Source of the DNA: Halomicronema sp. CCY15110
Lineage (GTDB): Bacteria; Cyanobacteriota; Cyanobacteriia; Phormidesmidales; Phormidesmidaceae
DNA length: 64,000 nt
Reading direction: 5' to 3'
Assembly (NCBI RefSeq): GCF_016888165.1
Contig: NZ_JACSWC010000387.1
Location: 1-64,000, forward strand
The position numbers and the translations under genes are program-made. The notes under the pieces were generated by a model. It was not told the origin of the DNA, did not search any database, and worked only from the letters and a program-made list of their open reading frames with translations. Numbering within the stretch: position 1 is the first letter of the stretch; the number at the start of each line of letters is the position of its first letter. This document shows positions 1-64,000 of this stretch, piece after piece.

Positions 1-447
1 AGGAGGGGAACGTCCCCTGAAGCTCAGGTTTGAAACTGCTGACTGTGGAGATAGGCGTAGCGATCGCCCCGCGCCAGCAATTCCTCATGGGTGCCGGATT
101 CCACGATTTGGCCAGTTAGGGAACGGTCCCCTGGTTGCTGCCAAACCAGTCACATTCAGCCAACGCAAGGAGGGGAACGTCCCCTGAAGCTCAGGCTTGA
201 AACTGCTGACTATGAAGATAGGCATAGCGATCGCCCCGCGCCAGCAATTCCTCATGGGTGCCGGATTCCACGATTTGGCCAGTTAGGGGACGGTCCCCTG
301 GTTGCTGCCAAACCAGTCACATTCAGCCAACGCAAGGAGGGGAACGTCCCCTGAAGCTCACGCTTGAAACTGCTGACTGTGGAGATAAGCATAGCGATCG
401 CCCCGCGCCAGCAATTCCTCATGGGTGCCCGATTCCACGATTTGGCC
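1..447. repeat. 167-bp tandem array copying the 3' end of the adjacent ABC transporter gene
   Basis: Three units start at 1, 168 and 335, an exact 167-bp period. Each unit carries a 90-bp block (24-113, 191-280 and the native 358-447) that reproduces, on the minus strand, the last 29 codons and stop of the ABC transporter gene with only a few substitutions. The other 77 bp of each full unit contain two 15-bp near-palindromes, for example at 4-18 and 118-132 in unit 1 and at 171-185 and 285-299 in unit 2. The third unit is the real gene end, so units 1 and 2 are extra copies. All copies keep the in-frame TGA. The array continues past the left edge, so the copy number is unknown. Confidence 0.95.
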
Positions 448-2097
448 CTGTTCCAGCACGAGAATGCGATCGGCGTTGCGCACGGTGGCGAGGCGATGGG
501 CAATGATGAACGCAGTGCGATCGCCCATCAGTCGTTCCAGGGCTTCCTGCACCAAGTTTTCCGATTCCGAATCTAGCGCTGACGTGGCTTCGTCGAGAAT
601 CAAAATGCGGGGATTGAGGAGCACCGCGCGGGCGATCGCGATGCGCTGCCGCTGCCCGCCGGAAAGGTTCACCCCCCGTTCCCCCACCCAGGCGTAATAA
701 CCCTGGGAAAATTGACTGATAAAGTCGTGGGCGTTGGCGACTTTAGCCGCCGCCGTCACCGCTGACAGGTCAAATTCCGGCTGCCCAAAGGCGATGTTTT
801 CCGCAATGGTGCCCGAAAACAGTACCGTCTCCTGGGGCACAATGCCGATTTGCCGCCGCAGGCTTTTCAGCGTCACCGTGGCAATGTCTTCCCCATCGAT
901 CAAAATCTGCCCCGCTTGGGGATCGTAAAAGCGCGGCAACAGATTCACTAACGTGGTTTTGCCCGCCCCCGAAGACCCCACCAGGGCAATTTTCTCTCCC
1001 GGCTTCGCCAGCAAATTAATGTCTTGCAGCACCGGTTCCCCCGGTTTGTATTGAAAGGAGATGTGGCGATACTCCACCTTGCCCGTCACGGCGGGCAGCG
1101 ATCGCGCATCCGGTGCTTCTTCTACCCCCGGCGCGATCGCCGTCAGCTCAAACACGCGATCCACCGAGGCTTCCGCTTCTTTGAACAGGTTGTAGTTTTC
1201 CGTCGTGTGGGTAATCGGGTCGATCAGCAGCAGTCCCGCCGTCACATAGCTGGCAAAGTCTGCCCCCGTCAGGTTGCCCGTTGAGATTTGCCAACTCCCC
1301 ACCAAAAATAGAACGAGAATAATCCCCGCATACAGCAACCCAATGACGGGATACTGCACCGCTAACAGCCAGGCCGCCCGATACTTGGCCTCATAATGCC
1401 GTTGCGATTCTACCCGAAAGCGCTCGACCGCATAGTCTTCAGCGGCAAAGGCGCGGATCAGGCGAATGCCGCCAAACACCTCCGTGAGCTGCGAGGACAG
1501 ATCCGACACCAGATTTTGACTGGTGCGGGAATATTGCAACATGCGATCGCCAAACCACCCCACCAGCACCGCAAACGCGGGCACAATCACCAGCATCGTC
1601 AGGGTCAACTGCCAGTTGAGATAGACCATATAAATGATCACCACCACTAGCTGCAAAATACTGGGAATAAAATCCTGAAACAGCTTTTTGACGACTTCGC
1701 CAATGCGATCGATATCCTCCGTCAATCGATAAGTCAGATCGCCCGTCTGCGCTGTTTCAAAATAGGTGAGACTGAGTCGCTGCAAATGACTATAGGTGGC
1801 GACCCGCAACGTCAGTGCCACCTCTAGCGCCGCTTTGGACATCAGCGAATCTTGCCCGTACTGGCCCAGCTTGTGAATCACAAAGCCCGCGATGGTGATG
1901 GCCGCCAGCCGCGCCAGTTCCAGCACCTGGCCCTGCACCAACAGCGACAGCATCTGCCCCGAGAGCCACGCCAAAATCGGCCAAAACGCCGTGAACACTA
2001 ACGTACAGAGCAGGGCGTAAGCCATGGTGCGCCACTGCTCACGGACGTAGGGAGCCAGATTCAAATATTTTGAACGGGGTTTTGCACGGGGAGCCAA
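358..2097 (-). CDS. ABC transporter, MsbA-type exporter (fused membrane and ATPase domains)
   Basis: A 579-residue half-transporter with an N-terminal six-helix ABC membrane domain (about residues 20-310) and a C-terminal ATPase. The ATPase shows Walker A GSSGAGKTT, the signature [14 protein letters not shown], Walker B ILILDEATSALD and the H-loop IAHRLAT. It would act as a dimer in the plasma membrane, probably moving lipids or other hydrophobic substrates. Length and order are normal for the MsbA/MdlB family. The substrate cannot be told from sequence. It stands alone, and its last 29 codons are duplicated in the tandem array just downstream. A second, less similar exporter lies at 36830-38596. 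Confidence 0.95.
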   Translation of the reverse strand: MAPRAKPRSKYLNLAPYVREQWRTMAYALLCTLVFTAFWPILAWLSGQMLSLLVQGQVLELARLAAITIAGFVIHKLGQYGQDSLMSKAALEVALTLRVATYSHLQRLSLTYFETAQTGDLTYRLTEDIDRIGEVVKKLFQDFIPSILQLVVVIIYMVYLNWQLTLTMLVIVPAFAVLVGWFGDRMLQYSRTSQNLVSDLSSQLTEVFGGIRLIRAFAAEDYAVERFRVESQRHYEAKYRAAWLLAVQYPVIGLLYAGIILVLFLVGSWQISTGNLTGADFASYVTAGLLLIDPITHTTENYNLFKEAEASVDRVFELTAIAPGVEEAPDARSLPAVTGKVEYRHISFQYKPGEPVLQDINLLAKPGEKIALVGSSGAGKTTLVNLLPRFYDPQAGQILIDGEDIATVTLKSLRRQIGIVPQETVLFSGTIAENIAFGQPEFDLSAVTAAAKVANAHDFISQFSQGYYAWVGERGVNLSGGQRQRIAIARAVLLNPRILILDEATSALDSESENLVQEALERLMGDRTAFIIAHRLATVRNADRILVLEQGQIVESGTHEELLARGDRYAYLHSQQFQA

Positions 2098-2644
2098 GCG
2101 ATCGCCTCTGCCAATTCTGCCTATCCCACGCTACAGCATTTCCTCACTGGCTGAGCCCCGCGACTCCGAACCGTCAGCCAGCCCTTAAAGGCATCTCGGC
2201 TGGGGCAATTTGCCCCTGGCTTGGCGGCATCCACAAGCGCGCAGACCGTTTCTTAAAACATAGACGTTTGGCTTTTATTCCAATCCTATGCAACTCTTTT
2301 AGACCCGATGAAGGCTTGCAGCCGTGATTTTCTGGGTGAATAAAAGTGCCTGTAATCCCTGGTGAGGCGAAAAAAGATTCTGAAAAGGATACTCAAACGC
2401 TTCATCTTTATTCATCAGATGCGCTCTAAAAAATAACACTTCTTAACGTCAATTCCTGAAAACATCAATCTTTCAGGCGATATCCCCATCATTGTTCCCA
2501 TGAGCAGGTTATTTTTTATTTTTATTCACAAGAGTAAATCGAGCTTTAAGGATTCTTGTTGTAAAGTTGAAAACAGTTAGCATTCTCTTTCTGCTGGTTT
2601 GGCGATCCTTCTTTTAATTGCTGTTTAGCACTGGCCTGACAACT
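2098..2644. other. 547-bp intergenic region
   Basis: No convincing gene is visible on either strand. The part from about 2340 to 2560 is more AT-rich than its surroundings, with a run of T-rich sequence near 2510. It probably holds the promoters of the ABC transporter to the left and the small gene to the right, but I cannot assign -35 and -10 boxes with confidence. Confidence 0.5.
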
Positions 2645-2866
2645 ATGAACTCTACAAGTAAGAGCTTTTATAACTTTGCGATTTTCCCAGGAACTCGTGA
2701 CCATAAGGGCTATTTTGTGCAGGATGGTACCTATAACCTGGTGCGAGTTGAGGATTCTGGTTGGGCATTTATCTGTCAAGATAACCACACTTGCTACTAC
2801 GTTGATCCCGAAAAATTGTCTGAAGTATGTGACTTAGAGGATCGTATTCTAGGCGTAGAGAGATGA
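2645..2866 (+). CDS. Small protein of unknown function (73 aa)
   Basis: I do not recognise this protein. From the ATG at 2645 it has 73 residues, soluble, acidic and rich in aromatic residues (YFVQDGTYNLVRVEDSGW). It contains three cysteines (in FICQDNHTCYYV and EVCDLED) and no membrane segment. An in-frame upstream start at 2618 would add nine residues. The regular alternation of charged and hydrophobic residues looks like a real small beta-rich domain. It is isolated, with about 0.5 kb of non-coding DNA on each side, so context gives no hint. Confidence 0.55.
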   Translation: MNSTSKSFYNFAIFPGTRDHKGYFVQDGTYNLVRVEDSGWAFICQDNHTCYYVDPEKLSEVCDLEDRILGVER

Positions 2867-3353
2867 CGACGTCCATCAATATTTGCCCAGGCAAATCTAT
2901 CGAAGAGCATCGTAAGTGACTTCTGGGAAATACTGAACTGTGCTTGACGGAAGCTTGGTACACCGCGTTAAGGCAGCTCTGAATGGAGTTGCCTTTTGTC
3001 ATATCAGCCGCTCAGGCTTGCTGCCTCAAGGCAGCTCATCATAGAAATCTGGTAGGTTGCTTTGAGAGAATATTGGGTACCTCTCAACTCAGGAGAAAGG
3101 GCGCACGGAGCGCTGCTTGCAAAGTCATGAACAGATTGCTGACAAAGTCACCCAGAAGAAGGCATGCCCAATAATTTGCCAATGACCATCACAAGGGGTG
3201 AGGCGGGTATCTCGCCTGGCAGCGTAATCCGCATACAAAATTGGGCTGTACGCTTTGAGCCAGGAGTCGGTGAGTGCAATGGCGGGTATTAGTCTGAACG
3301 CGCCGCCCGTTACCGTAGGATGGATGAAGTGAGCGACGTTGAATGACAGCATT
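2867..3353. other. 487-bp intergenic region
   Basis: No supported gene. Open frames on both strands are short and lack plausible protein composition or ribosome sites. The words AAGGCAGCTC recur near 2971 and 3028, without larger structure that I can see. Confidence 0.45.
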
Positions 3354-3779
3354 ATGGATAAGGCCGAGCAGTTAATCCGCATGGCGGAAGACGAGTTGAC
3401 TGAGTACAGTACCGAAGCCCGCAAAATCGAAAAATTGCGCCGCAAATTTGGGTTTGCTGTACCTTACCCCGAGCAAAAGACCATTCGCGATCAGGTCGAG
3501 GCTGAAATTCCGACAAATTTTGTCGCCAGGCTTGTGGAAACGAATCGGCAAATGGTGGCGCTCCCCTTTTGGGGTATTGGTGGTCTGGGTTTGCTGATTG
3601 GCATCTCGTTTCGCCAACCGCTCGACATAATTGCGACAGGCATCGGATTTTATGTGGCGTTTCAACTGCAAAAGTGGGGTTGGGAGTTGCAGGCTAAGCG
3701 ATTAGTCGTGAAAACTTTTGATGATATTGAAGCTGGCATTCAAGCTGCAAAAGCTGAGTCAGCGGCCTCCGATGCTTAG
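3354..3779 (+). CDS. Small two-helix membrane protein of unknown function (141 aa)
   Basis: I do not recognise the family. The chosen ATG at 3354 gives a charged, probably helical N-terminus (residues 1-60, rich in E, R and K), then two hydrophobic segments at about 67-86 and 90-106 joined by a short RQP loop, and a polar Ala/Glu-rich tail. The expected topology is two membrane helices with both termini on the same side. An in-frame TTG at 3339 would add five residues. It lies upstream of psb28 on the same strand with about 180 bp between, so co-transcription is uncertain. Confidence 0.65.
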   Translation: MDKAEQLIRMAEDELTEYSTEARKIEKLRRKFGFAVPYPEQKTIRDQVEAEIPTNFVARLVETNRQMVALPFWGIGGLGLLIGISFRQPLDIIATGIGFYVAFQLQKWGWELQAKRLVVKTFDDIEAGIQAAKAESAASDA

Positions 3780-3956
3780 ATAGGGGCTGCAAGTCGATTT
3801 TGCCAGGCAGGCCTGGGCGCTTGATTGGCTGGTAGTTTAAGACTGGCGCTTTCACGCTTACAGGGGTGCAGCGTTTCTGCCGAAAGGCGGATCTAAATCA
3901 GCGCTCAAGATGAGAGGATAGAAGTTTATCGTTTGTAAAATTTCGGTTATTAATCT

Positions 3957-4292
3957 ATGGCGCGTATTGAATTTGCTCGTGGCGTTGCAGAAGAAGTGAT
4001 TCCTGATGTGCGGTTGACGAGAGCTCCTGACGGTAGCGATGGCACCGCGACCTTCTATTTTGATCATCCCAAGGCCCTCTCAGAAGATGAAGGGGTAGAA
4101 ATCACGGGCATGTATATGGTGGACGAAGAAGGCGAGCTCTCCACTCGGGAAGTGAAGGGCAAGTTCATTGACGGTCGGCCCGCTGGGATTGAGGTGCTGT
4201 ACGTCATGAAGGACGAAAGCGAGTGGGAGCGGTTCATGCGGTTTATGAATCGCTATGCCGAACAGAATGGCTTGGGCTTTACTAAGAGCTAG
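3957..4292 (+). CDS. psb28: Photosystem II assembly protein Psb28
   Basis: At 111 residues this has the usual Psb28 length. It begins [10 protein letters not shown] and contains the conserved blocks [20 protein letters not shown] and [17 protein letters not shown]. Psb28 is a soluble cytoplasmic-side factor that binds photosystem II assembly intermediates (the CP47/RC47 stage) and is not part of the mature complex. The moaB start lies five bases after the stop, so the two genes may share a transcript, although no functional link between them is known to me. Confidence 0.97.
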
Positions 4293-4297
4293 ACTCC

Positions 4298-4795
4298 ATG
4301 TCACAGCCCCATCCTGATGCTGCTGCCATAGTTAAATGCGCTGTGCTGACGGTGAGTGATACCCGCACGCCAGACACGGACAAAAGCGGCGATTTGATGC
4401 GATCGCGCCTCGCTACAGCGCCGCATCAGGTCATCGCTTCGGCATTGCTCAAAGACGAGCCGGAATCGGTGCGATCGCAAATTGCGCAATGGGTGGCAAT
4501 GCCCAATATCGACGCCATTTTGATCAACGGGGGCACGGGCATTGCGCCGCGAGATACCACCTACGAAGCGATCGCAGCCCTCCTCACCAAAACGTTACCC
4601 GGCTTTGGCGAGCTGTTTCGGATGCTGAGCTACGAGCAAATTGGGTCGCGGGCGATGGCTTCGCGAGCGATCGCGGGGGTTTGCCGATCAACGCTGATCT
4701 TTTCGACCCCCGGTTCTAGCAAAGCGGTAGAGCTGGCGATGGATCGACTGATCCTGCCAGAATTGATTCACCTCACGACGCAGATGCGCGGCTAG
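4298..4795 (+). CDS. moaB: Molybdenum cofactor biosynthesis protein B (MoaB/MogA family)
   Basis: A 165-residue protein with the MoaB/MogA fold: an N-terminal AVLTVSDTRTPDTDKSG strand-turn and the molybdopterin-binding loop INGGTGIAPRDTTYEAI at about residues 76-92. The family adenylates molybdopterin or assists molybdate insertion in the cytoplasm. Length and motifs fit MoaB. It follows psb28 by five bases. No other molybdenum cofactor gene is in the window. Confidence 0.94.
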   Translation: MSQPHPDAAAIVKCAVLTVSDTRTPDTDKSGDLMRSRLATAPHQVIASALLKDEPESVRSQIAQWVAMPNIDAILINGGTGIAPRDTTYEAIAALLTKTLPGFGELFRMLSYEQIGSRAMASRAIAGVCRSTLIFSTPGSSKAVELAMDRLILPELIHLTTQMRG

Positions 4796-4836
4796 TCTGC
4801 TGACGGGACTCCCGCCTGATGTGATGGGTACTGCCG

Positions 4837-5049
4837 TTAGCCACCGCCAACGATGGTAACGATCTCTAAGCGATCGCCCGCCTGCAAGTAGGTTTCTTCC
4901 CAAAACTGGCGATGCAAAATTTCGCCGTTATATTCCACAGCCACCAATCGGGGGTTGAGGCCGATTTGCTGTAGGTAGTCCGGCAGCAGAGTTTGCGCGG
5001 CACATTCCGCCGCTTCACCATTGACTTGTAGCTGAATTAACTGAGACAT
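4837..5049 (-). CDS. thiS: Sulfur carrier protein ThiS
   Basis: A 70-residue ubiquitin-like protein from the ATG at 5049 (an in-frame start at 5061 would add four residues). It starts MSQLIQLQVNGEA and ends VTIVGGG, the C-terminal Gly-Gly that is adenylated and converted to thiocarboxylate. ThiS passes sulfur to ThiG for the thiazole ring of thiamine. It is the second gene of a short operon behind the thiE fusion gene, whose stop is 52 bp upstream. Three glycines at the C-terminus rather than two is a small variation seen in this family. Confidence 0.95.
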   Translation of the reverse strand: MSQLIQLQVNGEAAECAAQTLLPDYLQQIGLNPRLVAVEYNGEILHRQFWEETYLQAGDRLEIVTIVGGG

Positions 5050-5101
5050 CTCAACGCACACACGATTGAAAAGATCGGCAGGAACGAAAGGCGAACAGGG
5101 C

Positions 5102-6157
5102 TCACGCTGGGGACACTACTGTTCGCAACCGGGCCACGAGACTTTGGCTCGCCGCCGTGGGATCTTCCGCCTGCATCAGCGCTCGGACCACGGCCACGCG
5201 ATCGCCCCCCGCCGCCTTCACTTCATCCAGATTTTCGGCATCAATGCCGCCAATGGCAAAAAACGGCACGGGAGAATTAGCGGCGGCGTAACGCACATAG
5301 TCCAGCCCAGCGGCAGCTTTGTCTGGTTTGGTGGGGGTCGCATAAACGGGGCCAACGCCAATATAATCGGCCCCTTCCGCGAGAGCCTTGGCCATTTCGT
5401 CTGGGTTGGTGGTGGAGCGGCCAATGATGCGATCGCTGCCCAACAGTTGACGAGCCGTGGCGATGGGCAAATCTTGCTGCCCCAGGTGAACGCCATCGGC
5501 CTCCACCGCCAGGGCCAGATCCACGCGATCGTTGATCAAAAAGAGCGCCCCGTACTGATGGCACAGGTCTTTGAGTTGGCGAGCAATCACGATGCGATCG
5601 CAGTCATCGCCCGTTTTTTCGCGATACTGCACCAACGGCAAGCCGCCTTGCAACGCCGCTTCCACCACTGACAAAATATTGGGGGCAGGCGACGTGACCA
5701 AATATAGCTGCGCCTGACGCAGCTGTTGAAACCGCTGGTGGCCCATGATTTCGCTTTCCAGCGTGTAGATTTGATAGCGCCACTGCTTACACGCCGCCGC
5801 AAAATCGGTCTGATGAAGTTTGCCAAACTCTTCCAGCGATCGCAGGGCTTCTTGCACCCGGCAAAAGTTGGCCTGTAGCACTTGGGTGACGCTCGTGCGA
5901 CGCTGCTCTTGCGGATGCGTGAGGGAAGTGCCGGTGTCGTTGGGGGTGTCGCGGGCGGCCCGTAAGTCGGCGGTGTGCCACTGTCCCAAACTTTGTCGCA
6001 GGTGCTTCAGTTTGTCGGTCAAGTCGTGGTGGTTCAGGCCAAAGCGACACCAATCTTCCAGCACTCGCAATCCTTCGCGAGCGCGATCGAGATTCGCATC
6101 CAAAATACGGCGGACAGGCAGGTCGGTGCTGGAGGTTGGTAAGGCGGAGTGATTCAT
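5102..6157 (-). CDS. thiE: Thiamine-phosphate synthase with N-terminal ThiD2-type domain
   Basis: A 351-residue two-domain protein. Residues 1-140 (RILDANLDRAREGLRVLEDW) match the ThiD2-type domain commonly fused to ThiE in cyanobacteria, a proposed HMP-phosphate kinase. Residues from about 145 form the ThiE TIM barrel, with VQYREK, LINDRVDLALAV, GVHLGQQDLP, IGRSTTN, YIGVGPVYATPTK and FFAIGGI. ThiE joins HMP-pyrophosphate to thiazole phosphate to make thiamine phosphate. The start at 6157 is preferred; 6166 would add three residues. thiS follows in the same direction. I see no THI-box (TPP riboswitch) upstream. Confidence 0.95.
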   Translation of the reverse strand: MNHSALPTSSTDLPVRRILDANLDRAREGLRVLEDWCRFGLNHHDLTDKLKHLRQSLGQWHTADLRAARDTPNDTGTSLTHPQEQRRTSVTQVLQANFCRVQEALRSLEEFGKLHQTDFAAACKQWRYQIYTLESEIMGHQRFQQLRQAQLYLVTSPAPNILSVVEAALQGGLPLVQYREKTGDDCDRIVIARQLKDLCHQYGALFLINDRVDLALAVEADGVHLGQQDLPIATARQLLGSDRIIGRSTTNPDEMAKALAEGADYIGVGPVYATPTKPDKAAAGLDYVRYAAANSPVPFFAIGGIDAENLDEVKAAGGDRVAVVRALMQAEDPTAASQSLVARLRTVVSPA

Positions 6158-6243
6158 ACAGGCCAAAAGCAGAAGTATTTCTATGCTAAAGAAAATGGAC
6201 TCTCTAGTTTAGCCTTGGCGGCATACACGCCCGGCGGGAAGCA

Positions 6244-6258
6244 AGGGAACGTTGCCCT
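6244..6258. repeat. Single copy of the 15-bp palindromic repeat
   Basis: The sequence AGGGAACGTTGCCCT is a variant of the AGGGGACGGTCCCCT family seen at four other places in the window. It sits about 60 bp beyond the 3' end of the pentapeptide protein gene. Confidence 0.6.
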
Positions 6259-6315
6259 CAATGCTGATGAAAGGATGATTTGATGTGAGGGCGATCGCGG
6301 GGGCGCGGCATCGCC

Positions 6316-6816
6316 TCAAGGGCAATACAGCGTATCGCGGGTGGCGCGCCCGGTCACTGGATTGGTGCCCGTCGCCACCTTGCACAATTGGTTGTTCGTT
6401 TTGGGGGCTAACAACACATCGGTAAAATCGGCCCCCTCAATAACCGCACCGCGAAAGTCCGTATCAAAGGCATACGCGCCTTCGAGAATGGCGTTGGTTA
6501 AGTTAGTGCGAATGAACCGAGCGCCATCGAGGGTGGCCCCCGTCATGTTGGCTCCCGTCATGTCGGCTTGACTGAGAGTGGTATCAAACAGCCGCGCCCC
6601 CCGAAAATCGGCTCCTTGCAAGTTGGCATTAGCCAAATCGGCGCGAGTGAAATCATCGCCTCGGAAATCGCGATTGGCAAAGTCTGCATAGCGGAGGCTC
6701 TGGCGATCGTAGCTTTCGGCATGGACGGGGGAAATGCCGATGCCCCAAACCGTGATGAGCAGGATCAGTCCCATCAAGATGCGGCGGGCGATCGCACTCA
6801 CAGGCAGCGTTTTCAT
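6316..6816 (-). CDS. Exported pentapeptide-repeat protein, probably thylakoid lumenal
   Basis: From the ATG at 6816 the protein has 166 residues. A basic start and hydrophobic stretch (MKTLPVSAIARRILMGLILL) ending at VHA-E near residue 33 form a signal peptide. Residues 40-135 are a run of A(D/N)LxX pentapeptides (RADLANANLQGADFRGARLF), predicted to fold as a right-handed quadrilateral beta-helix. The tail (NNQLCKVATG and DTLYCP) has two cysteines, likely a disulfide. It resembles the lumenal pentapeptide proteins of cyanobacteria and chloroplasts (TL17 group), whose role is not settled. An upstream start at 6846 is possible but would bury the signal. Confidence 0.85.
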   Translation of the reverse strand: MKTLPVSAIARRILMGLILLITVWGIGISPVHAESYDRQSLRYADFANRDFRGDDFTRADLANANLQGADFRGARLFDTTLSQADMTGANMTGATLDGARFIRTNLTNAILEGAYAFDTDFRGAVIEGADFTDVLLAPKTNNQLCKVATGTNPVTGRATRDTLYCP

Positions 6817-6932
6817 GACATCCACGGGTGATTCTTGACTCAACACCTGTGATCCTACAGGGCGGTTGCCCCGGGTGGAAGCGTCCGAGCGACGGAAAAT
6901 GGCGTAGTTAGCGAAGGCCGCATGGGGAGGCG

Positions 6933-7895
6933 CTACAGTTCGGCAAAGCGATCGCTGGCGGCAATCAAGGCCCTGACAATGCCCGGTTCAGTGACGGAGT
7001 GACCGGCGTCGGGCACCGGAATGAATTCGGCCTCGGGCCAAGCGCGATGCAGTTCCCAAGCGGTTTTCATCGGACATACGACATCGTAACGCCCCTGCAC
7101 AATCACCCCCGGAATTGCCCGCAAGCGATCGGCTTGGGCAATCAGTTGATCGGGCTGATCAAAGAATCCCTGGTTCATAAAGTAATGGCACTCGATGCGG
7201 GCAAAGGCGATCGCAAACTCCGCCTCGCCAAATTTTTCCAGCAGCGCCGCATCGGGAATCAGCTTGCTCGTACTGGCTTCCCAAATCGACCAGGCGCGGG
7301 CCGCTGTGAGCCGCACTTGCGAATCTTCGTCCGTCAAACGCCGGTAGTAAGCTGACAGCAGATCATCCCGCTCTTCGGGGGGAATGGGCGCGAGATACGT
7401 CTCCCACGCATCGGGAAACAAATAACTGGCCCCGGATTGGTAAAACCAGTGAATCTCTGCGGGACGCAAGGTAAAGATGCCCCGCAAAATCAAGCCCCGG
7501 CAGCGATCGGGATGGGTTTGGGCATAGGCCAGGGCTAGAGTGCTGCCCCAGCTGCCGCCAAAGACGACCCAAGCGTCAATGCCAAAGTGCTCGCGAATGG
7601 TCTCGATGTCTTCGACCAAATGCCAGGTGGTATTTTCGGCCAGCTCCGCATGGGGGCGACTGCGACCACAGCCCCGCTGGTCAAACAAAATAATGCGCCA
7701 TTTTTGCGGGTCAAAAAATTGGCGATAGAGGGGCACGGTGCCGCCGCCGGGGCCGCCATGCAAAAAGAGCACCGGCTTACCGTGGGGATTGCCCGACGCC
7801 TCGACGTAGAGGGTGTGGCGCTCCGAAACGGGCAAAAAATGGGTGTAGTCCGGCTCAATGGGGGGATACAGCCCCCGCAGTTCAGAAGAAGTCAC
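6933..7895 (-). CDS. pip: Prolyl aminopeptidase (proline iminopeptidase)
   Basis: A 320-residue alpha/beta hydrolase of peptidase family S33, the normal length. Visible motifs are the oxyanion loop FLHGGPGGGTVP, DQRGCGRSRPHA, the nucleophile elbow FGGSWGSTLALAYA (Ser near 117), and a C-terminal GRYDVVCP aspartate with the catalytic histidine in DAGHSVTEPG. The enzyme removes N-terminal proline from peptides in the cytoplasm. It lies downstream of gatA on the same strand, separated by about 200 bp with an inverted repeat, so it is probably transcribed separately. Confidence 0.95.
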   Translation of the reverse strand: MTSSELRGLYPPIEPDYTHFLPVSERHTLYVEASGNPHGKPVLFLHGGPGGGTVPLYRQFFDPQKWRIILFDQRGCGRSRPHAELAENTTWHLVEDIETIREHFGIDAWVVFGGSWGSTLALAYAQTHPDRCRGLILRGIFTLRPAEIHWFYQSGASYLFPDAWETYLAPIPPEERDDLLSAYYRRLTDEDSQVRLTAARAWSIWEASTSKLIPDAALLEKFGEAEFAIAFARIECHYFMNQGFFDQPDQLIAQADRLRAIPGVIVQGRYDVVCPMKTAWELHRAWPEAEFIPVPDAGHSVTEPGIVRALIAASDRFAEL

Positions 7896-7996
7896 GGTTT
7901 AGCCATTCCGAAGGTCTACTGTTTAACGATGATCTTAAGCTAGCAACCAACGGGCGATCGCTGACTGCACATCCACTCGCAGATGAGAAGCGCTTA

Positions 7997-8062
7997 AGGG
8001 GACGCTTCCCTGCCTCCATCCAAGGCAGTCGCGACCAGGCAGCGCAAAGGGAAGCGTCCCCT
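7997..8062. repeat. Inverted pair of 15-bp palindromic repeats downstream of gatA
   Basis: AGGGGACGCTTCCCT at 7997-8011 is an exact inverted copy of AGGGAAGCGTCCCCT at 8048-8062, enclosing 36 bp with a further weak stem. A transcript reading out of gatA would form a 15-bp hairpin 28 bp past the stop codon. It lacks a U-tract, so it may protect RNA or terminate weakly. It belongs to the dispersed family described in the findings. Confidence 0.85.
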
Positions 8063-8089
8063 AGCGAGTCCCCTGGGCAACCCATCTTG

Positions 8090-9544
8090 CTAGGCCAAAC
8101 TGGGGGTTTTGGTATGCCAGTCGGTGGCCTGTTCGTAGGCATAGGCCATTTCAAACAGCGTTTGCTCTTGCAGTACGTTGCCGATGAGTTGCAGGCCGAT
8201 GGGCAGCCCCGCTGCATCAAAGCCACAGGGAATGCTGATGCCGGGGAGTCCGGCGAGGTTCACAGGAATCGTCATCAGGTCAGACAGGTACATGCTGATG
8301 GGGGCATCCACTTTGGAGCCAGCGGTGAAGGCTGTCGTCGGCGAAGTGGGACACACCAGCGCATCCACTGCTTGGAAGGCGGCTTCAAAGTCTTGCTTGA
8401 TCAGGGTGCGCACTTTTTGCGCTTTGAGGTAATAGGCGTCGTAGTAACCCGCCGACAGCGCATAGGTGCCGATCATGATGCGACGCTTGACTTCGGCCCC
8501 AAAGCCCGCCGCCCGCGTTTTGGTATACATCGAGACGAGGTTGCTTTCTTCGGCTCTTGCGCCGTATTTCACACCGTCGTAGCGGGCCAGGTTAGACGAG
8601 GCTTCCGACGGGGCGATGATGTAGTAGCTGGGTAAGCCGTAGCGGAAACGCGGCAGAGAGATGGTTTTGACGGTGGCTCCGAGAGCTTCGTATTGGGCGA
8701 TCGCCGCCTTGACTGCGGCATCCACCACGGGATCCAACCCTTCGCCAAAGGTTTCTTGAATGATGCCGATGGTGCGCCCTTTGCAGTCCAGTCCCGGCTT
8801 CAGGTTTTGCGTGTAATCGGGAAGTTCCACATTCAGACTGGTGGAGTCTTTGGGATCGTGTCCGGCGATCGCCTGCAACACAATGGCGGCATCTTCGACG
8901 GTGCGGCTGAGGGGGCCGATTTGGTCTAGCGAGGAGGCATAGGCGACCAGCCCATACCGAGACACCAGTCCATAGGTGGGCTTGAGGCCGACCACCCCGC
9001 AGAGGGCCGCCGGTTGGCGAATGGAACCCCCGGTGTCGGACCCCAGCGCAATGGGGCATTCATCTGCTGCGACTGCCGCCGCCGAACCGCCCGAAGACCC
9101 CCCCGGTACCCGACTCGGATCCCAAGGATTGCCCGTCACCTGATAGGCCGAGTTTTCCGTCGAGCTGCCCATGGCAAACTCATCCAGGTTGGTTTTGCCG
9201 AGGGCGATGGTGCCAAGCTCGGCCAACCGCTGGGTGACGGTCGATTCGTAGGGGGGTACGAAATTTTCCAGCACTTTGGAGGCGCAGGTGGTGCGGACGC
9301 CTCGGGTGCAGAGGTTGTCCTTCAGGCCGATGGGAATGCCTTCTAGCAAACCAATGTCTTCGCCAGCGGCAATTTTCTGATCAACGGCCTGAGCTTGGGC
9401 GATCGCGGTTGCCTCAGTCACGGTCAAAAAGCTGTGCAGCTGCGGCTCTAACGCCTTGATGCGCTCTAAATAAGATTGCGTGATCTCGACAGCAGAGCGT
9501 TCTTTTTGCGTGAGTTGACGATGTAACTCGCGAATCAGCGACAT
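8090..9544 (-). CDS. gatA: Aspartyl/glutamyl-tRNA amidotransferase subunit A
   Basis: From the ATG at 9544 the protein has 484 residues and begins [11 protein letters not shown], typical for GatA. The amidase signature is complete: catalytic lysine in GIPIGLKDN, and [14 protein letters not shown] and [12 protein letters not shown] providing the cis-Ser and the nucleophilic Ser. GatA releases ammonia from glutamine and passes it to GatB, which amidates Glu-tRNA(Gln). This indirect route matches the tRNA-Gln gene at 19061-19132. An upstream in-frame start at 9613 would add 23 residues of unlikely composition. gatB and gatC are not in the window. Confidence 0.97.
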
Positions 9545-9713
9545 AACTGGCCTCAGGGTGCGCTTGCAATAGCGGATGCAGTAACAACCTACCAGTATAG
9601 GAAAGGACGGCATTGCTCACCGGCTGATTTCTGGGGGAAATGCGATCGCTAAAATCCGTGGCGATCGATCGCCAGTCCGCCCCGGTGCGACTAGGGGCGC
9701 GGCGGCGGTGCCA

Positions 9714-10715
9714 TCATTCGGCCTCGTCCGCTGTGGTGAAAATGCTGTAAACAGCATTGGTTTCAGCTTTAGCGCGATACATAGCGCGATCGGCATCGTG
9801 CAAAATTTGCTCAGGCGTGTGGTGACGGGTCGGGTCACTGACCACAATGCCGACACTCAAATTTAACGACACCTCTGCCTGACTCAACCCGAAGCTGGGT
9901 TGCAGCGCCGCCATCAACTTTTCTACCTGGGCGATCGCTTGGGCCGCCGAGTCCACCTGAGACACCACCACGACAAACTCATCGCCGCCAAATCGGGCCA
10001 CCACATCTTCGGCATCCACCACTCGCCGGAGGCGTTCGGCGATCTGCATCAGCAACTGATCACCGACAAAGTGACCGTAGGTGGCGTTGACCTGTTTGAA
10101 GCGATCGCAATCACAAAACAGCACCGCAAACTGATAATCGGGGTCAGTTTGTATCCCTTCCAGGAGGCGCTGCAAGGATTCCATCAGCAGGTCTCGATTG
10201 GCCAGTCCGGTCAACGTGTCATGGTGGGCCGCCTGCATGAGCTGCATATTGGCGATCTCTAGGGCTTTGGTGCGTTCCTTAACGACTTGCTGCATTTTCA
10301 ACAAACTCTGTCGGGCCAGCACCTGGCTCCGCACTCGCACCAAGACCTCAGCCATGTGAAAAGGCTTGGTAACGTAGTCCACACCGCCCACTTCAAAAGC
10401 CCGAACCTTATCAAAGGCATCACTGAAAGCGCTGAGAAAAATCACCGGAATATCTGCCGTGACGGGATCCGCTTTGAGCCGCTGACACAACGTGTAGCCA
10501 TCCATCTCTGGCATGTTGATGTCCAACAAAATAATGTCGGGCAACAGCGACTGCACGGCTGTATTCGCCATCTCCGCATTCACCGCTTTGCGAACACTGT
10601 AACCATTTGTTTCCAATATTTCGGCGAGCAGCAGGATGTTGTCGATCGTGTCATCGACAATCAAAATATCGGCTTGGAAAGGTGCGCCAAAGACTGTTTG
10701 CAGCGACTCACTCAT
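9714..10715 (-). CDS. Response regulator with GGDEF domain (diguanylate cyclase)
   Basis: 333 residues: an N-terminal receiver domain (acidic pocket DD at 21-22, phosphoacceptor Asp in ILLDINMPEMDG near 60, conserved Lys in VTKPFH near 117), a short coiled linker (VKERTKALEIANMQL) and a GGDEF domain from about 165. The active-site motif RFGGDEF is intact, so cyclic di-GMP synthesis is expected, with phosphorylation driving dimerisation as in PleD-like proteins. The RxxD inhibitory site that normally precedes GGDEF reads DAED, so product inhibition may be lost. No partner histidine kinase lies nearby. Confidence 0.93.
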   Translation of the reverse strand: MSESLQTVFGAPFQADILIVDDTIDNILLLAEILETNGYSVRKAVNAEMANTAVQSLLPDIILLDINMPEMDGYTLCQRLKADPVTADIPVIFLSAFSDAFDKVRAFEVGGVDYVTKPFHMAEVLVRVRSQVLARQSLLKMQQVVKERTKALEIANMQLMQAAHHDTLTGLANRDLLMESLQRLLEGIQTDPDYQFAVLFCDCDRFKQVNATYGHFVGDQLLMQIAERLRRVVDAEDVVARFGGDEFVVVVSQVDSAAQAIAQVEKLMAALQPSFGLSQAEVSLNLSVGIVVSDPTRHHTPEQILHDADRAMYRAKAETNAVYSIFTTADEAE

Positions 10716-10763
10716 AGGCCCATGTCAGATTCAGCAAGAATCACCCTAAAAATAGTCCTCACC

Positions 10764-10826
10764 AGAGGACGGTTCCCTTGAACTAAGCCTTACTGTATCG
10801 GTAGAACCCACCAGAAACCGTCCTCT
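10764..10826. repeat. Inverted pair of palindromic repeats between the GGDEF and VOC genes
   Basis: AGAGGACGGTTCCCT at 10764-10778 and an inverted partner ending AACCGTCCTCT at 10816-10826 can pair over 11 bp around a loop of about 40 bp. The pair is some 90 bp downstream of the VOC gene stop and 50 bp upstream of the GGDEF start. It is a diverged member of the dispersed palindrome family. Confidence 0.7.
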
Positions 10827-10912
10827 CTGTACTCCACCTTGACATCATTTGGCGTGCCGCGAGCGGATCACGTTGAATGCGGCGGGTAGGATTAGCCATC
10901 GGCGCGATCGCC

Positions 10913-11353
10913 TCAATGCGTTTCCCCCACTTGAGCATGGGCCACTTCGCCAAAGATGGCTTGGGGATGGCAGTAATACTTAAATTCCAGCAGGTTGTAG
11001 AAGGGATCTTCCAAAAAGAAGGTGCGATGCTCTAGTGGCGAGCCTGCAAAGCGACGTTTGGGCTGCTGGAATAGTTTGAGCCCGTTTGCCAAAGCGCGGT
11101 TCAATAAAGCATCAAAGTCGCTTTCGGCTAAAAATACGAGACCAAAGTGGCGAGGATAGATCCCTTTTTGTGGGGTCAAATCATCGGTGGTGTGGGCCAC
11201 AATTTGGTGATTATAGAGATTGAGAATAATGGAATTGGCGGATTCGCGCCCAGCCTCGCAGCCCAGCCCTTCGACATAAAACGATTTGGCCGTCGGGATA
11301 TCGGCAACGGGGAAAGCCAGATGAAATAAAACTGGGGCTTGAGTAGAGTCCAT
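10913..11353 (-). CDS. VOC (glyoxalase/dioxygenase fold) family protein
   Basis: About 146 residues from the ATG at 11353 (starts at 11356 and 11362 are also open). The N-terminal LFHLAFPVADIPTAKSFYVEGLGC and the C-terminal FFLEDPFYNLLEFKYY are hallmarks of the vicinal oxygen chelate superfamily. Metal ligands would be the His of FHLAF, the His of YPRHFG and the Glu of LLEFKY. The reaction cannot be named from sequence; glyoxalase I, ring-cleaving dioxygenases and resistance proteins share the fold. It stands alone on the minus strand. Confidence 0.88.
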   Translation of the reverse strand: MDSTQAPVLFHLAFPVADIPTAKSFYVEGLGCEAGRESANSIILNLYNHQIVAHTTDDLTPQKGIYPRHFGLVFLAESDFDALLNRALANGLKLFQQPKRRFAGSPLEHRTFFLEDPFYNLLEFKYYCHPQAIFGEVAHAQVGETH

Positions 11354-11498
11354 CATGCGCAACCGATCACAGCGTTAGTGACATCACTGGTGAGAGCGTA
11401 ACACCCACATAACCAAACGGGTCGATCTTAGAAGATTTTTGAAAAGCAGTCTGTAACCGATACTTCCCGTTGGCGGTAGCTGATTACTTGCTGATTGC

Positions 11499-11762
11499 TT
11501 ACGGTTGGGCTTTGTCAATGTCTTTGGCAAAGAGTTTGCGACCGCGCAGCTGAGGATCCGTTTTGATCTCTTGGGGCGTATGAAAGGTGAAGCGGCGATC
11601 GCCCTTATGCTTTGCCCATTCTGCCTGAATCGTGGGCTCTGGAAACTCCCCTTGCTCAAGCTGTTCGAGCATCTTGGGCCAGCGAGTTTTGAGGTGTTTC
11701 ACCTCACCGACATACAAGCGAACGGTGCCAAAATTAGCGACGGCGTAAATTTTGGAGGCCAT
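11499..11762 (-). CDS. Small protein with a GIY-YIG-like N-terminus (87 aa)
   Basis: The N-terminus SKIYAVANFGTVRLYVGEVK shows I-Y at 5-6 and Y-V-G at 17-19, the spacing of the GIY-YIG nuclease core, followed by an arginine at 27 (HLKTRW) where the family has its catalytic arginine. The remaining 60 residues are short and basic, with AEWAKHKGDRRFTF. A clear catalytic glutamate is not evident, so this may be a degenerate or minimal version used for binding rather than cutting. The assignment is inference from motif spacing only; it could equally be an unrelated cyanobacterial small protein. Confidence 0.7.
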   Translation of the reverse strand: MASKIYAVANFGTVRLYVGEVKHLKTRWPKMLEQLEQGEFPEPTIQAEWAKHKGDRRFTFHTPQEIKTDPQLRGRKLFAKDIDKAQP

Positions 11763-11842
11763 CTTGATGACTCATGGGTAGATTGACTGCAAACATGCCT
11801 GAAGACGTGTCATGGCGACAATGCTAGACGTAGCAAATAAGA

Positions 11843-13969
11843 TTAGTCTCTTGGGGGCCATGCGTTAACCCATGAATTAGCTAACGCGATTTTGTCTGTG
11901 GTGTAGGTTTGAATCAGCGCGGCTGCGATCGCGCTCCCGGCAAAGGCCATCACCGCAGGGACGACTGGCAACCAGCCCGCTTGGGTGGCGACACCGATGG
12001 GCACACCGACTAAGACGATACTGCCCGCTACTAAGCCCAGTCCTAAGACTCGTAGACGTTTACCCTGACGCCCCAATATTACCCCGCCCGTTGCGCCCCC
12101 GACGATCCACACCAGTTCCACGGCCTCGGGCACCGCCCACGGCAGCGGCTGGCCATCGAGGGCGGCGGCGACGATCTGACTCGTTGCATGGGCGTGCAGC
12201 ATCACCCCAGACATCAAAAAATCCTCTTCAGCCGTGGCACTGTAAGGGGTTAGGAAAAAATCTTTGGCCGAAGCGGCGGTGGTGCCGATCAAAATGATGC
12301 GATCGCGAATCATTTCAGCCTGAAATTGCCCGTCTAAGATCTCGCCAATCGTAATGGTGGGAATCGTGTCATTAGCGCCCCGGTATTGCAGCATGATCTG
12401 ATAACCGGCAGCGTCCATCTGGCGATAGCCGCCAAAGTTTGGCTCTAGCGGCACAAAGGTCGCGTCGTTGAGCGCCAGATACTCGGCATTGACGGCACTG
12501 GCTCGGGGCACAAGGCCGCGCGGCTGCAAATAAGCCAGGGCCAGTCGCAACGCCAGCGAATGAAAAATCTCCGTGTCGGGGCGATCGTCCGCCGTGGCGT
12601 AAATTAAACTGCGGCGCACTACCCCATCAGCATCCACCGGAAAATCATTAAAGCCCACCCGTTCTGGGGGCATACCGCGCGGAGCGGGAATCCGTTCGGA
12701 CGGGCTGGTGCCCAACTGCCGAATCGCCACCACATTGTCCGCCGCCAGCGCGGCGAGCAGTTGATCATGGCCGTCGCCTTGGGGAATGTCGCGATATAAA
12801 TCTAGCCCAATCACTTGCGGATCATAGGTTTGCAGCGTGGTGATGAGTTCGGCCAACACGGCATCACTCGGCGTCGGTTGTTGCAGTCGCATCAAATCGG
12901 CTTCGGTGATTTCGACCACCAATAGGCGATCGTCCACGGGCGGTAGCGGTTGTCGTAGTACCCATTGGTCGTGCAGCCACAGCTCAATGGGTACCCAGCC
13001 CCCCAGGTGGCGAATGAGCAGCACGATCGCCACGATCACCACCGCCGCGATCGCCTGTCGCCCCGCCCGCAACTGCCACCCCGGTTTAACCGCATCAGAC
13101 GGCGACAGTTCCGTTGTCGCTAGGGCCGTGGCCGACGGAGTAGCTAACTCCTGATACTGGGCTAAATCGGCTAAGGCTGCCGCCGCTGAGGGATACCGCT
13201 GATAAATCGAGACATGGGTCAATCGATTTAAGAACACTTTTAAGCCGTCACTCACGGCAGGGGCACTTGCGATCCATTGCAACTCGCCCGTGACCGGATT
13301 TTCGGGTAGCTCGGTGGGCGATCGCCCGGTCAACCCGCGAATTACGGTCATGCCCAGCGCGTACAGATCGCTGCTGTAGCGGGGCCGTCCGGCCATTTGT
13401 TCAGGCGCAGCATAGCCCTGAGTGCCAATGCTCACGGTAAACCGCTCACTGTTCGCCGTGCCGAGCTCCGTGGTGATTTCCTTCACCGCGCCAAAGTCAA
13501 TCAAGACGTACTGACCATCAGCCTGCCGCCGCATCAAGTTGCTGGGTTTGATGTCGCGATGTACGACCTGTTCTTGGTGAATGAACGCCAAAATTTGCAG
13601 CACTGCGGTCAGCAACTCGACGGCTTCGGCCTCACCAAATTTCCCCAGCTGATTAAAGCGATCGCTGAGCGCATCGCCGTCAATAAACTCCTGCACCAAA
13701 TAAAACTCGCCTGCTAACTCAAAGGCATCCAACAAGGTGGGAATGGCCGGATGATTGCCCAGCCGTCGCATCACTTGGACTTCTGATTGAAATAGCCGTC
13801 TCGCCGTAGCCAAAAACTGGGCCGAGGTGTCGGCGGGCATGAGGTGCTTGATCACGCAGCGCAACTGCGATCGCTGCTCATCGACCGCCAAATAAGTTTG
13901 GGCAAAGCCCCCCTGCCCCAAGGGCCGCAACACCCGATACCGTTCATTTAGCCACTGCTCAGTCATCAA
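11843..13969 (-). CDS. Serine/threonine protein kinase with C-terminal CHASE2 sensor domain
   Basis: A 708-residue membrane protein. Residues 11-270 are a Hanks-type kinase with glycine loop LGQGGFAQTYLA, Lys41 in VIKHL, catalytic loop VHRDIKPSN (Asp139), DFG at 158-160 and the APEQM segment. A membrane helix follows at about 306-320, then an extracytoplasmic CHASE2 domain (about 330-615, WVLRQPLPPVDDRLLVV, QVIGLDLYRD, IILIGTTAAS), and two or three further helices near the C-terminus. The layout implies an outside signal controlling cytoplasmic phosphorylation. All kinase residues needed for activity are present. The ligand and targets are unknown. Confidence 0.94.
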   Translation of the reverse strand: MMTEQWLNERYRVLRPLGQGGFAQTYLAVDEQRSQLRCVIKHLMPADTSAQFLATARRLFQSEVQVMRRLGNHPAIPTLLDAFELAGEFYLVQEFIDGDALSDRFNQLGKFGEAEAVELLTAVLQILAFIHQEQVVHRDIKPSNLMRRQADGQYVLIDFGAVKEITTELGTANSERFTVSIGTQGYAAPEQMAGRPRYSSDLYALGMTVIRGLTGRSPTELPENPVTGELQWIASAPAVSDGLKVFLNRLTHVSIYQRYPSAAAALADLAQYQELATPSATALATTELSPSDAVKPGWQLRAGRQAIAAVVIVAIVLLIRHLGGWVPIELWLHDQWVLRQPLPPVDDRLLVVEITEADLMRLQQPTPSDAVLAELITTLQTYDPQVIGLDLYRDIPQGDGHDQLLAALAADNVVAIRQLGTSPSERIPAPRGMPPERVGFNDFPVDADGVVRRSLIYATADDRPDTEIFHSLALRLALAYLQPRGLVPRASAVNAEYLALNDATFVPLEPNFGGYRQMDAAGYQIMLQYRGANDTIPTITIGEILDGQFQAEMIRDRIILIGTTAASAKDFFLTPYSATAEEDFLMSGVMLHAHATSQIVAAALDGQPLPWAVPEAVELVWIVGGATGGVILGRQGKRLRVLGLGLVAGSIVLVGVPIGVATQAGWLPVVPAVMAFAGSAIAAALIQTYTTDKIALANSWVNAWPPRD

Positions 13970-14338
13970 TTCCGACGTTCCCCAGTATTACTGTTGCCGT
14001 TTCGGCAGGCCCGCAGCGCACCCCTGAAAGTCTCAGCCCCTGCTTTTTCAAAGCCTGCCCCAGTTGGCCCCTTGCTAGCGCCGTATCCTGATTACAGTCT
14101 GCGACCACCCATTTACCCATTTAATTTTCCAGATAGTGCAGCCGATGATCGGAGATTCAGCCTCGTGTGAGTGACGGCGGATTGACTACGCCGTATCAAC
14201 AGATGTTTTATGCTGATAAAGGCCCCACCCTGACTTGATCCCCCATGCTAATTAACGGGTATCAGCAGCGGCGTCTCCCGATTGCTCAGGCAGCAACTTG
14301 AGTCTCAGGCTTGCCCCTTTATAAATAATTATTTGAGA
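13970..14338. other. 369-bp divergent intergenic region
   Basis: This separates the kinase gene (minus) from the TerC gene (plus) and must hold both promoters. TerC genes are often preceded by a yybP-ykoY manganese riboswitch; I looked for its conserved loops here and could not find a convincing match. No gene is supported. Confidence 0.5.
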
Positions 14339-15196
14339 ATGCTAGATCGTCTACTCGATATATCTACCAATCTTGGCATTGATACCCTCTTGTTGCTGCC
14401 GGTTTTGATTGCGCTGGAAGCGGTGTTGTCGGCGGATAATGCGATCGCCCTAGCCGCGATCGCCCAGGGGCTAGAGTCGGAAAAACAGCAGCAGCGCGCC
14501 TTAAATGTCGGGCTGGTGGCGGCGTTTGTGCTTCGGATGCTGCTGATCTTGACCGCGTCTTGGGTGCTGCGGTATTGGCAGTTCGAAGTAGCTGGGGCCG
14601 TTTATCTACTGTGGTTGGTCTATCAGCATTTCACGGCGACAGAAGACGACCAACATCATCACCACGGCCCTCGGTTTGCCTCGGTTTGGCAAGCGGTGCC
14701 GACCATTGCCTTAACCGACCTCGCCTTTTCGCTAGATAGCGTGACGACCGCGATCGCCCTATCCCGCGATGTTTGGATCGTCTTGCTGGGGGGCAGCATC
14801 GGCATTCTCACGCTGCGCTTTATGGCCCAGCTCTTTATCCGCTGGCTCGACGAATATGAATACTTGGAAGATGCCGGGTTCATTACCGTCGCGTTTGTGG
14901 GCATTCGATTACTCCTGCGGGTCGCCAATGACAGCTGGGTGCCGCCCCAATGGCTCATGATCCTGCTCATTGCCGGGGTCTTTGCCTGGGGCTTTTCCAA
15001 GAAAACCCAAACCGCCGACGAGCCTGCTACCGATGTCGTTGCCGCCGCCCCCGCAAACGGTCACCTAACTGCGACAGACGATGACCTGGCGATGCCCACC
15101 GCTGAGTCCGCTGCTACATCTGCTACTACAGTCGAGGCATCTCGCCAACCGGCAGGCGTAACCAGCCGTGACCAGGAGTTGCCCCAATCGGAATAA
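14339..15196 (+). CDS. TerC family membrane protein (probable metal exporter)
   Basis: From the ATG at 14339 the protein has 285 residues and about seven membrane helices. The two TerC acidic signatures are present: EAVLSADNAIALAAI in the first helix and ALTDLAFSLDSVTTAIALS in a later one. A His-rich loop (DDQHHHHGP) lies between them, and the C-terminal 50 residues are a polar Ala/Thr/Asp-rich tail. TerC relatives move manganese or calcium, or support metal loading of exported proteins. In photosynthetic organisms related proteins act in thylakoid biogenesis and Mn or Ca supply. The exact cargo here is inference. An earlier in-frame start at 14282 is less likely. Confidence 0.88.
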   Translation: MLDRLLDISTNLGIDTLLLLPVLIALEAVLSADNAIALAAIAQGLESEKQQQRALNVGLVAAFVLRMLLILTASWVLRYWQFEVAGAVYLLWLVYQHFTATEDDQHHHHGPRFASVWQAVPTIALTDLAFSLDSVTTAIALSRDVWIVLLGGSIGILTLRFMAQLFIRWLDEYEYLEDAGFITVAFVGIRLLLRVANDSWVPPQWLMILLIAGVFAWGFSKKTQTADEPATDVVAAAPANGHLTATDDDLAMPTAESAATSATTVEASRQPAGVTSRDQELPQSE

Positions 15197-15549
15197 TGTT
15201 TGTTGGCGGCATGGCAGGATCGGCTAGCCCGCCCACCCACCAGAAATTCATAATGCGCCAAGACTGGATGAGAAAAGTCGAGGAGAAATAAACTTTTACC
15301 ACGTTTTATCTCGTTTGAAGACGCCTAGTGAATACTATTTCACGGTAAGGAAATCTGCCGCGATCGCCCATTAAAATCAGGTTGTCGGCAATCAGCGTCG
15401 CGTCCAGCCTCAGAGCTTCAACCGCTCTGACTTCGCGATTTTGGCTACGCTTACCTACTTTGGTTGACCCTCCATCGTTAACTGAGCTGACGCCCATACG
15501 ACGCAACATTGCATCACTCCATGCCGTTGGCATGTGGAGAGGAGGCACC

Positions 15550-15672
15550 ATGAAACGCACTTCGGTTTTGCCTTATCCCTTGACGCTCTATCCCCTCGTC
15601 AGGAACTTGTTTCGCGACTCTGCGGTTTTGACGTTTACGTTTTTGGTCCTGGCAGGCCTCATTTGTCTGTAA
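15550..15672 (+). CDS. 40-residue single-helix membrane peptide
   Basis: A short ORF starts at the ATG 15550 behind a strong Shine-Dalgarno (GGAGAGGAGG, about four bases upstream). It encodes 40 residues: a basic N-terminus (MKRTSVLPYP), an arginine at the interface and a hydrophobic C-terminal stretch (DSAVLTFTFLVLAGLICL) that would span the membrane. Size and layout resemble small photosystem or cytochrome b6f subunits, but I do not recognise it as any named one. The strong ribosome site is the main reason to call it real. Longer in-frame starts from 15382 look unnatural. Confidence 0.5.
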   Translation: MKRTSVLPYPLTLYPLVRNLFRDSAVLTFTFLVLAGLICL

Positions 15673-15718
15673 GAGTGCCCACTGCTAAGCACGTTACGCC
15701 CCCTAACGCGGCGGTTAG

Positions 15719-16021
15719 CTAGTCGCTAGTGCAGCGAATGACCTGTTGCTCACGATAGGCGGCACTGAAAAATGATAGTAAGCGATCGCCCACAACCTGA
15801 GTACGTGCCCAGGTTGCCGAATCTAGCGTGTCTTTTAACAACAGCAACTCGTGTACCAAGGCGTTTGCCTGAGCGGGTGAGATTGTCGGGTCTGCATAAT
15901 ATTGCTGCCAAAGTTCGTTTAGGCCAGGGAATCGCGGATCGTCAATGACAAAGCTGAAGATAAAGTCTTCATGGGGCGCGATCGCAGCTTGTCGGTCACC
16001 GCAATACAACTCAAAGCTCAT
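15719..16021 (-). CDS. Hypothetical protein (100 aa)
   Basis: I do not recognise this protein. It is soluble, aromatic and mainly helical in appearance (NELWQQYYADP, ALVHELLLLKDTLD, RLLSFFSAAYREQQ), with no signal or membrane segment. It ends 34 bp upstream of, or downstream from, nothing obvious: the DUF900 hydrolase gene stop is on the same strand 35 bp before this start, so the two are probably co-transcribed with the hydrolase first. The composition is consistent with a small regulatory or immunity-like partner, but that is only a guess. Confidence 0.7.
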   Translation of the reverse strand: MSFELYCGDRQAAIAPHEDFIFSFVIDDPRFPGLNELWQQYYADPTISPAQANALVHELLLLKDTLDSATWARTQVVGDRLLSFFSAAYREQQVIRCTSD

Positions 16022-16055
16022 GATCGTTGTCGCTAAATTGGTCTGAACCTATCTG

Positions 16056-17036
16056 CTATCGCCCCAACTTGAACTTGTTGGCGTACTCAATGTAGCGCCG
16101 TGCAGTAAACACATCGGGACTTTGTCCTTGCAGAACGGCGATGACATCTTGCACGACAGTGTCATTGGTCACGTGATAAGAGTGCTCTTTTAAGATCGAG
16201 ACCAGGTCACTCACATCGACCGTTACCACCTTGTAGGGCAATTGTCGGGGATAGCGTGGCCCACTTTGGCCCAACCGATCCGGGTTGCCCTTAGTCACGT
16301 CGCTTACCGTGAGCGCCTGATCTTCCGTGTTGAAATAGACGGTCACCTGTTTACCGAGTTCTGGCAACCGCGCAAATTTGTAGTCGTGCTCAAAGGCATC
16401 GTTGTCTTCGTCGGCAGCGGTCAAAATAATGTTGTCAAATAGCCGGGGTAAGGTGCGATCGCCGCTGAGCTTCTGGGTTTCTTGCAGGGCATGGCGCAAG
16501 ACGTAGTTACCCATGCTGTGGGCCACCAGGTTCACCCGTTGCTGGCAGGGCTCACCGGAACTCGGATCGCGCAAGAAATCCGTCAGCTTTTTCAACCCCC
16601 GGGCAAAGGCGTAGCCAGAAGTCATGGCGTCATGGCGATCGTCCTTATAATCAAACAGCGCGCCGTTGGAGGGCCAGGAAAACACGAACACATTGGGGGT
16701 GTACCGATTATCGGACAGGGCCGCCAGTCGCATTTTGAAGTTGGCTGCCCCTTCTAATGCGCCCTTAAAGGTCACATTAAAGCCGTGAATCAGCATGATG
16801 GAGTCGAGCGACTGCGATCGCATCGTCTGTTGAATGTCTTGAAACAGCGCCGTAGAACCTTCCGCTTTATTGTCCGGCAGCAGCTGAATGCTGCTGGGAT
16901 CAAGCCTGCCATCAATGACTTCCGCCTGGCCAAACCGTAAGTCTCCTAGGTCGGCTTCAGAAAAGCGATCGCCAAAATCAATCCCCTCAGCGTTCGTAAG
17001 CAGGTTGCGATTGGTACCGAAATAGACTGTGACCAT
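16056..17036 (-). CDS. Alpha/beta hydrolase of the DUF900 family
   Basis: 326 residues with the DUF900 arrangement. MVTVYFGTNRN opens the domain, MLIHGFNVTF is the oxyanion segment, VNLVAHSMGNYVL is the nucleophile elbow (Ser near 173), LTAADEDNDAF supplies an acidic residue, and SYH near 293 is a candidate catalytic histidine. There is no signal peptide, so it should be cytoplasmic. Family members are esterase- or lipase-like with unknown substrates. It precedes the 100-residue hypothetical gene by 34 bp on the same strand. Confidence 0.9.
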   Translation of the reverse strand: MVTVYFGTNRNLLTNAEGIDFGDRFSEADLGDLRFGQAEVIDGRLDPSSIQLLPDNKAEGSTALFQDIQQTMRSQSLDSIMLIHGFNVTFKGALEGAANFKMRLAALSDNRYTPNVFVFSWPSNGALFDYKDDRHDAMTSGYAFARGLKKLTDFLRDPSSGEPCQQRVNLVAHSMGNYVLRHALQETQKLSGDRTLPRLFDNIILTAADEDNDAFEHDYKFARLPELGKQVTVYFNTEDQALTVSDVTKGNPDRLGQSGPRYPRQLPYKVVTVDVSDLVSILKEHSYHVTNDTVVQDVIAVLQGQSPDVFTARRYIEYANKFKLGR

Positions 17037-17405
17037 AGCGTTTCAATCCATCCATGACCCGATGACAGTCGGTGACCGCCATTCACAGCGGCGCGCCGAT
17101 AGTGCTTTAAACATAGGCGCTCTGGGCAGAGGACACTGCTAGCTGAAATAAAGCTTCAGCTCTGGTAAGGGTTTCCTTACAAAAGTCTGCACAGTCTGCT
17201 CCCAACATGCGAGTCACTTGACAAACAGTAAAGAAAACTGCGGCTAAAGAATGAAATCTCGACCAACCTGGTTTCGACTTCGCTCAACCTTTTGCTGATA
17301 GGGCCGCGATCGCGATACTGCCCAACCTGGTTGCAGACAAGCGTAAGAAGTTGAATATGGGGCCAGGGAATAACGGCACTGGGGACGATGCACGGCTGAC
17401 AAGGG
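17037..17405. other. 369-bp intergenic region with a dispersed repeat
   Basis: No gene is supported. It contains one copy of a 20-bp word, GGTTTCGACTTCGCTCAACC at about 17270-17289, which recurs as an inverted pair near 55346-55412. The word AACCTGGTT is also repeated at about 17265 and 17329. Confidence 0.55.
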
Positions 17406-18935
17406 TTATTGCATGCGATCGATGGTGCGGTATTGAATGGCTTCCGCCACATGTTGGGCTTGCAGGCTGTCCGCATTGCCAAGATCGGCGATGGTGCGAG
17501 CGACTTTGAGAATGCGATCGGTGGCTCGCGCGGAGAGACCCAGCTTGCGCACGGCATTTTCCAGCAGACCCTGGGTGGTGGCGTCGAGGGGGCACCAGTG
17601 GCGCAGATGGCGGCTCTGCATATCCGCATTGCACTGCAGCGCCGTTTCCGATTGGAATCGGGTGTGGGCGCGATCGCGGGCCTGCTCCACCCGGACTCGT
17701 ACCGGTTCCGACGCTTCCCCTTCACTGATGCGCGTCATTTCCTCCGGTTTCAGCCGTCCCACTACCACCTGCAAATCAATGCGATCCATCAGCGGCCCTG
17801 ACAATCGCGCCCAGTATTGCTCCCGGCTGCGAGGACTACAGGTGCAGGGCTGCACCGGGTCGCCATAATAACCACAGGGGCAGGGGTTGGTGCTGGAAAT
17901 CAGCGTGAATTGGGCCGGAAACTCGACCGACTGGCGGGTGCGAGTGATGGTGACAAAGCCGTCTTCGAGGGGCTGCCGCAGAAATTCCAGCACGTCGCGC
18001 TTAAACTCGGTCATTTCGTCGAGGAAAAGTACGCCGCGATGAGCCAGGGAAATCTCCCCCGGTTTGGGGAAACTGCCACCCCCCACCAGCGACGGCCCCG
18101 AGGCCGAGTGGTGCGGACTGCGAAACGGGCGACTGGTGACTAAGCTCCCCTTTTCTTTCAGCAGCCCCGCGACGGAATGGATCTGGGTCACTTCCAGCGC
18201 CTCTTCAAAGGAGAGGGGCGGCAAAATGCTCGGCAGACGACGGGCCAGCATGGTTTTACCACTGCCTGGAGGGCCGACGAAGATCAAATTGTGGCCCCCC
18301 GCAGCGGCGATTTCGAGGGCGCGACGGGCTTGGGCTTGGCCTTTCACATCCCGCAAGTCGAGCTGATTTTTGTGGGCATGGGCGAGTTCGGCTGGGCCAT
18401 CGATTTGGAAAGGCATGTGCTGATCGGGATGGTTCAAAAAGTCGGCCATCTCGGTTAAATGTTTGAAGCCATAGACTTCCAGGCCGGGAACGACAGCGGC
18501 CTCGCGGGCATTATCCGCCGGTACCACGACCCCTTTGATGCCCAGAGATTTCGCCGCCGCAGCGATCGCCAATACCCCGGCCACGGGCCGCAAGGTGCCA
18601 TCCAGCGACAACTCGCCCATAAAGAGAAAATCATCCAGCAGGTCAGGCTTAACCTGCTCAGTCGCCGCGAGCACTCCGACGCTGATGGGCAAATCAAAGC
18701 TAGGCCCTTCTTTGCGCAGATCTGCCGGGGTCAGGTTAATCACAATTTTCCGCATGGGAAACGGAAACCCCGAATTCTTGAGGGCGGCCCGGCACCGTTC
18801 CCGCGATTCCTGTACCGCAGTGTCGGGTAATCCCACCACCACCATCGTGGGCAAGCCCCCCGACAAATCGACCTCGACCCCGACTTTGATCGCATCGATG
18901 CCGACGATCGCTGCACTCCAAATTCTCGATAGCAT
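17406..18935 (-). CDS. comM: YifB/ComM family Mg-chelatase-like AAA+ ATPase
   Basis: About 509 residues from the ATG at 18935, which gives the family start MLSRIWSAAIVGI. The N-terminal third is the Lon-protease-like S5 fold (EVDLSGGLPTMVVVGLPD), followed by the AAA+ core with Walker A FVGPPGSGKTMLARRLP, Walker B GVLFLDEMTEF and a cysteine cluster NPCPCGYYGDP...CTCSP. A C-terminal Mg-chelatase domain ends the protein. ComM is a branch-migration helicase in natural transformation in some bacteria; in cyanobacteria the role is inferred. The preceding in-frame ATG at 18950 would add five residues. Confidence 0.93.
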   Translation of the reverse strand: MLSRIWSAAIVGIDAIKVGVEVDLSGGLPTMVVVGLPDTAVQESRERCRAALKNSGFPFPMRKIVINLTPADLRKEGPSFDLPISVGVLAATEQVKPDLLDDFLFMGELSLDGTLRPVAGVLAIAAAAKSLGIKGVVVPADNAREAAVVPGLEVYGFKHLTEMADFLNHPDQHMPFQIDGPAELAHAHKNQLDLRDVKGQAQARRALEIAAAGGHNLIFVGPPGSGKTMLARRLPSILPPLSFEEALEVTQIHSVAGLLKEKGSLVTSRPFRSPHHSASGPSLVGGGSFPKPGEISLAHRGVLFLDEMTEFKRDVLEFLRQPLEDGFVTITRTRQSVEFPAQFTLISSTNPCPCGYYGDPVQPCTCSPRSREQYWARLSGPLMDRIDLQVVVGRLKPEEMTRISEGEASEPVRVRVEQARDRAHTRFQSETALQCNADMQSRHLRHWCPLDATTQGLLENAVRKLGLSARATDRILKVARTIADLGNADSLQAQHVAEAIQYRTIDRMQ

Positions 18936-19060
18936 GACACCCTGACCCATGGTGATAGTGGGTTTAGGGTGCCCAATTCACAGCTGGCAGTGCAAATTTT
19001 TAGGCGCTCGGTTTACATCCACAGCAATTTAAGTCGCCGACAAATGGTATTCAACTAAAA

Positions 19061-19132
19061 CTGGGGTGCTAGGATTCGAACCTAGGAATGGCGGGACCAA
19101 AACCCGCTGCCTTACCACTTGGCCACACCCCA
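19061..19132 (-). tRNA. trnQ-UUG: tRNA-Gln (anticodon UUG)
   Basis: A 72-nt cloverleaf read on the minus strand. The acceptor pairs TGGGGTG (19126-19132) with CACCCCA (19062-19068), with a G discriminator at 19061. The D-arm contains AAGTGGTAAGGC, the anticodon loop TTTTGGT centres on TTG, and the T-arm is TAGGTTCGAATCCTA. CCA is not encoded. This tRNA would be charged through the GatCAB route, whose subunit A is encoded at 8090-9544. Confidence 0.97.
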
Positions 19133-19238
19133 TCAAGTAGGCTTAAATAATCTAGCAGTTTTTAACCCCTCTCTGTCAAGCAATTTTGCGCGATCGCGCC
19201 ATTTTTTTGTGAAACCATGGCGACATCAGGCGAATGAC

Positions 19239-20159
19239 CTATTTCAGCGCGGAGTCGTGCACGGGCGACGAAACCGGTGCGACTGTGACCAAGGCTTGAA
19301 TGGCCTGGGTCAACGCCTCTGGTTGCTCCACCATCGCCATGTGACCACAATCCGGCAAAACCTTCACATTGCCCTCAACCTCCTCAAACAAGGGATGAAA
19401 GCTAGCCAAATGGTTCACATACTTGACTTCCATCACCGTGTCGTTGGCTCCGGCAATAAAGTAGGCGGGTTGTTGGAGGTTGGCCACGACCTGCGGTAAC
19501 CGATGTACTTCAGCCTCGGTGGTCGATTCCAGCAGCACGCCCGTGGCCGCCGCAGCCTGCGCCGCGAGTAAGTCAGCGACCCGCTGTTGGCCCCAAGCCA
19601 GTGCCAGCGGTTGCTGCACCATCATGCGGCTAAAGGCCCAATTCACCAGAGGCACATGCCGTAACCACGGCGGCCGCCAACGGACAATTTGTTGGCCCGC
19701 CTGACGAAATTTGGCAAACTCATCGGGCAGGTACACGCCGCCGCCCGCATTCACGCAAATGACGCCTTGAATTTGCTGCGGCCATAATTTGGCAGCCCAC
19801 AGAGCAATGCTGCCCCCCAAAGAGTGACCCACCAGCCAAACTGGAGACTTAATGTCTAGTTGGCTCAGTAGCTCGCCCAGGTCTGCGGCATAGGCTTCTA
19901 AGCTGTAGGGATGTGGAGATTGGTGCGGGGCGTGACTGGCAGGGTACGATCGCGCTGCGAGGGCTTGATTAGAGTTGCCAAAGCCCCGAAGGTCATAACT
20001 CAAACATTGAAAGTCTGCCGCCAGTGGCTCGATGACTGGTTGCCAGTAGCATTGGCTCAAGAGCCAGCCATGAATAAACACTAGCGTCGCTGATGGCGGG
20101 TTTGCCGGTGCCGTTAGGCGGTAAGCATGGGGGACACCAAAGACATTCGCATAAGTCAT
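19239..20159 (-). CDS. Alpha/beta hydrolase
   Basis: 306 residues from the ATG at 20159 (20207 would add 16). Motifs are VFIHGWLLSQCYWQP (oxyanion loop), YDLRGFGNSNQA, nucleophile elbow WLVGHSLGGSIALWAA, an acidic AGANDTVMEV and the histidine of CGHMAMVEQPEAL. No signal peptide is visible. It is a generic family member; haloperoxidase, esterase or epoxide hydrolase roles cannot be separated by sequence. It ends upstream of the tRNA-Gln gene and follows the ACT-domain gene by about 60 bp on the same strand, so the two may be one unit. Confidence 0.9.
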   Translation of the reverse strand: MTYANVFGVPHAYRLTAPANPPSATLVFIHGWLLSQCYWQPVIEPLAADFQCLSYDLRGFGNSNQALAARSYPASHAPHQSPHPYSLEAYAADLGELLSQLDIKSPVWLVGHSLGGSIALWAAKLWPQQIQGVICVNAGGGVYLPDEFAKFRQAGQQIVRWRPPWLRHVPLVNWAFSRMMVQQPLALAWGQQRVADLLAAQAAAATGVLLESTTEAEVHRLPQVVANLQQPAYFIAGANDTVMEVKYVNHLASFHPLFEEVEGNVKVLPDCGHMAMVEQPEALTQAIQALVTVAPVSSPVHDSALK

Positions 20160-20216
20160 AAATCCATCATATCCTGACGGCGAAGTCAGTGGTGGAGCGA
20201 TCGCCAACCGTCAGCA

Positions 20217-20942
20217 TCAGCTGGTACCAGCTAACAGACGATATCGCACACCCTCCGCAATCTTGTGCCCCAGATACTCAGGAATCAGGCTCTCATTCGG
20301 CCCCAGCAAGTACAAAATTAATCGGGTGCGGCCCCGCCACACCAGCAAATTGGCGTTGACGACCAGCAAATCTTCCTGCCAGATGGCGTACATCACTTTG
20401 TAAAACAGCCCCGGCTGGTTGTCGGCCTCAATCAGAATGGCGGGTAAATGAAAGACCGGATCCACATAGAATTCCGTTTCGACTTGTTCTAACCCTTGAT
20501 CCAGATTGAACTCGACCGTTAACATTTCTTCCACTTCAAAATGCCCCGCCAGCGCCTCTCGGACAGCCCGACAGACGTTATCAGCTGTTTTTGTCGGTAA
20601 GGCTTTGCCCCCTCGCGACACCACCAGCTTGATAAAGACCAACATGGGCGGATAAATCTGCCCGTACAGGCTGAGGTTGTGGATCGTCAAGCCGTAAGCG
20701 GCCAGCACGCCAAAGATGTCGCTGAGCAAAAACGATTGGTTGCGATAGGCAAAATGCAAAGCACTGCGATGGCCTTCGGGTTTGAGTTCGATGACGGCTT
20801 TGCGGGTTTTGTAAAGCTGATACGCCAAGCGCAAATTCTGAAGCTGAATTTCGCTGCTGACAAACTGTTCATAGAACTGCGGAAAAGCGCGATTAAATCG
20901 CTTCAGCAACTCTACAGTAGATGGTTTTAAACCAGCAGCCAT
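20217..20942 (-). CDS. Tandem ACT-domain protein
   Basis: 241 residues with two ACT-type ferredoxin-like domains. The first is at about 60-110 ([25 protein letters not shown]) and the second at about 165-230 ([21 protein letters not shown]). The N-terminus is helical. ACT domains bind small ligands, usually amino acids; this arrangement resembles the regulatory end of GlnD but without a nucleotidyltransferase. It is conserved across cyanobacteria as far as I know and is probably a sensor for nitrogen or amino-acid status, which is inference. It starts a probable two-gene unit with the alpha/beta hydrolase. Confidence 0.88.
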
Positions 20943-21218
20943 AACCGGGGAACACTCAATTACCTGGGGTCAAGTCAAACTTTCGAGACAAACCCTGACC
21001 GCCCAATTACACAGGCGTGTCCATATCTTATCCCTGCGACTGGTGTTCAGCCTGTGGTTCTGCCCCGACTTATCGTCAAGCTGCCCCCGGTATCGAGAGC
21101 AACAAGCAGACTGGCGATCGCAACTTTGTTTTTTCGTGACCAATGGGAGACAAGGTTAAGCAGATATATTAGTCTAGTAGACTGTCACTGTCTCCTATTA
21201 TTTACTGTCCAAACCTGT

Positions 21219-21743
21219 ATGGGTTTCTGGAAAAACTTATTTACTGGTGCTGAGACCGACACGCCCCCCCGGGATAAGGATTTATCAGCGAAAACTCTGA
21301 CCGAGGTCTCCAGTCAAGATCGCGGTGCACAAATTGTCTTTAGCACTGAGCGCGACATTGACCTCTATGAGCTGGAGGAACTGTGCGATGCCGTGGGATG
21401 GGCCAGACGACCGATTCGCAAGGTGCGCAAAGCGATCGAACACAGCTTCCTCGTCGTCACCATGTGGGAAGTGCAGGGTAATCGGCGGCGCTTGATCGGG
21501 TTTGCGCGGGCGACTTCTGATCATGCCTTTAACGCCACCATTTGGGATGTGGTGGTGCATCCCGACTATCAAGGCAAGGGGTTCGGCAAAACGTTGATGA
21601 AGCAGCTCATCAAAAAGCTGCGAAGCGAAGACATTAGCAACGTCACTCTGTTTGCTGACCCGCATGTCGTGGACTTTTATCGCAATTTAGGGTTTATGCC
21701 GGATCCGGAAGGCATCAAGGGCATGTTCTGGTATCCCGATTAG
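21219..21743 (+). CDS. ycf52: GNAT N-acetyltransferase, Ycf52-like
   Basis: 174 residues from the ATG at 21219 (MGFWKNLF). The acetyl-CoA binding motif is [20 protein letters not shown], with the flanking strand TIWDVVV and the C-terminal FYRNLGFMP. It matches the GNAT group encoded in red-algal plastids as ycf52 and related to the plant plastid GNAT/NSI acetyltransferases, which modify proteins and influence photosynthetic state transitions in plants. The substrate in cyanobacteria is not established. A longer frame from 21054 has poor composition and is rejected. Confidence 0.9.
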
Positions 21744-21833
21744 CGTGACGATACCCCGAGCCGGATCAGAGCCGAGGTGCAGAACGCGATCGCGCTATTG
21801 CCAATGATGTAAAGGGGGCGATCACCAGCGACC

Positions 21834-21928
21834 AGGGGACGGTGCCCTCGGATTAATCCTGGCTATCGCGACGGTGCCCTCGGATTAATCCTGGCTATCG
21901 CGACTGAACTAACAGGGAATCGTCCCCT
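21834..21928. repeat. Palindrome pair flanking two perfect 32-bp tandem copies
   Basis: AGGGGACGGTGCCCT (21834-21848) and AGGGAATCGTCCCCT (21914-21928) flank two identical 32-bp units at 21839-21870 and 21871-21902, each containing CGGATTAATCCTGG, itself partly palindromic. The locus is about 90 bp past the acetyltransferase stop. It belongs to the dispersed family and shows recent duplication inside the element. Confidence 0.9.
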
Positions 21929-22059
21929 GTGGCTGCCTGATTTGCTCAGCTTTCGTGGTGGGGCAAATGATGCGGCGCTTGGCGAAACGGCTGAGTATGC
22001 GACAAAATCAGCGTTATTCCGAAGACGCACTAGAATAGAACCCAGTAATTTCGTCATGT

Positions 22060-24771
22060 GTGCCTAGTCCAGTGCTTAATCTGGCAACGCTGTTTCCGTT
22101 TCAACTTGACTCCTTCCAAACAGACGCCATCCAAGCGCTGGATGAGGGCCAATCGGTCGTGGTCTGTGCGCCCACTGGCTCCGGCAAGACCTTGGTGGGG
22201 GAATATGCCATTTATCGCGCCCTCGATCGCGGCAAGCGAGTTTTTTACACCACGCCGCTGAAAGCCCTGTCCAATCAGAAACTGCGGGACTTTCGGGAAC
22301 AGTTTGGCGTTGACAATGTCGGCTTGCTGACCGGGGATATTGCCATTAACCGCGATGCCGCGGTCGTGGTGATGACGACGGAAGTGTTTCGCAACATGCT
22401 CTACGGCACGCGCATCGGGGAGGTGGGCACCTCCCTGGTGGATGTGGAAGCGGTGGTGCTGGATGAGTGTCACTACATGAATGATCGCCAGCGCGGCACG
22501 GTATGGGAAGAGTCCATCATTTACTGTCCGCCTGAACTCCAAATCCTCGCGTTATCGGCCACGGTGGAAAATGGCGGTCAACTAACGGACTGGCTGAGTC
22601 AGGTGCATGGTCCCACCCAGTTAATCTATTCCGACTTTCGGCCCGTCCCGCTGCACTTCCATTACTGCCACAGCAAGGGCTTATTCCCCCTGCTGAATGA
22701 CCAGCAATCGGGCATTAATCCCCGGTTAAAGCAGCGCCGCAAGAAAGATCCCCAACAGCGTGGCAAGAAAGACGCCCTGGCGATTCCTTATGTGGTCGGG
22801 CAACTGCATCAGCGCGAGATGTTACCGGCGATTTACTTCATTTTTAGTCGGCGGGGGTGCGATCGCGCGGTCACGGCCATGGGCAACGTGTCACTGGTGA
22901 ATGAGGCCGAAGCCGCCCAACTGAAGCTCAAAATTGACGAATTTCTGGCGTGGAATCCCGATGCGGGGCGCGCAGGACAAGTGGAACCGCTGTATCGCGG
23001 CATTGCGGCCCACCACGCAGGAATTTTGCCCGCTTGGAAAGGACTGGTGGAAGAACTGTTTCAGGCTGGCTTGATCAAAGTCGTATTCGCCACCGAAACG
23101 CTGGCCGCAGGGATCAACATGCCCGCCCGCACTACGGTGGTTTCCAGTCTGTCCAAACGTACCGATAGCGGTCATCGCCTGTTGATGGCGTCGGAATTTC
23201 TCCAGATGTCGGGGCGGGCGGGCCGCCGGGGCATGGACGAATTGGGCCATGTCGTCACAGTGGAAACGCCGTTTGAGGGAGCGCGGGAGGCGGCGTATTT
23301 AGCGACGGTTGGTCCCGATCCTCTGGTGAGCCAATTCACCCCCAGCTACGGCATGGTGCTCAATCTCCTGCAACGCCACACCCTCAAAGAAGCTCGCACC
23401 CTGGTCGAGCGGAGCTTTGGGCAGTATTTAGCGAATGTGCAACTCGCGCCCCAGCAGCAGGCGATCGCCGATCTCAAGGATGAGATTGACCAGGTGCGCG
23501 CCCAGGTCGAAGCCTTTGATGAGGAAGTGTTTGCCGACTTTGAAAAGCTGCGGGAACGATTGCGGGAAGAAAAACGTCTGCTGAAAATTTTGCAACAGCA
23601 AGCCGCCGAAGTCTTAAAAGGCGACATGGGGCCAGCCCTGGCGTTTGCCGTGGCGGGCACAACGATTTCGCTCAAGGGTAAGCACATTCCGGTGGCGACG
23701 CCCCTCCCAGCGGTGATTGTGACGAAAGTGCCGGGTTCCGGTCAGTTTCCCTACCTGATTTGCCTGAGCCAAGATAATCAGTGGTTTGTCGTCACCACCA
23801 GCGATGTGGTCGGCCTCCATGCGGAATACACCCGCGTCGCCGCCGTGGATGATTTGGAACCGCCTGCTGGATTGCCCCACAAACCCGGTGCCCACTATCC
23901 AGGCGATGCCCACACGGCGACGATCGCCTGCCAGGTGCCCCAGCCCCCGCCATTGGAAGAAATTGCGCCAGAAGTCAAAGAACAACTGGCCCGCACCCAT
24001 GCCGTTGAAGAGAGCATGGCCACCCATCCAGCTCGCGCCTACGGCAATCCGAAAAAGACGCTCAAGCAATATCGCCGCATCCAGCGCTTAGAAACGGAGT
24101 TGCGCGATCGCCAGCAGGCTTTGGCGCGATCGAGCGATCGCTACTGGCAAGAATTTGTCAGCATCATGGCAGTGTTAGAAGAATTTGGCTGTTTAGCCGC
24201 CAGTCAACCCACCCCCCTGGGAGAAACCGCCGCTGCCATTCGCGGCGACAACGAACTCTGGCTGGGGTTGGCCCTGGACTCGGGCAAATTTGACGACCTC
24301 ACCCCCCCTCAACTAGCCTCGGCCTGTGCCGCCCTCGTCACTGAGAGTGCCCGGCCCGATACTTGGGTGGACTACGATCATTCCACCCCCGTTGACAATG
24401 CGCTCAGCGGCTTACGCCAACTCCGTCGCGAAATTTTTCAACAGCAGCGCCGCCATGACGTTATGTTTCCCCTCTGGCTGGAATATGACCTAATTGGCCT
24501 GGTGGAACGCTGGGTGGAATTTGGCGAAAAGGCCGACTTACCTATCCCTGAGGGCTTTGAAGAGACCCGCGAGCCGGGGGGCGATCGCAGCGACTGGACG
24601 GAACTCTGTGACCGCACCAGTTTGGACGAAGGCGATATTGTGCGCGTGTTGCGCCGCACCCTCGATTTTCTCTCCCAAATTCCCCATGTGCCGCACATTT
24701 CGAATACGCTGCGCACCAGCGCCCGCCAAGCCTGCGACTGGATGAACCGCTTCCCGGTCAACGAAACTTAG
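22060..24771 (+). CDS. Ski2-like DExH-box RNA helicase
   Basis: 903 residues from a GTG start at 22060. Motifs run in superfamily 2 order: Q-like FQLDSFQTDAIQAL, Walker A APTGSGKTLVGEYA, Ia TPLKALSNQK, II VVLDECHYMND (a DECH box), III LALSATVEN, IV-V FATETLAAGINMPARTTV, VI QMSGRAGRRGMD. The C-terminal half contains a helical DSHCT-type region. Relatives are Mtr4/Ski2 RNA helicases and plant ISE2-like plastid proteins, acting in RNA processing and decay. It would be cytoplasmic. Length fits the cyanobacterial family. A shared hairpin separates it from acsF. Confidence 0.94.
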   Translation: MPSPVLNLATLFPFQLDSFQTDAIQALDEGQSVVVCAPTGSGKTLVGEYAIYRALDRGKRVFYTTPLKALSNQKLRDFREQFGVDNVGLLTGDIAINRDAAVVVMTTEVFRNMLYGTRIGEVGTSLVDVEAVVLDECHYMNDRQRGTVWEESIIYCPPELQILALSATVENGGQLTDWLSQVHGPTQLIYSDFRPVPLHFHYCHSKGLFPLLNDQQSGINPRLKQRRKKDPQQRGKKDALAIPYVVGQLHQREMLPAIYFIFSRRGCDRAVTAMGNVSLVNEAEAAQLKLKIDEFLAWNPDAGRAGQVEPLYRGIAAHHAGILPAWKGLVEELFQAGLIKVVFATETLAAGINMPARTTVVSSLSKRTDSGHRLLMASEFLQMSGRAGRRGMDELGHVVTVETPFEGAREAAYLATVGPDPLVSQFTPSYGMVLNLLQRHTLKEARTLVERSFGQYLANVQLAPQQQAIADLKDEIDQVRAQVEAFDEEVFADFEKLRERLREEKRLLKILQQQAAEVLKGDMGPALAFAVAGTTISLKGKHIPVATPLPAVIVTKVPGSGQFPYLICLSQDNQWFVVTTSDVVGLHAEYTRVAAVDDLEPPAGLPHKPGAHYPGDAHTATIACQVPQPPPLEEIAPEVKEQLARTHAVEESMATHPARAYGNPKKTLKQYRRIQRLETELRDRQQALARSSDRYWQEFVSIMAVLEEFGCLAASQPTPLGETAAAIRGDNELWLGLALDSGKFDDLTPPQLASACAALVTESARPDTWVDYDHSTPVDNALSGLRQLRREIFQQQRRHDVMFPLWLEYDLIGLVERWVEFGEKADLPIPEGFEETREPGGDRSDWTELCDRTSLDEGDIVRVLRRTLDFLSQIPHVPHISNTLRTSARQACDWMNRFPVNET

Positions 24772-24798
24772 TTCCAGGTTGAGTCATCCTGTCTGACG

Positions 24799-24845
24799 CT
24801 GCACCAAAAGCCCTGGGATGGTTCCGCCTAGGGCTTTTGGTGCAG
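24799..24845. terminator. Bidirectional hairpin between the helicase gene and acsF
   Basis: A perfect 16-bp inverted repeat (24799-24814 with 24830-24845) around a 15-bp loop lies between two convergent genes. There is no long T-run on either side, so it may slow or block both polymerases by structure alone. Confidence 0.75.
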
Positions 24846-24887
24846 ATATTCAGCTCCCCGTTGAGATTCATCTCAGAACTGAGGCTC

Positions 24888-25946
24888 TTAACAGACCTGG
24901 CCCCGTAAGGATTCTGTATCAATGGGTTTCATCATAAATAGGCACAACAGGTCGCCTGCCGTGCCCGCAATGTGGGGCAGCTTACGGAGAAACTTGAGGG
25001 GCTTGGGCTGGTGGCTTGCCGCGATCGCCTGCAATTTCACGTTGCGTGCCACACAGCGATCCAGCCGCTTAAAGAAGTCCGGATGATCAATATTCAGCAT
25101 GATGGGAAACGCCCGCGCCGCCGTCAAGTTAGTCTGCCGCACCACCTCCTCATCGAAAGCGGTGGCGTCCAGCCCCAGCATTTCGTAAAACTGACTGCGC
25201 TCATGCACCGTCAATGAGTGGGTCGCAAACACCGACAGCAGAAAGAACCGGCTCCAGAAACGAGCTTTCCAGCCTTGCCACATATGGGGCTGCGATCGCA
25301 GTAGCGCCTTAAAAATATCGCCGTGACGATTTTCGTCCTGACACCAGCTCTCAAAATAGTTGAACAGCGGGTAAAACTTATTTTCGGGCTGCTGTTCTAA
25401 ATGATGGAAGATGAGGATATAACGCCAATAGCCGATTTTTTCCGAGAGATAGACCGCATAAATCACCCACTCCACGGGAAAAAACGTGTAAGTGCGATTC
25501 TTGGTTAGCTTCGCGAGATCAAGGGAAATATTGAAATCAGCCATCGCTTTATTGATGAAGCCCGCGTGCCGCGCCTCGTCTCGCGCCATCAGGTGAAAGA
25601 TTTCTGCCAGCAGGGGATTGCGGCCTTTCAGCTTGCGCGACAGTTCTTTGAATAGCAAAAAGCCGGAAAACTCCGACACGCAAGACCGCTCTAAATAATC
25701 GATAAAGGCGCGCCGTTCCTCCCCTTGAATGTGGTCCCAAGCCTGCTCAAAGTCTTCATTGCGCACGAAGTGATGCCGGTTATAGTCCGCCCGCATCTCG
25801 GCCACCATGGCTTGCAAGTCGGCCTCGCCCTCCGACAGATCCATCTGGGCCGCTTTTTCAAAATCGGTGGTGTAAAACCGGGGAGTGAGTAAGTTTTCTT
25901 CGACGGCAGTTTTAATGCTGGGTGAATTAGGAACAGTGCTGACCAT
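24888..25946 (-). CDS. acsF: Mg-protoporphyrin IX monomethyl ester oxidative cyclase (aerobic)
   Basis: 352 residues from the ATG at 25946, typical for AcsF/CHL27. It is a ferritin-like di-iron enzyme; the two iron-binding motifs are visible as ARDEARHAGF and CQDENRHGDIF. It closes the isocyclic ring of chlorophyll precursors with O2, at the membrane. The N-terminus (MVSTVPNSPSIKTAVEENL) is standard. An upstream start at 25970 would add eight residues. In the genus-level picture there may be a second, low-oxygen paralogue (chlA(II)), but none lies in this window. Confidence 0.97.
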   Translation of the reverse strand: MVSTVPNSPSIKTAVEENLLTPRFYTTDFEKAAQMDLSEGEADLQAMVAEMRADYNRHHFVRNEDFEQAWDHIQGEERRAFIDYLERSCVSEFSGFLLFKELSRKLKGRNPLLAEIFHLMARDEARHAGFINKAMADFNISLDLAKLTKNRTYTFFPVEWVIYAVYLSEKIGYWRYILIFHHLEQQPENKFYPLFNYFESWCQDENRHGDIFKALLRSQPHMWQGWKARFWSRFFLLSVFATHSLTVHERSQFYEMLGLDATAFDEEVVRQTNLTAARAFPIMLNIDHPDFFKRLDRCVARNVKLQAIAASHQPKPLKFLRKLPHIAGTAGDLLCLFMMKPIDTESLRGQVC

Positions 25947-26544
25947 AGTTTTCTGGATAAACCGGGGCAAAGTGTGGGTCTATCGTATCGATAGACTGCA
26001 ATCACGGTATCAGGAAGTGTGGCGGCGATCGCCGCCGCCCTCAGTAGCTGTTACAAACCGTCAAACACCGCGACAGTAATTACTTCAGCGTTTCTAAGTG
26101 ACGCGCAGTAAAAAAATGGACATAGCGACTTTTGTGTGCCCATACCGTAAATCCTGAGCGTTACGGCAGGCAAACGGTGGTAACAGCCCTCTGGGGGAAT
26201 AGGCAGCCACCTCTCCTGTCGGATTGCCGATGCCCCCGGCGCGCGATCGCGGCAGAAAATCTCATCCATGCATTTTGCCTGCATATATATAGATGTGTGA
26301 TGGCTGTCATTTTGAACCGATATCGGCGAAGCGGATGCTGCTGAGAGACCGACTTGCCTGAGCGTTACCCCGCTGGCAACTTCCCAGTGTGGTGGCAATA
26401 CTCGGAGGACCTCATTTCACCAGGGGGGCTGAGCCCCTCGAATATTGGCAGCAAGCTTGTCCGGCGTATCGATCAGCCAGCTCTTCAGAGACAACTCAGG
26501 TTTGCCCGGTACTATTAAATAGACTGTCGCAGCGAGAAATAGCC
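25947..26544. other. 598-bp divergent intergenic region
   Basis: This lies between acsF and gshA and should hold both promoters. A 16-bp GC palindrome centred on HIP1 is at 26021-26036. A run of alternating T and A is at about 26283-26291. An open frame continues from 26389 into gshA, but its composition before 26545 is not convincing. No other gene is supported. Confidence 0.5.
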
Positions 26545-27696
26545 GTGTCGCTATCTAAAGGGTTTGAAGTCGAAGTTTATACGGGAACGCCAGCGGGCGA
26601 GATCATTGGCTTTTCGGATCGGATCGTGGCCAATCTCAATGGCTTTGTCCGCGAGCCTGACTCCCGCAATGTGGAATATACGACGCCCCCCCTCAGCCGT
26701 TACGAGCAACTGTTATGCGAGCTGGTGCGCCCTCGGCAAACGCTGCGCAACTATTTGCAAACCCTCGGCGATTACACCCTGGTGCCGGGCAGCACCCTAT
26801 CGTCGGGCGACACCCAGCGGTTTTATCGCTCTGACCCGCAAAATCCCTATCATGCCTACATTGAGCAGACGTACCATACCGATGTCGTCACAGCGAGCAT
26901 CCACATTAATATCGGCATTCCTGATCCCGAGTTACTCATGCAGGCGTGCCGCTTGGTTCGACTAGAGGCCCCACTCTATCTGGCATTGACCGCTTCATCC
27001 CCCTTTTTAGATAATCGGGCCACCGGCTATCATTCGACGCGCTGGCATTTGTTTCCCCAAACTCCGGCGCATGTCCCCTTATTTGCCAGCCATCAGCACC
27101 ATATTGATTGGATGGAGGCTCAACTGGCCGCCGGGACCATGCAGAATGTGCGCCATTTGTGGAATTCGGTGCGTCCCAATGGCGATCGCCGACCCTACTG
27201 CTTAAACCGTCTAGAGCTCCGCATTTGCGATTTGGTCATTAATCCGCTGCATTTGCTCGCGGTGACGGCGCTGCTAGAAGCCCGTCTCCTACAAATGATG
27301 GCCGACCCCTCTTTAGACCCGCTGCACATTAGCCAACTGCCCGCCGCCACCCGCGCCGATGACCTGGTCAAGTTGGCGATGGCCAATGAGCAGGCGGTGG
27401 CGAAAGCGAGCCTCGATGCCACCGTTCACCACTGGGTCGATGGTCGTGAGATTACGGCTAAACATTGGATTCAAGATTTGTATGAAACCCTGTGGCCGAT
27501 CGCTCATCAGCACGGGTTTAGCTGCTTTTTAACCCCGATTCGCAGCATTTTGGCGGAGGGCAACGAGGCCCAACAATGGCTCACCCTGTACGAGCAGGGA
27601 CGGACTGTGCCCGAGATTCTCGCGATCGCGATCCGCACCGCAGCGGCCCAAGATGAACAACTGGCGGAAGAACTTTGCCTTCCCTGCATGGCTTAG
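26545..27696 (+). CDS. gshA: Glutamate-cysteine ligase, cyanobacterial GCS2 type
   Basis: 383 residues from a GTG at 26545, where the family N-terminus KGFEVEVYTGTP begins. Conserved blocks include LNGFVREPDSRNVEYTTPP, ASIHINIGIPDPE and LNRLELRICDLV. The enzyme joins glutamate to cysteine with ATP, the first step of glutathione synthesis. It belongs to the cyanobacterial/plant-like GCS2 relatives rather than the enterobacterial type. A longer frame from 26389 is possible but its first 52 residues look like translated non-coding DNA. gshB is not in the window. Confidence 0.92.
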   Translation: MSLSKGFEVEVYTGTPAGEIIGFSDRIVANLNGFVREPDSRNVEYTTPPLSRYEQLLCELVRPRQTLRNYLQTLGDYTLVPGSTLSSGDTQRFYRSDPQNPYHAYIEQTYHTDVVTASIHINIGIPDPELLMQACRLVRLEAPLYLALTASSPFLDNRATGYHSTRWHLFPQTPAHVPLFASHQHHIDWMEAQLAAGTMQNVRHLWNSVRPNGDRRPYCLNRLELRICDLVINPLHLLAVTALLEARLLQMMADPSLDPLHISQLPAATRADDLVKLAMANEQAVAKASLDATVHHWVDGREITAKHWIQDLYETLWPIAHQHGFSCFLTPIRSILAEGNEAQQWLTLYEQGRTVPEILAIAIRTAAAQDEQLAEELCLPCMA

Positions 27697-27832
27697 CCAG
27701 GGTTTCCGTCGTGCTGTCAACCGTAATCGAGCCCAACCACCCCCAGCTTCAGTCGATTCATTAAGAAAATGTATCGTTGATCTACTCACCCTTTACAAAC
27801 CTCTTCAACTCTGCTGAGTAATTGAGACAGTT

Positions 27833-28288
27833 ATGCCCCGGGTTGTCCTTGTTCATCCTGAGATTCCGCCAAACACTGGCAACATTGCGCGAACCTGCGC
27901 TGCCACTCGCACCGCCCTCCACCTGGTCGAGCCCTTGGGCTTTGAGTTGAGCGATCGCTATCTCAAACGGGCCGGGCTCGATTATTGGCCCTATGTCGAT
28001 TTGCAGGTACATCCTTCATGGTCAGCATTCACCACTGCGGCCCGCAAGCAAAGCGGTCGCCTCATTGGATTCAGCAAGTCCGGCACTGATTGCTATACCG
28101 ATATTGAGTACGCACCCGATGACTGGCTGCTCTTTGGCAAAGAAACCGCCGGGTTATCGACCGATATGCTAGCCGCCTGCGACACGACCGCCCGTATTCC
28201 CATGGCTGAGCCGGGTGTGCGCAGCCTCAATTTGTCGGCCAGCGCCGCGATCGGCCTATTTGAAGCCCTCCGCCAGATTCGGTCTTAA
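27833..28288 (+). CDS. trmL: tRNA (cytidine/uridine-34-2'-O)-methyltransferase
   Basis: 151 residues, the compact SPOUT fold of TrmL. Motifs are PRVVLVHPEIPPNTGNIART (motif 1), LLFGKETAGL (motif 2) and IPMAEPGVRSLNLSASAAI (motif 3, the knot). It methylates the ribose of the wobble base of leucine tRNAs with SAM. It stands about 140 bp after gshA on the same strand. Confidence 0.94.
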   Translation: MPRVVLVHPEIPPNTGNIARTCAATRTALHLVEPLGFELSDRYLKRAGLDYWPYVDLQVHPSWSAFTTAARKQSGRLIGFSKSGTDCYTDIEYAPDDWLLFGKETAGLSTDMLAACDTTARIPMAEPGVRSLNLSASAAIGLFEALRQIRS

Positions 28289-28982
28289 CCTGGCAGCAAT
28301 TTCTCCAAGTCAACTGCCATCATGAGTTCCGGCGGGTTCTTGGCTACTATCATCACCGCTGGGTAATATTTGATTTCCCCATCAAGCAGGTAATTACTAA
28401 TAATCAAAGACTGACTACTACACTCAAGATTTTGGGAATTCAATTGAAACGTTTGTCATTCAAGCTACAAAAACAAAAATCAGGAAATAAGAATTTTCTA
28501 TCACTAAATAGGTAGGGCTTCTGACGCGACTATCCCCTATTTCAGCTTGCCCACCAGCCCTAATCATGGCTATTTTCTGATTGCCTACTGATGTTTTTGA
28601 GGCTTGTCAGGCTAGCGATTGCGGCATTGCGCCTCAACTACCACAATGGGTCAAAAGCCCTGCATTCAGCTCTTTCTGGCATCACTCAAGCAGATAACCC
28701 CTGACGGGTTGGCAATATTCGAACGCTGTGATGACACCGATTCGTCAGCGATCGCCCTAGCTCAGTCTGAGCCTTTTCGGTGAGGAAATTGAAAAATCTT
28801 GATCTCTGGAGGAATTTATGTAAACTTGCTTAAATCTAATAGGCAGTGTATTGTTAGCTCTCGAAGCTAAATTGCTTAACCACGAGGATAGTGGGAATGC
28901 CTTAGTTTCTGGGTCTTTGAACCTCAGATGATTCAATTAGAGTCGCCTTCGGGATGACCTTTGAAACTGTCGAGCTCTGGTT
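28289..28982. other. 694-bp region: long leader of the LysM-M23 gene
   Basis: No conventional gene is supported. The 3' part looks like a transcribed leader. At 28808-28823 a strong Shine-Dalgarno GGAGG is followed after five bases by ATG TAA, a start codon directly followed by a stop. A short perfect hairpin is at 28855-28871 (TTAGCT/AGCTAA stem, CTCGA loop). Cyanobacterial LysM-peptidase genes are sometimes preceded by ydaO-type c-di-AMP riboswitches; I could not align the conserved blocks of that class here. Confidence 0.5.
28808..28823 (+). promoter_or_regulatory. Start-stop element with strong ribosome site in the M23 leader
   Basis: GGAGG, a five-base spacer, ATG and TAA occur in this order 160 bp upstream of the LysM-M23 start. 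Such minimal ORFs can hold initiating ribosomes and affect downstream expression or RNA stability. Chance occurrence cannot be excluded. Confidence 0.35.
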
Positions 28983-31019
28983 ATGAGGAGGATTATTCCT
29001 TTGAATCCCGTTTTTTCTCAGGAGTTTGCGCCTGACACGCAGAGTCAAGCAAGTGCCCTGTTACCGCTGCAAAGTGAAGCAGGAGTCCTTGGGACTGGTA
29101 AGAGGGTACGTACATCCTTTACGGCTCTCGGCCTCGCATTATCACTAGGCGCAGTTGGCTCACTAGTCTCTAGTGCTGAAGCTGCTGATTCTATGCAGCT
29201 AGCCGCCTTACCTTCCGTTGCTGGTGGGTCTAATACATTGCCGTCTTTCGGCTCTTCCCGACCCGAAGCAGCCCCGGCTATTTTTCATACCGTTACAGAC
29301 GGTGAAACCATTTGGGGGATTGCTGAACAGCACGGATTAACCGTCGAAGCTATTCGCGATGCCAATGGTATGGCTGGGGATCAGGTGATCCAAGTGGGCC
29401 AGGTATTAAAGGTGCCTACTGCTGAGTCTGCCAATCATCAGTTGCAGTCTTACGCCGTTTCCTCGCTCAATCTTGCTGTTGCGCCAACCCCTGAGCCGTC
29501 AGAAGATACCGCAGACGAGCTTACCGTCGCGATTTTGCCAGAGGCAACTATGCCTGCGACACGGCAAACTACCGCTATTGAGGATCTATCGGGCGACATG
29601 CCTGAGTCAGCGCCATCGGCAGGTTCGCTGATGGACGTAGAGGCCGCTGCTGAATCGGCCACCAATGAGGTCGAACGGACTGCTACCGATGGAGCGCCGC
29701 TAAGTGTCGCTTCTCCTGCGGAGGAAGACATCTTATCCAAGACTGATTTGCTGGGAAGCAGCAAGCCACTGGCCTCACTGCCAGAAACTCAGCCTCAGGC
29801 CGAGTCGCTACAGCAGTTTGCAGAGCAGCTAGGTGCAGTGTCCGAGCCTGCGACCGTTCAAAAAACTGCCGTTAATACGACGATTGAGTCATCTCGTCGC
29901 CGCGCCGATGGGGTTACGCATCGGGTAGGCTCAGGGGAAACTATTTGGTCGATCGCTCGCAGCTATGGTCTTGACCCCGACTCCTTACAGGCATTGAATC
30001 AAGTCACTGACTCTAGGCAGCTGATGCCAGGTGACGAGTTGGTCATTCCGGCTGATGAGGCTACGTTGTCTGATGTCGCTGATGCAGATAGACTGCGCCC
30101 TCATCAATCGGACTCCACCCAGCAGATAGTAGCGGCTGCTTCTGGAGTTGTCATCGAGCCGACGACCTCGGCGGCAGTTGACTTGACCAAGCTTGAAATC
30201 GGTCGTAACCCTTCGTCCGATACCTCAACCCGGGCTCAAACCCTTGAACCTGAATCAGATCCCTTTGTGGCTAGCTTGCTGTCCCAAGCGACAGTAGCTT
30301 CTCAACGGCCTTCTGATGAGAACTTGGCCACATCAGAACCGGAAACTGAAACCCTAGTTATTGATGAAGCTCGTGATGTTGAGAGCTTAGCGTCAGCACC
30401 AGAGATTGCGAGAAAGTCAGACGAAGTTGCCCTCAACCCTCAGTTTGTGAACGGCTCTGGTGCCGAGGCCGTTGATGTTGAGGCGGAACTTGAAGCGGAC
30501 AACTTGTTGGCCGCCGCGCCCTTAGGCTCGGAAGTATATTCTCCTATCGTTGAGAACGCAGCTGGTCGGGTGGTGACTCCCGAGATGCCCATGTTGCCGG
30601 AGCAAGATGTCTACTTGCCCGAAGCACCTAACCGATTTGACGGTTACATGTGGCCGGCTCAGGGGGTACTGACGTCTGGTTATGGTTGGCGTTGGGGACG
30701 AATGCATCGCGGTGTCGATATTGCTGGTCCCGTTGGCACACCGATTTATGCGGCGGCTACCGGTGTCGTTGTAAGTTCCGGTTGGAACTCTGGTGGCTAC
30801 GGCAACCTAGTTGATATTCGTCATCCCGATGGCAGCATGACTCGCTATGCTCACAACAGTCGCCTGATGGTACAGGCTGGTCAGCAAGTGCGGCAAGGCC
30901 AACAAATTGCGGCAATGGGGAGTACTGGTTTCAGCACTGGCCCTCACCTGCATTTTGAAATTCATGTTCCGAGTCAGGGAACGGTGAATCCGATTGCGAT
31001 GTTACCCAGTAGTCGTTAA
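28983..31019 (+). CDS. LysM-containing M23 peptidase (NlpD/MepM-like cell-wall hydrolase)
   Basis: 678 residues. An N-terminal MRRIIPLNPVFSQEF and a hydrophobic stretch near 45-65 (LGLALSLGAVGSLVSSAEAA) act as signal or anchor. LysM 1 (about 100-147, HTVTDGETIWGIAEQHGL) and LysM 2 (about 310-357, HRVGSGETIWSIARSYGL) bind peptidoglycan. A long acidic low-complexity linker separates them from the M23 domain (from about 555), which keeps HRGVD near 575 and HLHFE near 655 as zinc ligands. It would cut peptide cross-links outside the plasma membrane, or activate amidases if inactive; the zinc residues argue for activity. The gene has a long leader and its own terminator. Confidence 0.94.
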   Translation: MRRIIPLNPVFSQEFAPDTQSQASALLPLQSEAGVLGTGKRVRTSFTALGLALSLGAVGSLVSSAEAADSMQLAALPSVAGGSNTLPSFGSSRPEAAPAIFHTVTDGETIWGIAEQHGLTVEAIRDANGMAGDQVIQVGQVLKVPTAESANHQLQSYAVSSLNLAVAPTPEPSEDTADELTVAILPEATMPATRQTTAIEDLSGDMPESAPSAGSLMDVEAAAESATNEVERTATDGAPLSVASPAEEDILSKTDLLGSSKPLASLPETQPQAESLQQFAEQLGAVSEPATVQKTAVNTTIESSRRRADGVTHRVGSGETIWSIARSYGLDPDSLQALNQVTDSRQLMPGDELVIPADEATLSDVADADRLRPHQSDSTQQIVAAASGVVIEPTTSAAVDLTKLEIGRNPSSDTSTRAQTLEPESDPFVASLLSQATVASQRPSDENLATSEPETETLVIDEARDVESLASAPEIARKSDEVALNPQFVNGSGAEAVDVEAELEADNLLAAAPLGSEVYSPIVENAAGRVVTPEMPMLPEQDVYLPEAPNRFDGYMWPAQGVLTSGYGWRWGRMHRGVDIAGPVGTPIYAAATGVVVSSGWNSGGYGNLVDIRHPDGSMTRYAHNSRLMVQAGQQVRQGQQIAAMGSTGFSTGPHLHFEIHVPSQGTVNPIAMLPSSR

Positions 31020-31036
31020 CTCCAATTGGTTTAGAC

Positions 31037-31073
31037 AAAAAAAGGGGGGTAGTGCAAGCTACCCCCCTTTTTG
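31037..31073 (+). terminator. Rho-independent terminator after the M23 gene
   Basis: A stem GGGGGGTAG (31044-31052) pairs with CTACCCCCC (31059-31067), six-base loop, preceded by A-run and followed by TTTTT. It lies 18-54 bp past the stop. The flanking A and T runs make it work in both directions. Confidence 0.93.
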
Positions 31074-31222
31074 ATTTAGATCGTGCGCTAGGTCGCGATC
31101 GCTCTGCTGACTAGCGTCACTTGCTCGGCGGCCAGATGTTCGGATATCGCAGATTAATTGGAATTTCAGTTCAGCAGAGAAACCGCTTTGTGCTACATTG
31201 AAAAAGTTGCAAAAAGCACTTT

Positions 31223-31294
31223 GGCTCAGTAGCTCAGTGGTAGAGCAGGGGACTCATAAGCCCTTGGTCGCGTGTTCAAATCACGCCTGAGCCA
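31223..31294 (+). tRNA. trnM-CAU: Elongator tRNA-Met (anticodon CAU)
   Basis: A 72-nt cloverleaf. The acceptor GGCTCAG pairs with CTGAGCC and has an A discriminator at 31294. The D-arm contains AGCTCAGTGGTAGAGC, the anticodon loop CTCATAA carries CAT, and the T-arm is GCGTGTTCAAATCACGC. The regular Watson-Crick first acceptor pair argues against an initiator tRNA. Tilde-type Ile2 (lysidine-modified) tRNAs also carry CAU, but the arms match cyanobacterial elongator Met better. CCA is not encoded. Confidence 0.93.
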
Positions 31295-31350
31295 TTCAAA
31301 AACTAACTTTGTGAGTAGTTGCTAACCGCTAGTAACCGCATGATGCAAGT

Positions 31351-31380
31351 CTGAAAGCCTTGGCTTTATCAGCTTTTTTT
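31351..31380 (+). terminator. Terminator downstream of tRNA-Met
   Basis: The stem AAAGC/GCTTT with tetraloop CTTG, extended by CTG/CAG with a small bulge, is followed by a run of seven T residues. It lies about 57 bp after the tRNA. Confidence 0.75.
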
Positions 31381-31424
31381 CGAGGGAAACGGACTGACCA
31401 GTCACGTTAGACAGATAGATAAAG

Positions 31425-31613
31425 ATGCAGAACACTAGCGAATATCGTTGCGCATTTTGCGGTGAACTGAATACAACCTTTATCGATATATCAGCCGGTC
31501 TGCAGCAGAGTTATGTTGAAGACTGCCAAGTTTGTTGTCGTCCTAATCAGCTCTATGTTTCCATAGACGACCATACTTTAGATATTGATATTACGGCTGA
31601 CTATGTTGAATGA
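31425..31613 (+). CDS. CPXCG-motif cysteine-rich small protein
   Basis: 62 residues with two cysteine knuckles, YRCAFCGELNTT near residues 7-17 and DCQVCCRPN near 35-43, the layout of the CPXCG family that is likely to bind a metal such as zinc. The C-terminus is acidic. The role is unknown. It converges on the pirin gene with a single base between the stop codons, which implies overlapping 3' ends. Confidence 0.88.
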   Translation: MQNTSEYRCAFCGELNTTFIDISAGLQQSYVEDCQVCCRPNQLYVSIDDHTLDIDITADYVE

Positions 31614-31614
31614 A

Positions 31615-32361
31615 TCACCAAATACGCGGTGTATTCATGCCTAAATCAAACAGCAAAATTTCGCTACAGTCAGCGAAATTCGCTTCTATGCGATTAGTTT
31701 CGGTGATGCCAATGCCATCTCCCGTGAATAAGTGATGATCGGCCACCTTGACTCCACCCTTGACGACTTGTAGCCATACGCCTCGGCTCGGTTTCAATGT
31801 ATAGGAGAGGCGATCGCCGGTCTCAAATCGCCCACTATACACCAAAGCATCAGTGTTGATCGGCATTGACCCGTCACGGCCATCCGGCGATACGTACAGC
31901 TTCAGGCATCCCTGGCGCTCGTGATCGGCAAATTGCAGTTGATGGTAGCTAAAACGAGTGGGCGCACGATCCGGAATTAGCCACATTTGATAGTTGTGCT
32001 CGATCTGTTCGTGGTGATTATATTCGGAGTGGATCATCCCCTGGCTGCCGGCACTAATCAATTGCATTTCTCCGGCATGTATCTCAGCTTGGTGACCAAA
32101 ACTATCTTGGTGGGTCAACGTGCCAGCCACGATATAAGTCAACACCTCAACATCTCGATGGGGATGCGATGGGAAGCCGGAGTGGGGTTGAATATGGTTC
32201 TCCACCATGACGCGTAACGGGCCAAAGTTCATCCAGTCAGGATCGCGGTAGCTCCCGAATGAAAACGTCATCCAGTTATCCGTCCAGCCAAAATCCTCAA
32301 ACCCGCGATCGCGACTACGGCGGAGCTTGACCGTTGGTCTTTGGAATGAATTAGCCACCAT
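31615..32361 (-). CDS. Pirin family protein (bicupin)
   Basis: 248 residues, a two-domain cupin. The N-terminal cupin has the pirin signature HPHRDVEVLTYIVAGTLTHQDS and the following MQLISAGSQGMIHSEYNH, giving His, His, His and Glu metal ligands. The C-terminal cupin is less conserved. Relatives include YhaK and quercetin 2,3-dioxygenase. Reaction and substrate are uncertain. It is a single gene read towards the CPXCG gene. Confidence 0.93.
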   Translation of the reverse strand: MVANSFQRPTVKLRRSRDRGFEDFGWTDNWMTFSFGSYRDPDWMNFGPLRVMVENHIQPHSGFPSHPHRDVEVLTYIVAGTLTHQDSFGHQAEIHAGEMQLISAGSQGMIHSEYNHHEQIEHNYQMWLIPDRAPTRFSYHQLQFADHERQGCLKLYVSPDGRDGSMPINTDALVYSGRFETGDRLSYTLKPSRGVWLQVVKGGVKVADHHLFTGDGIGITETNRIEANFADCSEILLFDLGMNTPRIW

Positions 32362-32524
32362 ACTGTTTACTCGTTACCGAAATTCCGTACCATCAGCACT
32401 GCACCACGTGCGAATGGACGTTACTACCAGGAGCAGGCATGTGCTCATGCATCATAATTTATCTAGAAAGCCTGTCTTGTAAGGCTTTCAAACGAGAACG
32501 CGGATGGACTCTATAAATGCCAAC

Positions 32525-33448
32525 CTAGTTCTGGAAATCTCGAGGGCCATCATAGTCAGAGGCATCGGCCAGGGTTTCTAAAGTTTGCGCACCCACCAGT
32601 AGCTCACCATTGACCTCCCAGGAAGGAAATCCTGTTAAACCTTCCACTGAGCGACACAAACTCGCTTGTGCATTCTGCCCGCCTTCTGCACATTCAACGT
32701 AAGGGATTTCTTTCGCGGCGGTTTCGCCAAACAGCTGTTTTTGATCATGACAGTGAGGACACCAATAAGCGCCATACATCTTGGCATCGGTAGCCGACAA
32801 ATGCTGCGCGAGTTGAATTTCTGATGGACCGGAAGTCGTTGTAACCGGCGGGCCAACTTCGCCAGGAATATCGGCTTGGACTGATTGAGGATTATTAATC
32901 GGGGCATAGACGGCCAGTGTGCCTACTAGAGTAACGACGACGACAATGACGCCCATAAACGCCAGCTGGCCAAAGTCGTCCCATCGCCGACCCAGGATTG
33001 TGAGCGTAAACATAGATGCCGCAAATATTGCTGACGTGATGCAGTAGAGACAGGCTGCTTGAATTTCAAAGGCCAGCAAATACATCAAGTAGCCGCTGAA
33101 AACCAGCATTGCGGTCGCGCCAATGAACAGCAGCGGCCACGTTAGTGATTCGATTTGACTGCGTAACTCTTTTTGGCGATCAGGATTAACCACAAATGGT
33201 GCCAGTGCCATCCCCGCCATGCTGAGATAGCCCAAAAAACCAAATAGCGTTAAGGGCAAGCCAAAAACTTCAGCGTAGGGACTGGAGAGGACGCGATCGC
33301 AGCCACCAGTAGGACAAGCGGCATCACTGCCCATGACCTTAATGACTGTGAGATAAGCGGTGCCGCAGGCTCCCATCAGGGCGATCGCGCCAATAATCCA
33401 ACGAGACCAGCGATGAATCCACAAAGTTTCCTGTCGGCGACGTGGCAT
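32525..33448 (-). CDS. Vitamin K epoxide reductase homologue fused to a thioredoxin-like domain
   Basis: 307 residues. Four or five membrane helices form the VKOR domain. Its loop cysteines C45 and C50 lie in CPTGGCDRV, and the redox pair C133/C136 in ACLYCIT. A linker and a periplasmic or lumenal thioredoxin-like domain follow, with CPHC at C230-C233 (GAYWCPHCHD) plus C253 and C265. The design matches the cyanobacterial VKOR-Trx enzyme of known structure, which reduces quinone to drive disulfide formation in exported proteins. All six expected redox cysteines for electron relay are present. It is a single gene. Confidence 0.95.
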   Translation of the reverse strand: MPRRRQETLWIHRWSRWIIGAIALMGACGTAYLTVIKVMGSDAACPTGGCDRVLSSPYAEVFGLPLTLFGFLGYLSMAGMALAPFVVNPDRQKELRSQIESLTWPLLFIGATAMLVFSGYLMYLLAFEIQAACLYCITSAIFAASMFTLTILGRRWDDFGQLAFMGVIVVVVTLVGTLAVYAPINNPQSVQADIPGEVGPPVTTTSGPSEIQLAQHLSATDAKMYGAYWCPHCHDQKQLFGETAAKEIPYVECAEGGQNAQASLCRSVEGLTGFPSWEVNGELLVGAQTLETLADASDYDGPRDFQN

Positions 33449-33651
33449 GTCAGTGTATATCCTCTGGCGATTCAGTCAGCAAATTCCCTACTTATTTTGC
33501 CTTATGACATGGCTATCTTGCAGACTTCATGAGCGAAATGGCAATTACGTTCATCCATGAAGCCATATTTTAGGCGTGAGACCTCGCCCACAGTTGCCGT
33601 CTCTTGGGTTGAGTACGGCATCTGCCAGGCAATTCTCTCGCCTTGTGGCCC

Positions 33652-33681
33652 GCCGCAGGACATTTTGCCGCAGGACATTTT
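33652..33681. repeat. 15-bp perfect tandem duplication
   Basis: GCCGCAGGACATTTT occurs twice head to tail at 33652-33666 and 33667-33681, in the intergenic DNA between the STAS gene and the VKOR gene. Confidence 0.9.
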
Positions 33682-33717
33682 AAGGATTCTTTATGTCCAG
33701 AAGGCTGTTTTCAAAAG

Positions 33718-34071
33718 CTAGGCTTTTGAGGTACTTTCGACCTTGGCAGCGAAGGCATCACGGTCAGGGAGAACTTCGAACACTCGATCCATGCTGGTCA
33801 GTTCAAACAGCATTTTGACCTGCTCATTGATGGAGCAAACGTAGAGCAGTTTATTGCAAGCTCTAACCTTTTTGAGGACGACAACTAAAATGCCCAAACC
33901 AGAGCTATCAACAAAAGTAATATCTTTGAGGTCGATCAAGAGCACATCCACTCCTTCCTCAAGCGCCATGTCCACTTCCTTCCGGAAGATTTCGGCTTGG
34001 GTACCGTCAAGAATGCCAGTGGGCTCAAGAATACGAATATTAGCTTCCATACGTTCCTCATAAATCTGCAC
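33718..34071 (-). CDS. STAS-domain protein (anti-sigma factor antagonist type)
   Basis: 117 residues forming one STAS domain. The phosphorylatable serine motif is in ITFVDSSGLGILVVV near residues 53-67. Such proteins bind partner-switching kinases or phosphatases in a phosphorylation-dependent way. In cyanobacteria they are linked to stress or motility switches, but no kinase or PP2C phosphatase gene is near, so the partner is unknown. It is about 100 bp downstream of the DUF3352 gene, same strand. Confidence 0.93.
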   Translation of the reverse strand: MQIYEERMEANIRILEPTGILDGTQAEIFRKEVDMALEEGVDVLLIDLKDITFVDSSGLGILVVVLKKVRACNKLLYVCSINEQVKMLFELTSMDRVFEVLPDRDAFAAKVESTSKA

Positions 34072-34171
34072 GGGGGGTGCACCGCCAATCGATCAGGGCA
34101 AGTCGTTAACTAAGTGCCTACTGATGTAAGGTTGCCCCAGTTCTATCAAAATACACAGTTTATTGGCCGGG

Positions 34172-35911
34172 TTAAGACATATTTGCAGTATTTTTGCGTA
34201 GTTGAATGGCGACTGTACCCATTTGCAGAGCAGAGGCAGAAGGCTGACTACTGATGAGTATGGGCCCCAGGTGCTGGCTAAAAGGCTGAGTCGCGGCCTC
34301 GATGGCCAAGAGCCAAGGAAACTGCTGCTGCAATGATGGCAGTAAGGTTGGCCAGTCAACATATACCAACTCTGGCCCCAGCGCTGGCACCTGCTCGATC
34401 AAATCCATTAAGGTCGTTTGGTCGGCCAAGGCCCCTTGATTGACCTGCCGCAAAACTTGCTGCACCCCTGCTAGGGAGGTTGATAGCACTTCATAATTGT
34501 TCACGGTGGTGTGGGCCGCGATGACTTGAGTGGCTAACTGTAGCGGTGCGTTTTGACTGCTGCGATTGAGCGTCAACCGTGTCCATGTCGTGAGGGGCTG
34601 ATCGTTGTAGGCTAGCTGATTGACGGTCAGTCCTTGGGCAGTGGCAAAATCATCAATTGCGGCAAAGTCTGAGGTTGAGGCTTCAGTAATTAAGGCCCAG
34701 TTAGGGTGATCGCCTGGCAGCAGCGCCAGGGCATAGTTGCCGGCCAGTGTTGCCGACAATTCCTGAGGGACGGCCTCTGGGGTGAACGACCAAGAACTCA
34801 ACAGTGCCGCGATCGCTCGTTGAGCGATGAGATAGCCGCCAATATTGCTGCTAAGGGACTGTAATTGCTGGGATAGCTGATTGCCAGCGGTCACAAATAG
34901 CGCGTTATCGGGCACTAAGGACAAGGCTTCCGGCGGGTGGGTCGCTGTCGCTGAGGCGCTCGCGCTCGCGCTTGGTGTAGAGGACAACGGAGTGGTTGCA
35001 ATGGCGACATTGCCCAACAGACCATCGGCTAAGGCTTGAAACGAAATAAACGCTAAATTAGCCTGCTGGCCGACGGGGTTGATGGGAGGAGTCGTAAGGG
35101 TTTCGGCATCGCCAAACCAAGCTAATAACTGAGGGATATTAGCCACTAGCCAACCCACTCGATTGGCGGGCAAGGTGGTGATAGCCGCGTGATAAGGAGC
35201 TGCCTTGACCCAGCTCACATCAGGAGCTTGATAAGTGGCGATCGCCTGACGCAAGACTCGCGCATCGTTGGCCAGGAGCACGTAGCGATCGCCGACCATG
35301 GTAGTCGCCAACGTCTCTAAGGCTAAGTCAGTGGCGAACCCTGAGGTCGGCGATCGCCCAATTGGCGTTAACGTCTGATCAGAAATCAGCGAAATGCTAG
35401 ACACCGTTTCAAAGCGCAGGTTGCGCTGAGCTGCACGCTGTTGCCAAAGGCGATGCAGGGATTCGCGGGCCGCATCCGCGTCGCGACAACTCAGAACAAC
35501 TAAATAGCCTGGTTGCAGGCCATTACTCGCATCGTAGTCCAAGTCAGCAGCCGTGATGGCTAAGGTCGCCTCTTCATCAAGCCAAGGACGGACATCGGTG
35601 TCATAGTCCCACCCCACTAAGTTCTCGAGGGATTGTTGGAGAGATTGCCATTCCTGTCGCACCTGAAAACGCTGGTTCGCGGGCGTTAAGAGTTGCCGCA
35701 GTTGCCACAGACGATCTGGACGGGCCAGCAAGGAAACCATCAAGGGCGACTGTCGGGGCACAAACTGAGCGGCTTGGGGTTGCGTTTGTCCGCCCTGAGT
35801 GAGCAACACCCGGGGATTTTGCGAGGTCAGCCCCCAAAAGCCCGCAATGCCAACCAAAAGCAAAATGCCAGCCAAGGCGGCGATCGCTGAATAGAAGGTG
35901 CGCGATTTCAT
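34172..35911 (-). CDS. DUF3352 family protein with N-terminal membrane anchor
   Basis: 579 residues from the ATG at 35911, where MKSRTFYSAIAALAGILLLV gives a single membrane anchor or uncleaved signal. The rest is predicted outside the cytoplasm, with repeating blocks seen in this family (QFVPRQSPLMVSLLARPDRLW, WDYDTDVRPWLDEEATLAI, DNALFVTAGNQLSQQL). It also has a short Ala/Ser/Thr-rich spacer near residue 325. The function is unknown. A start at 35965 would put 18 polar residues before the anchor. Confidence 0.9.
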   Translation of the reverse strand: MKSRTFYSAIAALAGILLLVGIAGFWGLTSQNPRVLLTQGGQTQPQAAQFVPRQSPLMVSLLARPDRLWQLRQLLTPANQRFQVRQEWQSLQQSLENLVGWDYDTDVRPWLDEEATLAITAADLDYDASNGLQPGYLVVLSCRDADAARESLHRLWQQRAAQRNLRFETVSSISLISDQTLTPIGRSPTSGFATDLALETLATTMVGDRYVLLANDARVLRQAIATYQAPDVSWVKAAPYHAAITTLPANRVGWLVANIPQLLAWFGDAETLTTPPINPVGQQANLAFISFQALADGLLGNVAIATTPLSSTPSASASASATATHPPEALSLVPDNALFVTAGNQLSQQLQSLSSNIGGYLIAQRAIAALLSSWSFTPEAVPQELSATLAGNYALALLPGDHPNWALITEASTSDFAAIDDFATAQGLTVNQLAYNDQPLTTWTRLTLNRSSQNAPLQLATQVIAAHTTVNNYEVLSTSLAGVQQVLRQVNQGALADQTTLMDLIEQVPALGPELVYVDWPTLLPSLQQQFPWLLAIEAATQPFSQHLGPILISSQPSASALQMGTVAIQLRKNTANMS

Positions 35912-35976
35912 AAAGTCCCTTTTACCGTGCGCTGGCCGACCGCCGATTGGACGAGCAGGTGCCACTGATCGTCAAT

Positions 35977-36006
35977 AGTGTATTACTCCAGAGTGTATTA
36001 CTCCAG
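35977..36006. repeat. 15-bp perfect tandem duplication
   Basis: AGTGTATTACTCCAG occurs twice head to tail at 35977-35991 and 35992-36006, between the lexA gene end and the DUF3352 gene start. Confidence 0.9.
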
Positions 36007-36105
36007 CGGCCTGTTCTCGGCAAGTCTTTACAAGGGAATGAAGACGGACAATCCGCCGTAAGGCGAATTTCGCACTGGCGACCGAAATCGTCTGTTCAAT
36101 ATCGT

Positions 36106-36720
36106 CTAGATATCGTCGCCCGGAAACTCACGCCAAACCCCAATCAGCCGACCTTGGAGTTGTACTTGCTCGGCCGGAAAGGTCTGCACTGGATAATTGG
36201 GATTGGCGGGCACTAACTCAACGGTATTCCCTTCCAGGCGGAAGTATTTCAAGGTTGTGCCGTCGGGCACTTGGGCGGCCACAATCGTATCGGCACGTAC
36301 CCGCTTTGGGTCTTGGATGGGGCGCAAGATCACCATGTCGCCATCGCAAATCATGGCATCGATCATGCTATCGCCGTTGACATAGAGTGCGTAATCGCCG
36401 GGTTTAGTCTCAAAATGACCCGGATTAAAGCGTTGCGTTTCGGCTTCGGGTTGGGCTTCGTTGACATAACCAGCGGCGATGCTGCCGTAGATCGGCACAC
36501 CCTGGACATCTTGCAAGATTCTGATCGTGCGAGCACGACCTTCTTCCCAATCGATGTAGCCTTTTTTGCGTAGATGATCGAGGCGACTTTGAATCGGGGC
36601 GGGTGATTTTAGGTTCATTGCCCGCATCATTTGCCGAATCGAAGGCGAGTGCTGGTTTTCGCGAATATAAATCACCAACCAGTCATAGAGTTCTTGTTGC
36701 GCTTCAGTTAAAGGTTCCAT
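36106..36720 (-). CDS. lexA: LexA repressor
   Basis: 204 residues: an N-terminal winged helix-turn-helix (1-70, SPSIRQMMRAMNLKSPAPIQ) and a C-terminal S24 peptidase. The cleavage bond Ala83-Gly84 (SIAAGYV), catalytic Ser118 (NGDSMID) and Lys158 (TTLKYF) are all present, so RecA-stimulated self-cleavage is expected. This matters because some cyanobacterial LexA proteins, such as that of Synechocystis, lack these residues and regulate other processes. A sequence that fits the cyanobacterial SOS box lies just upstream, so the gene is probably autoregulated. Confidence 0.96.
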   Translation of the reverse strand: MEPLTEAQQELYDWLVIYIRENQHSPSIRQMMRAMNLKSPAPIQSRLDHLRKKGYIDWEEGRARTIRILQDVQGVPIYGSIAAGYVNEAQPEAETQRFNPGHFETKPGDYALYVNGDSMIDAMICDGDMVILRPIQDPKRVRADTIVAAQVPDGTTLKYFRLEGNTVELVPANPNYPVQTFPAEQVQLQGRLIGVWREFPGDDI

Positions 36721-36754
36721 TGCCGCCGTCCTCGGCTCAGCCGCTTTTGTATCA

Positions 36755-36768
36755 AGAACAACTGTACC
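36755..36768 (-). promoter_or_regulatory. Predicted SOS box (LexA operator) upstream of lexA
   Basis: On the minus strand the 14-mer GGTACAGTTGTTCT fits the published cyanobacterial LexA consensus RGTACNNNDGTWCB at every defined position. It lies 35-48 bp upstream of the lexA start codon, a suitable place for autorepression. Confidence 0.8.
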
Positions 36769-36829
36769 AGCGAACCCTGGAAATGTCTACCTTTTGATCA
36801 AAAACGTGGGTCTTGGATAATGGCTGACC

Positions 36830-38596
36830 TTACTTGAGTCCCATTTGGACGCGCCACAGTCCGGAATATAGGTCGTCGCGCTCTAGTAGTTCTTCGTGGG
36901 TGCCCCATTCCACCAGTTGGCCCTGGGCCATGACATAAATGCGATCGGCGTTGCGAATGGTGGACAGGCGATGGGCGATCGCAATGGTGGTGCGATTTTG
37001 GGTGATGTGTTCCAGCGATCGCTGAATGGCGGCTTCGGTTTCGTTGTCCACTGCCGATGTGGCTTCATCCAGTACAAGGATGGGGGGATTTTTGAGAATG
37101 GCGCGGGCGATCGCCAACCGCTGCCGCTGCCCACCGGACAGCTTTTGGCCCCGCTCACCCACGATAGTGTCATAGCCCTGGGGCAGTTGTTGAATGAACT
37201 CATCGGCTTCGGCGGTGCGAGCGGCCTGCATAATCGCGTCACGGTCGGCGGCAAAAGTCCCGTAGGCGATGTTTTCGGCCACCGTGCCGTGAAATAAAAA
37301 GACATCTTGACTGACTAGGCCAATCGCCTGGCGCAAGTCCTGGGTGGCGAGATCGCGCACATCCAGGCCATCCAGGGTGATCCGTCCGGCATTCACCTCA
37401 TAGAGTCGGAGCAGCAGTTTGACTAGAGTACTTTTGCCTGAGCCAGTTGCGCCCACGATCGCGACGGTATGCCCCGCCGGAATTTTGAGCGTCAAATTTT
37501 GCACTACGGGTCGGCGATCGCCATAGGCAAAAGTCACATCTTCAAAGCGCACCGCCCCTTTGACGTTGCTCACGGGGAGTCGTTGGTGCCCTGGATGGAG
37601 GGTGATGGGCAGATCTAATAGGTCCATCACGCGATTGGTAGAAGCCATGGCTCGCTGGTATTGATCGAGCGTGTCACCGAGGCGGGTTAGCGGCCACAGC
37701 AATCGCTGCGTGAGGAAGACCAAAACGCTATAGGTGCCCACGGCTAGTTGCCCATCCACCGCCATGAGGCCACCAAACACGAGCGTAGTGGTAAAGCCCA
37801 GCAAAATCAGCACGCGAATTAGCGGAATGTAGGCGGCGCTAAAGGCGATCGCTCGCTGATTGCTGAGCCGATAGGCTTCACTATCTTCGCGGATGCGCTC
37901 AATTTCATATCCTTCGGCGGTGAAGCTTTTGATGGTGAGAATACCGGACAAATTATTCGCCAACCGACTGTTAAGGGCGCTGACGTGCTCGCGGACGGCA
38001 GCGTAGCGTGGGGCCAGGAGCTTTTGAAAGGCGATCGCCCCCCAGACGATAAACGGCATTGGGATAATCGCCATCCACGCGACCGAGGGGGCCAACGTGA
38101 GGAACGCCCCCCCGACCAAAATGATGGTCGTGATGACTTGTAAGACTTCATTCGCCCCGACATCGAGGAAGCGTTCGAGTTGGTTAATGTCGTCATTCAG
38201 CACGGCCATCAGACCGCCGGTGCTGTGGTCTTCAAAATAGGCCAGATCGAGATCTTGCAAGTGACTGTAGGCTTCCACGCGCAAATCGCGCTGCATGGTC
38301 TGGGCCAAATTGCGCCACAACACGGAGTAAGCGTACTGAAAGGCGGATTCTAGCCCCCAGGTGACAATCGTGAGGGCCGTGAGCACCAAAAATTGGCCGC
38401 GAATGCTGGCGACGCCTAAACCAGCGAGCCAGGAATCTTGTTGTTGCACGACGACATCAACGGCCAGGCCGATGAGCACGGGGGGCGCTAAATCAAAAAA
38501 CTTGTTGCAGACGGAACAGATGCTCGCGAGCCAGACTTGGCGACTGTAGCGGCGACTGTAGCGCATCAGTCGTTGTAAGGGAGGGGAAGAACTCAT
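36830..38596 (-). CDS. ABC transporter, multidrug/lipid exporter type
   Basis: 588 residues with six membrane helices (about 20-310) and a C-terminal ATPase: Walker [13 protein letters not shown], signature [14 protein letters not shown], Walker [14 protein letters not shown] and the switch [13 protein letters not shown]. As a homodimer, or with a partner, it would export lipid-like or drug-like compounds from the cytoplasm. It is not an adjacent duplicate of the exporter at 358-2097, since sequences outside the ATPase differ. It is a single gene. Confidence 0.95.
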
Positions 38597-38903
38597 AACG
38601 GGCTGGCTCAGTTAGGAAACAGCGGCGAGGCCGGCTGTATGGAAACAAGGCGCGATGGGAGATCGCGCCGATCAACCGTCCGATTGCCGATCAGGCAACC
38701 TCGCGGCAAGTAAAAATCCTAACAAATATCAAAATTTACTGAGCTGGTCAGTCTCCGACTGAGATCACAGCCGCCTGGTGATGGCGGCTATGCCCCTGCG
38801 TGATGCTAACGAGGGCTGACGCCGACGATGAACACGCCTATTGGTCAGCGATCGTCGCTGTGTCTGCTGTTTTAATCCATAGCCGGTTACGTAAAAAGCT
38901 CCA
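38597..38903. other. 307-bp intergenic region
   Basis: No gene is supported. A small GC hairpin, AGCCGCC and GGCGGCT around TGGTGAT, lies near 38769-38789. This region should hold the promoter of the ABC exporter (minus) and of the small ORF at 38904 (plus). Confidence 0.5.
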
Positions 38904-39047
38904 ATGATGAAATTTGATCGCCGCCAAGTTATCCATACCCCTGAGTCGAAGACCTCTGAATTAAATCAACAGCAACGATTTGAGCCGGGGGAACAAAAAC
39001 GCAAAACGCTCCATGAGCACACTGATCCCTGGCAGCAACAGCCCTGA
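38904..39047 (+). CDS. Small hydrophilic ORF (47 aa)
   Basis: ATG at 38904 to TGA at 39045-39047 encodes 47 residues beginning MMKFDRRQVIHTPESKT, rich in Q, E, K, R and H, without hydrophobic segments. Its stop directly abuts the stop of rsmI on the other strand (39048-39050). It has a full start and stop and reasonable codon use, but no strong ribosome site. I recognise no family. It may be real because no other explanation is seen for a clean 47-codon frame in this gap, though chance is possible. Confidence 0.4.
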   Translation: MMKFDRRQVIHTPESKTSELNQQQRFEPGEQKRKTLHEHTDPWQQQP

Positions 39048-39977
39048 TCACTCGGTCGCGTTCGCTGGAGCAGCTGGCCCCTCACGACTGCCAGAGGCTG
39101 GAGCCGTCCTATCCGTTGCGGTCGGCGGATCTGGCAACTCGATCGCCAGTTGGTAGATCGCTCGCTTGCTGTAGGTGGTGTTCTGCGCGAGTTGACGGCT
39201 GGCCTGCGATCGCGAGAGTCCCTGCGCCAACAAATCCGTCAGCCTTGCCGTCAGTTCCTCAACGGTCAGAGGCGGCGTCTCGGAAGGCGGTTTGCCCGCA
39301 ATCACCAGCGTGAACTCCCCTTTGGGCGAGGTGATGGTGTAATGGGCGATCGCCTCGGCTAGGGTGCCGCGCCAAACTTCTTCAAACTGTTTGGTGAGTT
39401 CGCGGGTGATGGCCACCCGGCGAGTCGCTTCAAATGGCCCTTGCAAATCCTTGAGGGTCGTCAGCAGACGGTGGGGCGCTTCGTACAGTACGAGCGTCCG
39501 CGATTCTTCTGCAAGTCGGGCAATGTGGTCGCGGCGATCGCGCCCCTTGGTCGGCAAAAAGCCATCGAACGCAAAGGGTTGAGGCGGCAGTCCTGAAATA
39601 CATAGCGCGGTAATCGCGGCAGTCGCCCCCGGAATCGCCACCACCGCAATCCCCTCCTGAGCGCACGCTTCCACCAACTCAAAACCGGGGTCGGAAATTC
39701 CCGGCATACCCGCATCACTGACGAGGGCAATATCTTTGCCGTGCTGCAATTGCGCCAGCAACTCGGATAACCGTTTGCGCCAGTTGTGGGCGTGGTAGCT
39801 GGTTTGGGGCGTCTCAACTTGAAAATGATGCAGCAGCTTACCCGTGTGGCGAGTATCTTCAGCGGCGATCAGCGCCACTTGTTTGAGGGTGTCGATCGCT
39901 CGAAAGGTCATATCCGCCAGGTTGCCGATGGGAGTGCCGACGATATAAAGCGTGCCCTTGCCGTTGAGATCCGTCAC
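39048..39977 (-). CDS. rsmI: 16S rRNA (cytidine-1402-2'-O)-methyltransferase
   Basis: About 309 residues from a GTG at 39977. The family N-terminus KGTLYIVGTPIGNLADMTFRA follows seven residues later. Further motifs are AAEDTRHTGKLL, ALVSDAGMPGISDPG and AVVAIPGATAAITAL. The enzyme methylates C1402 in the ribosomal decoding centre with SAM. The frame stays open to an ATG at 40037, but that would leave two bases to the divergent kinase start. The C-terminal 20 residues are Pro/Ala/Gly-rich and specific to this strain. Confidence 0.94.
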   Translation of the reverse strand: MTDLNGKGTLYIVGTPIGNLADMTFRAIDTLKQVALIAAEDTRHTGKLLHHFQVETPQTSYHAHNWRKRLSELLAQLQHGKDIALVSDAGMPGISDPGFELVEACAQEGIAVVAIPGATAAITALCISGLPPQPFAFDGFLPTKGRDRRDHIARLAEESRTLVLYEAPHRLLTTLKDLQGPFEATRRVAITRELTKQFEEVWRGTLAEAIAHYTITSPKGEFTLVIAGKPPSETPPLTVEELTARLTDLLAQGLSRSQASRQLAQNTTYSKRAIYQLAIELPDPPTATDRTAPASGSREGPAAPANATE

Positions 39978-40039
39978 CGTTTCGCCATCCTGCTTGCTGT
40001 GCTTCAGAATAAACCCAGTCGTTCCTGCATGATTCAAAA

Positions 40040-40924
40040 ATGCCTAAAACTGGCGTCTTTGTCGGGCTGATCACCCTCGACTGCATTTATCAAACCCACT
40101 CGGCCTTGCAACCGAATGAAAAGCAAGTGGCTGAGGAGGTGCTGCTAGCGGCGGGTGGCCCGGCGACCAATGCCGCGATCGCCTTTAGCGCGCTGGGCGG
40201 CCACGCGAAATTGGTCGGCGTCTTGGGACAACATCCCCTCGCCACAGTCATCCGCGACGATCTGGCCCAGCACGGTGTCGAACTGGTGGATCTGCTGCCT
40301 ACGGTCACAACGCCGCCCCCGTTTTCGTCCATTTTGGTGAATGTCGCGACGGGCGATCGCGCCGTGATTTCTCGCAATGCGGTTGATCGACCCCAGCCCC
40401 AAACCTTGCCGACCCAAAACGTGCTCGCCCCAGCGGACTGTCTGCTGGTCGATGGTCACCAGATGTGGCTGGGTGAACAGCTAGCCAAAATGGCTCAGTC
40501 GCGCCAAATTCCTGTGGTGGTGGATGGCGGCAGTTGGAAGGCAGGCTTTGAACAGGTGTTACCGTTGGCCACAGCGGTGATTGCGTCGGCCAATTTTTCC
40601 CCACCAGGGCAGGGCACTGAGCGAGCGGCGATCGCCTATCTGCGATCGCTGCAAATTCCCCAGGTGGCCGTCACGCGGGGCGATCGCTCGATTCTCTACG
40701 CCACGGCCACTGAGTCGGGTGAGTTGGCAGTGCCAGCTATTCAGCCGGTGGATACGTTGGGCGCAGGCGATATCTTTCATGGGGCTTTCTGTGCCCAGTC
40801 TGCCGAGCGGGCGGATTTCCTCGTCGCCTTATCGGGGGCGGCGCAAGTTGCCGCGATCGCCTGCCAATCCTTCGGCACTCGGCGGTGGATAGCCCCCCTG
40901 AGCGGGATGCCTTCGCAACCTTGA
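40040..40924 (+). CDS. PfkB family carbohydrate kinase
   Basis: 294 residues with a ribokinase fold. The substrate-side motif GGPATNAAIAFSALGGHAKLVGVLG is near 37-61, and the catalytic PVDTLGAGDIFHGAF near 234-248 carries the general base Asp and the anion hole. The sugar cannot be named; ribokinase, fructokinase and adenosine kinase share the fold. It diverges from rsmI with at most 62 bp between starts, so the two promoters overlap or lie inside the opposing gene. Confidence 0.92.
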   Translation: MPKTGVFVGLITLDCIYQTHSALQPNEKQVAEEVLLAAGGPATNAAIAFSALGGHAKLVGVLGQHPLATVIRDDLAQHGVELVDLLPTVTTPPPFSSILVNVATGDRAVISRNAVDRPQPQTLPTQNVLAPADCLLVDGHQMWLGEQLAKMAQSRQIPVVVDGGSWKAGFEQVLPLATAVIASANFSPPGQGTERAAIAYLRSLQIPQVAVTRGDRSILYATATESGELAVPAIQPVDTLGAGDIFHGAFCAQSAERADFLVALSGAAQVAAIACQSFGTRRWIAPLSGMPSQP

Positions 40925-41068
40925 GGCGACTCACCCCCAGGCCCATCCATTCGGTCAGGGCGAGGGCAACGGGCTTGTGGAGAAAACCTTTGCTTTTGGG
41001 AATTAAGCGATCGCAGATTCGATAATCGTTAGATAATCTCTACGTTGCTGCATCGGCGGAGTGTGTTC

Positions 41069-41419
41069 GTGAAGTATTTTTTCCTCTCTGAGGGCTGGAC
41101 GACGGGGCGAGTTTGGGAATTTGGGGGGCTGTGGGACGAATTTGCCTGGCAGCGCAAGCCCGACCTGCAACAGATGCCGCTGAGCATTGTGGAAAATGGC
41201 GAAACCCTCTGGCTGTACCAGGTCGAAGATGCGGTATTGATGGTGGAAGTACGCCCCCTAGCCGAATCGACGAAAACGATTGGTCAGGTGGTTTTGAAGC
41301 GCTTGATCGGCGCTGAGCAAGTATTAGACCGACTGTGTGTGGTGGAGCAAGCGGGCAGCGATCGCGCCGCCGGCAACGGCACCGCCGTCAGCGCGAAATC
41401 GCCCCATCCAACCAGCTGA
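41069..41419 (+). CDS. Conserved cyanobacterial protein of unknown function (116 aa)
   Basis: From a GTG at 41069 the protein starts VKYFFLSEGWTTGRVWEFGG, a pattern I associate with a widespread uncharacterised cyanobacterial family. It is soluble, Trp-rich in the first half (WEFGGLWDEFAWQRK), then PLSIVENGETLWLYQVEDAVLMVEV, with a polar Ala/Ser/Gly tail. The first ATG-type frame at 41045 adds eight residues. Function is unknown, and neighbours (PfkB kinase, argG) give no clue. Confidence 0.82.
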   Translation: MKYFFLSEGWTTGRVWEFGGLWDEFAWQRKPDLQQMPLSIVENGETLWLYQVEDAVLMVEVRPLAESTKTIGQVVLKRLIGAEQVLDRLCVVEQAGSDRAAGNGTAVSAKSPHPTS

Positions 41420-41508
41420 CACTGGAGCGCTTAGGAGCGGTTAGTGTCGTTCATGCCAAGACGCGGGCGCGATCGCCGCTGTCAGCCATGCCCACTCACC
41501 GACTCGGC

Positions 41509-42714
41509 CTAATCGTTGCCCATGCGCTGAGACCAAATGCGGGTCGGTAGCCCCCACACGTAGATAAAGCCCTCAGCGGCCCGGTGGTCAAAGGAGTCAT
41601 CGGCCCCGTAGGTTGCCAAGGCCTCACTGTAAAGCGCATTTTCCGCCTGACGTCCGACAATCATGGCGTTGCCTTTGTGCAGCTTAATGCGAACTACGCC
41701 GGTGACGTATTCCTGGGTGTAGTTAATAAACGCATCCAGCGCCGACTTGAGGGGGCTAAACCAGAGCCCGTTGTACACCAAGCGGCTGTAAGTTTCTTCC
41801 ACATCCCGTTTGTACTGGGTGACATCGGCGGTCAGGGTCAAGCTCTCCAGGTCGCGGTGGGCGGCAATCAGCAGCAACAAGGCTGGCGCTTCGTAGATTT
41901 CGCGCGATTTGATGCCGACCAACCGATTTTCCACCATGTCGATGCGACCAAAGCCATGCTTGCCCGCAATCACATTCAACTCCTCGACTAGAGCAGTTGT
42001 GGTCATTTCTTGACCATTCAGGCTCATGGGTTCGCCATTGTTGAAGCCAATTTCGACATATTCCGCCTCGTCAGGGGTATCGGCGATCGCCTTCGTCATG
42101 GCAAACACATCCGCCGTCGCTTCCGTCCAAGGATCTTCGAGCGGGCCAGCCTCAATGCTGCGGCCCAAAATGTTGTAGTCAATGCTGTAGGGCGACGACT
42201 TTTTGACCGGAAAAGTAAGACCAAACTGCTCACCGTAAGCGATCGCCTCTTGGCGGCTCATGCCCCACTCGCGAGCCGGAGCCAACACCTTGAGGTCTGG
42301 ATTTAGGCCGCCAATCGCCACATCAAACCGCACCTGGTCATTGCCCTTGCCCGTACACCCGTGGGCCACCGCATCGGCATTACACTGAGCCGCCGCATCG
42401 ACTAGCAGTTTGGCAATGAGGGGCCGCGCCAGCGCCGTCGAGAGCGGATACCGATTTTCGTACAGGGCATTCGCCTTGATGGAGGGAATGGCGTAATGCT
42501 TGACCAAGGCTTCTTTCGCATCCACGACTAGGGATTCTGATGCGCCTGCCTTCAATGCCTTTTGGCGAATGGGTTCCAGGTCTTCGCCCTGCCCCAAATC
42601 AGCCGCCAGGGTAATGACTTCTTTCACCCCAAACTCATTCTTGAGATACGGAATGCACACCGTCGTATCCACACCACCGGAATACGCTAAAACAACTCTT
42701 TCTGCTCGACCCAT
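41509..42714 (-). CDS. argG: Argininosuccinate synthase
   Basis: 401 residues, full length. The ATP PP-motif is [18 protein letters not shown] near residue 7; other blocks are [29 protein letters not shown], and [17 protein letters not shown]. It joins citrulline and aspartate with ATP in arginine synthesis. Many family members read GGLDTS; here GGVDTT, as often in cyanobacteria. It is a single gene. Confidence 0.98.
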
Positions 42715-42949
42715 TGCTTTTTACCAAGTGAAACTCACAAGCTTTACATTTTTGCAGACAAAGGCCCATTTGACTGCCTCCGGCTCACAGATTTTCGGCT
42801 ACAGGTTGCCACCCACGGGAGAATCTGGGCCGCAGAGAAAAAAGTGCCCCATAGCTGGCCGACTCATCCTGCACTGACCAACTCACCCCAGCGATCGCTC
42901 CGCCTCTTAAAATAGATGGGTGTGACATTCAACAGGTTTGCAAACCACT

Positions 42950-44293
42950 ATGCCAACGCTTCAAGAAATCGCCGCCTACGCCCAAGACAGTGCTCAAAAG
43001 CAGGGCATCCACAAGTACGACGTGTACGGCTCCACGGTGGATGAGACCAGCGTGCAGGTCGATCAGGGCGAGCCCAAGCAAGTCAAGGCGTCGCAGCGGG
43101 CCAGCGTGATTGTGCGGGTGTGGAACGAGGAAGGCTTGGTGGGCGTCACCACGACCACCGACGTGGATCCCAACGGCATCAGCTTGGCCCTGCAAACGGC
43201 GGCAGACGCCAGCACCTTTGGCGCAAAAGAGCATATCCCCGACTTTAGCCCCGAAGCTACGGCTCCCCTCGCCGCAGTGGACTATGAGACGGTGCCCGCT
43301 AGTGATGTGCAAGACCTGATCAAGACATTGGTAGATGCGGAAAAGGCCGTATTAGAGGCCCATCCCGCGATTGTATCGGTGCCCTACAACGGCATTGCCC
43401 AGCGGCAAATCGATCGCTTTTATCTCAACAGTGCCGGGGCTCAACGGCGCGAAGAGCGGAGTTACGCCTCGCTGTATCTATATAGTAAGACCGAGCAGGA
43501 AGGGAAAAAGCCGCGATCTGCGGGGGCGATGCGGGTCGAGCGTGGGCTGCCCCAAATTGACGTGGAGGCCTGCATTCAGGAAACGGTGGAGAAAACCCGG
43601 AGCCATTTGGACTATCGCTCCATTGACTCCGGCAAGTATCCGGTGGTGTTTTCCGCCGAGGCCTTTTTGAGCCTGCTGAATGCGTTCTCTAATTTGTTCA
43701 ACGCCCAGAGCATTTTGGATAATCGCAGTTTGTCCACCGCAGAGTCGCTGGGCACTCAGATCGCAGTACCGTTGTTGACGGTATTTGATGATGCCCTGCA
43801 TCCCGAAAACGTCAGCGCCGACACCTTTGACGGTGAAGGCACCCCCACCCGTCGCCTACCAATTATTGAAAACGGCGTGCTGAGCAATTTCTTGCACAGT
43901 GCCGGCACGGCAAAACGCATGGGAGCGCAGCCCACCGGCCACGCCAGCATTGGGGCCAAAGTCAGTGTGGATGCCAATTTTTATCACGTGATGGCGGGAC
44001 AGCCCTCCGATCAAGCGCTGAGCTTGGAGACGGCGGAGAACGTGATTTTCATTGATGATGTGCAAGCCCTGCACGCGGGGGTGAATGCGTTGCAAGGGTC
44101 TTTTTCGCTGCCGTTTGATGGCTGGTTGGTGAACCAGGGCGAAAAAGTCAGCATTGATTCGGCGACGGTGGCGGGGGATTTTCGCGAATTGCTGAAGTCC
44201 ATCGTGCAGGTGGAAGCGGAGTCTGAAATCACCCCTGGCGGCATCTGTCCCCGGATTTGGGTGGAATCGCTGTCCATTACGGGCGAGGCGTAG
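42950..44293 (+). CDS. TldD/PmbA (TldE) family metalloprotease-like protein
   Basis: 447 residues from the ATG at 42950 (a TTG at 42938 would add four). Conserved blocks are DVYGSTVDETSVQVDQGEPK, GEGTPTRRLPIIENGVLSNFLHS and EIDG-like ESEITPGGICPRIW at the C-terminus. PmbA/TldE lacks the HExxxH zinc site of TldD and acts as its partner in cleaving unfolded peptides or RiPP leaders. No HExxxH is visible here, so TldE is the better call. The partner tldD is not in the window. Confidence 0.9.
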   Translation: MPTLQEIAAYAQDSAQKQGIHKYDVYGSTVDETSVQVDQGEPKQVKASQRASVIVRVWNEEGLVGVTTTTDVDPNGISLALQTAADASTFGAKEHIPDFSPEATAPLAAVDYETVPASDVQDLIKTLVDAEKAVLEAHPAIVSVPYNGIAQRQIDRFYLNSAGAQRREERSYASLYLYSKTEQEGKKPRSAGAMRVERGLPQIDVEACIQETVEKTRSHLDYRSIDSGKYPVVFSAEAFLSLLNAFSNLFNAQSILDNRSLSTAESLGTQIAVPLLTVFDDALHPENVSADTFDGEGTPTRRLPIIENGVLSNFLHSAGTAKRMGAQPTGHASIGAKVSVDANFYHVMAGQPSDQALSLETAENVIFIDDVQALHAGVNALQGSFSLPFDGWLVNQGEKVSIDSATVAGDFRELLKSIVQVEAESEITPGGICPRIWVESLSITGEA

Positions 44294-44331
44294 TCGTCGT
44301 TGCGGATCAATTAGGATGAAACCCCCTCATC

Positions 44332-44370
44332 CCCTAACCCCTTCACCCAGAACGGGCGAAGGGGTTAGGG
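44332..44370. terminator. Inverted-repeat hairpin after the PmbA gene
   Basis: CCCTAACCCCTTC (44332-44344) pairs with GAAGGGGTTAGGG (44358-44370), a perfect 13-bp stem around 13 bases. It sits between convergent genes. The word CCCCTAACCCC is typical of a dispersed repeat class in filamentous cyanobacteria, so this may be a repeat doing terminator duty. Confidence 0.7.
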
Positions 44371-44436
44371 AAGGCTTGTCTGGGTTCGCCCTCGCCCATT
44401 TTGGAACGAAGGCGGCCATAGGATAAGGGAACCAGT

Positions 44437-45141
44437 TTAGCAACGCCGCGTAGTTTCCTGGGTTTCTGTGGCCAGTTGATCCAGCCCGGCCAGCACTTGC
44501 TCAGCGGTGGCCGTCCAGCCGACGATGCCGCCCTGAGCCCTAACCATGTCCAGCGTCGCTTGTTGAAACTCGGGGAAGTAGCTGGCGGTGCCGTCTTCAA
44601 CTAAGAGGCATTCGTAGCCGCGATCGTTGGCTTCGCGCATGGTGCTCTGCACACAAACTTCGGTCGTCACGCCGGTAAAGAGCAGGTGGGTGATGCCCTG
44701 TCGTTGCAGGTTGGAGGCGAGGGAAGTGGCGTAGAAGGCTCCTTTACCAGGTTTGGCGATCACCGTTTCGTTGGCCTGAGGGGTCAGTTCGGGAATGATG
44801 CCGTTGCCCGGTTCGCCCAAGATCAAGATGCGGCCCATGGGGCCAGGATCCCCAATTTTGAGGTCGCTGTGGCCGCGATCGCGCTTCGCCGGGGGACAGT
44901 CGGACAGGTCGGGATGATGCCCTTCGACCGTTTGAATAATCAGCCAACCGCGATCGCGAAACGTTTGCTGGAGCTGTTGTACCGTCGGCACAATTTTCCG
45001 GAGGGGCGTCACGTCATTGCCCAGGGCGTCGCCAAAGCCCCCCGGTTCCAGAAAATCCCGCTGCATGTCAATGATGATGAGTGCTAGGCGATCGCCCGTG
45101 GGTAGCGTGTAGTCATAGGGCTGAGCCGCAATGTGAGCCAT
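44437..45141 (-). CDS. Isochorismatase-like cysteine hydrolase
   Basis: 234 residues with the complete Asp-Lys-Cys triad of the family: D in [18 protein letters not shown] in [13 protein letters not shown], and C in [16 protein letters not shown] cis-peptide motif GVT is also present. The family includes nicotinamidase, isochorismatase, biuret and ureidoacrylate hydrolases. The GFGDALGND loop suggests the small-amide group, but I cannot name a substrate. The DppB-like permease gene ends 90 bp away on the same strand and would be transcribed first. Confidence 0.9.
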
Positions 45142-45230
45142 CGTCTTTCCTCTCCGACAGGTCGCCAGTTATAGCGGCAACTATAGCAAGCGGCAACGAC
45201 CGCCCGAACAAAAAAACTGATTTGTTGCGC

Positions 45231-46292
45231 TTAGCTCATCTCCGAGAGCCTGATGCGCGGATCGACAAAGGTAAGGGCGATATCGGCCAACAGGTTGCCG
45301 ATAATCAAAATCACTGCTCCCATCATCAGACTCGCCATCACCAAATATAAATCCTGCGCTTGTACGGCTTGCAGAATCAAGCGTCCCAGCCCCGGCCAGT
45401 TGAAATAGTTTTCGGTGATAAAAGCGCCTGCAAGGATATTGGCGAACTCGAACCCCAGCAGCGTAATCATCGGGTTAATAGCGTTGCGCAGAGCGTGGAC
45501 GTAAATCACCCGCTCCTCCGGTAAGCCCTTGGCGCGAGCAGTGCGGATGTAGTCTTGCCGCAGCACATCCAGCAGTTGGCCGCGCATGATGCGCTGCAAT
45601 CCGGCATAACTGGTAATGCTCAGGGCCAGGGTGGGCAGCACCAGATGCCAGGCCACATCAAGGATTTTGCCAAACCAGTTCAGGTCTTCGTGGTTGATGC
45701 TGGTGATGCCGCCAATGGGAAACAGGGGCGCGGTGATCTGCGCGAAAAACAGCAGCAGCAAGCCGGTAATGATGGTGGGAATGCCCTGGCCGATATAACT
45801 GACAACCCGCAGCACCTGGTCAAGCAGTTGGTTTTGTTTGACGGCACCGACAATGCCCAGGGGAATCGCGATGCCCCAGGTCACCACAATGGACGAGATC
45901 GAGAGCAGCAAGGTATTGGGAATGCGCTCCCACAACACCTCGGCGACGGGTCGCTGATAGGCAAAGCTGGTGCCAAAGTTGAGGCTGCTAACGACCTGCC
46001 ACAGCCAGCGGAAGTATTGCTCCCACACGGGGCGATCAAGGCCAAACTGCTGTTCTAGCTGTTGAATGGTTTCGGGAGAAATCTGGGGATTTTGGCGGTA
46101 GAGGTCTAAGAAATCGCCGGGCGACAGCTGAATAATGAAAAAGCTGAAGATCGAGGCGAGAAATAGGGTTAACAGCGCCTGCACAATTCGCTTGAAAATG
46201 TACAGACTGGTTTCGCTAGTGAAGAAGTTTTGGGCAAGTTGCCAAACTTCGACGGGCGATCTCTGGGGGCGGGTCGGTTGAGACGGAGTCAT
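45231..46292 (-). CDS. ABC transporter permease, DppB/OppB type
   Basis: 353 residues, six membrane helices. The family start FKRIVQALLTLFLASIFSFFIIQLSPGDF, the FGLDRPVWEQYFRWL segment and the cytoplasmic EAA loop (ARAKGLPEERVIYVHALRNA) are visible. It would pair with a DppC-type permease, two ATPases and a binding protein to import peptides or nickel-like solutes. None of these partners is in the window; scattered subunits are common in cyanobacteria. A polar 30-residue N-terminal extension precedes the first helix. Confidence 0.93.
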   Translation of the reverse strand: MTPSQPTRPQRSPVEVWQLAQNFFTSETSLYIFKRIVQALLTLFLASIFSFFIIQLSPGDFLDLYRQNPQISPETIQQLEQQFGLDRPVWEQYFRWLWQVVSSLNFGTSFAYQRPVAEVLWERIPNTLLLSISSIVVTWGIAIPLGIVGAVKQNQLLDQVLRVVSYIGQGIPTIITGLLLLFFAQITAPLFPIGGITSINHEDLNWFGKILDVAWHLVLPTLALSITSYAGLQRIMRGQLLDVLRQDYIRTARAKGLPEERVIYVHALRNAINPMITLLGFEFANILAGAFITENYFNWPGLGRLILQAVQAQDLYLVMASLMMGAVILIIGNLLADIALTFVDPRIRLSEMS

Positions 46293-46322
46293 ACAGCCAA
46301 AAAACGCAGAATGCCCTCTATG

Positions 46323-46835
46323 TTAATACTGCACCAAGCTGATCACGGGTACCGACGGTAACTTTTTACGGCCCCCGAGGTCAGCCAGCTCCACCACAAA
46401 GCCAAATCCCGCCAGCTCACAGCCCGTTTTGGTGATCAGTTCCGCGGTGGCGATCGCGGTGCCCCCCGTGGCAATCAGGTCATCTACCACAATTACTCGA
46501 CTGCCCGGAGAAAAGGCATCTTGGTGCAGTTCGAGACAATCGGAGCCATATTCCAACTCGTATTCAGCGCGGTGGATCGGGCCGGGTAGCTTGCCGGGCT
46601 TACGCACTGGAGCAAAGCCGACGTTGAGGCGATCGGCCAACGGCATGCCAAAGATAAACCCCCGCGACTCGATGCCCACCACATAGTCGGGCTGTAGCTC
46701 GCGACAGGCGGTTTCCAGCAAATCAATCGTGTGCTTCAGCGCGCCCGGATTGCCCAACAGCGTCGTAATGTCTTTGAACGAGATGCCCGGTTTCGGAAAG
46801 TCAGGAATTTCGCGAATGACCGACTTGAGATCCAT
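46323..46835 (-). CDS. apt: Adenine phosphoribosyltransferase
   Basis: 170 residues, normal length. The PRPP motif is [20 protein letters not shown] near 115-134; the N-terminal [19 protein letters not shown] and [18 protein letters not shown] complete the type I fold. It salvages adenine to AMP in the cytoplasm. It may lead a unit with the DppB-like gene, whose start is 30 bp downstream. Confidence 0.97.
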
Positions 46836-46907
46836 AGTGAGAGTGCAGGGGTGAGGGGACAGCCAAACAGTGCAGACAAAAGCACCGTAATCCTACCACT
46901 GTCGGCG

Positions 46908-48050
46908 TTAGCGATCGTCCTCGGCGGGTGACGGTGGCGCGGAGAAGTTGGCAAACCAGCCCTGTTGCCAAAAGAAGGTGAAGAGGGCGATCGCGATCGT
47001 CGCCATGACGCCCAGACAGAGCGGGTAACCCCAATACCAACTGAGTTCTGGCATATTGAACGGTGATGCCGCTGGGTTGAAATTCATACCGTAGACCCCG
47101 GCGATGAAGGTGAGGGGGATGAAAATCGTAGAAATGACCGTCAGCAGTTTCATCACGTCATTCATGCGATTGTTTACGGACGATAAATACACGTCCATCA
47201 GACTAGACGCGACTTCGCGATAGGTTTCCAAAATGTCCAGGATTTGGATGATGTGGTCGTACACATCTTGCAGATAGATCCGGTTTTCTTGGGTGAGAAA
47301 GTCGCCGCCGTCGCGAATCAAGCTATTGATGACCGTGCGCTGGGGCCAAAGATAGCGCCGGAGCATCATTAACTCGCGGCGCAGCTCGTGGATTTTTTGC
47401 AAGGTCTGCCGGGTGGGACGCATCACTACTTCATTTTCCAAGGCTTCGATATATTCGCCGTACTGTTCCAAAACCGGGAAGTAGCCATCCACCAGGGTAT
47501 CCAGCAGGGTGTAGGCGAGGTAACCCACGCCCCGCTGGCGCAGCATGCCCAGATTGCGCTTGAGGCGATCGCGCACCGGATCAAAGCAGTCCCACAGACT
47601 CTCTTCCTGCATCGTCAGCAGCACCCCTTGCTGCAAAATGAAGCCCACTTGCTCGGCAATGAAGCCGCGCCCCTCTTTCGCTGGACGCACCATGTGCACA
47701 ATCATCAGCAACTGGTCGTTGTAGAGCTCTAACTTGGGGCGATGGGGCACATTGACCACATCTTCTAACAGCAGGGGATGGAGATTGAAAATCCCCCCGA
47801 CCTGGCGCAGCACGGATTCTGTGCCCAAACCGCGCACATCGAGCCAGCACACCATGTTTTGCTCCAGATAGGGCAGGCACTCCTGGGGCGTATGCAAGGT
47901 CTTTTGGATCGCATGCTTGGCGTCATAGCTGATTAACACCAATTCGGTGGGCTCGGCATCATCGGGGATGTTGAGCGTGCCTGGCAGACTGCCTGGTAAG
48001 TCGTAGTTATAGTCGAGCAAGTCAAGTTCTTCAGTCATTTCAGATGTCAT
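46908..48050 (-). CDS. corA: CorA family magnesium/cobalt transporter
   Basis: 380 residues from the ATG at 48050. A large cytoplasmic domain is followed by two C-terminal membrane helices with the signature YGMNF between them (ISTIFIPLTFIAGVYGMNF). It would work as a pentamer for Mg2+ influx. An open frame extends to 48284, but its first 78 residues are not CorA-like. The C-terminus is SAPPSPAEDDR, a short polar tail. Confidence 0.95.
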   Translation of the reverse strand: MTSEMTEELDLLDYNYDLPGSLPGTLNIPDDAEPTELVLISYDAKHAIQKTLHTPQECLPYLEQNMVCWLDVRGLGTESVLRQVGGIFNLHPLLLEDVVNVPHRPKLELYNDQLLMIVHMVRPAKEGRGFIAEQVGFILQQGVLLTMQEESLWDCFDPVRDRLKRNLGMLRQRGVGYLAYTLLDTLVDGYFPVLEQYGEYIEALENEVVMRPTRQTLQKIHELRRELMMLRRYLWPQRTVINSLIRDGGDFLTQENRIYLQDVYDHIIQILDILETYREVASSLMDVYLSSVNNRMNDVMKLLTVISTIFIPLTFIAGVYGMNFNPAASPFNMPELSWYWGYPLCLGVMATIAIALFTFFWQQGWFANFSAPPSPAEDDR

Positions 48051-48332
48051 AAACGGTAGGTTGACTTGACAATTTGAGGCGACAGCAGGGCGCAGAGACA
48101 CCGCGATCACGGTTGCCAATCGGTGACTCAGGTCGGCCCATCCCGTCTTGAGCATAAAAGGTACGGCGGCGATTCTGTACTTTTCTCCTCCCAAGGGCAG
48201 GGCGAAATCTTTTCTGAAGCGATGGGTGGGCAAAGCTGGTGGCCCCGGTCGGAAATGGTCGGAAGCATGGACGATCGCCCACAAACATTGACTAAACTGA
48301 AAGATATTTTGTTCTGATTTATATAAAAAACT

Positions 48333-49193
48333 ATGCGATCGCTGCTATTTGATCTTTATGACGGTCTCAATAATGTCTACAGCGGCTGGATTGTTTGGAA
48401 CCTTTTTCTCGCGTTCGTGCCGATGCTGCTGAGTTTTCAACTGTTTCGTCCCCAAGCCATCCCGGCCAAATATTTAAGGGCCGCCTGGCTGGTGACCGGA
48501 CTGTGTGGGGCGATCGGCATCAGTGCGCGACTGGGCCGCATTCAATCTTCACTCGTTAGCAGTTGGCGCACTGTGCAAACTGGCCGCCCTGATGTGTTGT
48601 GGCAGTTGCTGTGGTTAGCGATCGTGGCCCTGGTGGCGATCGGCGTCAGCGTCGGACTCTCACGGCAAGCTACCCTCTCGAAAATGGGGCGGTGGGGTGT
48701 GGGCTTAGCCCTGTTTATCGCTCTTTTGCCCAATGCGCCCTACATCTTGACCGACGTGGTGCATCTCATTCGGGCCGCTGGCTATGGCGACATTCGGGTT
48801 TGGGTGATTGCCCTCGTCTTGATTCCCCTCCATGTATGCGCCATGTTGCTGGGCTTTGAAGCCTACGCCATTGCCCTGATGAATGTTAATTATTTTCTGA
48901 AACAGCGGGGGCTCGGGGCGCTGATTTGGCCCACAGAATTATCGCTCCATGCCTTATGCGCTCTGGGCATTTATCTTGGGCGGTTTATTCGCCTCAATAG
49001 TTGGGATATTTTGCTCGACCCCACCAGCATTGTGGCGATCGCCCTCAACACCCTGACTTCAAAACGTCCGGTCGCAGTCATCTTCGTCACATTTGTGATT
49101 TTGACCGTGGTTTATTGGCTGATGAAGCAAATCACCCTGGGCCTGAAACTGCGTTACGAATATGCTCGCAAAGGGTTGGATCCGCTGGTTTGA
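48333..49193 (+). CDS. DUF1361 integral membrane protein
   Basis: 286 residues with about seven or eight hydrophobic segments. The DUF1361 features are WIVWNLFLAFVPMLLSF at 20-36, ALLPNAPYILTDVVHL at about 128-143 and the C-terminal VIFVTFVILTVVYWLM. Function is unknown. The gene diverges from corA with about 280 bp between, and it has an AT-rich upstream region just before the start. Confidence 0.9.
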   Translation: MRSLLFDLYDGLNNVYSGWIVWNLFLAFVPMLLSFQLFRPQAIPAKYLRAAWLVTGLCGAIGISARLGRIQSSLVSSWRTVQTGRPDVLWQLLWLAIVALVAIGVSVGLSRQATLSKMGRWGVGLALFIALLPNAPYILTDVVHLIRAAGYGDIRVWVIALVLIPLHVCAMLLGFEAYAIALMNVNYFLKQRGLGALIWPTELSLHALCALGIYLGRFIRLNSWDILLDPTSIVAIALNTLTSKRPVAVIFVTFVILTVVYWLMKQITLGLKLRYEYARKGLDPLV

Positions 49194-49431
49194 AAGAATC
49201 CGGAGGCGGCTGAGCGACGTTCCCAAGAATTGATGAAACGCCAAGTCATGATGAACTTATCGCTTACGACCAAAGCTCTGAATAGTGGGCTATCACCAAG
49301 GCGGTCTCAGCTCCATATGGCTTGGGGAAAAGCCAGCGATCGCGCTGTAATCATTGGCTGTGGCGATCCCGACATTCCCCTGCAAACACTATCCATCAGG
49401 GATGGATTTACCGCATTGTGTCCTACAGGCA

Positions 49432-49818
49432 CTACAAGTGGGCTTTGATGAGCACCAATGTGCCGACAGCCACGCCGATTGCAAATAAACCTGAGCCAAC
49501 CATGATCATCTTCATCTTGAGGTGATGAACCCGGCGGCGGCTGTGGGTAAAGCCCTCGAATGAATCGGGCGGGTGGTCTGGCAAGGCCGCGAGAAAGCCC
49601 ACTGAATAGGCGATCGCTGAAAGCAGGAAAATCATTGCTGGCAAGCTCAGGGCAATGCCCCTGAGCTTGCCAGCATCCACATCAAAGGGCACCGCCAGCA
49701 TAAACAGCCCTAAATAAACCGGAATCGCTGCGAGACTAATCTGCAGCATCAAACGGCAAAAAGCCTGAGTTATGACTAAGGCATCGGCTGACTGATTCTT
49801 AGTCGGTAAGGTTTTCAT
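49432..49818 (-). CDS. Small membrane protein of unknown function (128 aa)
   Basis: From the ATG at 49818 (49827 would add three residues). Hydrophobic segments are at about 25-45 (MLQISLAAIPVYLGLFML), 55-80 (IALSLPAMIFLLSAIAYSVGFLA) and 105-125 (MIMVGSGLFAIGVAVGTLVLI). A polar HSRRRVHHLKMK loop lies before the last helix. I do not recognise the family. Its start overlaps the end of the preceding short frame, which suggests translational coupling if that frame is real. Confidence 0.72.
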   Translation of the reverse strand: MKTLPTKNQSADALVITQAFCRLMLQISLAAIPVYLGLFMLAVPFDVDAGKLRGIALSLPAMIFLLSAIAYSVGFLAALPDHPPDSFEGFTHSRRRVHHLKMKMIMVGSGLFAIGVAVGTLVLIKAHL

Positions 49819-50020
49819 CAAGGTCATAGGTATTACACATAATGGTTACTGAAATCGCCTGCATAATCACCATGACAATGGTCACACGGCAGATCATTGT
49901 GGCTAGCGTCAACCCCTGATCATGGCCGCCCACATCACCGCTGGCGATCTTTCCCATCCTAGCCTTGGCTAACTCAACCTGTGGCGACTTTACACAGTGT
50001 TCATCCTGGGCACCAGCCAT
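49799..50020 (-). CDS. Possible small membrane protein (73 aa)
   Basis: A 73-residue frame with a polar half and one hydrophobic segment near 38-58 (LATMICRVTIVMVIMQAISVTI), ending in an acidic tail YDLDENLTD. Its last 20 bases overlap the start of the 128-residue membrane protein, an arrangement typical of coupled genes. No family is recognised. It could also be a chance frame; the overlap and the helix are the only support. Confidence 0.35.
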   Translation of the reverse strand: MAGAQDEHCVKSPQVELAKARMGKIASGDVGGHDQGLTLATMICRVTIVMVIMQAISVTIMCNTYDLDENLTD

Positions 50021-50126
50021 CGACCTTGACGACCGTCAGGAGGGTGTTTCAGTATCCTCCTGAATGTCAGGTCGGGTCGGGACTCATTGTTGGGAGCGAT
50101 CGCGGTCAGTGCTCCAGCCATCCTAT

Positions 50127-50600
50127 TCATTGGCTTTGCAGTACTGCCTGTCTTTCGGCGACTTGCTTCAAACGTCGCAGTTGAGCCTCCATATCTTGTT
50201 TGGTCAACTTGGCGGCAAACGTATTGAAACCGAAAGCCACAAGCGGATTGGGCACAGCAAACTGAAACTGATTCAGCAGCAGCGTCCCGCGCTCATTGGG
50301 CTGACAGGCCCAGCGATCGCGGCCCTGAAAAAAGCCCTCAAACTCCCACACGATCAAACCAGGGGCACGTTCGACCACAGTGCTGGTGAGGGAGGGTTGC
50401 CACACCGGCAATTGAATGACGAAGCGACTCTTGCCCCCAAGCTCGGTATCCCAAGTGTCGCCAACGGGTTCGCAGCGCAGCGCTGGATTGAGCCACTGAT
50501 GCATGAGCCCGCGATCCGTCACACAGTGTTCTACCAGCGTCGCACTGGTCGCAATTTGGATGGATTGTTCAAAAACTTGCACAGAATGCGTCATAGTCAT
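50127..50600 (-). CDS. SRPBCC (START/polyketide-cyclase fold) family protein
   Basis: 157 residues from the ATG at 50600. The pattern QSIQIATSATLVEHCVTD, MHQWLNPALRCEPVG, RFVIQLPVWQPSLTSTVVERAPGLIVWEFEG and the long C-terminal helix (FAAKLTKQDMEAQLRRLKQVAE) is a helix-grip fold with a hydrophobic pocket. It probably binds a lipid or cofactor; no activity can be assigned. Starts at 50594 and 50672 are also possible. Confidence 0.85.
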   Translation of the reverse strand: MTMTHSVQVFEQSIQIATSATLVEHCVTDRGLMHQWLNPALRCEPVGDTWDTELGGKSRFVIQLPVWQPSLTSTVVERAPGLIVWEFEGFFQGRDRWACQPNERGTLLLNQFQFAVPNPLVAFGFNTFAAKLTKQDMEAQLRRLKQVAERQAVLQSQ

Positions 50601-51098
50601 GGCGATCGATCGATTGACTGAAATACTGATTAGTCTAGTTGCCTCGATCCGGCCCATCGCTGCCCCAGACATATTGTGAGCCCTGTCAACTTAGAGTCCT
50701 GTCAGCCTCTTGAGGGGCACACTTCCCGTTCGTCTTTCTCTGCTGGCACGCGAGCAAAATGCTTGCCCCAAACCATCGGTGACTGGCTAGTTTGGTTGCT
50801 CCCAAATTAATTAATGAGCTATGAGTGCTATCAACTAATGTAGCGATGGCACATGCTGCAAAACCTTCGACCGGCAAAACCTGTCGCGCCCAATATTCAA
50901 GGGTTGAGCTATATCTTCCGATAGGTTTTTCGAAAGTTGACAGTCTTTAATTATAAAAAAAACGATCTTGACTTGTGTTTATCGTAGTTTCACGTAAATA
51001 TAGCTCCATAAGTAAACTCGATGGAGTCTACGGGCGCAAATCTTTGTTATTTGCCCCAAAAGTAGAACGAATTAGCCAAAAATCGTATCTCAGGAACC
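50601..51098. other. 498-bp intergenic region
   Basis: No gene is supported. The last 160 bp before the channel gene are AT-rich (a long A-run near 50954-50962) and probably contain its promoter; TTGACA at 50937-50942 and TTGACT at 50968-50973 are candidate -35 boxes, but neither has a well-spaced -10. Confidence 0.5.
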
Positions 51099-52808
51099 AT
51101 GACAGTCAGTCTCAATTTCTCACCTGTGCCTCATGGGGCATCTCCCCCCCTGGAGATACCCACCGCCATCGCCCAAGTGAATATGGCCCCATTAGAAGCT
51201 TTCGTTAGTGAAATGAGCACAACCCTCGGCTCATTTTTGCCCAGTTTGATTTGGGCGATCGTTATCTTGATCGCCGGTTGGATCGTCGCCACGATCGCCG
51301 CTTCGATCACCAAAGGTATTTTGAATCGGACCACCCTGGACGATCGCCTGACCAACATGGTGATGGGACAGGATCCCAACCGCGATGTACCGATCGAAGC
51401 TTGGGCGGCTACCGCCGTTTACTGGATCATTTTGATCTTTACGTTGGTAGCTTTTCTCAATGCCTTAGAGCTTGAGGTGGTATCACAGCCCCTCAATGAC
51501 TTCTTGCAAAAGATTTTCCAATATTTGCCTCGCATTGGCGGTGCGGCGGTGTTGTTGGCTGTGGCTTGGGCCACCGCCACCATCGTCAAAGTGCTGGTGA
51601 CCCAAGGACTGTCACGGTTCAATTTGGATGATCGCCTATCGGCAGAGATGGGTGAAGATGGCAGTCCCATCGTTGTCAATGAATCCGTTGGCAGCATTCT
51701 CTACTGGTTCATTTTCTTGTTGTTTGTGCCGCTTATCCTAAGCGCACTCAACTTGCCCGGGCTACTCTCCCCGGTCGAAGAGCTGATCAACGAATTCCTG
51801 CAAGCAATTCCCAGAATTTTGACTGCAGGCGTCATCTTGGTAGTCGGCTGGTTTATCGCTCGCATCGTCCGCAAAATTGTCACCAACTTGTTGCAGGCGA
51901 CTCGGGCAGACCAGATTGGTGCCCGGTTTGGTCTGTCTGGTGGAGCCGCGCCGACTCCTTCGTCCGCACCAGGTACGCCCCCGCCGCCGCCCTCGGCGAT
52001 GGGCAGCACCGAAGGTGGCCTATCTCTATCTGAGTTAGCTGGCACGATTGTATTTGTGCTGATTTTGATTCCAGCGGTAGTGGCCGCGCTGAATGAGTTG
52101 GACATTGATGCCATCTCTGGCCCAGCCATTTCCATGTTGGAGTTGATCCTGGATTCTATTCCTCGGATCATCATGGCGGGTGTGGTCCTAACCGTGGCTT
52201 ATGTTGTCGGTCAATTTGTGTCTGACTTGGTGGTCGGGCTACTGCGCAGCGCTGGCTTTGATAACGTCCTCGGTATTTTGGGTCTGCCAGAGCTCAACAC
52301 GCCCCAGTCGCGCGTTGACAATATTGATGCTGAGGGGCAACCGGCCACTCGTGTCCAAACTGCGACGACTTCACCGTCTGAGGTGGTCGGTTTGATTGCG
52401 TTGGTGGGCATTGTGCTCTTTGGGGCCATTACGGCGACTGAAATTCTCGGGTTTGAGACGCTATCGACCATCGTTCGAGCCATCTTGCGCATTGCTGCCA
52501 GGGTTCTGAGTGGTGTGGTGGTGTTTGCGGTGGGTCTTTACTTCGCTAACCTGGCCTTCCGTCTGATTAGCAATATGGGGGGGGCGCAGGCCAACATTTT
52601 GGCGCAGTCGGCGCGGATTGCCTTGATCGCTCTAGTTACCGCGATGGGACTACAGCAGATGGGCGTGGCTACCGATATTGTGAATCTGGCCTTTGGCTTG
52701 CTCTTAGGAGCCGTGGCCGTGGCGATCGCGATCGCCTTTGGCCTCGGGGGTCGTGACATTGCGTCCGAACAGATTCGCGAATGGTTGAACGTCTTTAAAC
52801 AGCGTTAA
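51099..52808 (+). CDS. Mechanosensitive-channel-like protein built of repeated TM_helix units
   Basis: 569 residues from the ATG at 51099 (51183 is an alternative). The protein contains five related units, each a Pro-rich lead-in, a membrane helix and a short amphipathic tail. They begin near residues 46 (LPSLIWAIVILIAGWIVA), 140 (LPRIGGAAVLLAVAWA), 230 (IPRILTAGVILVVGWFIAR), 350 (IPRIIMAGVVLTVAYVVG) and 460 (ILRIAARVLSGVVVF). Tails such as TLDDRL and NLDDRL repeat too. This is the conserved TM-helix family annotated as mechanosensitive channels, but no MscS beta-domain is present. A Pro/Ser linker (APGTPPPPPS) lies near 290. Confidence 0.9.
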   Translation: MTVSLNFSPVPHGASPPLEIPTAIAQVNMAPLEAFVSEMSTTLGSFLPSLIWAIVILIAGWIVATIAASITKGILNRTTLDDRLTNMVMGQDPNRDVPIEAWAATAVYWIILIFTLVAFLNALELEVVSQPLNDFLQKIFQYLPRIGGAAVLLAVAWATATIVKVLVTQGLSRFNLDDRLSAEMGEDGSPIVVNESVGSILYWFIFLLFVPLILSALNLPGLLSPVEELINEFLQAIPRILTAGVILVVGWFIARIVRKIVTNLLQATRADQIGARFGLSGGAAPTPSSAPGTPPPPPSAMGSTEGGLSLSELAGTIVFVLILIPAVVAALNELDIDAISGPAISMLELILDSIPRIIMAGVVLTVAYVVGQFVSDLVVGLLRSAGFDNVLGILGLPELNTPQSRVDNIDAEGQPATRVQTATTSPSEVVGLIALVGIVLFGAITATEILGFETLSTIVRAILRIAARVLSGVVVFAVGLYFANLAFRLISNMGGAQANILAQSARIALIALVTAMGLQQMGVATDIVNLAFGLLLGAVAVAIAIAFGLGGRDIASEQIREWLNVFKQR

Positions 52809-52840
52809 CGCTGCTGCTCCAATCGAGTTTCACCTACATT

Positions 52841-52872
52841 TGCACCCCGGTTGGTATACCAACCGGGGTGCA
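52841..52872. terminator. Perfect 32-bp palindrome, probable terminator of the channel gene
   Basis: The 16 bases from 52841 (TGCACCCCGGTTGGTA) are followed directly by their exact reverse complement to 52872. It starts 32 bp past the channel gene stop. Only a weak T-tract follows (TTGTCT). An RNA hairpin with a minimal loop, or a cruciform, would form. Confidence 0.82.
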
Positions 52873-52936
52873 TTGTCTAAAGGGTGCCGCTATAGTAAAC
52901 AACACATTGATTAGCGATCGCACATGAGCCGGGCCG

Positions 52937-53143
52937 ATGGATAGCAGTGAAATTGCTCGATACATTGAACAAACTGATGGCATCTCGAAGCCGTGGATGT
53001 TGATTCAGTGGCGGTTACAAAAGCTCAAAGAACGCCAATCTGAGATGGTCCCGGAAGCGTATCTGCAAGAACTCACAGAGTTGCATCAGGCGCTCATGGA
53101 TTTAGGGGAATGGTGGGTCGGTCGCGAAGACGAGGTATTTTGA
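52937..53143 (+). CDS. Small conserved protein upstream of ppk1 (68 aa)
   Basis: 68 residues, helical, acidic (MDSSEIARYIEQTDGISKPW, VPEAYLQELTELHQALMDLGEWW). No membrane segment. It ends eight bases before the ppk1 GTG start, so the two are very likely co-transcribed and perhaps translationally coupled. I do not recognise a named family, but the tight link suggests a function near polyphosphate metabolism, which is inference. Confidence 0.75.
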   Translation: MDSSEIARYIEQTDGISKPWMLIQWRLQKLKERQSEMVPEAYLQELTELHQALMDLGEWWVGREDEVF

Positions 53144-53150
53144 CAGACTG

Positions 53151-55295
53151 GTGACTGATTCCACTGGATTGCCTGTCGGGCCGATTTTAATCAGTGGCCA
53201 CCAGCCGCGACTGTTCGATCGCGAATTGAGTTGGATGGCCTTTAACCGGCGGTTGATTTATGAAGCCGGGCAGCCCCATCAACCGACGCTGGTGCGACTG
53301 CTCAAGCTGGCCCAAGCCGCCACCTCACTGGATGAGTACTTTATGGTGCGGCTGCCGCTGCTTAAGGGCATCGTGCAGGGTAAAGAGGCGATCGCGCTGC
53401 GGGGCGATGGTTTAAATCGCTTGCAGACTTATCTGAAAACGTTAATCGACCGTCAGCAAGCGCACTTTGCGTACAACCTCCGGCCCACCTTGGCGCAGCA
53501 GGGCATTCATCTGTTGGACTACGCCACCCTCGATGCGCTTCAACGGCAACATTATCAAGCTCGCTTTGCCGACGAGGTGATGCCAGTGCTAGCGGCGTTG
53601 GTGACTCTGCCGGGGGCAGCCATGCCGGACTTCTCAAATCTGAGTTTGCACTTAGCGATCTGGCTGGAGCAGGCGGGCAAGAAAAAGCTGGCCTGGGTCA
53701 AACTGCCGCGAGTCCTGCCCCGCTTTTTGGTGCAACGCGATGAGCATGCGCCGTCTCCAGCGTGGCTGGCGGTGCCGTTGGAGCAAGTGATTACGGCCCA
53801 TCTAGCGGCGCTGTTTCCTGACCATGAGGTGCGGGGGGGGTATCCCTTTCGGGTCACGCGCAGCACTGACTTGGGCCTGCTAGATTCCGAAACGGCCAAT
53901 CTAATCGACCTGATTGAAGAGGGGGTGCAGCAGCGGCGGCAGCAAGGTCGCCCCGTTCGGTTGGAGGTGGATGCAACCATGCCCCCGTGGCTGCGATCGC
54001 ACATTGCCCGCCAACTCGCGTTAGCGCCGACGGATATTTACGCTCTGAGCGGCTGGCTGGGGCTCAACGATCTGAAAGAACTCACGCAGCTGCCCCGTCC
54101 CGATTTATTACCCACCGCTTGGCAACCGGGATTGCCCCCGGCGCTGAAGCCCCAACCCCCGCCGTCGATGCTGTCGTTTGTGCCGCTGACCGTGGTGCCA
54201 GAAGACAATTTATTCCAGGCGATCGCGCAACAAGATATCCTGCTGCATTTTCCGTATCATTCTTTTGCCGCGACGGTCGAACAGTTTGTCGCTCAGGCGG
54301 CATTGGACGAGCAGGTGCTCATGATCAAGATGACCTTGTACCGCACCGCTGTGGATGCGCCCATTGTGCGATCGCTGATGGCGGCGGCCCGAGCGGGCAA
54401 GCAAGTGGTCGTGCTGGTCGAGCTGACCGCGCCCCTCGATGAAGCGATCAACATTCACTGGGCGAAACAGTTGGAGCAAGCGGGAGCCCATGTGGTGTAT
54501 GGCGTGGTGGGATTTCGGACCCATACCAACTTGGTGCTCGTGGCCCGGCGAGAGACCGCGCAAATTCAGCAATATGCCTACTTGGGCACCGGGGACTACT
54601 TACCCGATCGCCCCCAACCGTATGAAGATTTGGGGCTATTCACCAGTCGGCCTGACATTGCCACCGACCTCAGCCATCTGTTCAACTTTTTGACCGGCTG
54701 TGCCCACCAAACTGGGTATCAAACCTTGATGGTGGCCCCGAGTCAGCTCCAACATCAAGTTCAAGCCCTGATTCAACGAGAAGCGCAGCACGCCCAACAA
54801 GGCCAGCCCGCGCGGCTCATTGTCAAACTCAATTTGCTGGCTGATCCGGGCATGATCGAATCGCTCTATGCGGCCTCCCAAGCGGGGGTCGAAGTTGACC
54901 TGATTGTTCGCAGTATTTGCCGATTGCGCCCCGGCGTCCCAGGGGTGAGCGATCGCATCCGAGTCCACAGCCTGCTGGGCGATTTTGTCGAACACAGTCG
55001 CATTTTGTATTGCCAAAATGGCGATCGTCCCGAAGCGTGGATCGGCACCGCTGACTGGACGCCGCGCGGGCTTAACGAACGCATTGAAGTCATGGTGCCG
55101 TTGCCCACATCAGCGCTAGTCGCCGAGATTTATTCCCTGCTGCAAACCCTGCTGGCGGACACTCAGAGTCGTTGGCGACTTCACCCCAACGGTCAATACA
55201 CCCCGTGTCATGCCCCCGCTGCTCCCCAGCTCTGGTCGGCCCAGCAGGCGTTGATTGAGCGATCGCAACCCACCCATTCCGCCTGGCCCCCCTAA
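53151..55295 (+). CDS. ppk1: Polyphosphate kinase 1
   Basis: 714 residues from a GTG start. The four PPK1 regions are present: N-terminal FDRELSWMAFNRRLIYEA, the head domain, and two phospholipase-D-like C-terminal domains. The phosphohistidine is in GFRTHTNLVLVARR near residue 457. Other core motifs are MIKMTLYRTAVDAPIV, EQFVAQAALDEQV, RSICRLRPGVPG and HSRILYCQNGD. It polymerises the gamma-phosphate of ATP into polyphosphate granules. It follows a small gene by eight bases. Confidence 0.96.
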   Translation: MTDSTGLPVGPILISGHQPRLFDRELSWMAFNRRLIYEAGQPHQPTLVRLLKLAQAATSLDEYFMVRLPLLKGIVQGKEAIALRGDGLNRLQTYLKTLIDRQQAHFAYNLRPTLAQQGIHLLDYATLDALQRQHYQARFADEVMPVLAALVTLPGAAMPDFSNLSLHLAIWLEQAGKKKLAWVKLPRVLPRFLVQRDEHAPSPAWLAVPLEQVITAHLAALFPDHEVRGGYPFRVTRSTDLGLLDSETANLIDLIEEGVQQRRQQGRPVRLEVDATMPPWLRSHIARQLALAPTDIYALSGWLGLNDLKELTQLPRPDLLPTAWQPGLPPALKPQPPPSMLSFVPLTVVPEDNLFQAIAQQDILLHFPYHSFAATVEQFVAQAALDEQVLMIKMTLYRTAVDAPIVRSLMAAARAGKQVVVLVELTAPLDEAINIHWAKQLEQAGAHVVYGVVGFRTHTNLVLVARRETAQIQQYAYLGTGDYLPDRPQPYEDLGLFTSRPDIATDLSHLFNFLTGCAHQTGYQTLMVAPSQLQHQVQALIQREAQHAQQGQPARLIVKLNLLADPGMIESLYAASQAGVEVDLIVRSICRLRPGVPGVSDRIRVHSLLGDFVEHSRILYCQNGDRPEAWIGTADWTPRGLNERIEVMVPLPTSALVAEIYSLLQTLLADTQSRWRLHPNGQYTPCHAPAAPQLWSAQQALIERSQPTHSAWPP

Positions 55296-55345
55296 AAAAG
55301 ATTGCCCCCCGCTAAGTGGCCAGGCACAATTATTTCGTAGACGGG

Positions 55346-55412
55346 TTTCGACTCCGCTCAACCCTCAGCTTCTGACTTGTCAAGCAATATTGCTGATTGA
55401 GCGGAGTCGAAA
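55346..55412. repeat. Inverted pair of the TTTCGACTCCGCTCAA repeat
   Basis: TTTCGACTCCGCTCAA (55346-55361) and its exact inverse TTGAGCGGAGTCGAAA (55397-55412) form a 16-bp stem around 35 bp, just after ppk1. A single related copy is at about 17270-17289. This word is known to recur in many cyanobacterial genomes. Confidence 0.85.
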
Positions 55413-55554
55413 TCAGCCACCAGGCTACCGTTTAAATAGGCCCAGCTACTTAGTCAGACTGGACTTGATATGATCCCCCCCAAGACCCGTGTCGAGTCGG
55501 GCGATCGTCGCTATGATCCAAGCACTGGCATCACTGCTCTGGAGGGGCGTCATC

Positions 55555-56640
55555 ATGACCCAATCAAGCAACAATTGGAATCCGTTGAGGCTAATCGACA
55601 CGCTCACCTTTTTCGGCGAAGTGCCTTTTATCGGCAACATTCGCTGGTTACAACAAATGTTTGGTGAACCCTTGAACCCCGAAGCGCCTGAAGCCACCGC
55701 CATGCATCCCCATCAAGAAGTTGTCCTGTTATCGGGCGAAGGGCCGGCAGCCGACGCCCTCACCGATTTGCTGCACCATCAAGGGCGGGTTGTGCGATCG
55801 CAGCTTTTGCCCAACGACTCCCCCCTGCCCGAAGCCGACTCGAATCGCATCGTGAATGCCCAAGCGGTGATTTGGCAGGGAGTGCCCGATGACGAGGAAT
55901 GCTTTGCCGCCCAACTCGCCGATCTGCAATCCCTACCCGTGAGCGAAGACTTTCCCCTCTTTGACTTTCGCATTAGCGACACCGAGGCACTGCGAGAAGT
56001 GTGGGGTGCGGTGGATGACGTGGTCATGGGCGGCGTGAGCGCCAGCGGCATGGCCCTGCTACCCGGATATGCCCGCTTTTCTGGCAATGTCTCGACGGCC
56101 AACTCCGGCGGTTTTGCCAGCGTCCGCACCCGCAACTTTGAGCCCGCGTTTAATCTGCAAGGCTGGCAGGGAGTGCGGCTGGTGCTGCGGGGCGACGGCC
56201 AGCGCTACAAGGTGATCTTGCGCAACAGCAATAGCTGGGACAGCCGCGCCTATTGCCATTCCGTCGATACGGAGCCGGATCGGTGGGTGGTCGTAGATAT
56301 TCCCTTTGCCGCGTTTATCGCCACCTTCCGCGCCAAAACGCAACCCACTGCGCCGCGTCTCGATCCGACCACCATTTGCTCTTTTCAACTCATGTTGAGC
56401 AAATTTGAATACGACGGCGATAAGAACCCCCACTTCCATCCCGGCTCGTTTTCGCTGGATGTGCGATCGCTGAGTGCTTACCGCACCGCACCGCCGCCGA
56501 AATTGGTAGCGATCGCCGACTCGCCCCCACAAGCCGAAACCTATGCTTCGATGCTGGCCCCCAGCGGTGTCCCCCACCAAGTCCTGACCCAAGGCCAGCC
56601 CGACTTCGACGCCCAGCTCGCCGAGGCGGTTCCCGGTTAG
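55555..56640 (+). CDS. CIA30 family protein
   Basis: 361 residues from the ATG at 55555. The CIA30/NADH:ubiquinone intermediate-associated fold lies at about 125-300, with DTEALREVWGAVDDVVMGGVS, FSGNVSTANSGGFASVRT, GVRLVLRGDGQRYKVILR and FQLMLSKFEYDG. The fold is a galactose-binding-like jelly roll. In plants and cyanobacteria relatives act in photosystem or NDH assembly or lipid-associated processes; the role here is inferred. The first 100 residues are variable, and the last 50 resemble an atypical SDR end (PPKLVAIADSPPQAETYASML). The frame extends to 55489, but that region is not convincing. Confidence 0.86.
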   Translation: MTQSSNNWNPLRLIDTLTFFGEVPFIGNIRWLQQMFGEPLNPEAPEATAMHPHQEVVLLSGEGPAADALTDLLHHQGRVVRSQLLPNDSPLPEADSNRIVNAQAVIWQGVPDDEECFAAQLADLQSLPVSEDFPLFDFRISDTEALREVWGAVDDVVMGGVSASGMALLPGYARFSGNVSTANSGGFASVRTRNFEPAFNLQGWQGVRLVLRGDGQRYKVILRNSNSWDSRAYCHSVDTEPDRWVVVDIPFAAFIATFRAKTQPTAPRLDPTTICSFQLMLSKFEYDGDKNPHFHPGSFSLDVRSLSAYRTAPPPKLVAIADSPPQAETYASMLAPSGVPHQVLTQGQPDFDAQLAEAVPG

Positions 56641-56681
56641 GCGAGCGGCGAGAAAATAGCATCCCGGTAACGGTAGTGCTT

Positions 56682-56709
56682 GGGTAGCTGGGTAGCTGGG
56701 TAGCTGGGT
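56682..56709. repeat. 8-bp microsatellite (GGGTAGCT)n
   Basis: GGGTAGCT is repeated 3.5 times without error, in the DNA between the CIA30 gene and the glycosylase gene. Confidence 0.9.
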
Positions 56710-56833
56710 CAGTTCCGTATCTGGAATCGGTACTTTAATTGCACGCGCGTCCCTCAGTCGGGATTAGAGGCTAATACTTGGCTGATGAGCGCATCCCCAG
56801 GACGGTTGCATCTGGTGATTGGGAACGGTGTGG

Positions 56834-57499
56834 CTACTTTCTGACGCGGTGCCGATAGTAGTGCCACAACAGATGGGCCACCGCACCGCGATAGGGATGC
56901 AAGGTCTCCGTGGCGGCTAACAATTCTTTGCGGGTGGGGCGACTGGTCTGCTGTTTCAGTAACTGATAGCCCGTTTGCAAAGCTAAGTCAGCGGCGGGAA
57001 AGCTGCTTAAGCGATTGAGACAAAATAGCAAATACACTTCCGCCGTCCAGGGGCCAATGCCTTTAATTTGGGTCAAATGCTCAATCACGGCGGCATCCGA
57101 GAGCGATCGCAACTGCTCTAGATCGAGCTGCCCCGCCGCGATCGCCGTCGCCAGTTGCTGACAGGTGGCGATCTTGGCCCGACTCAGGCCCACCTGCTTG
57201 AGCCGCTCGTCAGGCGTCGCCTGCAAAGCCTCGGGGGTCAACTCATCCTGCAAGACCAGTCGCTGAAAGATGGCCTGCGCCGCCTGGGAGGATAATTGCT
57301 GGCCGATGATAATGCGCACCAGTGACGCAAATCCCAGCGGCCAGTGACGCACCGCGAGCGGCCCGACCGCCGCTTCGATGTTCCGAAAATCAGGATCGCG
57401 ATCGCCCACAATGGCGATCGCCTGCCTCAACTCAGCCGTCGGTGGAAACAACGCCTCCGGGTGAAATCGCGCCAGTTCACTGGGTGGCAGCTTGACCAT
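56834..57499 (-). CDS. DNA-3-methyladenine glycosylase II (AlkA-like, HhH-GPD)
   Basis: 221 residues from the ATG at 57499 (57574 would add 25). The helix-hairpin-helix is LTQIKGIGPWTAEVYLLFCL near 137-156, with the catalytic aspartate in SFPAADLALQTGY near residue 167. The enzyme removes alkylated purines from DNA to start base-excision repair. No iron-sulfur cysteines are present at the C-terminus, which argues against the EndoIII/MutY type. It is a single gene upstream of which the psbV terminator lies. Confidence 0.92.
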   Translation of the reverse strand: MVKLPPSELARFHPEALFPPTAELRQAIAIVGDRDPDFRNIEAAVGPLAVRHWPLGFASLVRIIIGQQLSSQAAQAIFQRLVLQDELTPEALQATPDERLKQVGLSRAKIATCQQLATAIAAGQLDLEQLRSLSDAAVIEHLTQIKGIGPWTAEVYLLFCLNRLSSFPAADLALQTGYQLLKQQTSRPTRKELLAATETLHPYRGAVAHLLWHYYRHRVRK

Positions 57500-57600
57500 G
57501 ATGCCCTCAAGTAACTCAAACAAAGTGCGGATTGCTTTGACGATGATGCTCCACCGCTCAAACCCTATCTCCAAGGCAAACGACCACTTTCAGAATCAAC

Positions 57601-57638
57601 AGCAAAATTCCCGCACTGTCTGATCACAATGCGGGAAT
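57601..57638 (-). terminator. Rho-independent terminator after psbV
   Basis: On the minus strand the stem ATTCCCGCA/TGCGGGAAT (57630-57638 with 57607-57615, 14-base loop) is followed by TTTT. It lies 70-107 bp past the psbV stop. Confidence 0.82.
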
Positions 57639-57707
57639 GAAGCAGACTGAGAAAATCTAAGGCGTAAAATCGCCATTCTCTCAGCCCATCTGGGAAAGGT
57701 GTAAACC

Positions 57708-58214
57708 CTACGCCCCAGGTGCTGAATAGGTGCTCTTGCCACCGCCCCACAGCGGGCCGATAACTTTCGGCTGTAGCAGAATATGACCGGAGATTGCCAC
57801 CAGGTCTTCTTCTGTTAGGCTCCGCATTTTGGGATAAATATCGGAACTCTTCATGCTGGGGTGAAGCTGAGAAATCTCGGTGAGACCATCATAGGTGGTC
57901 GGATTTTTCAGATAATCGACCAAAGCTTCAAGATTGTCTCGGGGGGGTAGCGCACCCGCGAGACTTTCGGGGTCTAACCCAACGGTCGGGTTGGTTTTAG
58001 TAATTCCGCCATTGTGACAGATACTGCAAGCGTAGTTAAACTGTCGGCGGCCGCGAGACACTTGTTCTAATGACAGAACAACCGTATCTCCTTGCTCATT
58101 AAGCTTGATGGTGCGAGTCGCCTCATCTAGCTCTGCTGCGAAAGCGGGGGTGCTAAATAGCTGGCTCATCACCAGAACCGCGATCGCAGCTAGCCAAATG
58201 CATCTCTTAAGCAT
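57708..58214 (-). CDS. psbV: Cytochrome c-550 of photosystem II
   Basis: 168 residues from the ATG at 58214. A signal peptide (MLKRCIWLAAIAVLVMSQLF to about AFA26) sends it to the thylakoid lumen. The haem motif CSICH is at 63-67 and the second axial ligand is probably His118 (ISQLHPS). It is an extrinsic subunit that stabilises the Mn4CaO5 water-oxidising cluster. The C-terminus (WGGGKSTYSAPGA) is slightly longer than the usual WGGGK-Y end. A start at 58226 would add four residues. It has its own terminator. Confidence 0.97.
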   Translation of the reverse strand: MLKRCIWLAAIAVLVMSQLFSTPAFAAELDEATRTIKLNEQGDTVVLSLEQVSRGRRQFNYACSICHNGGITKTNPTVGLDPESLAGALPPRDNLEALVDYLKNPTTYDGLTEISQLHPSMKSSDIYPKMRSLTEEDLVAISGHILLQPKVIGPLWGGGKSTYSAPGA

Positions 58215-58459
58215 GGTTCTCCTCAAAGGTATTTATGGCTAGCCAATACACAACACAGCGGACTTAGGCTCGGGGCATCGTCGGAAGACTGGGGCGGCAT
58301 CATCGCCGATAACCGAGTCGATTATCGGTTTTGTAGACTAGCCCACAGACAAAACGCTACTGAGTGTTAAGTCCTTCTCATAGTCTTTATCATGCCACCG
58401 AACGGGCTGATTCCCAAAGCGTTTCACAGATTGGCGCATCTTAGGAAGCTTCGTCGCGG

Positions 58460-59377
58460 CTAGGTAATGGCGACATGGTGGTTAGAAACCGTGTGCAGTG
58501 GTTTGAGCGGTGATGAAGGAACCGGTTGGTGCAAGCGAATTAGCTTGGCCAGGGTGCTGTTCAGTTCAGTGCGGGGCACAATCACATCAACAAAGCCGTG
58601 CTTCAACAGATATTCTGCCGATTGAAAGTCGTCGGGCAGCTTTTCCCGTACGGTTTGTTCGATTACTCGCCGCCCGGCAAAGGCGATTAAGGCTTGGGGT
58701 TCGGCCACGATGATATCGCCGAGCATGGCAAAACTGGCTGTGACGCCGCCAGTGGTGGGATGGGACAACACGGGAATGTAGAGCAATCCCGCGGTGCGAT
58801 GCCGCTCTAGTGCGCCCGAAATCTTGGCCATTTGCATCAGGCTCAACATGCCTTCTTGCATGCGGGCACCACCAGAAGCACAGACAATCACCACGGGCAA
58901 ACCAGCGGCGGTGCTGTGCTCAATCAATCGGGTCAGTTTTTCGCCGACGACCGACCCCATGCTGCCGCCCATAAAGCGAAAGTCCATGACGCCCAGGCCG
59001 AGGGGCAGGTTATCGAGTTTTCCCGTCCCAGTTTGTACGGCATCCGTGAGTTGGGTGCGGGTTTGCATATCGCGCAGCCGATCGCTGTAAGCCTTGCGAT
59101 CGCGAAACTTGAGCGGGTCTTGGGGCTGTACCTGCGCATTCATCGGTTGCCAGGTGCCTTGGTCAATCAGTTGGTGAATGCGATCGTCGCTAAAGACCCG
59201 ATGATGATGACCACATTCCACACACACAAATTGATTGGCCTTGAGGTCTTTGGTGTAAGTCATGACGCCGCAGGCTTCACATTTTGACCACAGGCCATCC
59301 GCAATCTCACGCTCTTGGCGCTCTTGGCTGATGGGGCCATCTTTACGACGATTTGCAAACCAATCAAACAGGGACAT
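58460..59377 (-). CDS. accD: Acetyl-CoA carboxylase carboxyltransferase subunit beta
   Basis: 305 residues from the ATG at 59377 ([14 protein letters not shown]). A zinc finger with four cysteines (CEACGVMTY and CVECGHHHR) precedes the crotonase-like core ([24 protein letters not shown]). With AccA it moves the carboxyl group from biotin to acetyl-CoA to make malonyl-CoA for fatty acid synthesis. All zinc ligands are present. The longer frame from 59422 is not needed. Confidence 0.97.
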
Positions 59378-59694
59378 ATTTCTGAAAAAACGTGCAAGCT
59401 GAAGGAAACACTGTAATCCCACATCGGGGATATGAGAATTATCCTATCGGGTTTAGTTACGCCTACGCGAATTCACGGTGGGATGGGTCGCGGTTCGATA
59501 GTGCGATCGTCGCGTTGGGATCGCCACTACCACAAGGGCAAGGGGTATACTATCGCCCACAGCCTTAGCGTGTGAAACCGCTCAAAAATCATCTGTCGGT
59601 GACTCTCCTTCGTGCTTGGAAAGCGTTTCCACATGAGGGAAACAGCGGCTTTCGTCGCTTTTTTAAGGCATGTTCAGGGTGCTTCATCAAAATC

Positions 59695-60591
59695 ATGAAT
59701 ATTTCTAAAGCAATTGCTTCATCCGTCGGCAATGGTATCGCTGATGATGCGTTGAAGGATGCCGACAATGGTTTCTGGTTACAGACTTTGCCATCGGCCA
59801 CGCAACGCACTTGGCAGCGGCGATTCTATTGCATTCGTTGGGTCGATCGCTTGGCCGAGCAAGACCTCATTGTGCAACCGGACGGGCGACAGTTTGCGGC
59901 CTTTCGGTTGGCCTGGCAAAAGTTGCGTCATCAGGGCTATCTGTCTGATGACCTGCAACAATGGCCAGTCTTGCAACAGTTAGCGACCGACTGGTTTCAG
60001 GCTGACCCCGCTGGGCATCAGGCGGAGATTGCCGCTTGGGAAGAATATCTTGCCGCGATCGCCGATTATCACCAAGCTCACCTCGTGATTCACAGCCTGT
60101 ACGACTACGAAGTGATGCTGGATCGGCTGGCTGGCAGTTGTTTTCAACTGCTGCCCGATTTACAAGTGCAGCAACGGGCGATCGCCCGCCGATTTGGCTG
60201 GGTCGATCAGTTCTACAACAATCTGCGCGACCTTTATGAGGATGCGCAACAGGGGGTGTGCTACTTTCCGACCGAGGTGCTGACGCAATTTGGCCTCTCT
60301 CGATCAGCCATGCTCGATTTGAGTTGCTTGCAGCAGCCGGGCTACCGCGACCTCATGCAATTTTGGGTCGAGGACTATTTGCCCCAGTTACGGCAGCAGC
60401 ATCACACCCTGCTGCAAGTGGCCGATTTGCCGCCCGCCTGGCAACGATTAACCACCTGGTTTTGCCATCGCTATCGCCGCATTGAGCAAGTGATGCAAGT
60501 GTGCGACTACGACTTTGTCGCGTTTGCCCAGCAATATTGGCCCCTCGTTGAGCATGAACTCAGCCATCAGCCATCAGCGCCGATGCTGTGA
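59695..60591 (+). CDS. Squalene/phytoene synthase-like protein
   Basis: 298 residues from the ATG at 59695. The second aspartate-rich motif of the family is recognisable as YNNLRDLYEDAQQGVCYFPTE, and the preceding HSLYDYEVMLDRLAGSCFQLL matches the helix with the product-site residues. The first DxxxD motif is not clear (WVDRLAEQD in the expected region). It could be a paralogue with altered or no prenyl-synthase activity, or a diverged hopanoid/carotenoid enzyme. The standard crtB is not in the window. An upstream in-frame start at 59572 adds 41 residues of doubtful composition. Confidence 0.78.
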   Translation: MNISKAIASSVGNGIADDALKDADNGFWLQTLPSATQRTWQRRFYCIRWVDRLAEQDLIVQPDGRQFAAFRLAWQKLRHQGYLSDDLQQWPVLQQLATDWFQADPAGHQAEIAAWEEYLAAIADYHQAHLVIHSLYDYEVMLDRLAGSCFQLLPDLQVQQRAIARRFGWVDQFYNNLRDLYEDAQQGVCYFPTEVLTQFGLSRSAMLDLSCLQQPGYRDLMQFWVEDYLPQLRQQHHTLLQVADLPPAWQRLTTWFCHRYRRIEQVMQVCDYDFVAFAQQYWPLVEHELSHQPSAPML

Positions 60592-60786
60592 GGTTTTAGA
60601 CGGCAGAGTGGCCATCGCTCACCCTGGGTCTTAGTCGTGCCCCTTGAAGCAATTCAGGGGGCATGATGTTTGGCCGGTAGTAGGCTTGCTATGGTGAGAA
60701 GGGCGATCGCGCCGTTTCTCAGCCCCTTACTTTTTAGTTTTAGCTAGATTGTTTTAGACCTCAAAGTTGACACACCGCAAAACAAC

Positions 60787-60990
60787 ATGGCCGACAATTC
60801 AGTGACGGAAACTCCGCTACCTAATTTGCCAGACGACACCGCAGCCGCTCCCGAGGAGCCAAAACCTAGCTATGTGAAGCTGGCGATGCGCAACATGGTG
60901 CGCAAGGGAGGCAAATCGCTGTTCCATTTCAGTCTGACTGTGGTGGCGCTGATCGGTCTGATGGTCGGGCTTTCGTACCTGACTCGCTAG
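60787..60990 (+). CDS. DUF3285 small membrane protein
   Basis: 67 residues: an acidic N-terminus, the conserved PSYVKLAMRNMVRKGGKSL, and one C-terminal membrane helix (FHFSLTVVALIGLMVGLSYL). The family is shared by cyanobacteria and plastid-bearing eukaryotes and its role is unknown to me. It ends five bases before the ybeY start, so both are probably in one operon. Confidence 0.92.
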   Translation: MADNSVTETPLPNLPDDTAAAPEEPKPSYVKLAMRNMVRKGGKSLFHFSLTVVALIGLMVGLSYLTR

Positions 60991-60995
60991 TCACG

Positions 60996-61526
60996 ATGGC
61001 AAGCGCAGAGCTAACGGTAGAAGTTGAAGTGTTGGGCGAGGCGATCGCCCAGGTGGCCGCGATCGCCCCACCTGAGCGCTGGCAACGGTGGCTGCAAACT
61101 TGGCTGCGTCAACTCGCCCCCACCCTCTCGCCGATCAATGCGTATGAACTCAGCCTTCAGTTCACCACGGACGCGGGCATCGCCGCCCTCAATCGCGACT
61201 TTCGCCAGCAAGATCAGCCGACTGATGTCCTGTCCTTTGCGGGCATTGACGACACGCCGCTGCCGCCTGCTGTTCTGGCAAGCATCCCCTTTAACCTGGG
61301 GGACTTGGTGATTTCGGTCGAAACCGCCCAACGGCAATGCGACGCCCATGGGCATTCCCTCCAGGAAGAGTTGGCGTGGCTGGCGGCCCACGGCCTGTTG
61401 CATTTGCTGGGCTGGGATCATCCCGACGAGGCCCAACTGCATGCCATGTGGACGATGCAGCGATCGCTTTTAGCCAGCGTGGGGCTGTCGCTGCCAGCGT
61501 CGGCCTACGTCGCTGAAACGGCATGA
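60996..61526 (+). CDS. ybeY: Endoribonuclease YbeY (16S rRNA maturation)
   Basis: 176 residues. The zinc site HGLLHLLGWDH lies near 132-142 and matches the H-x3-H-x5-H pattern; the conserved arginine region is LNRDFRQQDQPTDVLSF near 64-80. YbeY matures the 3' end of 16S rRNA and takes part in ribosome quality control. It follows the DUF3285 gene by five bases and precedes dgkA, an order conserved in cyanobacteria. Confidence 0.96.
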   Translation: MASAELTVEVEVLGEAIAQVAAIAPPERWQRWLQTWLRQLAPTLSPINAYELSLQFTTDAGIAALNRDFRQQDQPTDVLSFAGIDDTPLPPAVLASIPFNLGDLVISVETAQRQCDAHGHSLQEELAWLAAHGLLHLLGWDHPDEAQLHAMWTMQRSLLASVGLSLPASAYVAETA

Positions 61527-61749
61527 AGCGATCGCCGTCGGCGTGTCTGGTTCCCCCCGCTGGCACTGCCGATAGGCGCAGCCGAACGGAGCCGCATAGC
61601 CCCGTAAAAAATCGCACACTGAACAACGGGAACTTGACTATCTGCACTATGCTATTGCTGCGGATTGGCAATATGATGCCGTTACGGCAAGATCTAGAGG
61701 CGATCGCCAACTCCCTGAGTGAAATTTAGACGCGACTACTTGCGCTTTT

Positions 61750-62217
61750 ATGCCGACTTCTCCTACTTCAGTCTCCAAATCTAAGCTGACTTCATCCCCA
61801 GGCGAACCAGCAAATCAGTCGGTCCGTCCTCCCGCGTTTCAAGTAGCCCACAATCTCGCGGTGAGTTTTCTTTATGCCTGGCAAGGCATTTACTACGCCC
61901 TGCGAACTCAGCGCAATTTTCGTCTCCATGCGTTGGTGACGAGCATCGTACTCACCGTGGCTGTGGTGTTGGCATTACCGGGAATTGACATTGCCGTACT
62001 GGGGCTGACCTGTGGCATCGTGATGGCCCTGGAACTGATCAACACCGCCTTAGAAGCCGTGGTTGACCTCACGGTCGAACAGAACTTCCATCAACTCGCT
62101 AAGATCGCCAAAGACTGTGCCGCTGGGGCGGTGTTTATCGCGGCGCTCACGGCGGTTTTTGTGGGGGGTTGCTTACTGTTGCCACCGCTGTGGCAGGCGG
62201 TGCAGCCTTACCTGTGA
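61750..62217 (+). CDS. dgkA: Diacylglycerol/undecaprenol kinase, DgkA family
   Basis: 155 residues. After a polar Ser/Pro N-terminus of about 35 residues, the family core begins (FLYAWQGIYYALRTQRNFRLH) with three membrane helices. The signature ALELINTALEAVVDL holds the catalytic glutamate near residue 100, then KIAKDCAAGAVFIAAL. It phosphorylates a membrane lipid alcohol, undecaprenol or diacylglycerol. It is 223 bp downstream of ybeY. Confidence 0.94.
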   Translation: MPTSPTSVSKSKLTSSPGEPANQSVRPPAFQVAHNLAVSFLYAWQGIYYALRTQRNFRLHALVTSIVLTVAVVLALPGIDIAVLGLTCGIVMALELINTALEAVVDLTVEQNFHQLAKIAKDCAAGAVFIAALTAVFVGGCLLLPPLWQAVQPYL

Positions 62218-62329
62218 GGGGCTGATCCTGCTGACAGTCAGCTCAGACATTGCCGCCGCGCGACCACATCATCCGCCCATGCAGCCATCCAGCCTTTTAT
62301 CCTTGCTCTGACCAAAGGACACCGCAGCC

Positions 62330-62938
62330 ATGATTGTTGTCATCGATAACTACGACAGCTTTACCTACAACCTGGTGCAATATTTAGGCGAACTGGGCCA
62401 AACGTTCCCCGTGGCGCAAGATATCCGGGTCTATCGCAACGATGAAATTATGGTGGATGAGTTGGCAGCGTTGGCCCCTGACGGCATTGTGATTTCGCCA
62501 GGGCCAGGACGCCCCGACGATGCGGGCATTTCGTTAGAACTCATTCGGCAGTTGGGGCCAAGCATCCCAATTTTGGGCGTTTGCCTGGGGCACCAAAGCA
62601 TGGGTCAGGTATTTGGCGGCACTGTGACGACAGCGGCAGAACTCATGCACGGCAAAACGTCCCCCATTTACCACACGGGGCAGGGCGTGTTTGCAGGGCT
62701 GGACAATCCGTTTACGGCGACTCGATATCACAGCTTAGTGATCGAAAAAGACACCTGTCCCGAAGTGCTGGAAATCACGGCTTGGGTTGAGGATGGGGCG
62801 ATTATGGGGGTGCGCCATCGCGAGTATCCTCACATTCAAGGAGTGCAGTTTCACCCGGAGAGTGTGCTGACGGAGGCAGGCAAGGTGCTGTTGGGCAACT
62901 TTTTGCAGGAACTCAAAACGGCGATCGCCACGGCCTAA
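62330..62938 (+). CDS. trpG: Anthranilate/aminodeoxychorismate synthase component II
   Basis: 202 residues, a class I glutamine amidotransferase. The nucleophile is in [15 protein letters not shown] near residue 84, with His and Glu in [14 protein letters not shown] near 172-174 and the oxyanion strand [11 protein letters not shown]. It supplies ammonia to TrpE or PabB. TrpG and PabA cannot be separated by sequence, and one protein often serves both. The start at 62330 is clear. It is about 110 bp after dgkA. Confidence 0.95.
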
Positions 62939-63121
62939 ACCTGGGTGCGGTCGGCGGAGCCTGTGGGCCAGTCCTCTTTGACTTGAACTGACTGCCGCTT
63001 AACCGCCTCAATGCCGGGCCGGAACATCCACTCGGTTTACCCAGGGGCATGGTCTCATCCTGAAAGGGTACGCTGGTGACGAAGGGTGTTGAGACTTGCT
63101 GCCTCAATCACTGGAGCTCAG

Positions 63122-64000
63122 ATGTTGCCCTTAGCATGGATAATCGCTCTCTGCCGCCATTTACTCAGTCGATGGCGTTGGCTGATGGTGCTTGGCTTGA
63201 CCACTGGTTTAACGATCGCTTTGGGGACGGCTCCGTCAGCGGGCTATCCCCCCTATGAGCCAGCCGCAGCGGTGCCAGCGCCCGTCACGACGCGAGGCAT
63301 CGGCGTCGAAGCCCGCATTCAGGAAATTGAACAAACTTGGGAAACGGACTATACCGCTTTTCTGCGGAGCCCGTCGGGATTGCCGCCGTTGGATGGCGCT
63401 GCCGTTGCGGCGACCCTGGCGGAGCTGAATACCCAGACCGGATACCGGCTAGGGCTGGTTTATATCGTGCCAGAGGCCGATGGTTTGGAACTGGTGCTCG
63501 CCAGTCCGGCGGCGGCGGCGGTGCAGTATTGGCTACCAGACGTGCCGCGATCGCGCTTTGAGGCCGAGGTAGATAATTTACAGCGGCAGATTTTGCGGCC
63601 CAATTCCGATCGGTACCTGGCTCCGGCCCAGCAGCTTTATCAGTGGCTAATTGCCCCGATGGAGGCGGATTTAACGGCACGACGCATCGATACGCTGGTT
63701 TTCTGTGTGGGAGAGCGGGTGCGATCGCTGCCCTTAGCGGCGCTGCACGATGGGCAACAGTTCCTGGTGGAAAAGTACGACCTGGGGCTGATTCCCGCCC
63801 TCACGCTGACGGATCCGCATTTTCAGGCTCTCCAGCAGGTGGATGTGTTGGCGATGGGGGCCACCGAGTTCACCACCCTGGCGGATTTGCCCGCCGTCTC
63901 GGTGGAACTATCGACCGTGGCGGAGGAGCTGTGGCCGGGGACCATTCACCTCAATGCCGACTTTACGAAACCAGCCCTACAGCGCGAATTGGCCCAAGCT
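63122..64000 (+). CDS. CHAT-domain protein, partial (cut by the right edge)
   Basis: The frame from ATG 63122 stays open to the end of the window, giving 293 residues. The N-terminus has a hydrophobic segment (MVLGLTTGLTIALGTAPSAG) that looks like a signal peptide. From about 180 the caspase-like CHAT domain begins (RSLPLAALHDGQQFLVEKYD, LGLIPALTLTDP), a pattern I associate with cyanobacterial CHAT-TPR proteins. The catalytic His and Cys lie in the part beyond the edge. Upstream repeats such as TPRs are not seen in this part. Confidence 0.88.
   Translation, partial: MLPLAWIIALCRHLLSRWRWLMVLGLTTGLTIALGTAPSAGYPPYEPAAAVPAPVTTRGIGVEARIQEIEQTWETDYTAFLRSPSGLPPLDGAAVAATLAELNTQTGYRLGLVYIVPEADGLELVLASPAAAAVQYWLPDVPRSRFEAEVDNLQRQILRPNSDRYLAPAQQLYQWLIAPMEADLTARRIDTLVFCVGERVRSLPLAALHDGQQFLVEKYDLGLIPALTLTDPHFQALQQVDVLAMGATEFTTLADLPAVSVELSTVAEELWPGTIHLNADFTKPALQRELAQA

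Follow-up and report, generated by a model that had tools for sequence, protein, structure and literature searches.

The window analysed here is a stretch of 64,000 nucleotides from Halomicronema sp. CCY15110 (contig NZ_JACSWC010000387.1), and it contains a short frame on the plus strand (15550-15672; ATG at 15550, TAA at 15670-15672) that translates to the 40 residues MKRTSVLPYPLTLYPLVRNLFRDSAVLTFTFLVLAGLICL. Four nucleotides 5' of the ATG lies a ribosome-binding site, GGAGAGGAGG (15536-15545, plus strand), which is identical in the two nearest relatives, G001 and G005, and contains a 6-nt exact piece of AAGGAGGT; the 58 loci of the family described below contain 7063 other ATGs, just 3.2% of which have a piece of at least 5 nt. 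The N-terminal head carries a net charge of +4, the last 18 residues, which reach the stop, are the most hydrophobic stretch (Kyte-Doolittle mean 2.08), and AlphaFold2, from an alignment of only 6 rows, modelled a single helix at residues 13-39 with a mean pLDDT of 78.6. These features agree with an earlier note on this DNA, which had described a very strong ribosome site, a basic head and one membrane helix. The product looks like a tiny one-helix membrane protein, and as such the gene belongs to an ordinary kind of object, the membrane microprotein. A gene for a terC-family membrane protein is found at 14282-15196 (plus strand). The region also encodes a fusion of a protein kinase with a CHASE2 domain (11843-13969, minus strand) and, just behind the small gene, a 100-aa frame without a Pfam match (15719-16021, minus strand).

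A first homologue search of 59 genomes returned matches at E<=1 in nine, which were convincing in six, the source genome included. The five relatives belong to the genus or the family of the source, and their homologues are full-length, each with its own ribosome site, at identities to the window protein of 88% (G001), 75% (G005), 53% (G004), 50% (G012) and 46% (G015). In these 6 of 59 genomes the start, ribosome site and stop are in register and the lengths are equal; all six genes open with ATGAAA behind a purine-rich site, and their stops fall within one codon of the same place. The earlier note had held that its proposal would fall if close relatives did not conserve the frame and a translation signal were lacking; the frame is conserved and the ribosome site supplies the signal. 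The 23 substitutions that separate the window gene from its nearest relative, G001, fall 7, 2 and 14 at first, second and third codon positions, and they leave 5 non-synonymous and 14 synonymous codons; the corresponding counts are 10 and 15 against the second-nearest relative, and again 10 and 15 between the nearest and second-nearest relatives. In simulations of random substitution, non-synonymous counts as low as those observed were reached in 0, 0 and 2 of 5000 runs for these comparisons, and in 0, 0, 2, 0 and 0 of 5000 for all five pairs tested. Judged by this strong bias to synonymous sites, purifying selection is acting on the 40-residue frame. That it is instead a chance frame or a conserved non-coding RNA, as its shortness and the conservation of upstream blocks might suggest, is extremely improbable, because the codon-position pattern and the simulations rule out a chance frame, conservation falls past the stop codon, and Rfam returned no match for the window gene or among 20 family loci. 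The frame is almost certainly a genuine gene missed by annotation, and the suspicion of an overlooked small-protein gene was well placed. Two members of the genus returned no match by any profile: G002 allows no judgement at this place, where its contig ends, and G003, which is 99% complete, has terC with different sequence behind it, an absence that counts against a universal role.

Two blocks upstream of the gene are conserved in the source genome, G001 and G005, one at about 15290-15400 and the other in the last 35 nt, with much weaker conservation between them. The first (plus strand) is probably the promoter region and includes a possible -10 element at 15372-15377 (plus strand; TAAAAT, TAAAAT and TAAGAT in the three genomes) and an imperfect inverted repeat, GTGAATACTATTTCAC (15328-15343), that is identical in all three and may be a regulator site. 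The source genome holds one exact copy of GTGAATACTATTTCAC and three with two mismatches, and a GTGAA-N4..8-TTCAC repeat lies upstream of only 3 of the 58 family loci. A scan for sigma-70-like promoters, by consensus only, found none on either strand between 15197 and 15900. The second block reads CTCCATGCC..GGCAT..GGAGAGGAGG and could form a hairpin, CTCCATGCC-GTT-GGCAT-GT-GGAG (15517-15539, plus strand), that pairs the first GGAG of the ribosome site. Its stem letters are identical in the three genomes, with a varying loop, and being invariant they give no covariation support; it also folds no better than shuffled sequences (z -0.9; 42, 21 and 37 of 200 shuffles as good in the three genomes). 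In G012 another stem could pair part of the ribosome site.

Profile searches indicated a larger family. Used alone, profile A2 detected these six genomes and no others below 1e-5 in the 388 of the class, and within the order it added G020 at 3.1e-4 (63 genomes, which make up both the family and the order and are one sample). Widening the profile with G020, and then with four weak yet well-formed candidates, brought in many more: 59 of 388 cyanobacterial genomes matched at E<=0.05. After iteration 64 of the 388, spread over 35 of 159 genera, matched at E<=0.02, a count in which many genomes supplied profile rows and match by construction. Among 254 genomes of the phylum, 15 matched at E<=0.01, of which two outside the class were weak and had no proper frame. 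We read 58 loci, leaving out weaker matches such as G177, G148, G075, G241, G258 and G336, and found a start in each, a ribosome site in most, and in most a stop just past the helix. Candidates at L007, L013, L014, L018, L019, L020, L030, L047, L048, L050, L051, L053, L064, L097, L104, L109 and L110 were dropped, as they have no ATG-started short frame ending just past the core; L098, whose sole start is GTG and which lacks a ribosome site, was retained by synteny. The 58 proteins are 25-76 aa long (median 33), and in 48 of them the C-terminus is at most 4 residues from the most hydrophobic stretch, the remainder, mainly an MQRSSEFPLF-like subset, having a tail of 19-29 residues. A correctly placed ribosome-site match of at least 4 nt precedes 55 of the 58 starts, against 14% of the 7063 background ATGs, a comparison in which the choice of start was partly guided by the site. 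These one-helix proteins share the core F-x-[QED]-[ST]-x5-[GSA]-F-L, with conserved positions F21, Q/E/D23, S/T24, a small residue at 30, F31 and L32. The search pattern anchored F21, S24 and F31 and left 23 and 30 free, and at these two positions Q/E/D and G/S/A reach frequencies of about 0.89 and 0.88. The family is a widespread, patchy cyanobacterial family of one-helix microproteins without a name in the databases searched.

The core of the window protein, FRDSAVLTFTFL, fits that of the family except for T at position 30, a residue at a frequency of about 0.06 there. A model built from the 49 members outside the terC/ndk-linked group was run against 21,667 open frames from loci that earlier matches had picked out, which makes the pool a biased one. 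It recovered G022 (7.9e-6), G020 (1.4e-5) and G014 (2.2e-4) and scored the window branch at 0.079 (G015), 0.52 (G004), 0.54 (the window protein, rank 74 of 21,667) and 1.8 (G012). With a direct score of just E 0.54, the membership of the window protein is transitive, and the link between its branch and the wide family depends on bridging members and common neighbours rather than on a strong direct match. The window-branch model ranked the G020 member first (1.1e-5), with frames lacking the right layout from 1.1e-4 on, and hhalign aligned the window branch to the wide family with P 7.7e-6 and a probability of 84%. The neighbours terC (6 loci) and ndk (4 loci) span both branches: terC adjoins the gene in the source genome, G001 and G005, and lies across ndk in G020, G022 and G014, while ndk follows the gene in G012, G020, G022 and G014. 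The window protein very probably represents a diverged, terC/ndk-linked branch of the wide family, to judge from these alignments and neighbours. An unrelated small membrane protein limited to this cyanobacterial order, resembling the others through convergence of hydrophobic helices, would account for the weak direct scores between the branches and for the six of 388 genomes that A2 alone found below 1e-5. We regard this as unlikely, given that G020, G022 and G014 bridge the two sets and have the neighbours of the window branch, that G020 is matched from both sides at about 1e-5, and given the hhalign result.

Genomes encode up to four family copies, sometimes in tandem; at L107, L144, L149 and L105 the family genes stand a few hundred nucleotides apart. 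The source genome has a second, shorter copy of 33 aa on contig C78 (L091, G000:C78, about 8.1 kb), and G001, G012 and G015 likewise have second copies on other contigs. Downstream of the L091 paralogue are gvpK and a gvpF/L-like gene, a pair found beside the short paralogue in four genomes, but a gas-vesicle link was rejected as local synteny only. A 156-aa frame 0.6 kb downstream of this paralogue comprises GvpK and a C-terminal Gas_vesicle domain (Pfam), and a Ca-type P-type ATPase-like frame lies upstream of it. A phage or plasmid origin was also set aside: the window protein had no match in plasmids or phages, and the short paralogue none in plasmids. No neighbour is constant across the 58 loci, which makes this a stand-alone gene. 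Four of the 58 (L143, L152, L157 and L158), all of one subfamily and drawn from three families of cyanobacteria, are preceded at 0.3-1.2 kb by nblA in the same orientation. It is the sole photosynthesis-related lead, and the context leads, nblA, terC and P-type ATPases, are all weak.

The best mechanism we can propose, to which we would give an even chance, has the protein serve as an accessory helix docked to a larger complex in the membrane. The gene would have its own promoter, and its strong ribosome site would drive translation. By the positive-inside rule the basic head would lie on the cytoplasmic side, and the helix, running to the C-terminus, would insert in the cell or thylakoid membrane. 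There the conserved positions, F-x-[QED]-[ST] where the helix meets the membrane edge and [GSA]-F-L within it, might pack against a partner. This partner would be a membrane protein with several spans, or a complex, and the helix would tune how it assembles or works; a polar pair at the edge combined with a small-aromatic pair in the helix suits packing on a partner helix. The docking face itself is hypothetical, as one-sided conservation around the helix was not significant (permutation p 0.40).

A narrower version has only a small chance of being right: the family would supply an accessory subunit or an assembly factor, so far overlooked, to a complex in the thylakoid membrane, perhaps linked to pigment through the conserved interface Q/E/D, and lineage-specific copies such as that of the window would adapt the complex. 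The earlier note had pointed to the many photosynthetic subunits of this size while finding the peptide unlike the named ones. The second observation holds. A place in a photosynthetic complex is no more than a possibility: the Protein Data Bank contained no related chain for the 33-member family profile (best E 1.6, a beta clamp), and the patchy occurrence of the family (64 of 388 genomes) argues against a core subunit.

A type I toxin is also unlikely; on this reading the peptide, small and hydrophobic, would be silenced by an antisense RNA and by the hairpin at its ribosome site. The short single helix, the strong ribosome site, the several copies, which some genomes have as tandem pairs spaced 0.2-0.3 kb, and the stems that pair part of the ribosome site in three genomes and in G012 are consistent with such a system, and a first cyanobacterial type I system, MsoT1, has been reported (PMC12390103). 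Against it, the consensus scan showed no sigma-70-like promoter on either strand, the hairpin folds no better than shuffles, tandem copies are exceptional, and matches in plasmids and phages are lacking for the window protein. The polar core Q/E/D-S is also conserved across families, which to our knowledge is not typical of type I toxins.

KdpF, AcrZ and sarcolipin are small regulators of transporters, and a regulator of this kind, here of TerC or a P-type ATPase, is likewise unlikely. Consistent with it, terC is a neighbour in 6 loci, a Ca-type P-type ATPase-like frame (read by eye) precedes by about 1.5 kb the short paralogue of the source genome and its G001 counterpart, and a metal P-type ATPase-like frame (also read by eye) lies about 1 kb upstream in G020. 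However, the gaps to terC are at least 350 nt, the orientation is opposite in G020, G022 and G014, and most of the 58 loci are without these neighbours.

On sequence evidence, the gene is genuine and had been overlooked, and its family should be of use. Annotation misses cyanobacterial microproteins such as this one, and a nameless family with a fixed core motif, found in 35 of 159 genera and often multicopy, is a concrete gene set for study. Pfam, NCBIfam, PHROGs and PADLOC gave no meaningful match for the 33 rows of A5, a literature text search for the family core strings returned no paper, and none of the small-protein papers found describes the family in its title or abstract opening, in a search largely outside the subscription literature. 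PsaM, PetN, PsbT, NdhP and others are small subunits of PSI, PSII, cytochrome b6f and NDH-1, which resemble the window protein in size and in their single helix but differ in that no solved chain matches the family profile and the family is patchy. HLIP/CAB proteins are likewise one-helix cyanobacterial proteins, and many members of the wider family have G-F inside the helix; their chlorophyll-binding motif, ExxNxR, is however absent from the window protein. MsoT1 of Microcystis is also a small hydrophobic cyanobacterial membrane protein, but by its description it is longer, at 63 aa, and has two predicted helices and a pI of 11.17, and its antitoxin RNA delays toxicity in E. coli (PMC12390103). 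SliP4/HliR1, a 37-aa protein of Synechocystis 6803 with one helix and a light phenotype (PMC5126843, PMC12850537), is alike in being a cyanobacterial microprotein that had gone without annotation, is about as long and likewise has its own promoter. Its ends, the only parts compared, are encoded by the published primers as MSNLIAVAF at the N-terminus and a polar stretch at the other end; they are without the core motif and have nothing in common with the window protein (PMC5126843). Cyanobacterial microproteins, SliP4 and others, repeatedly control photosynthesis and metabolism (PMC12850537).
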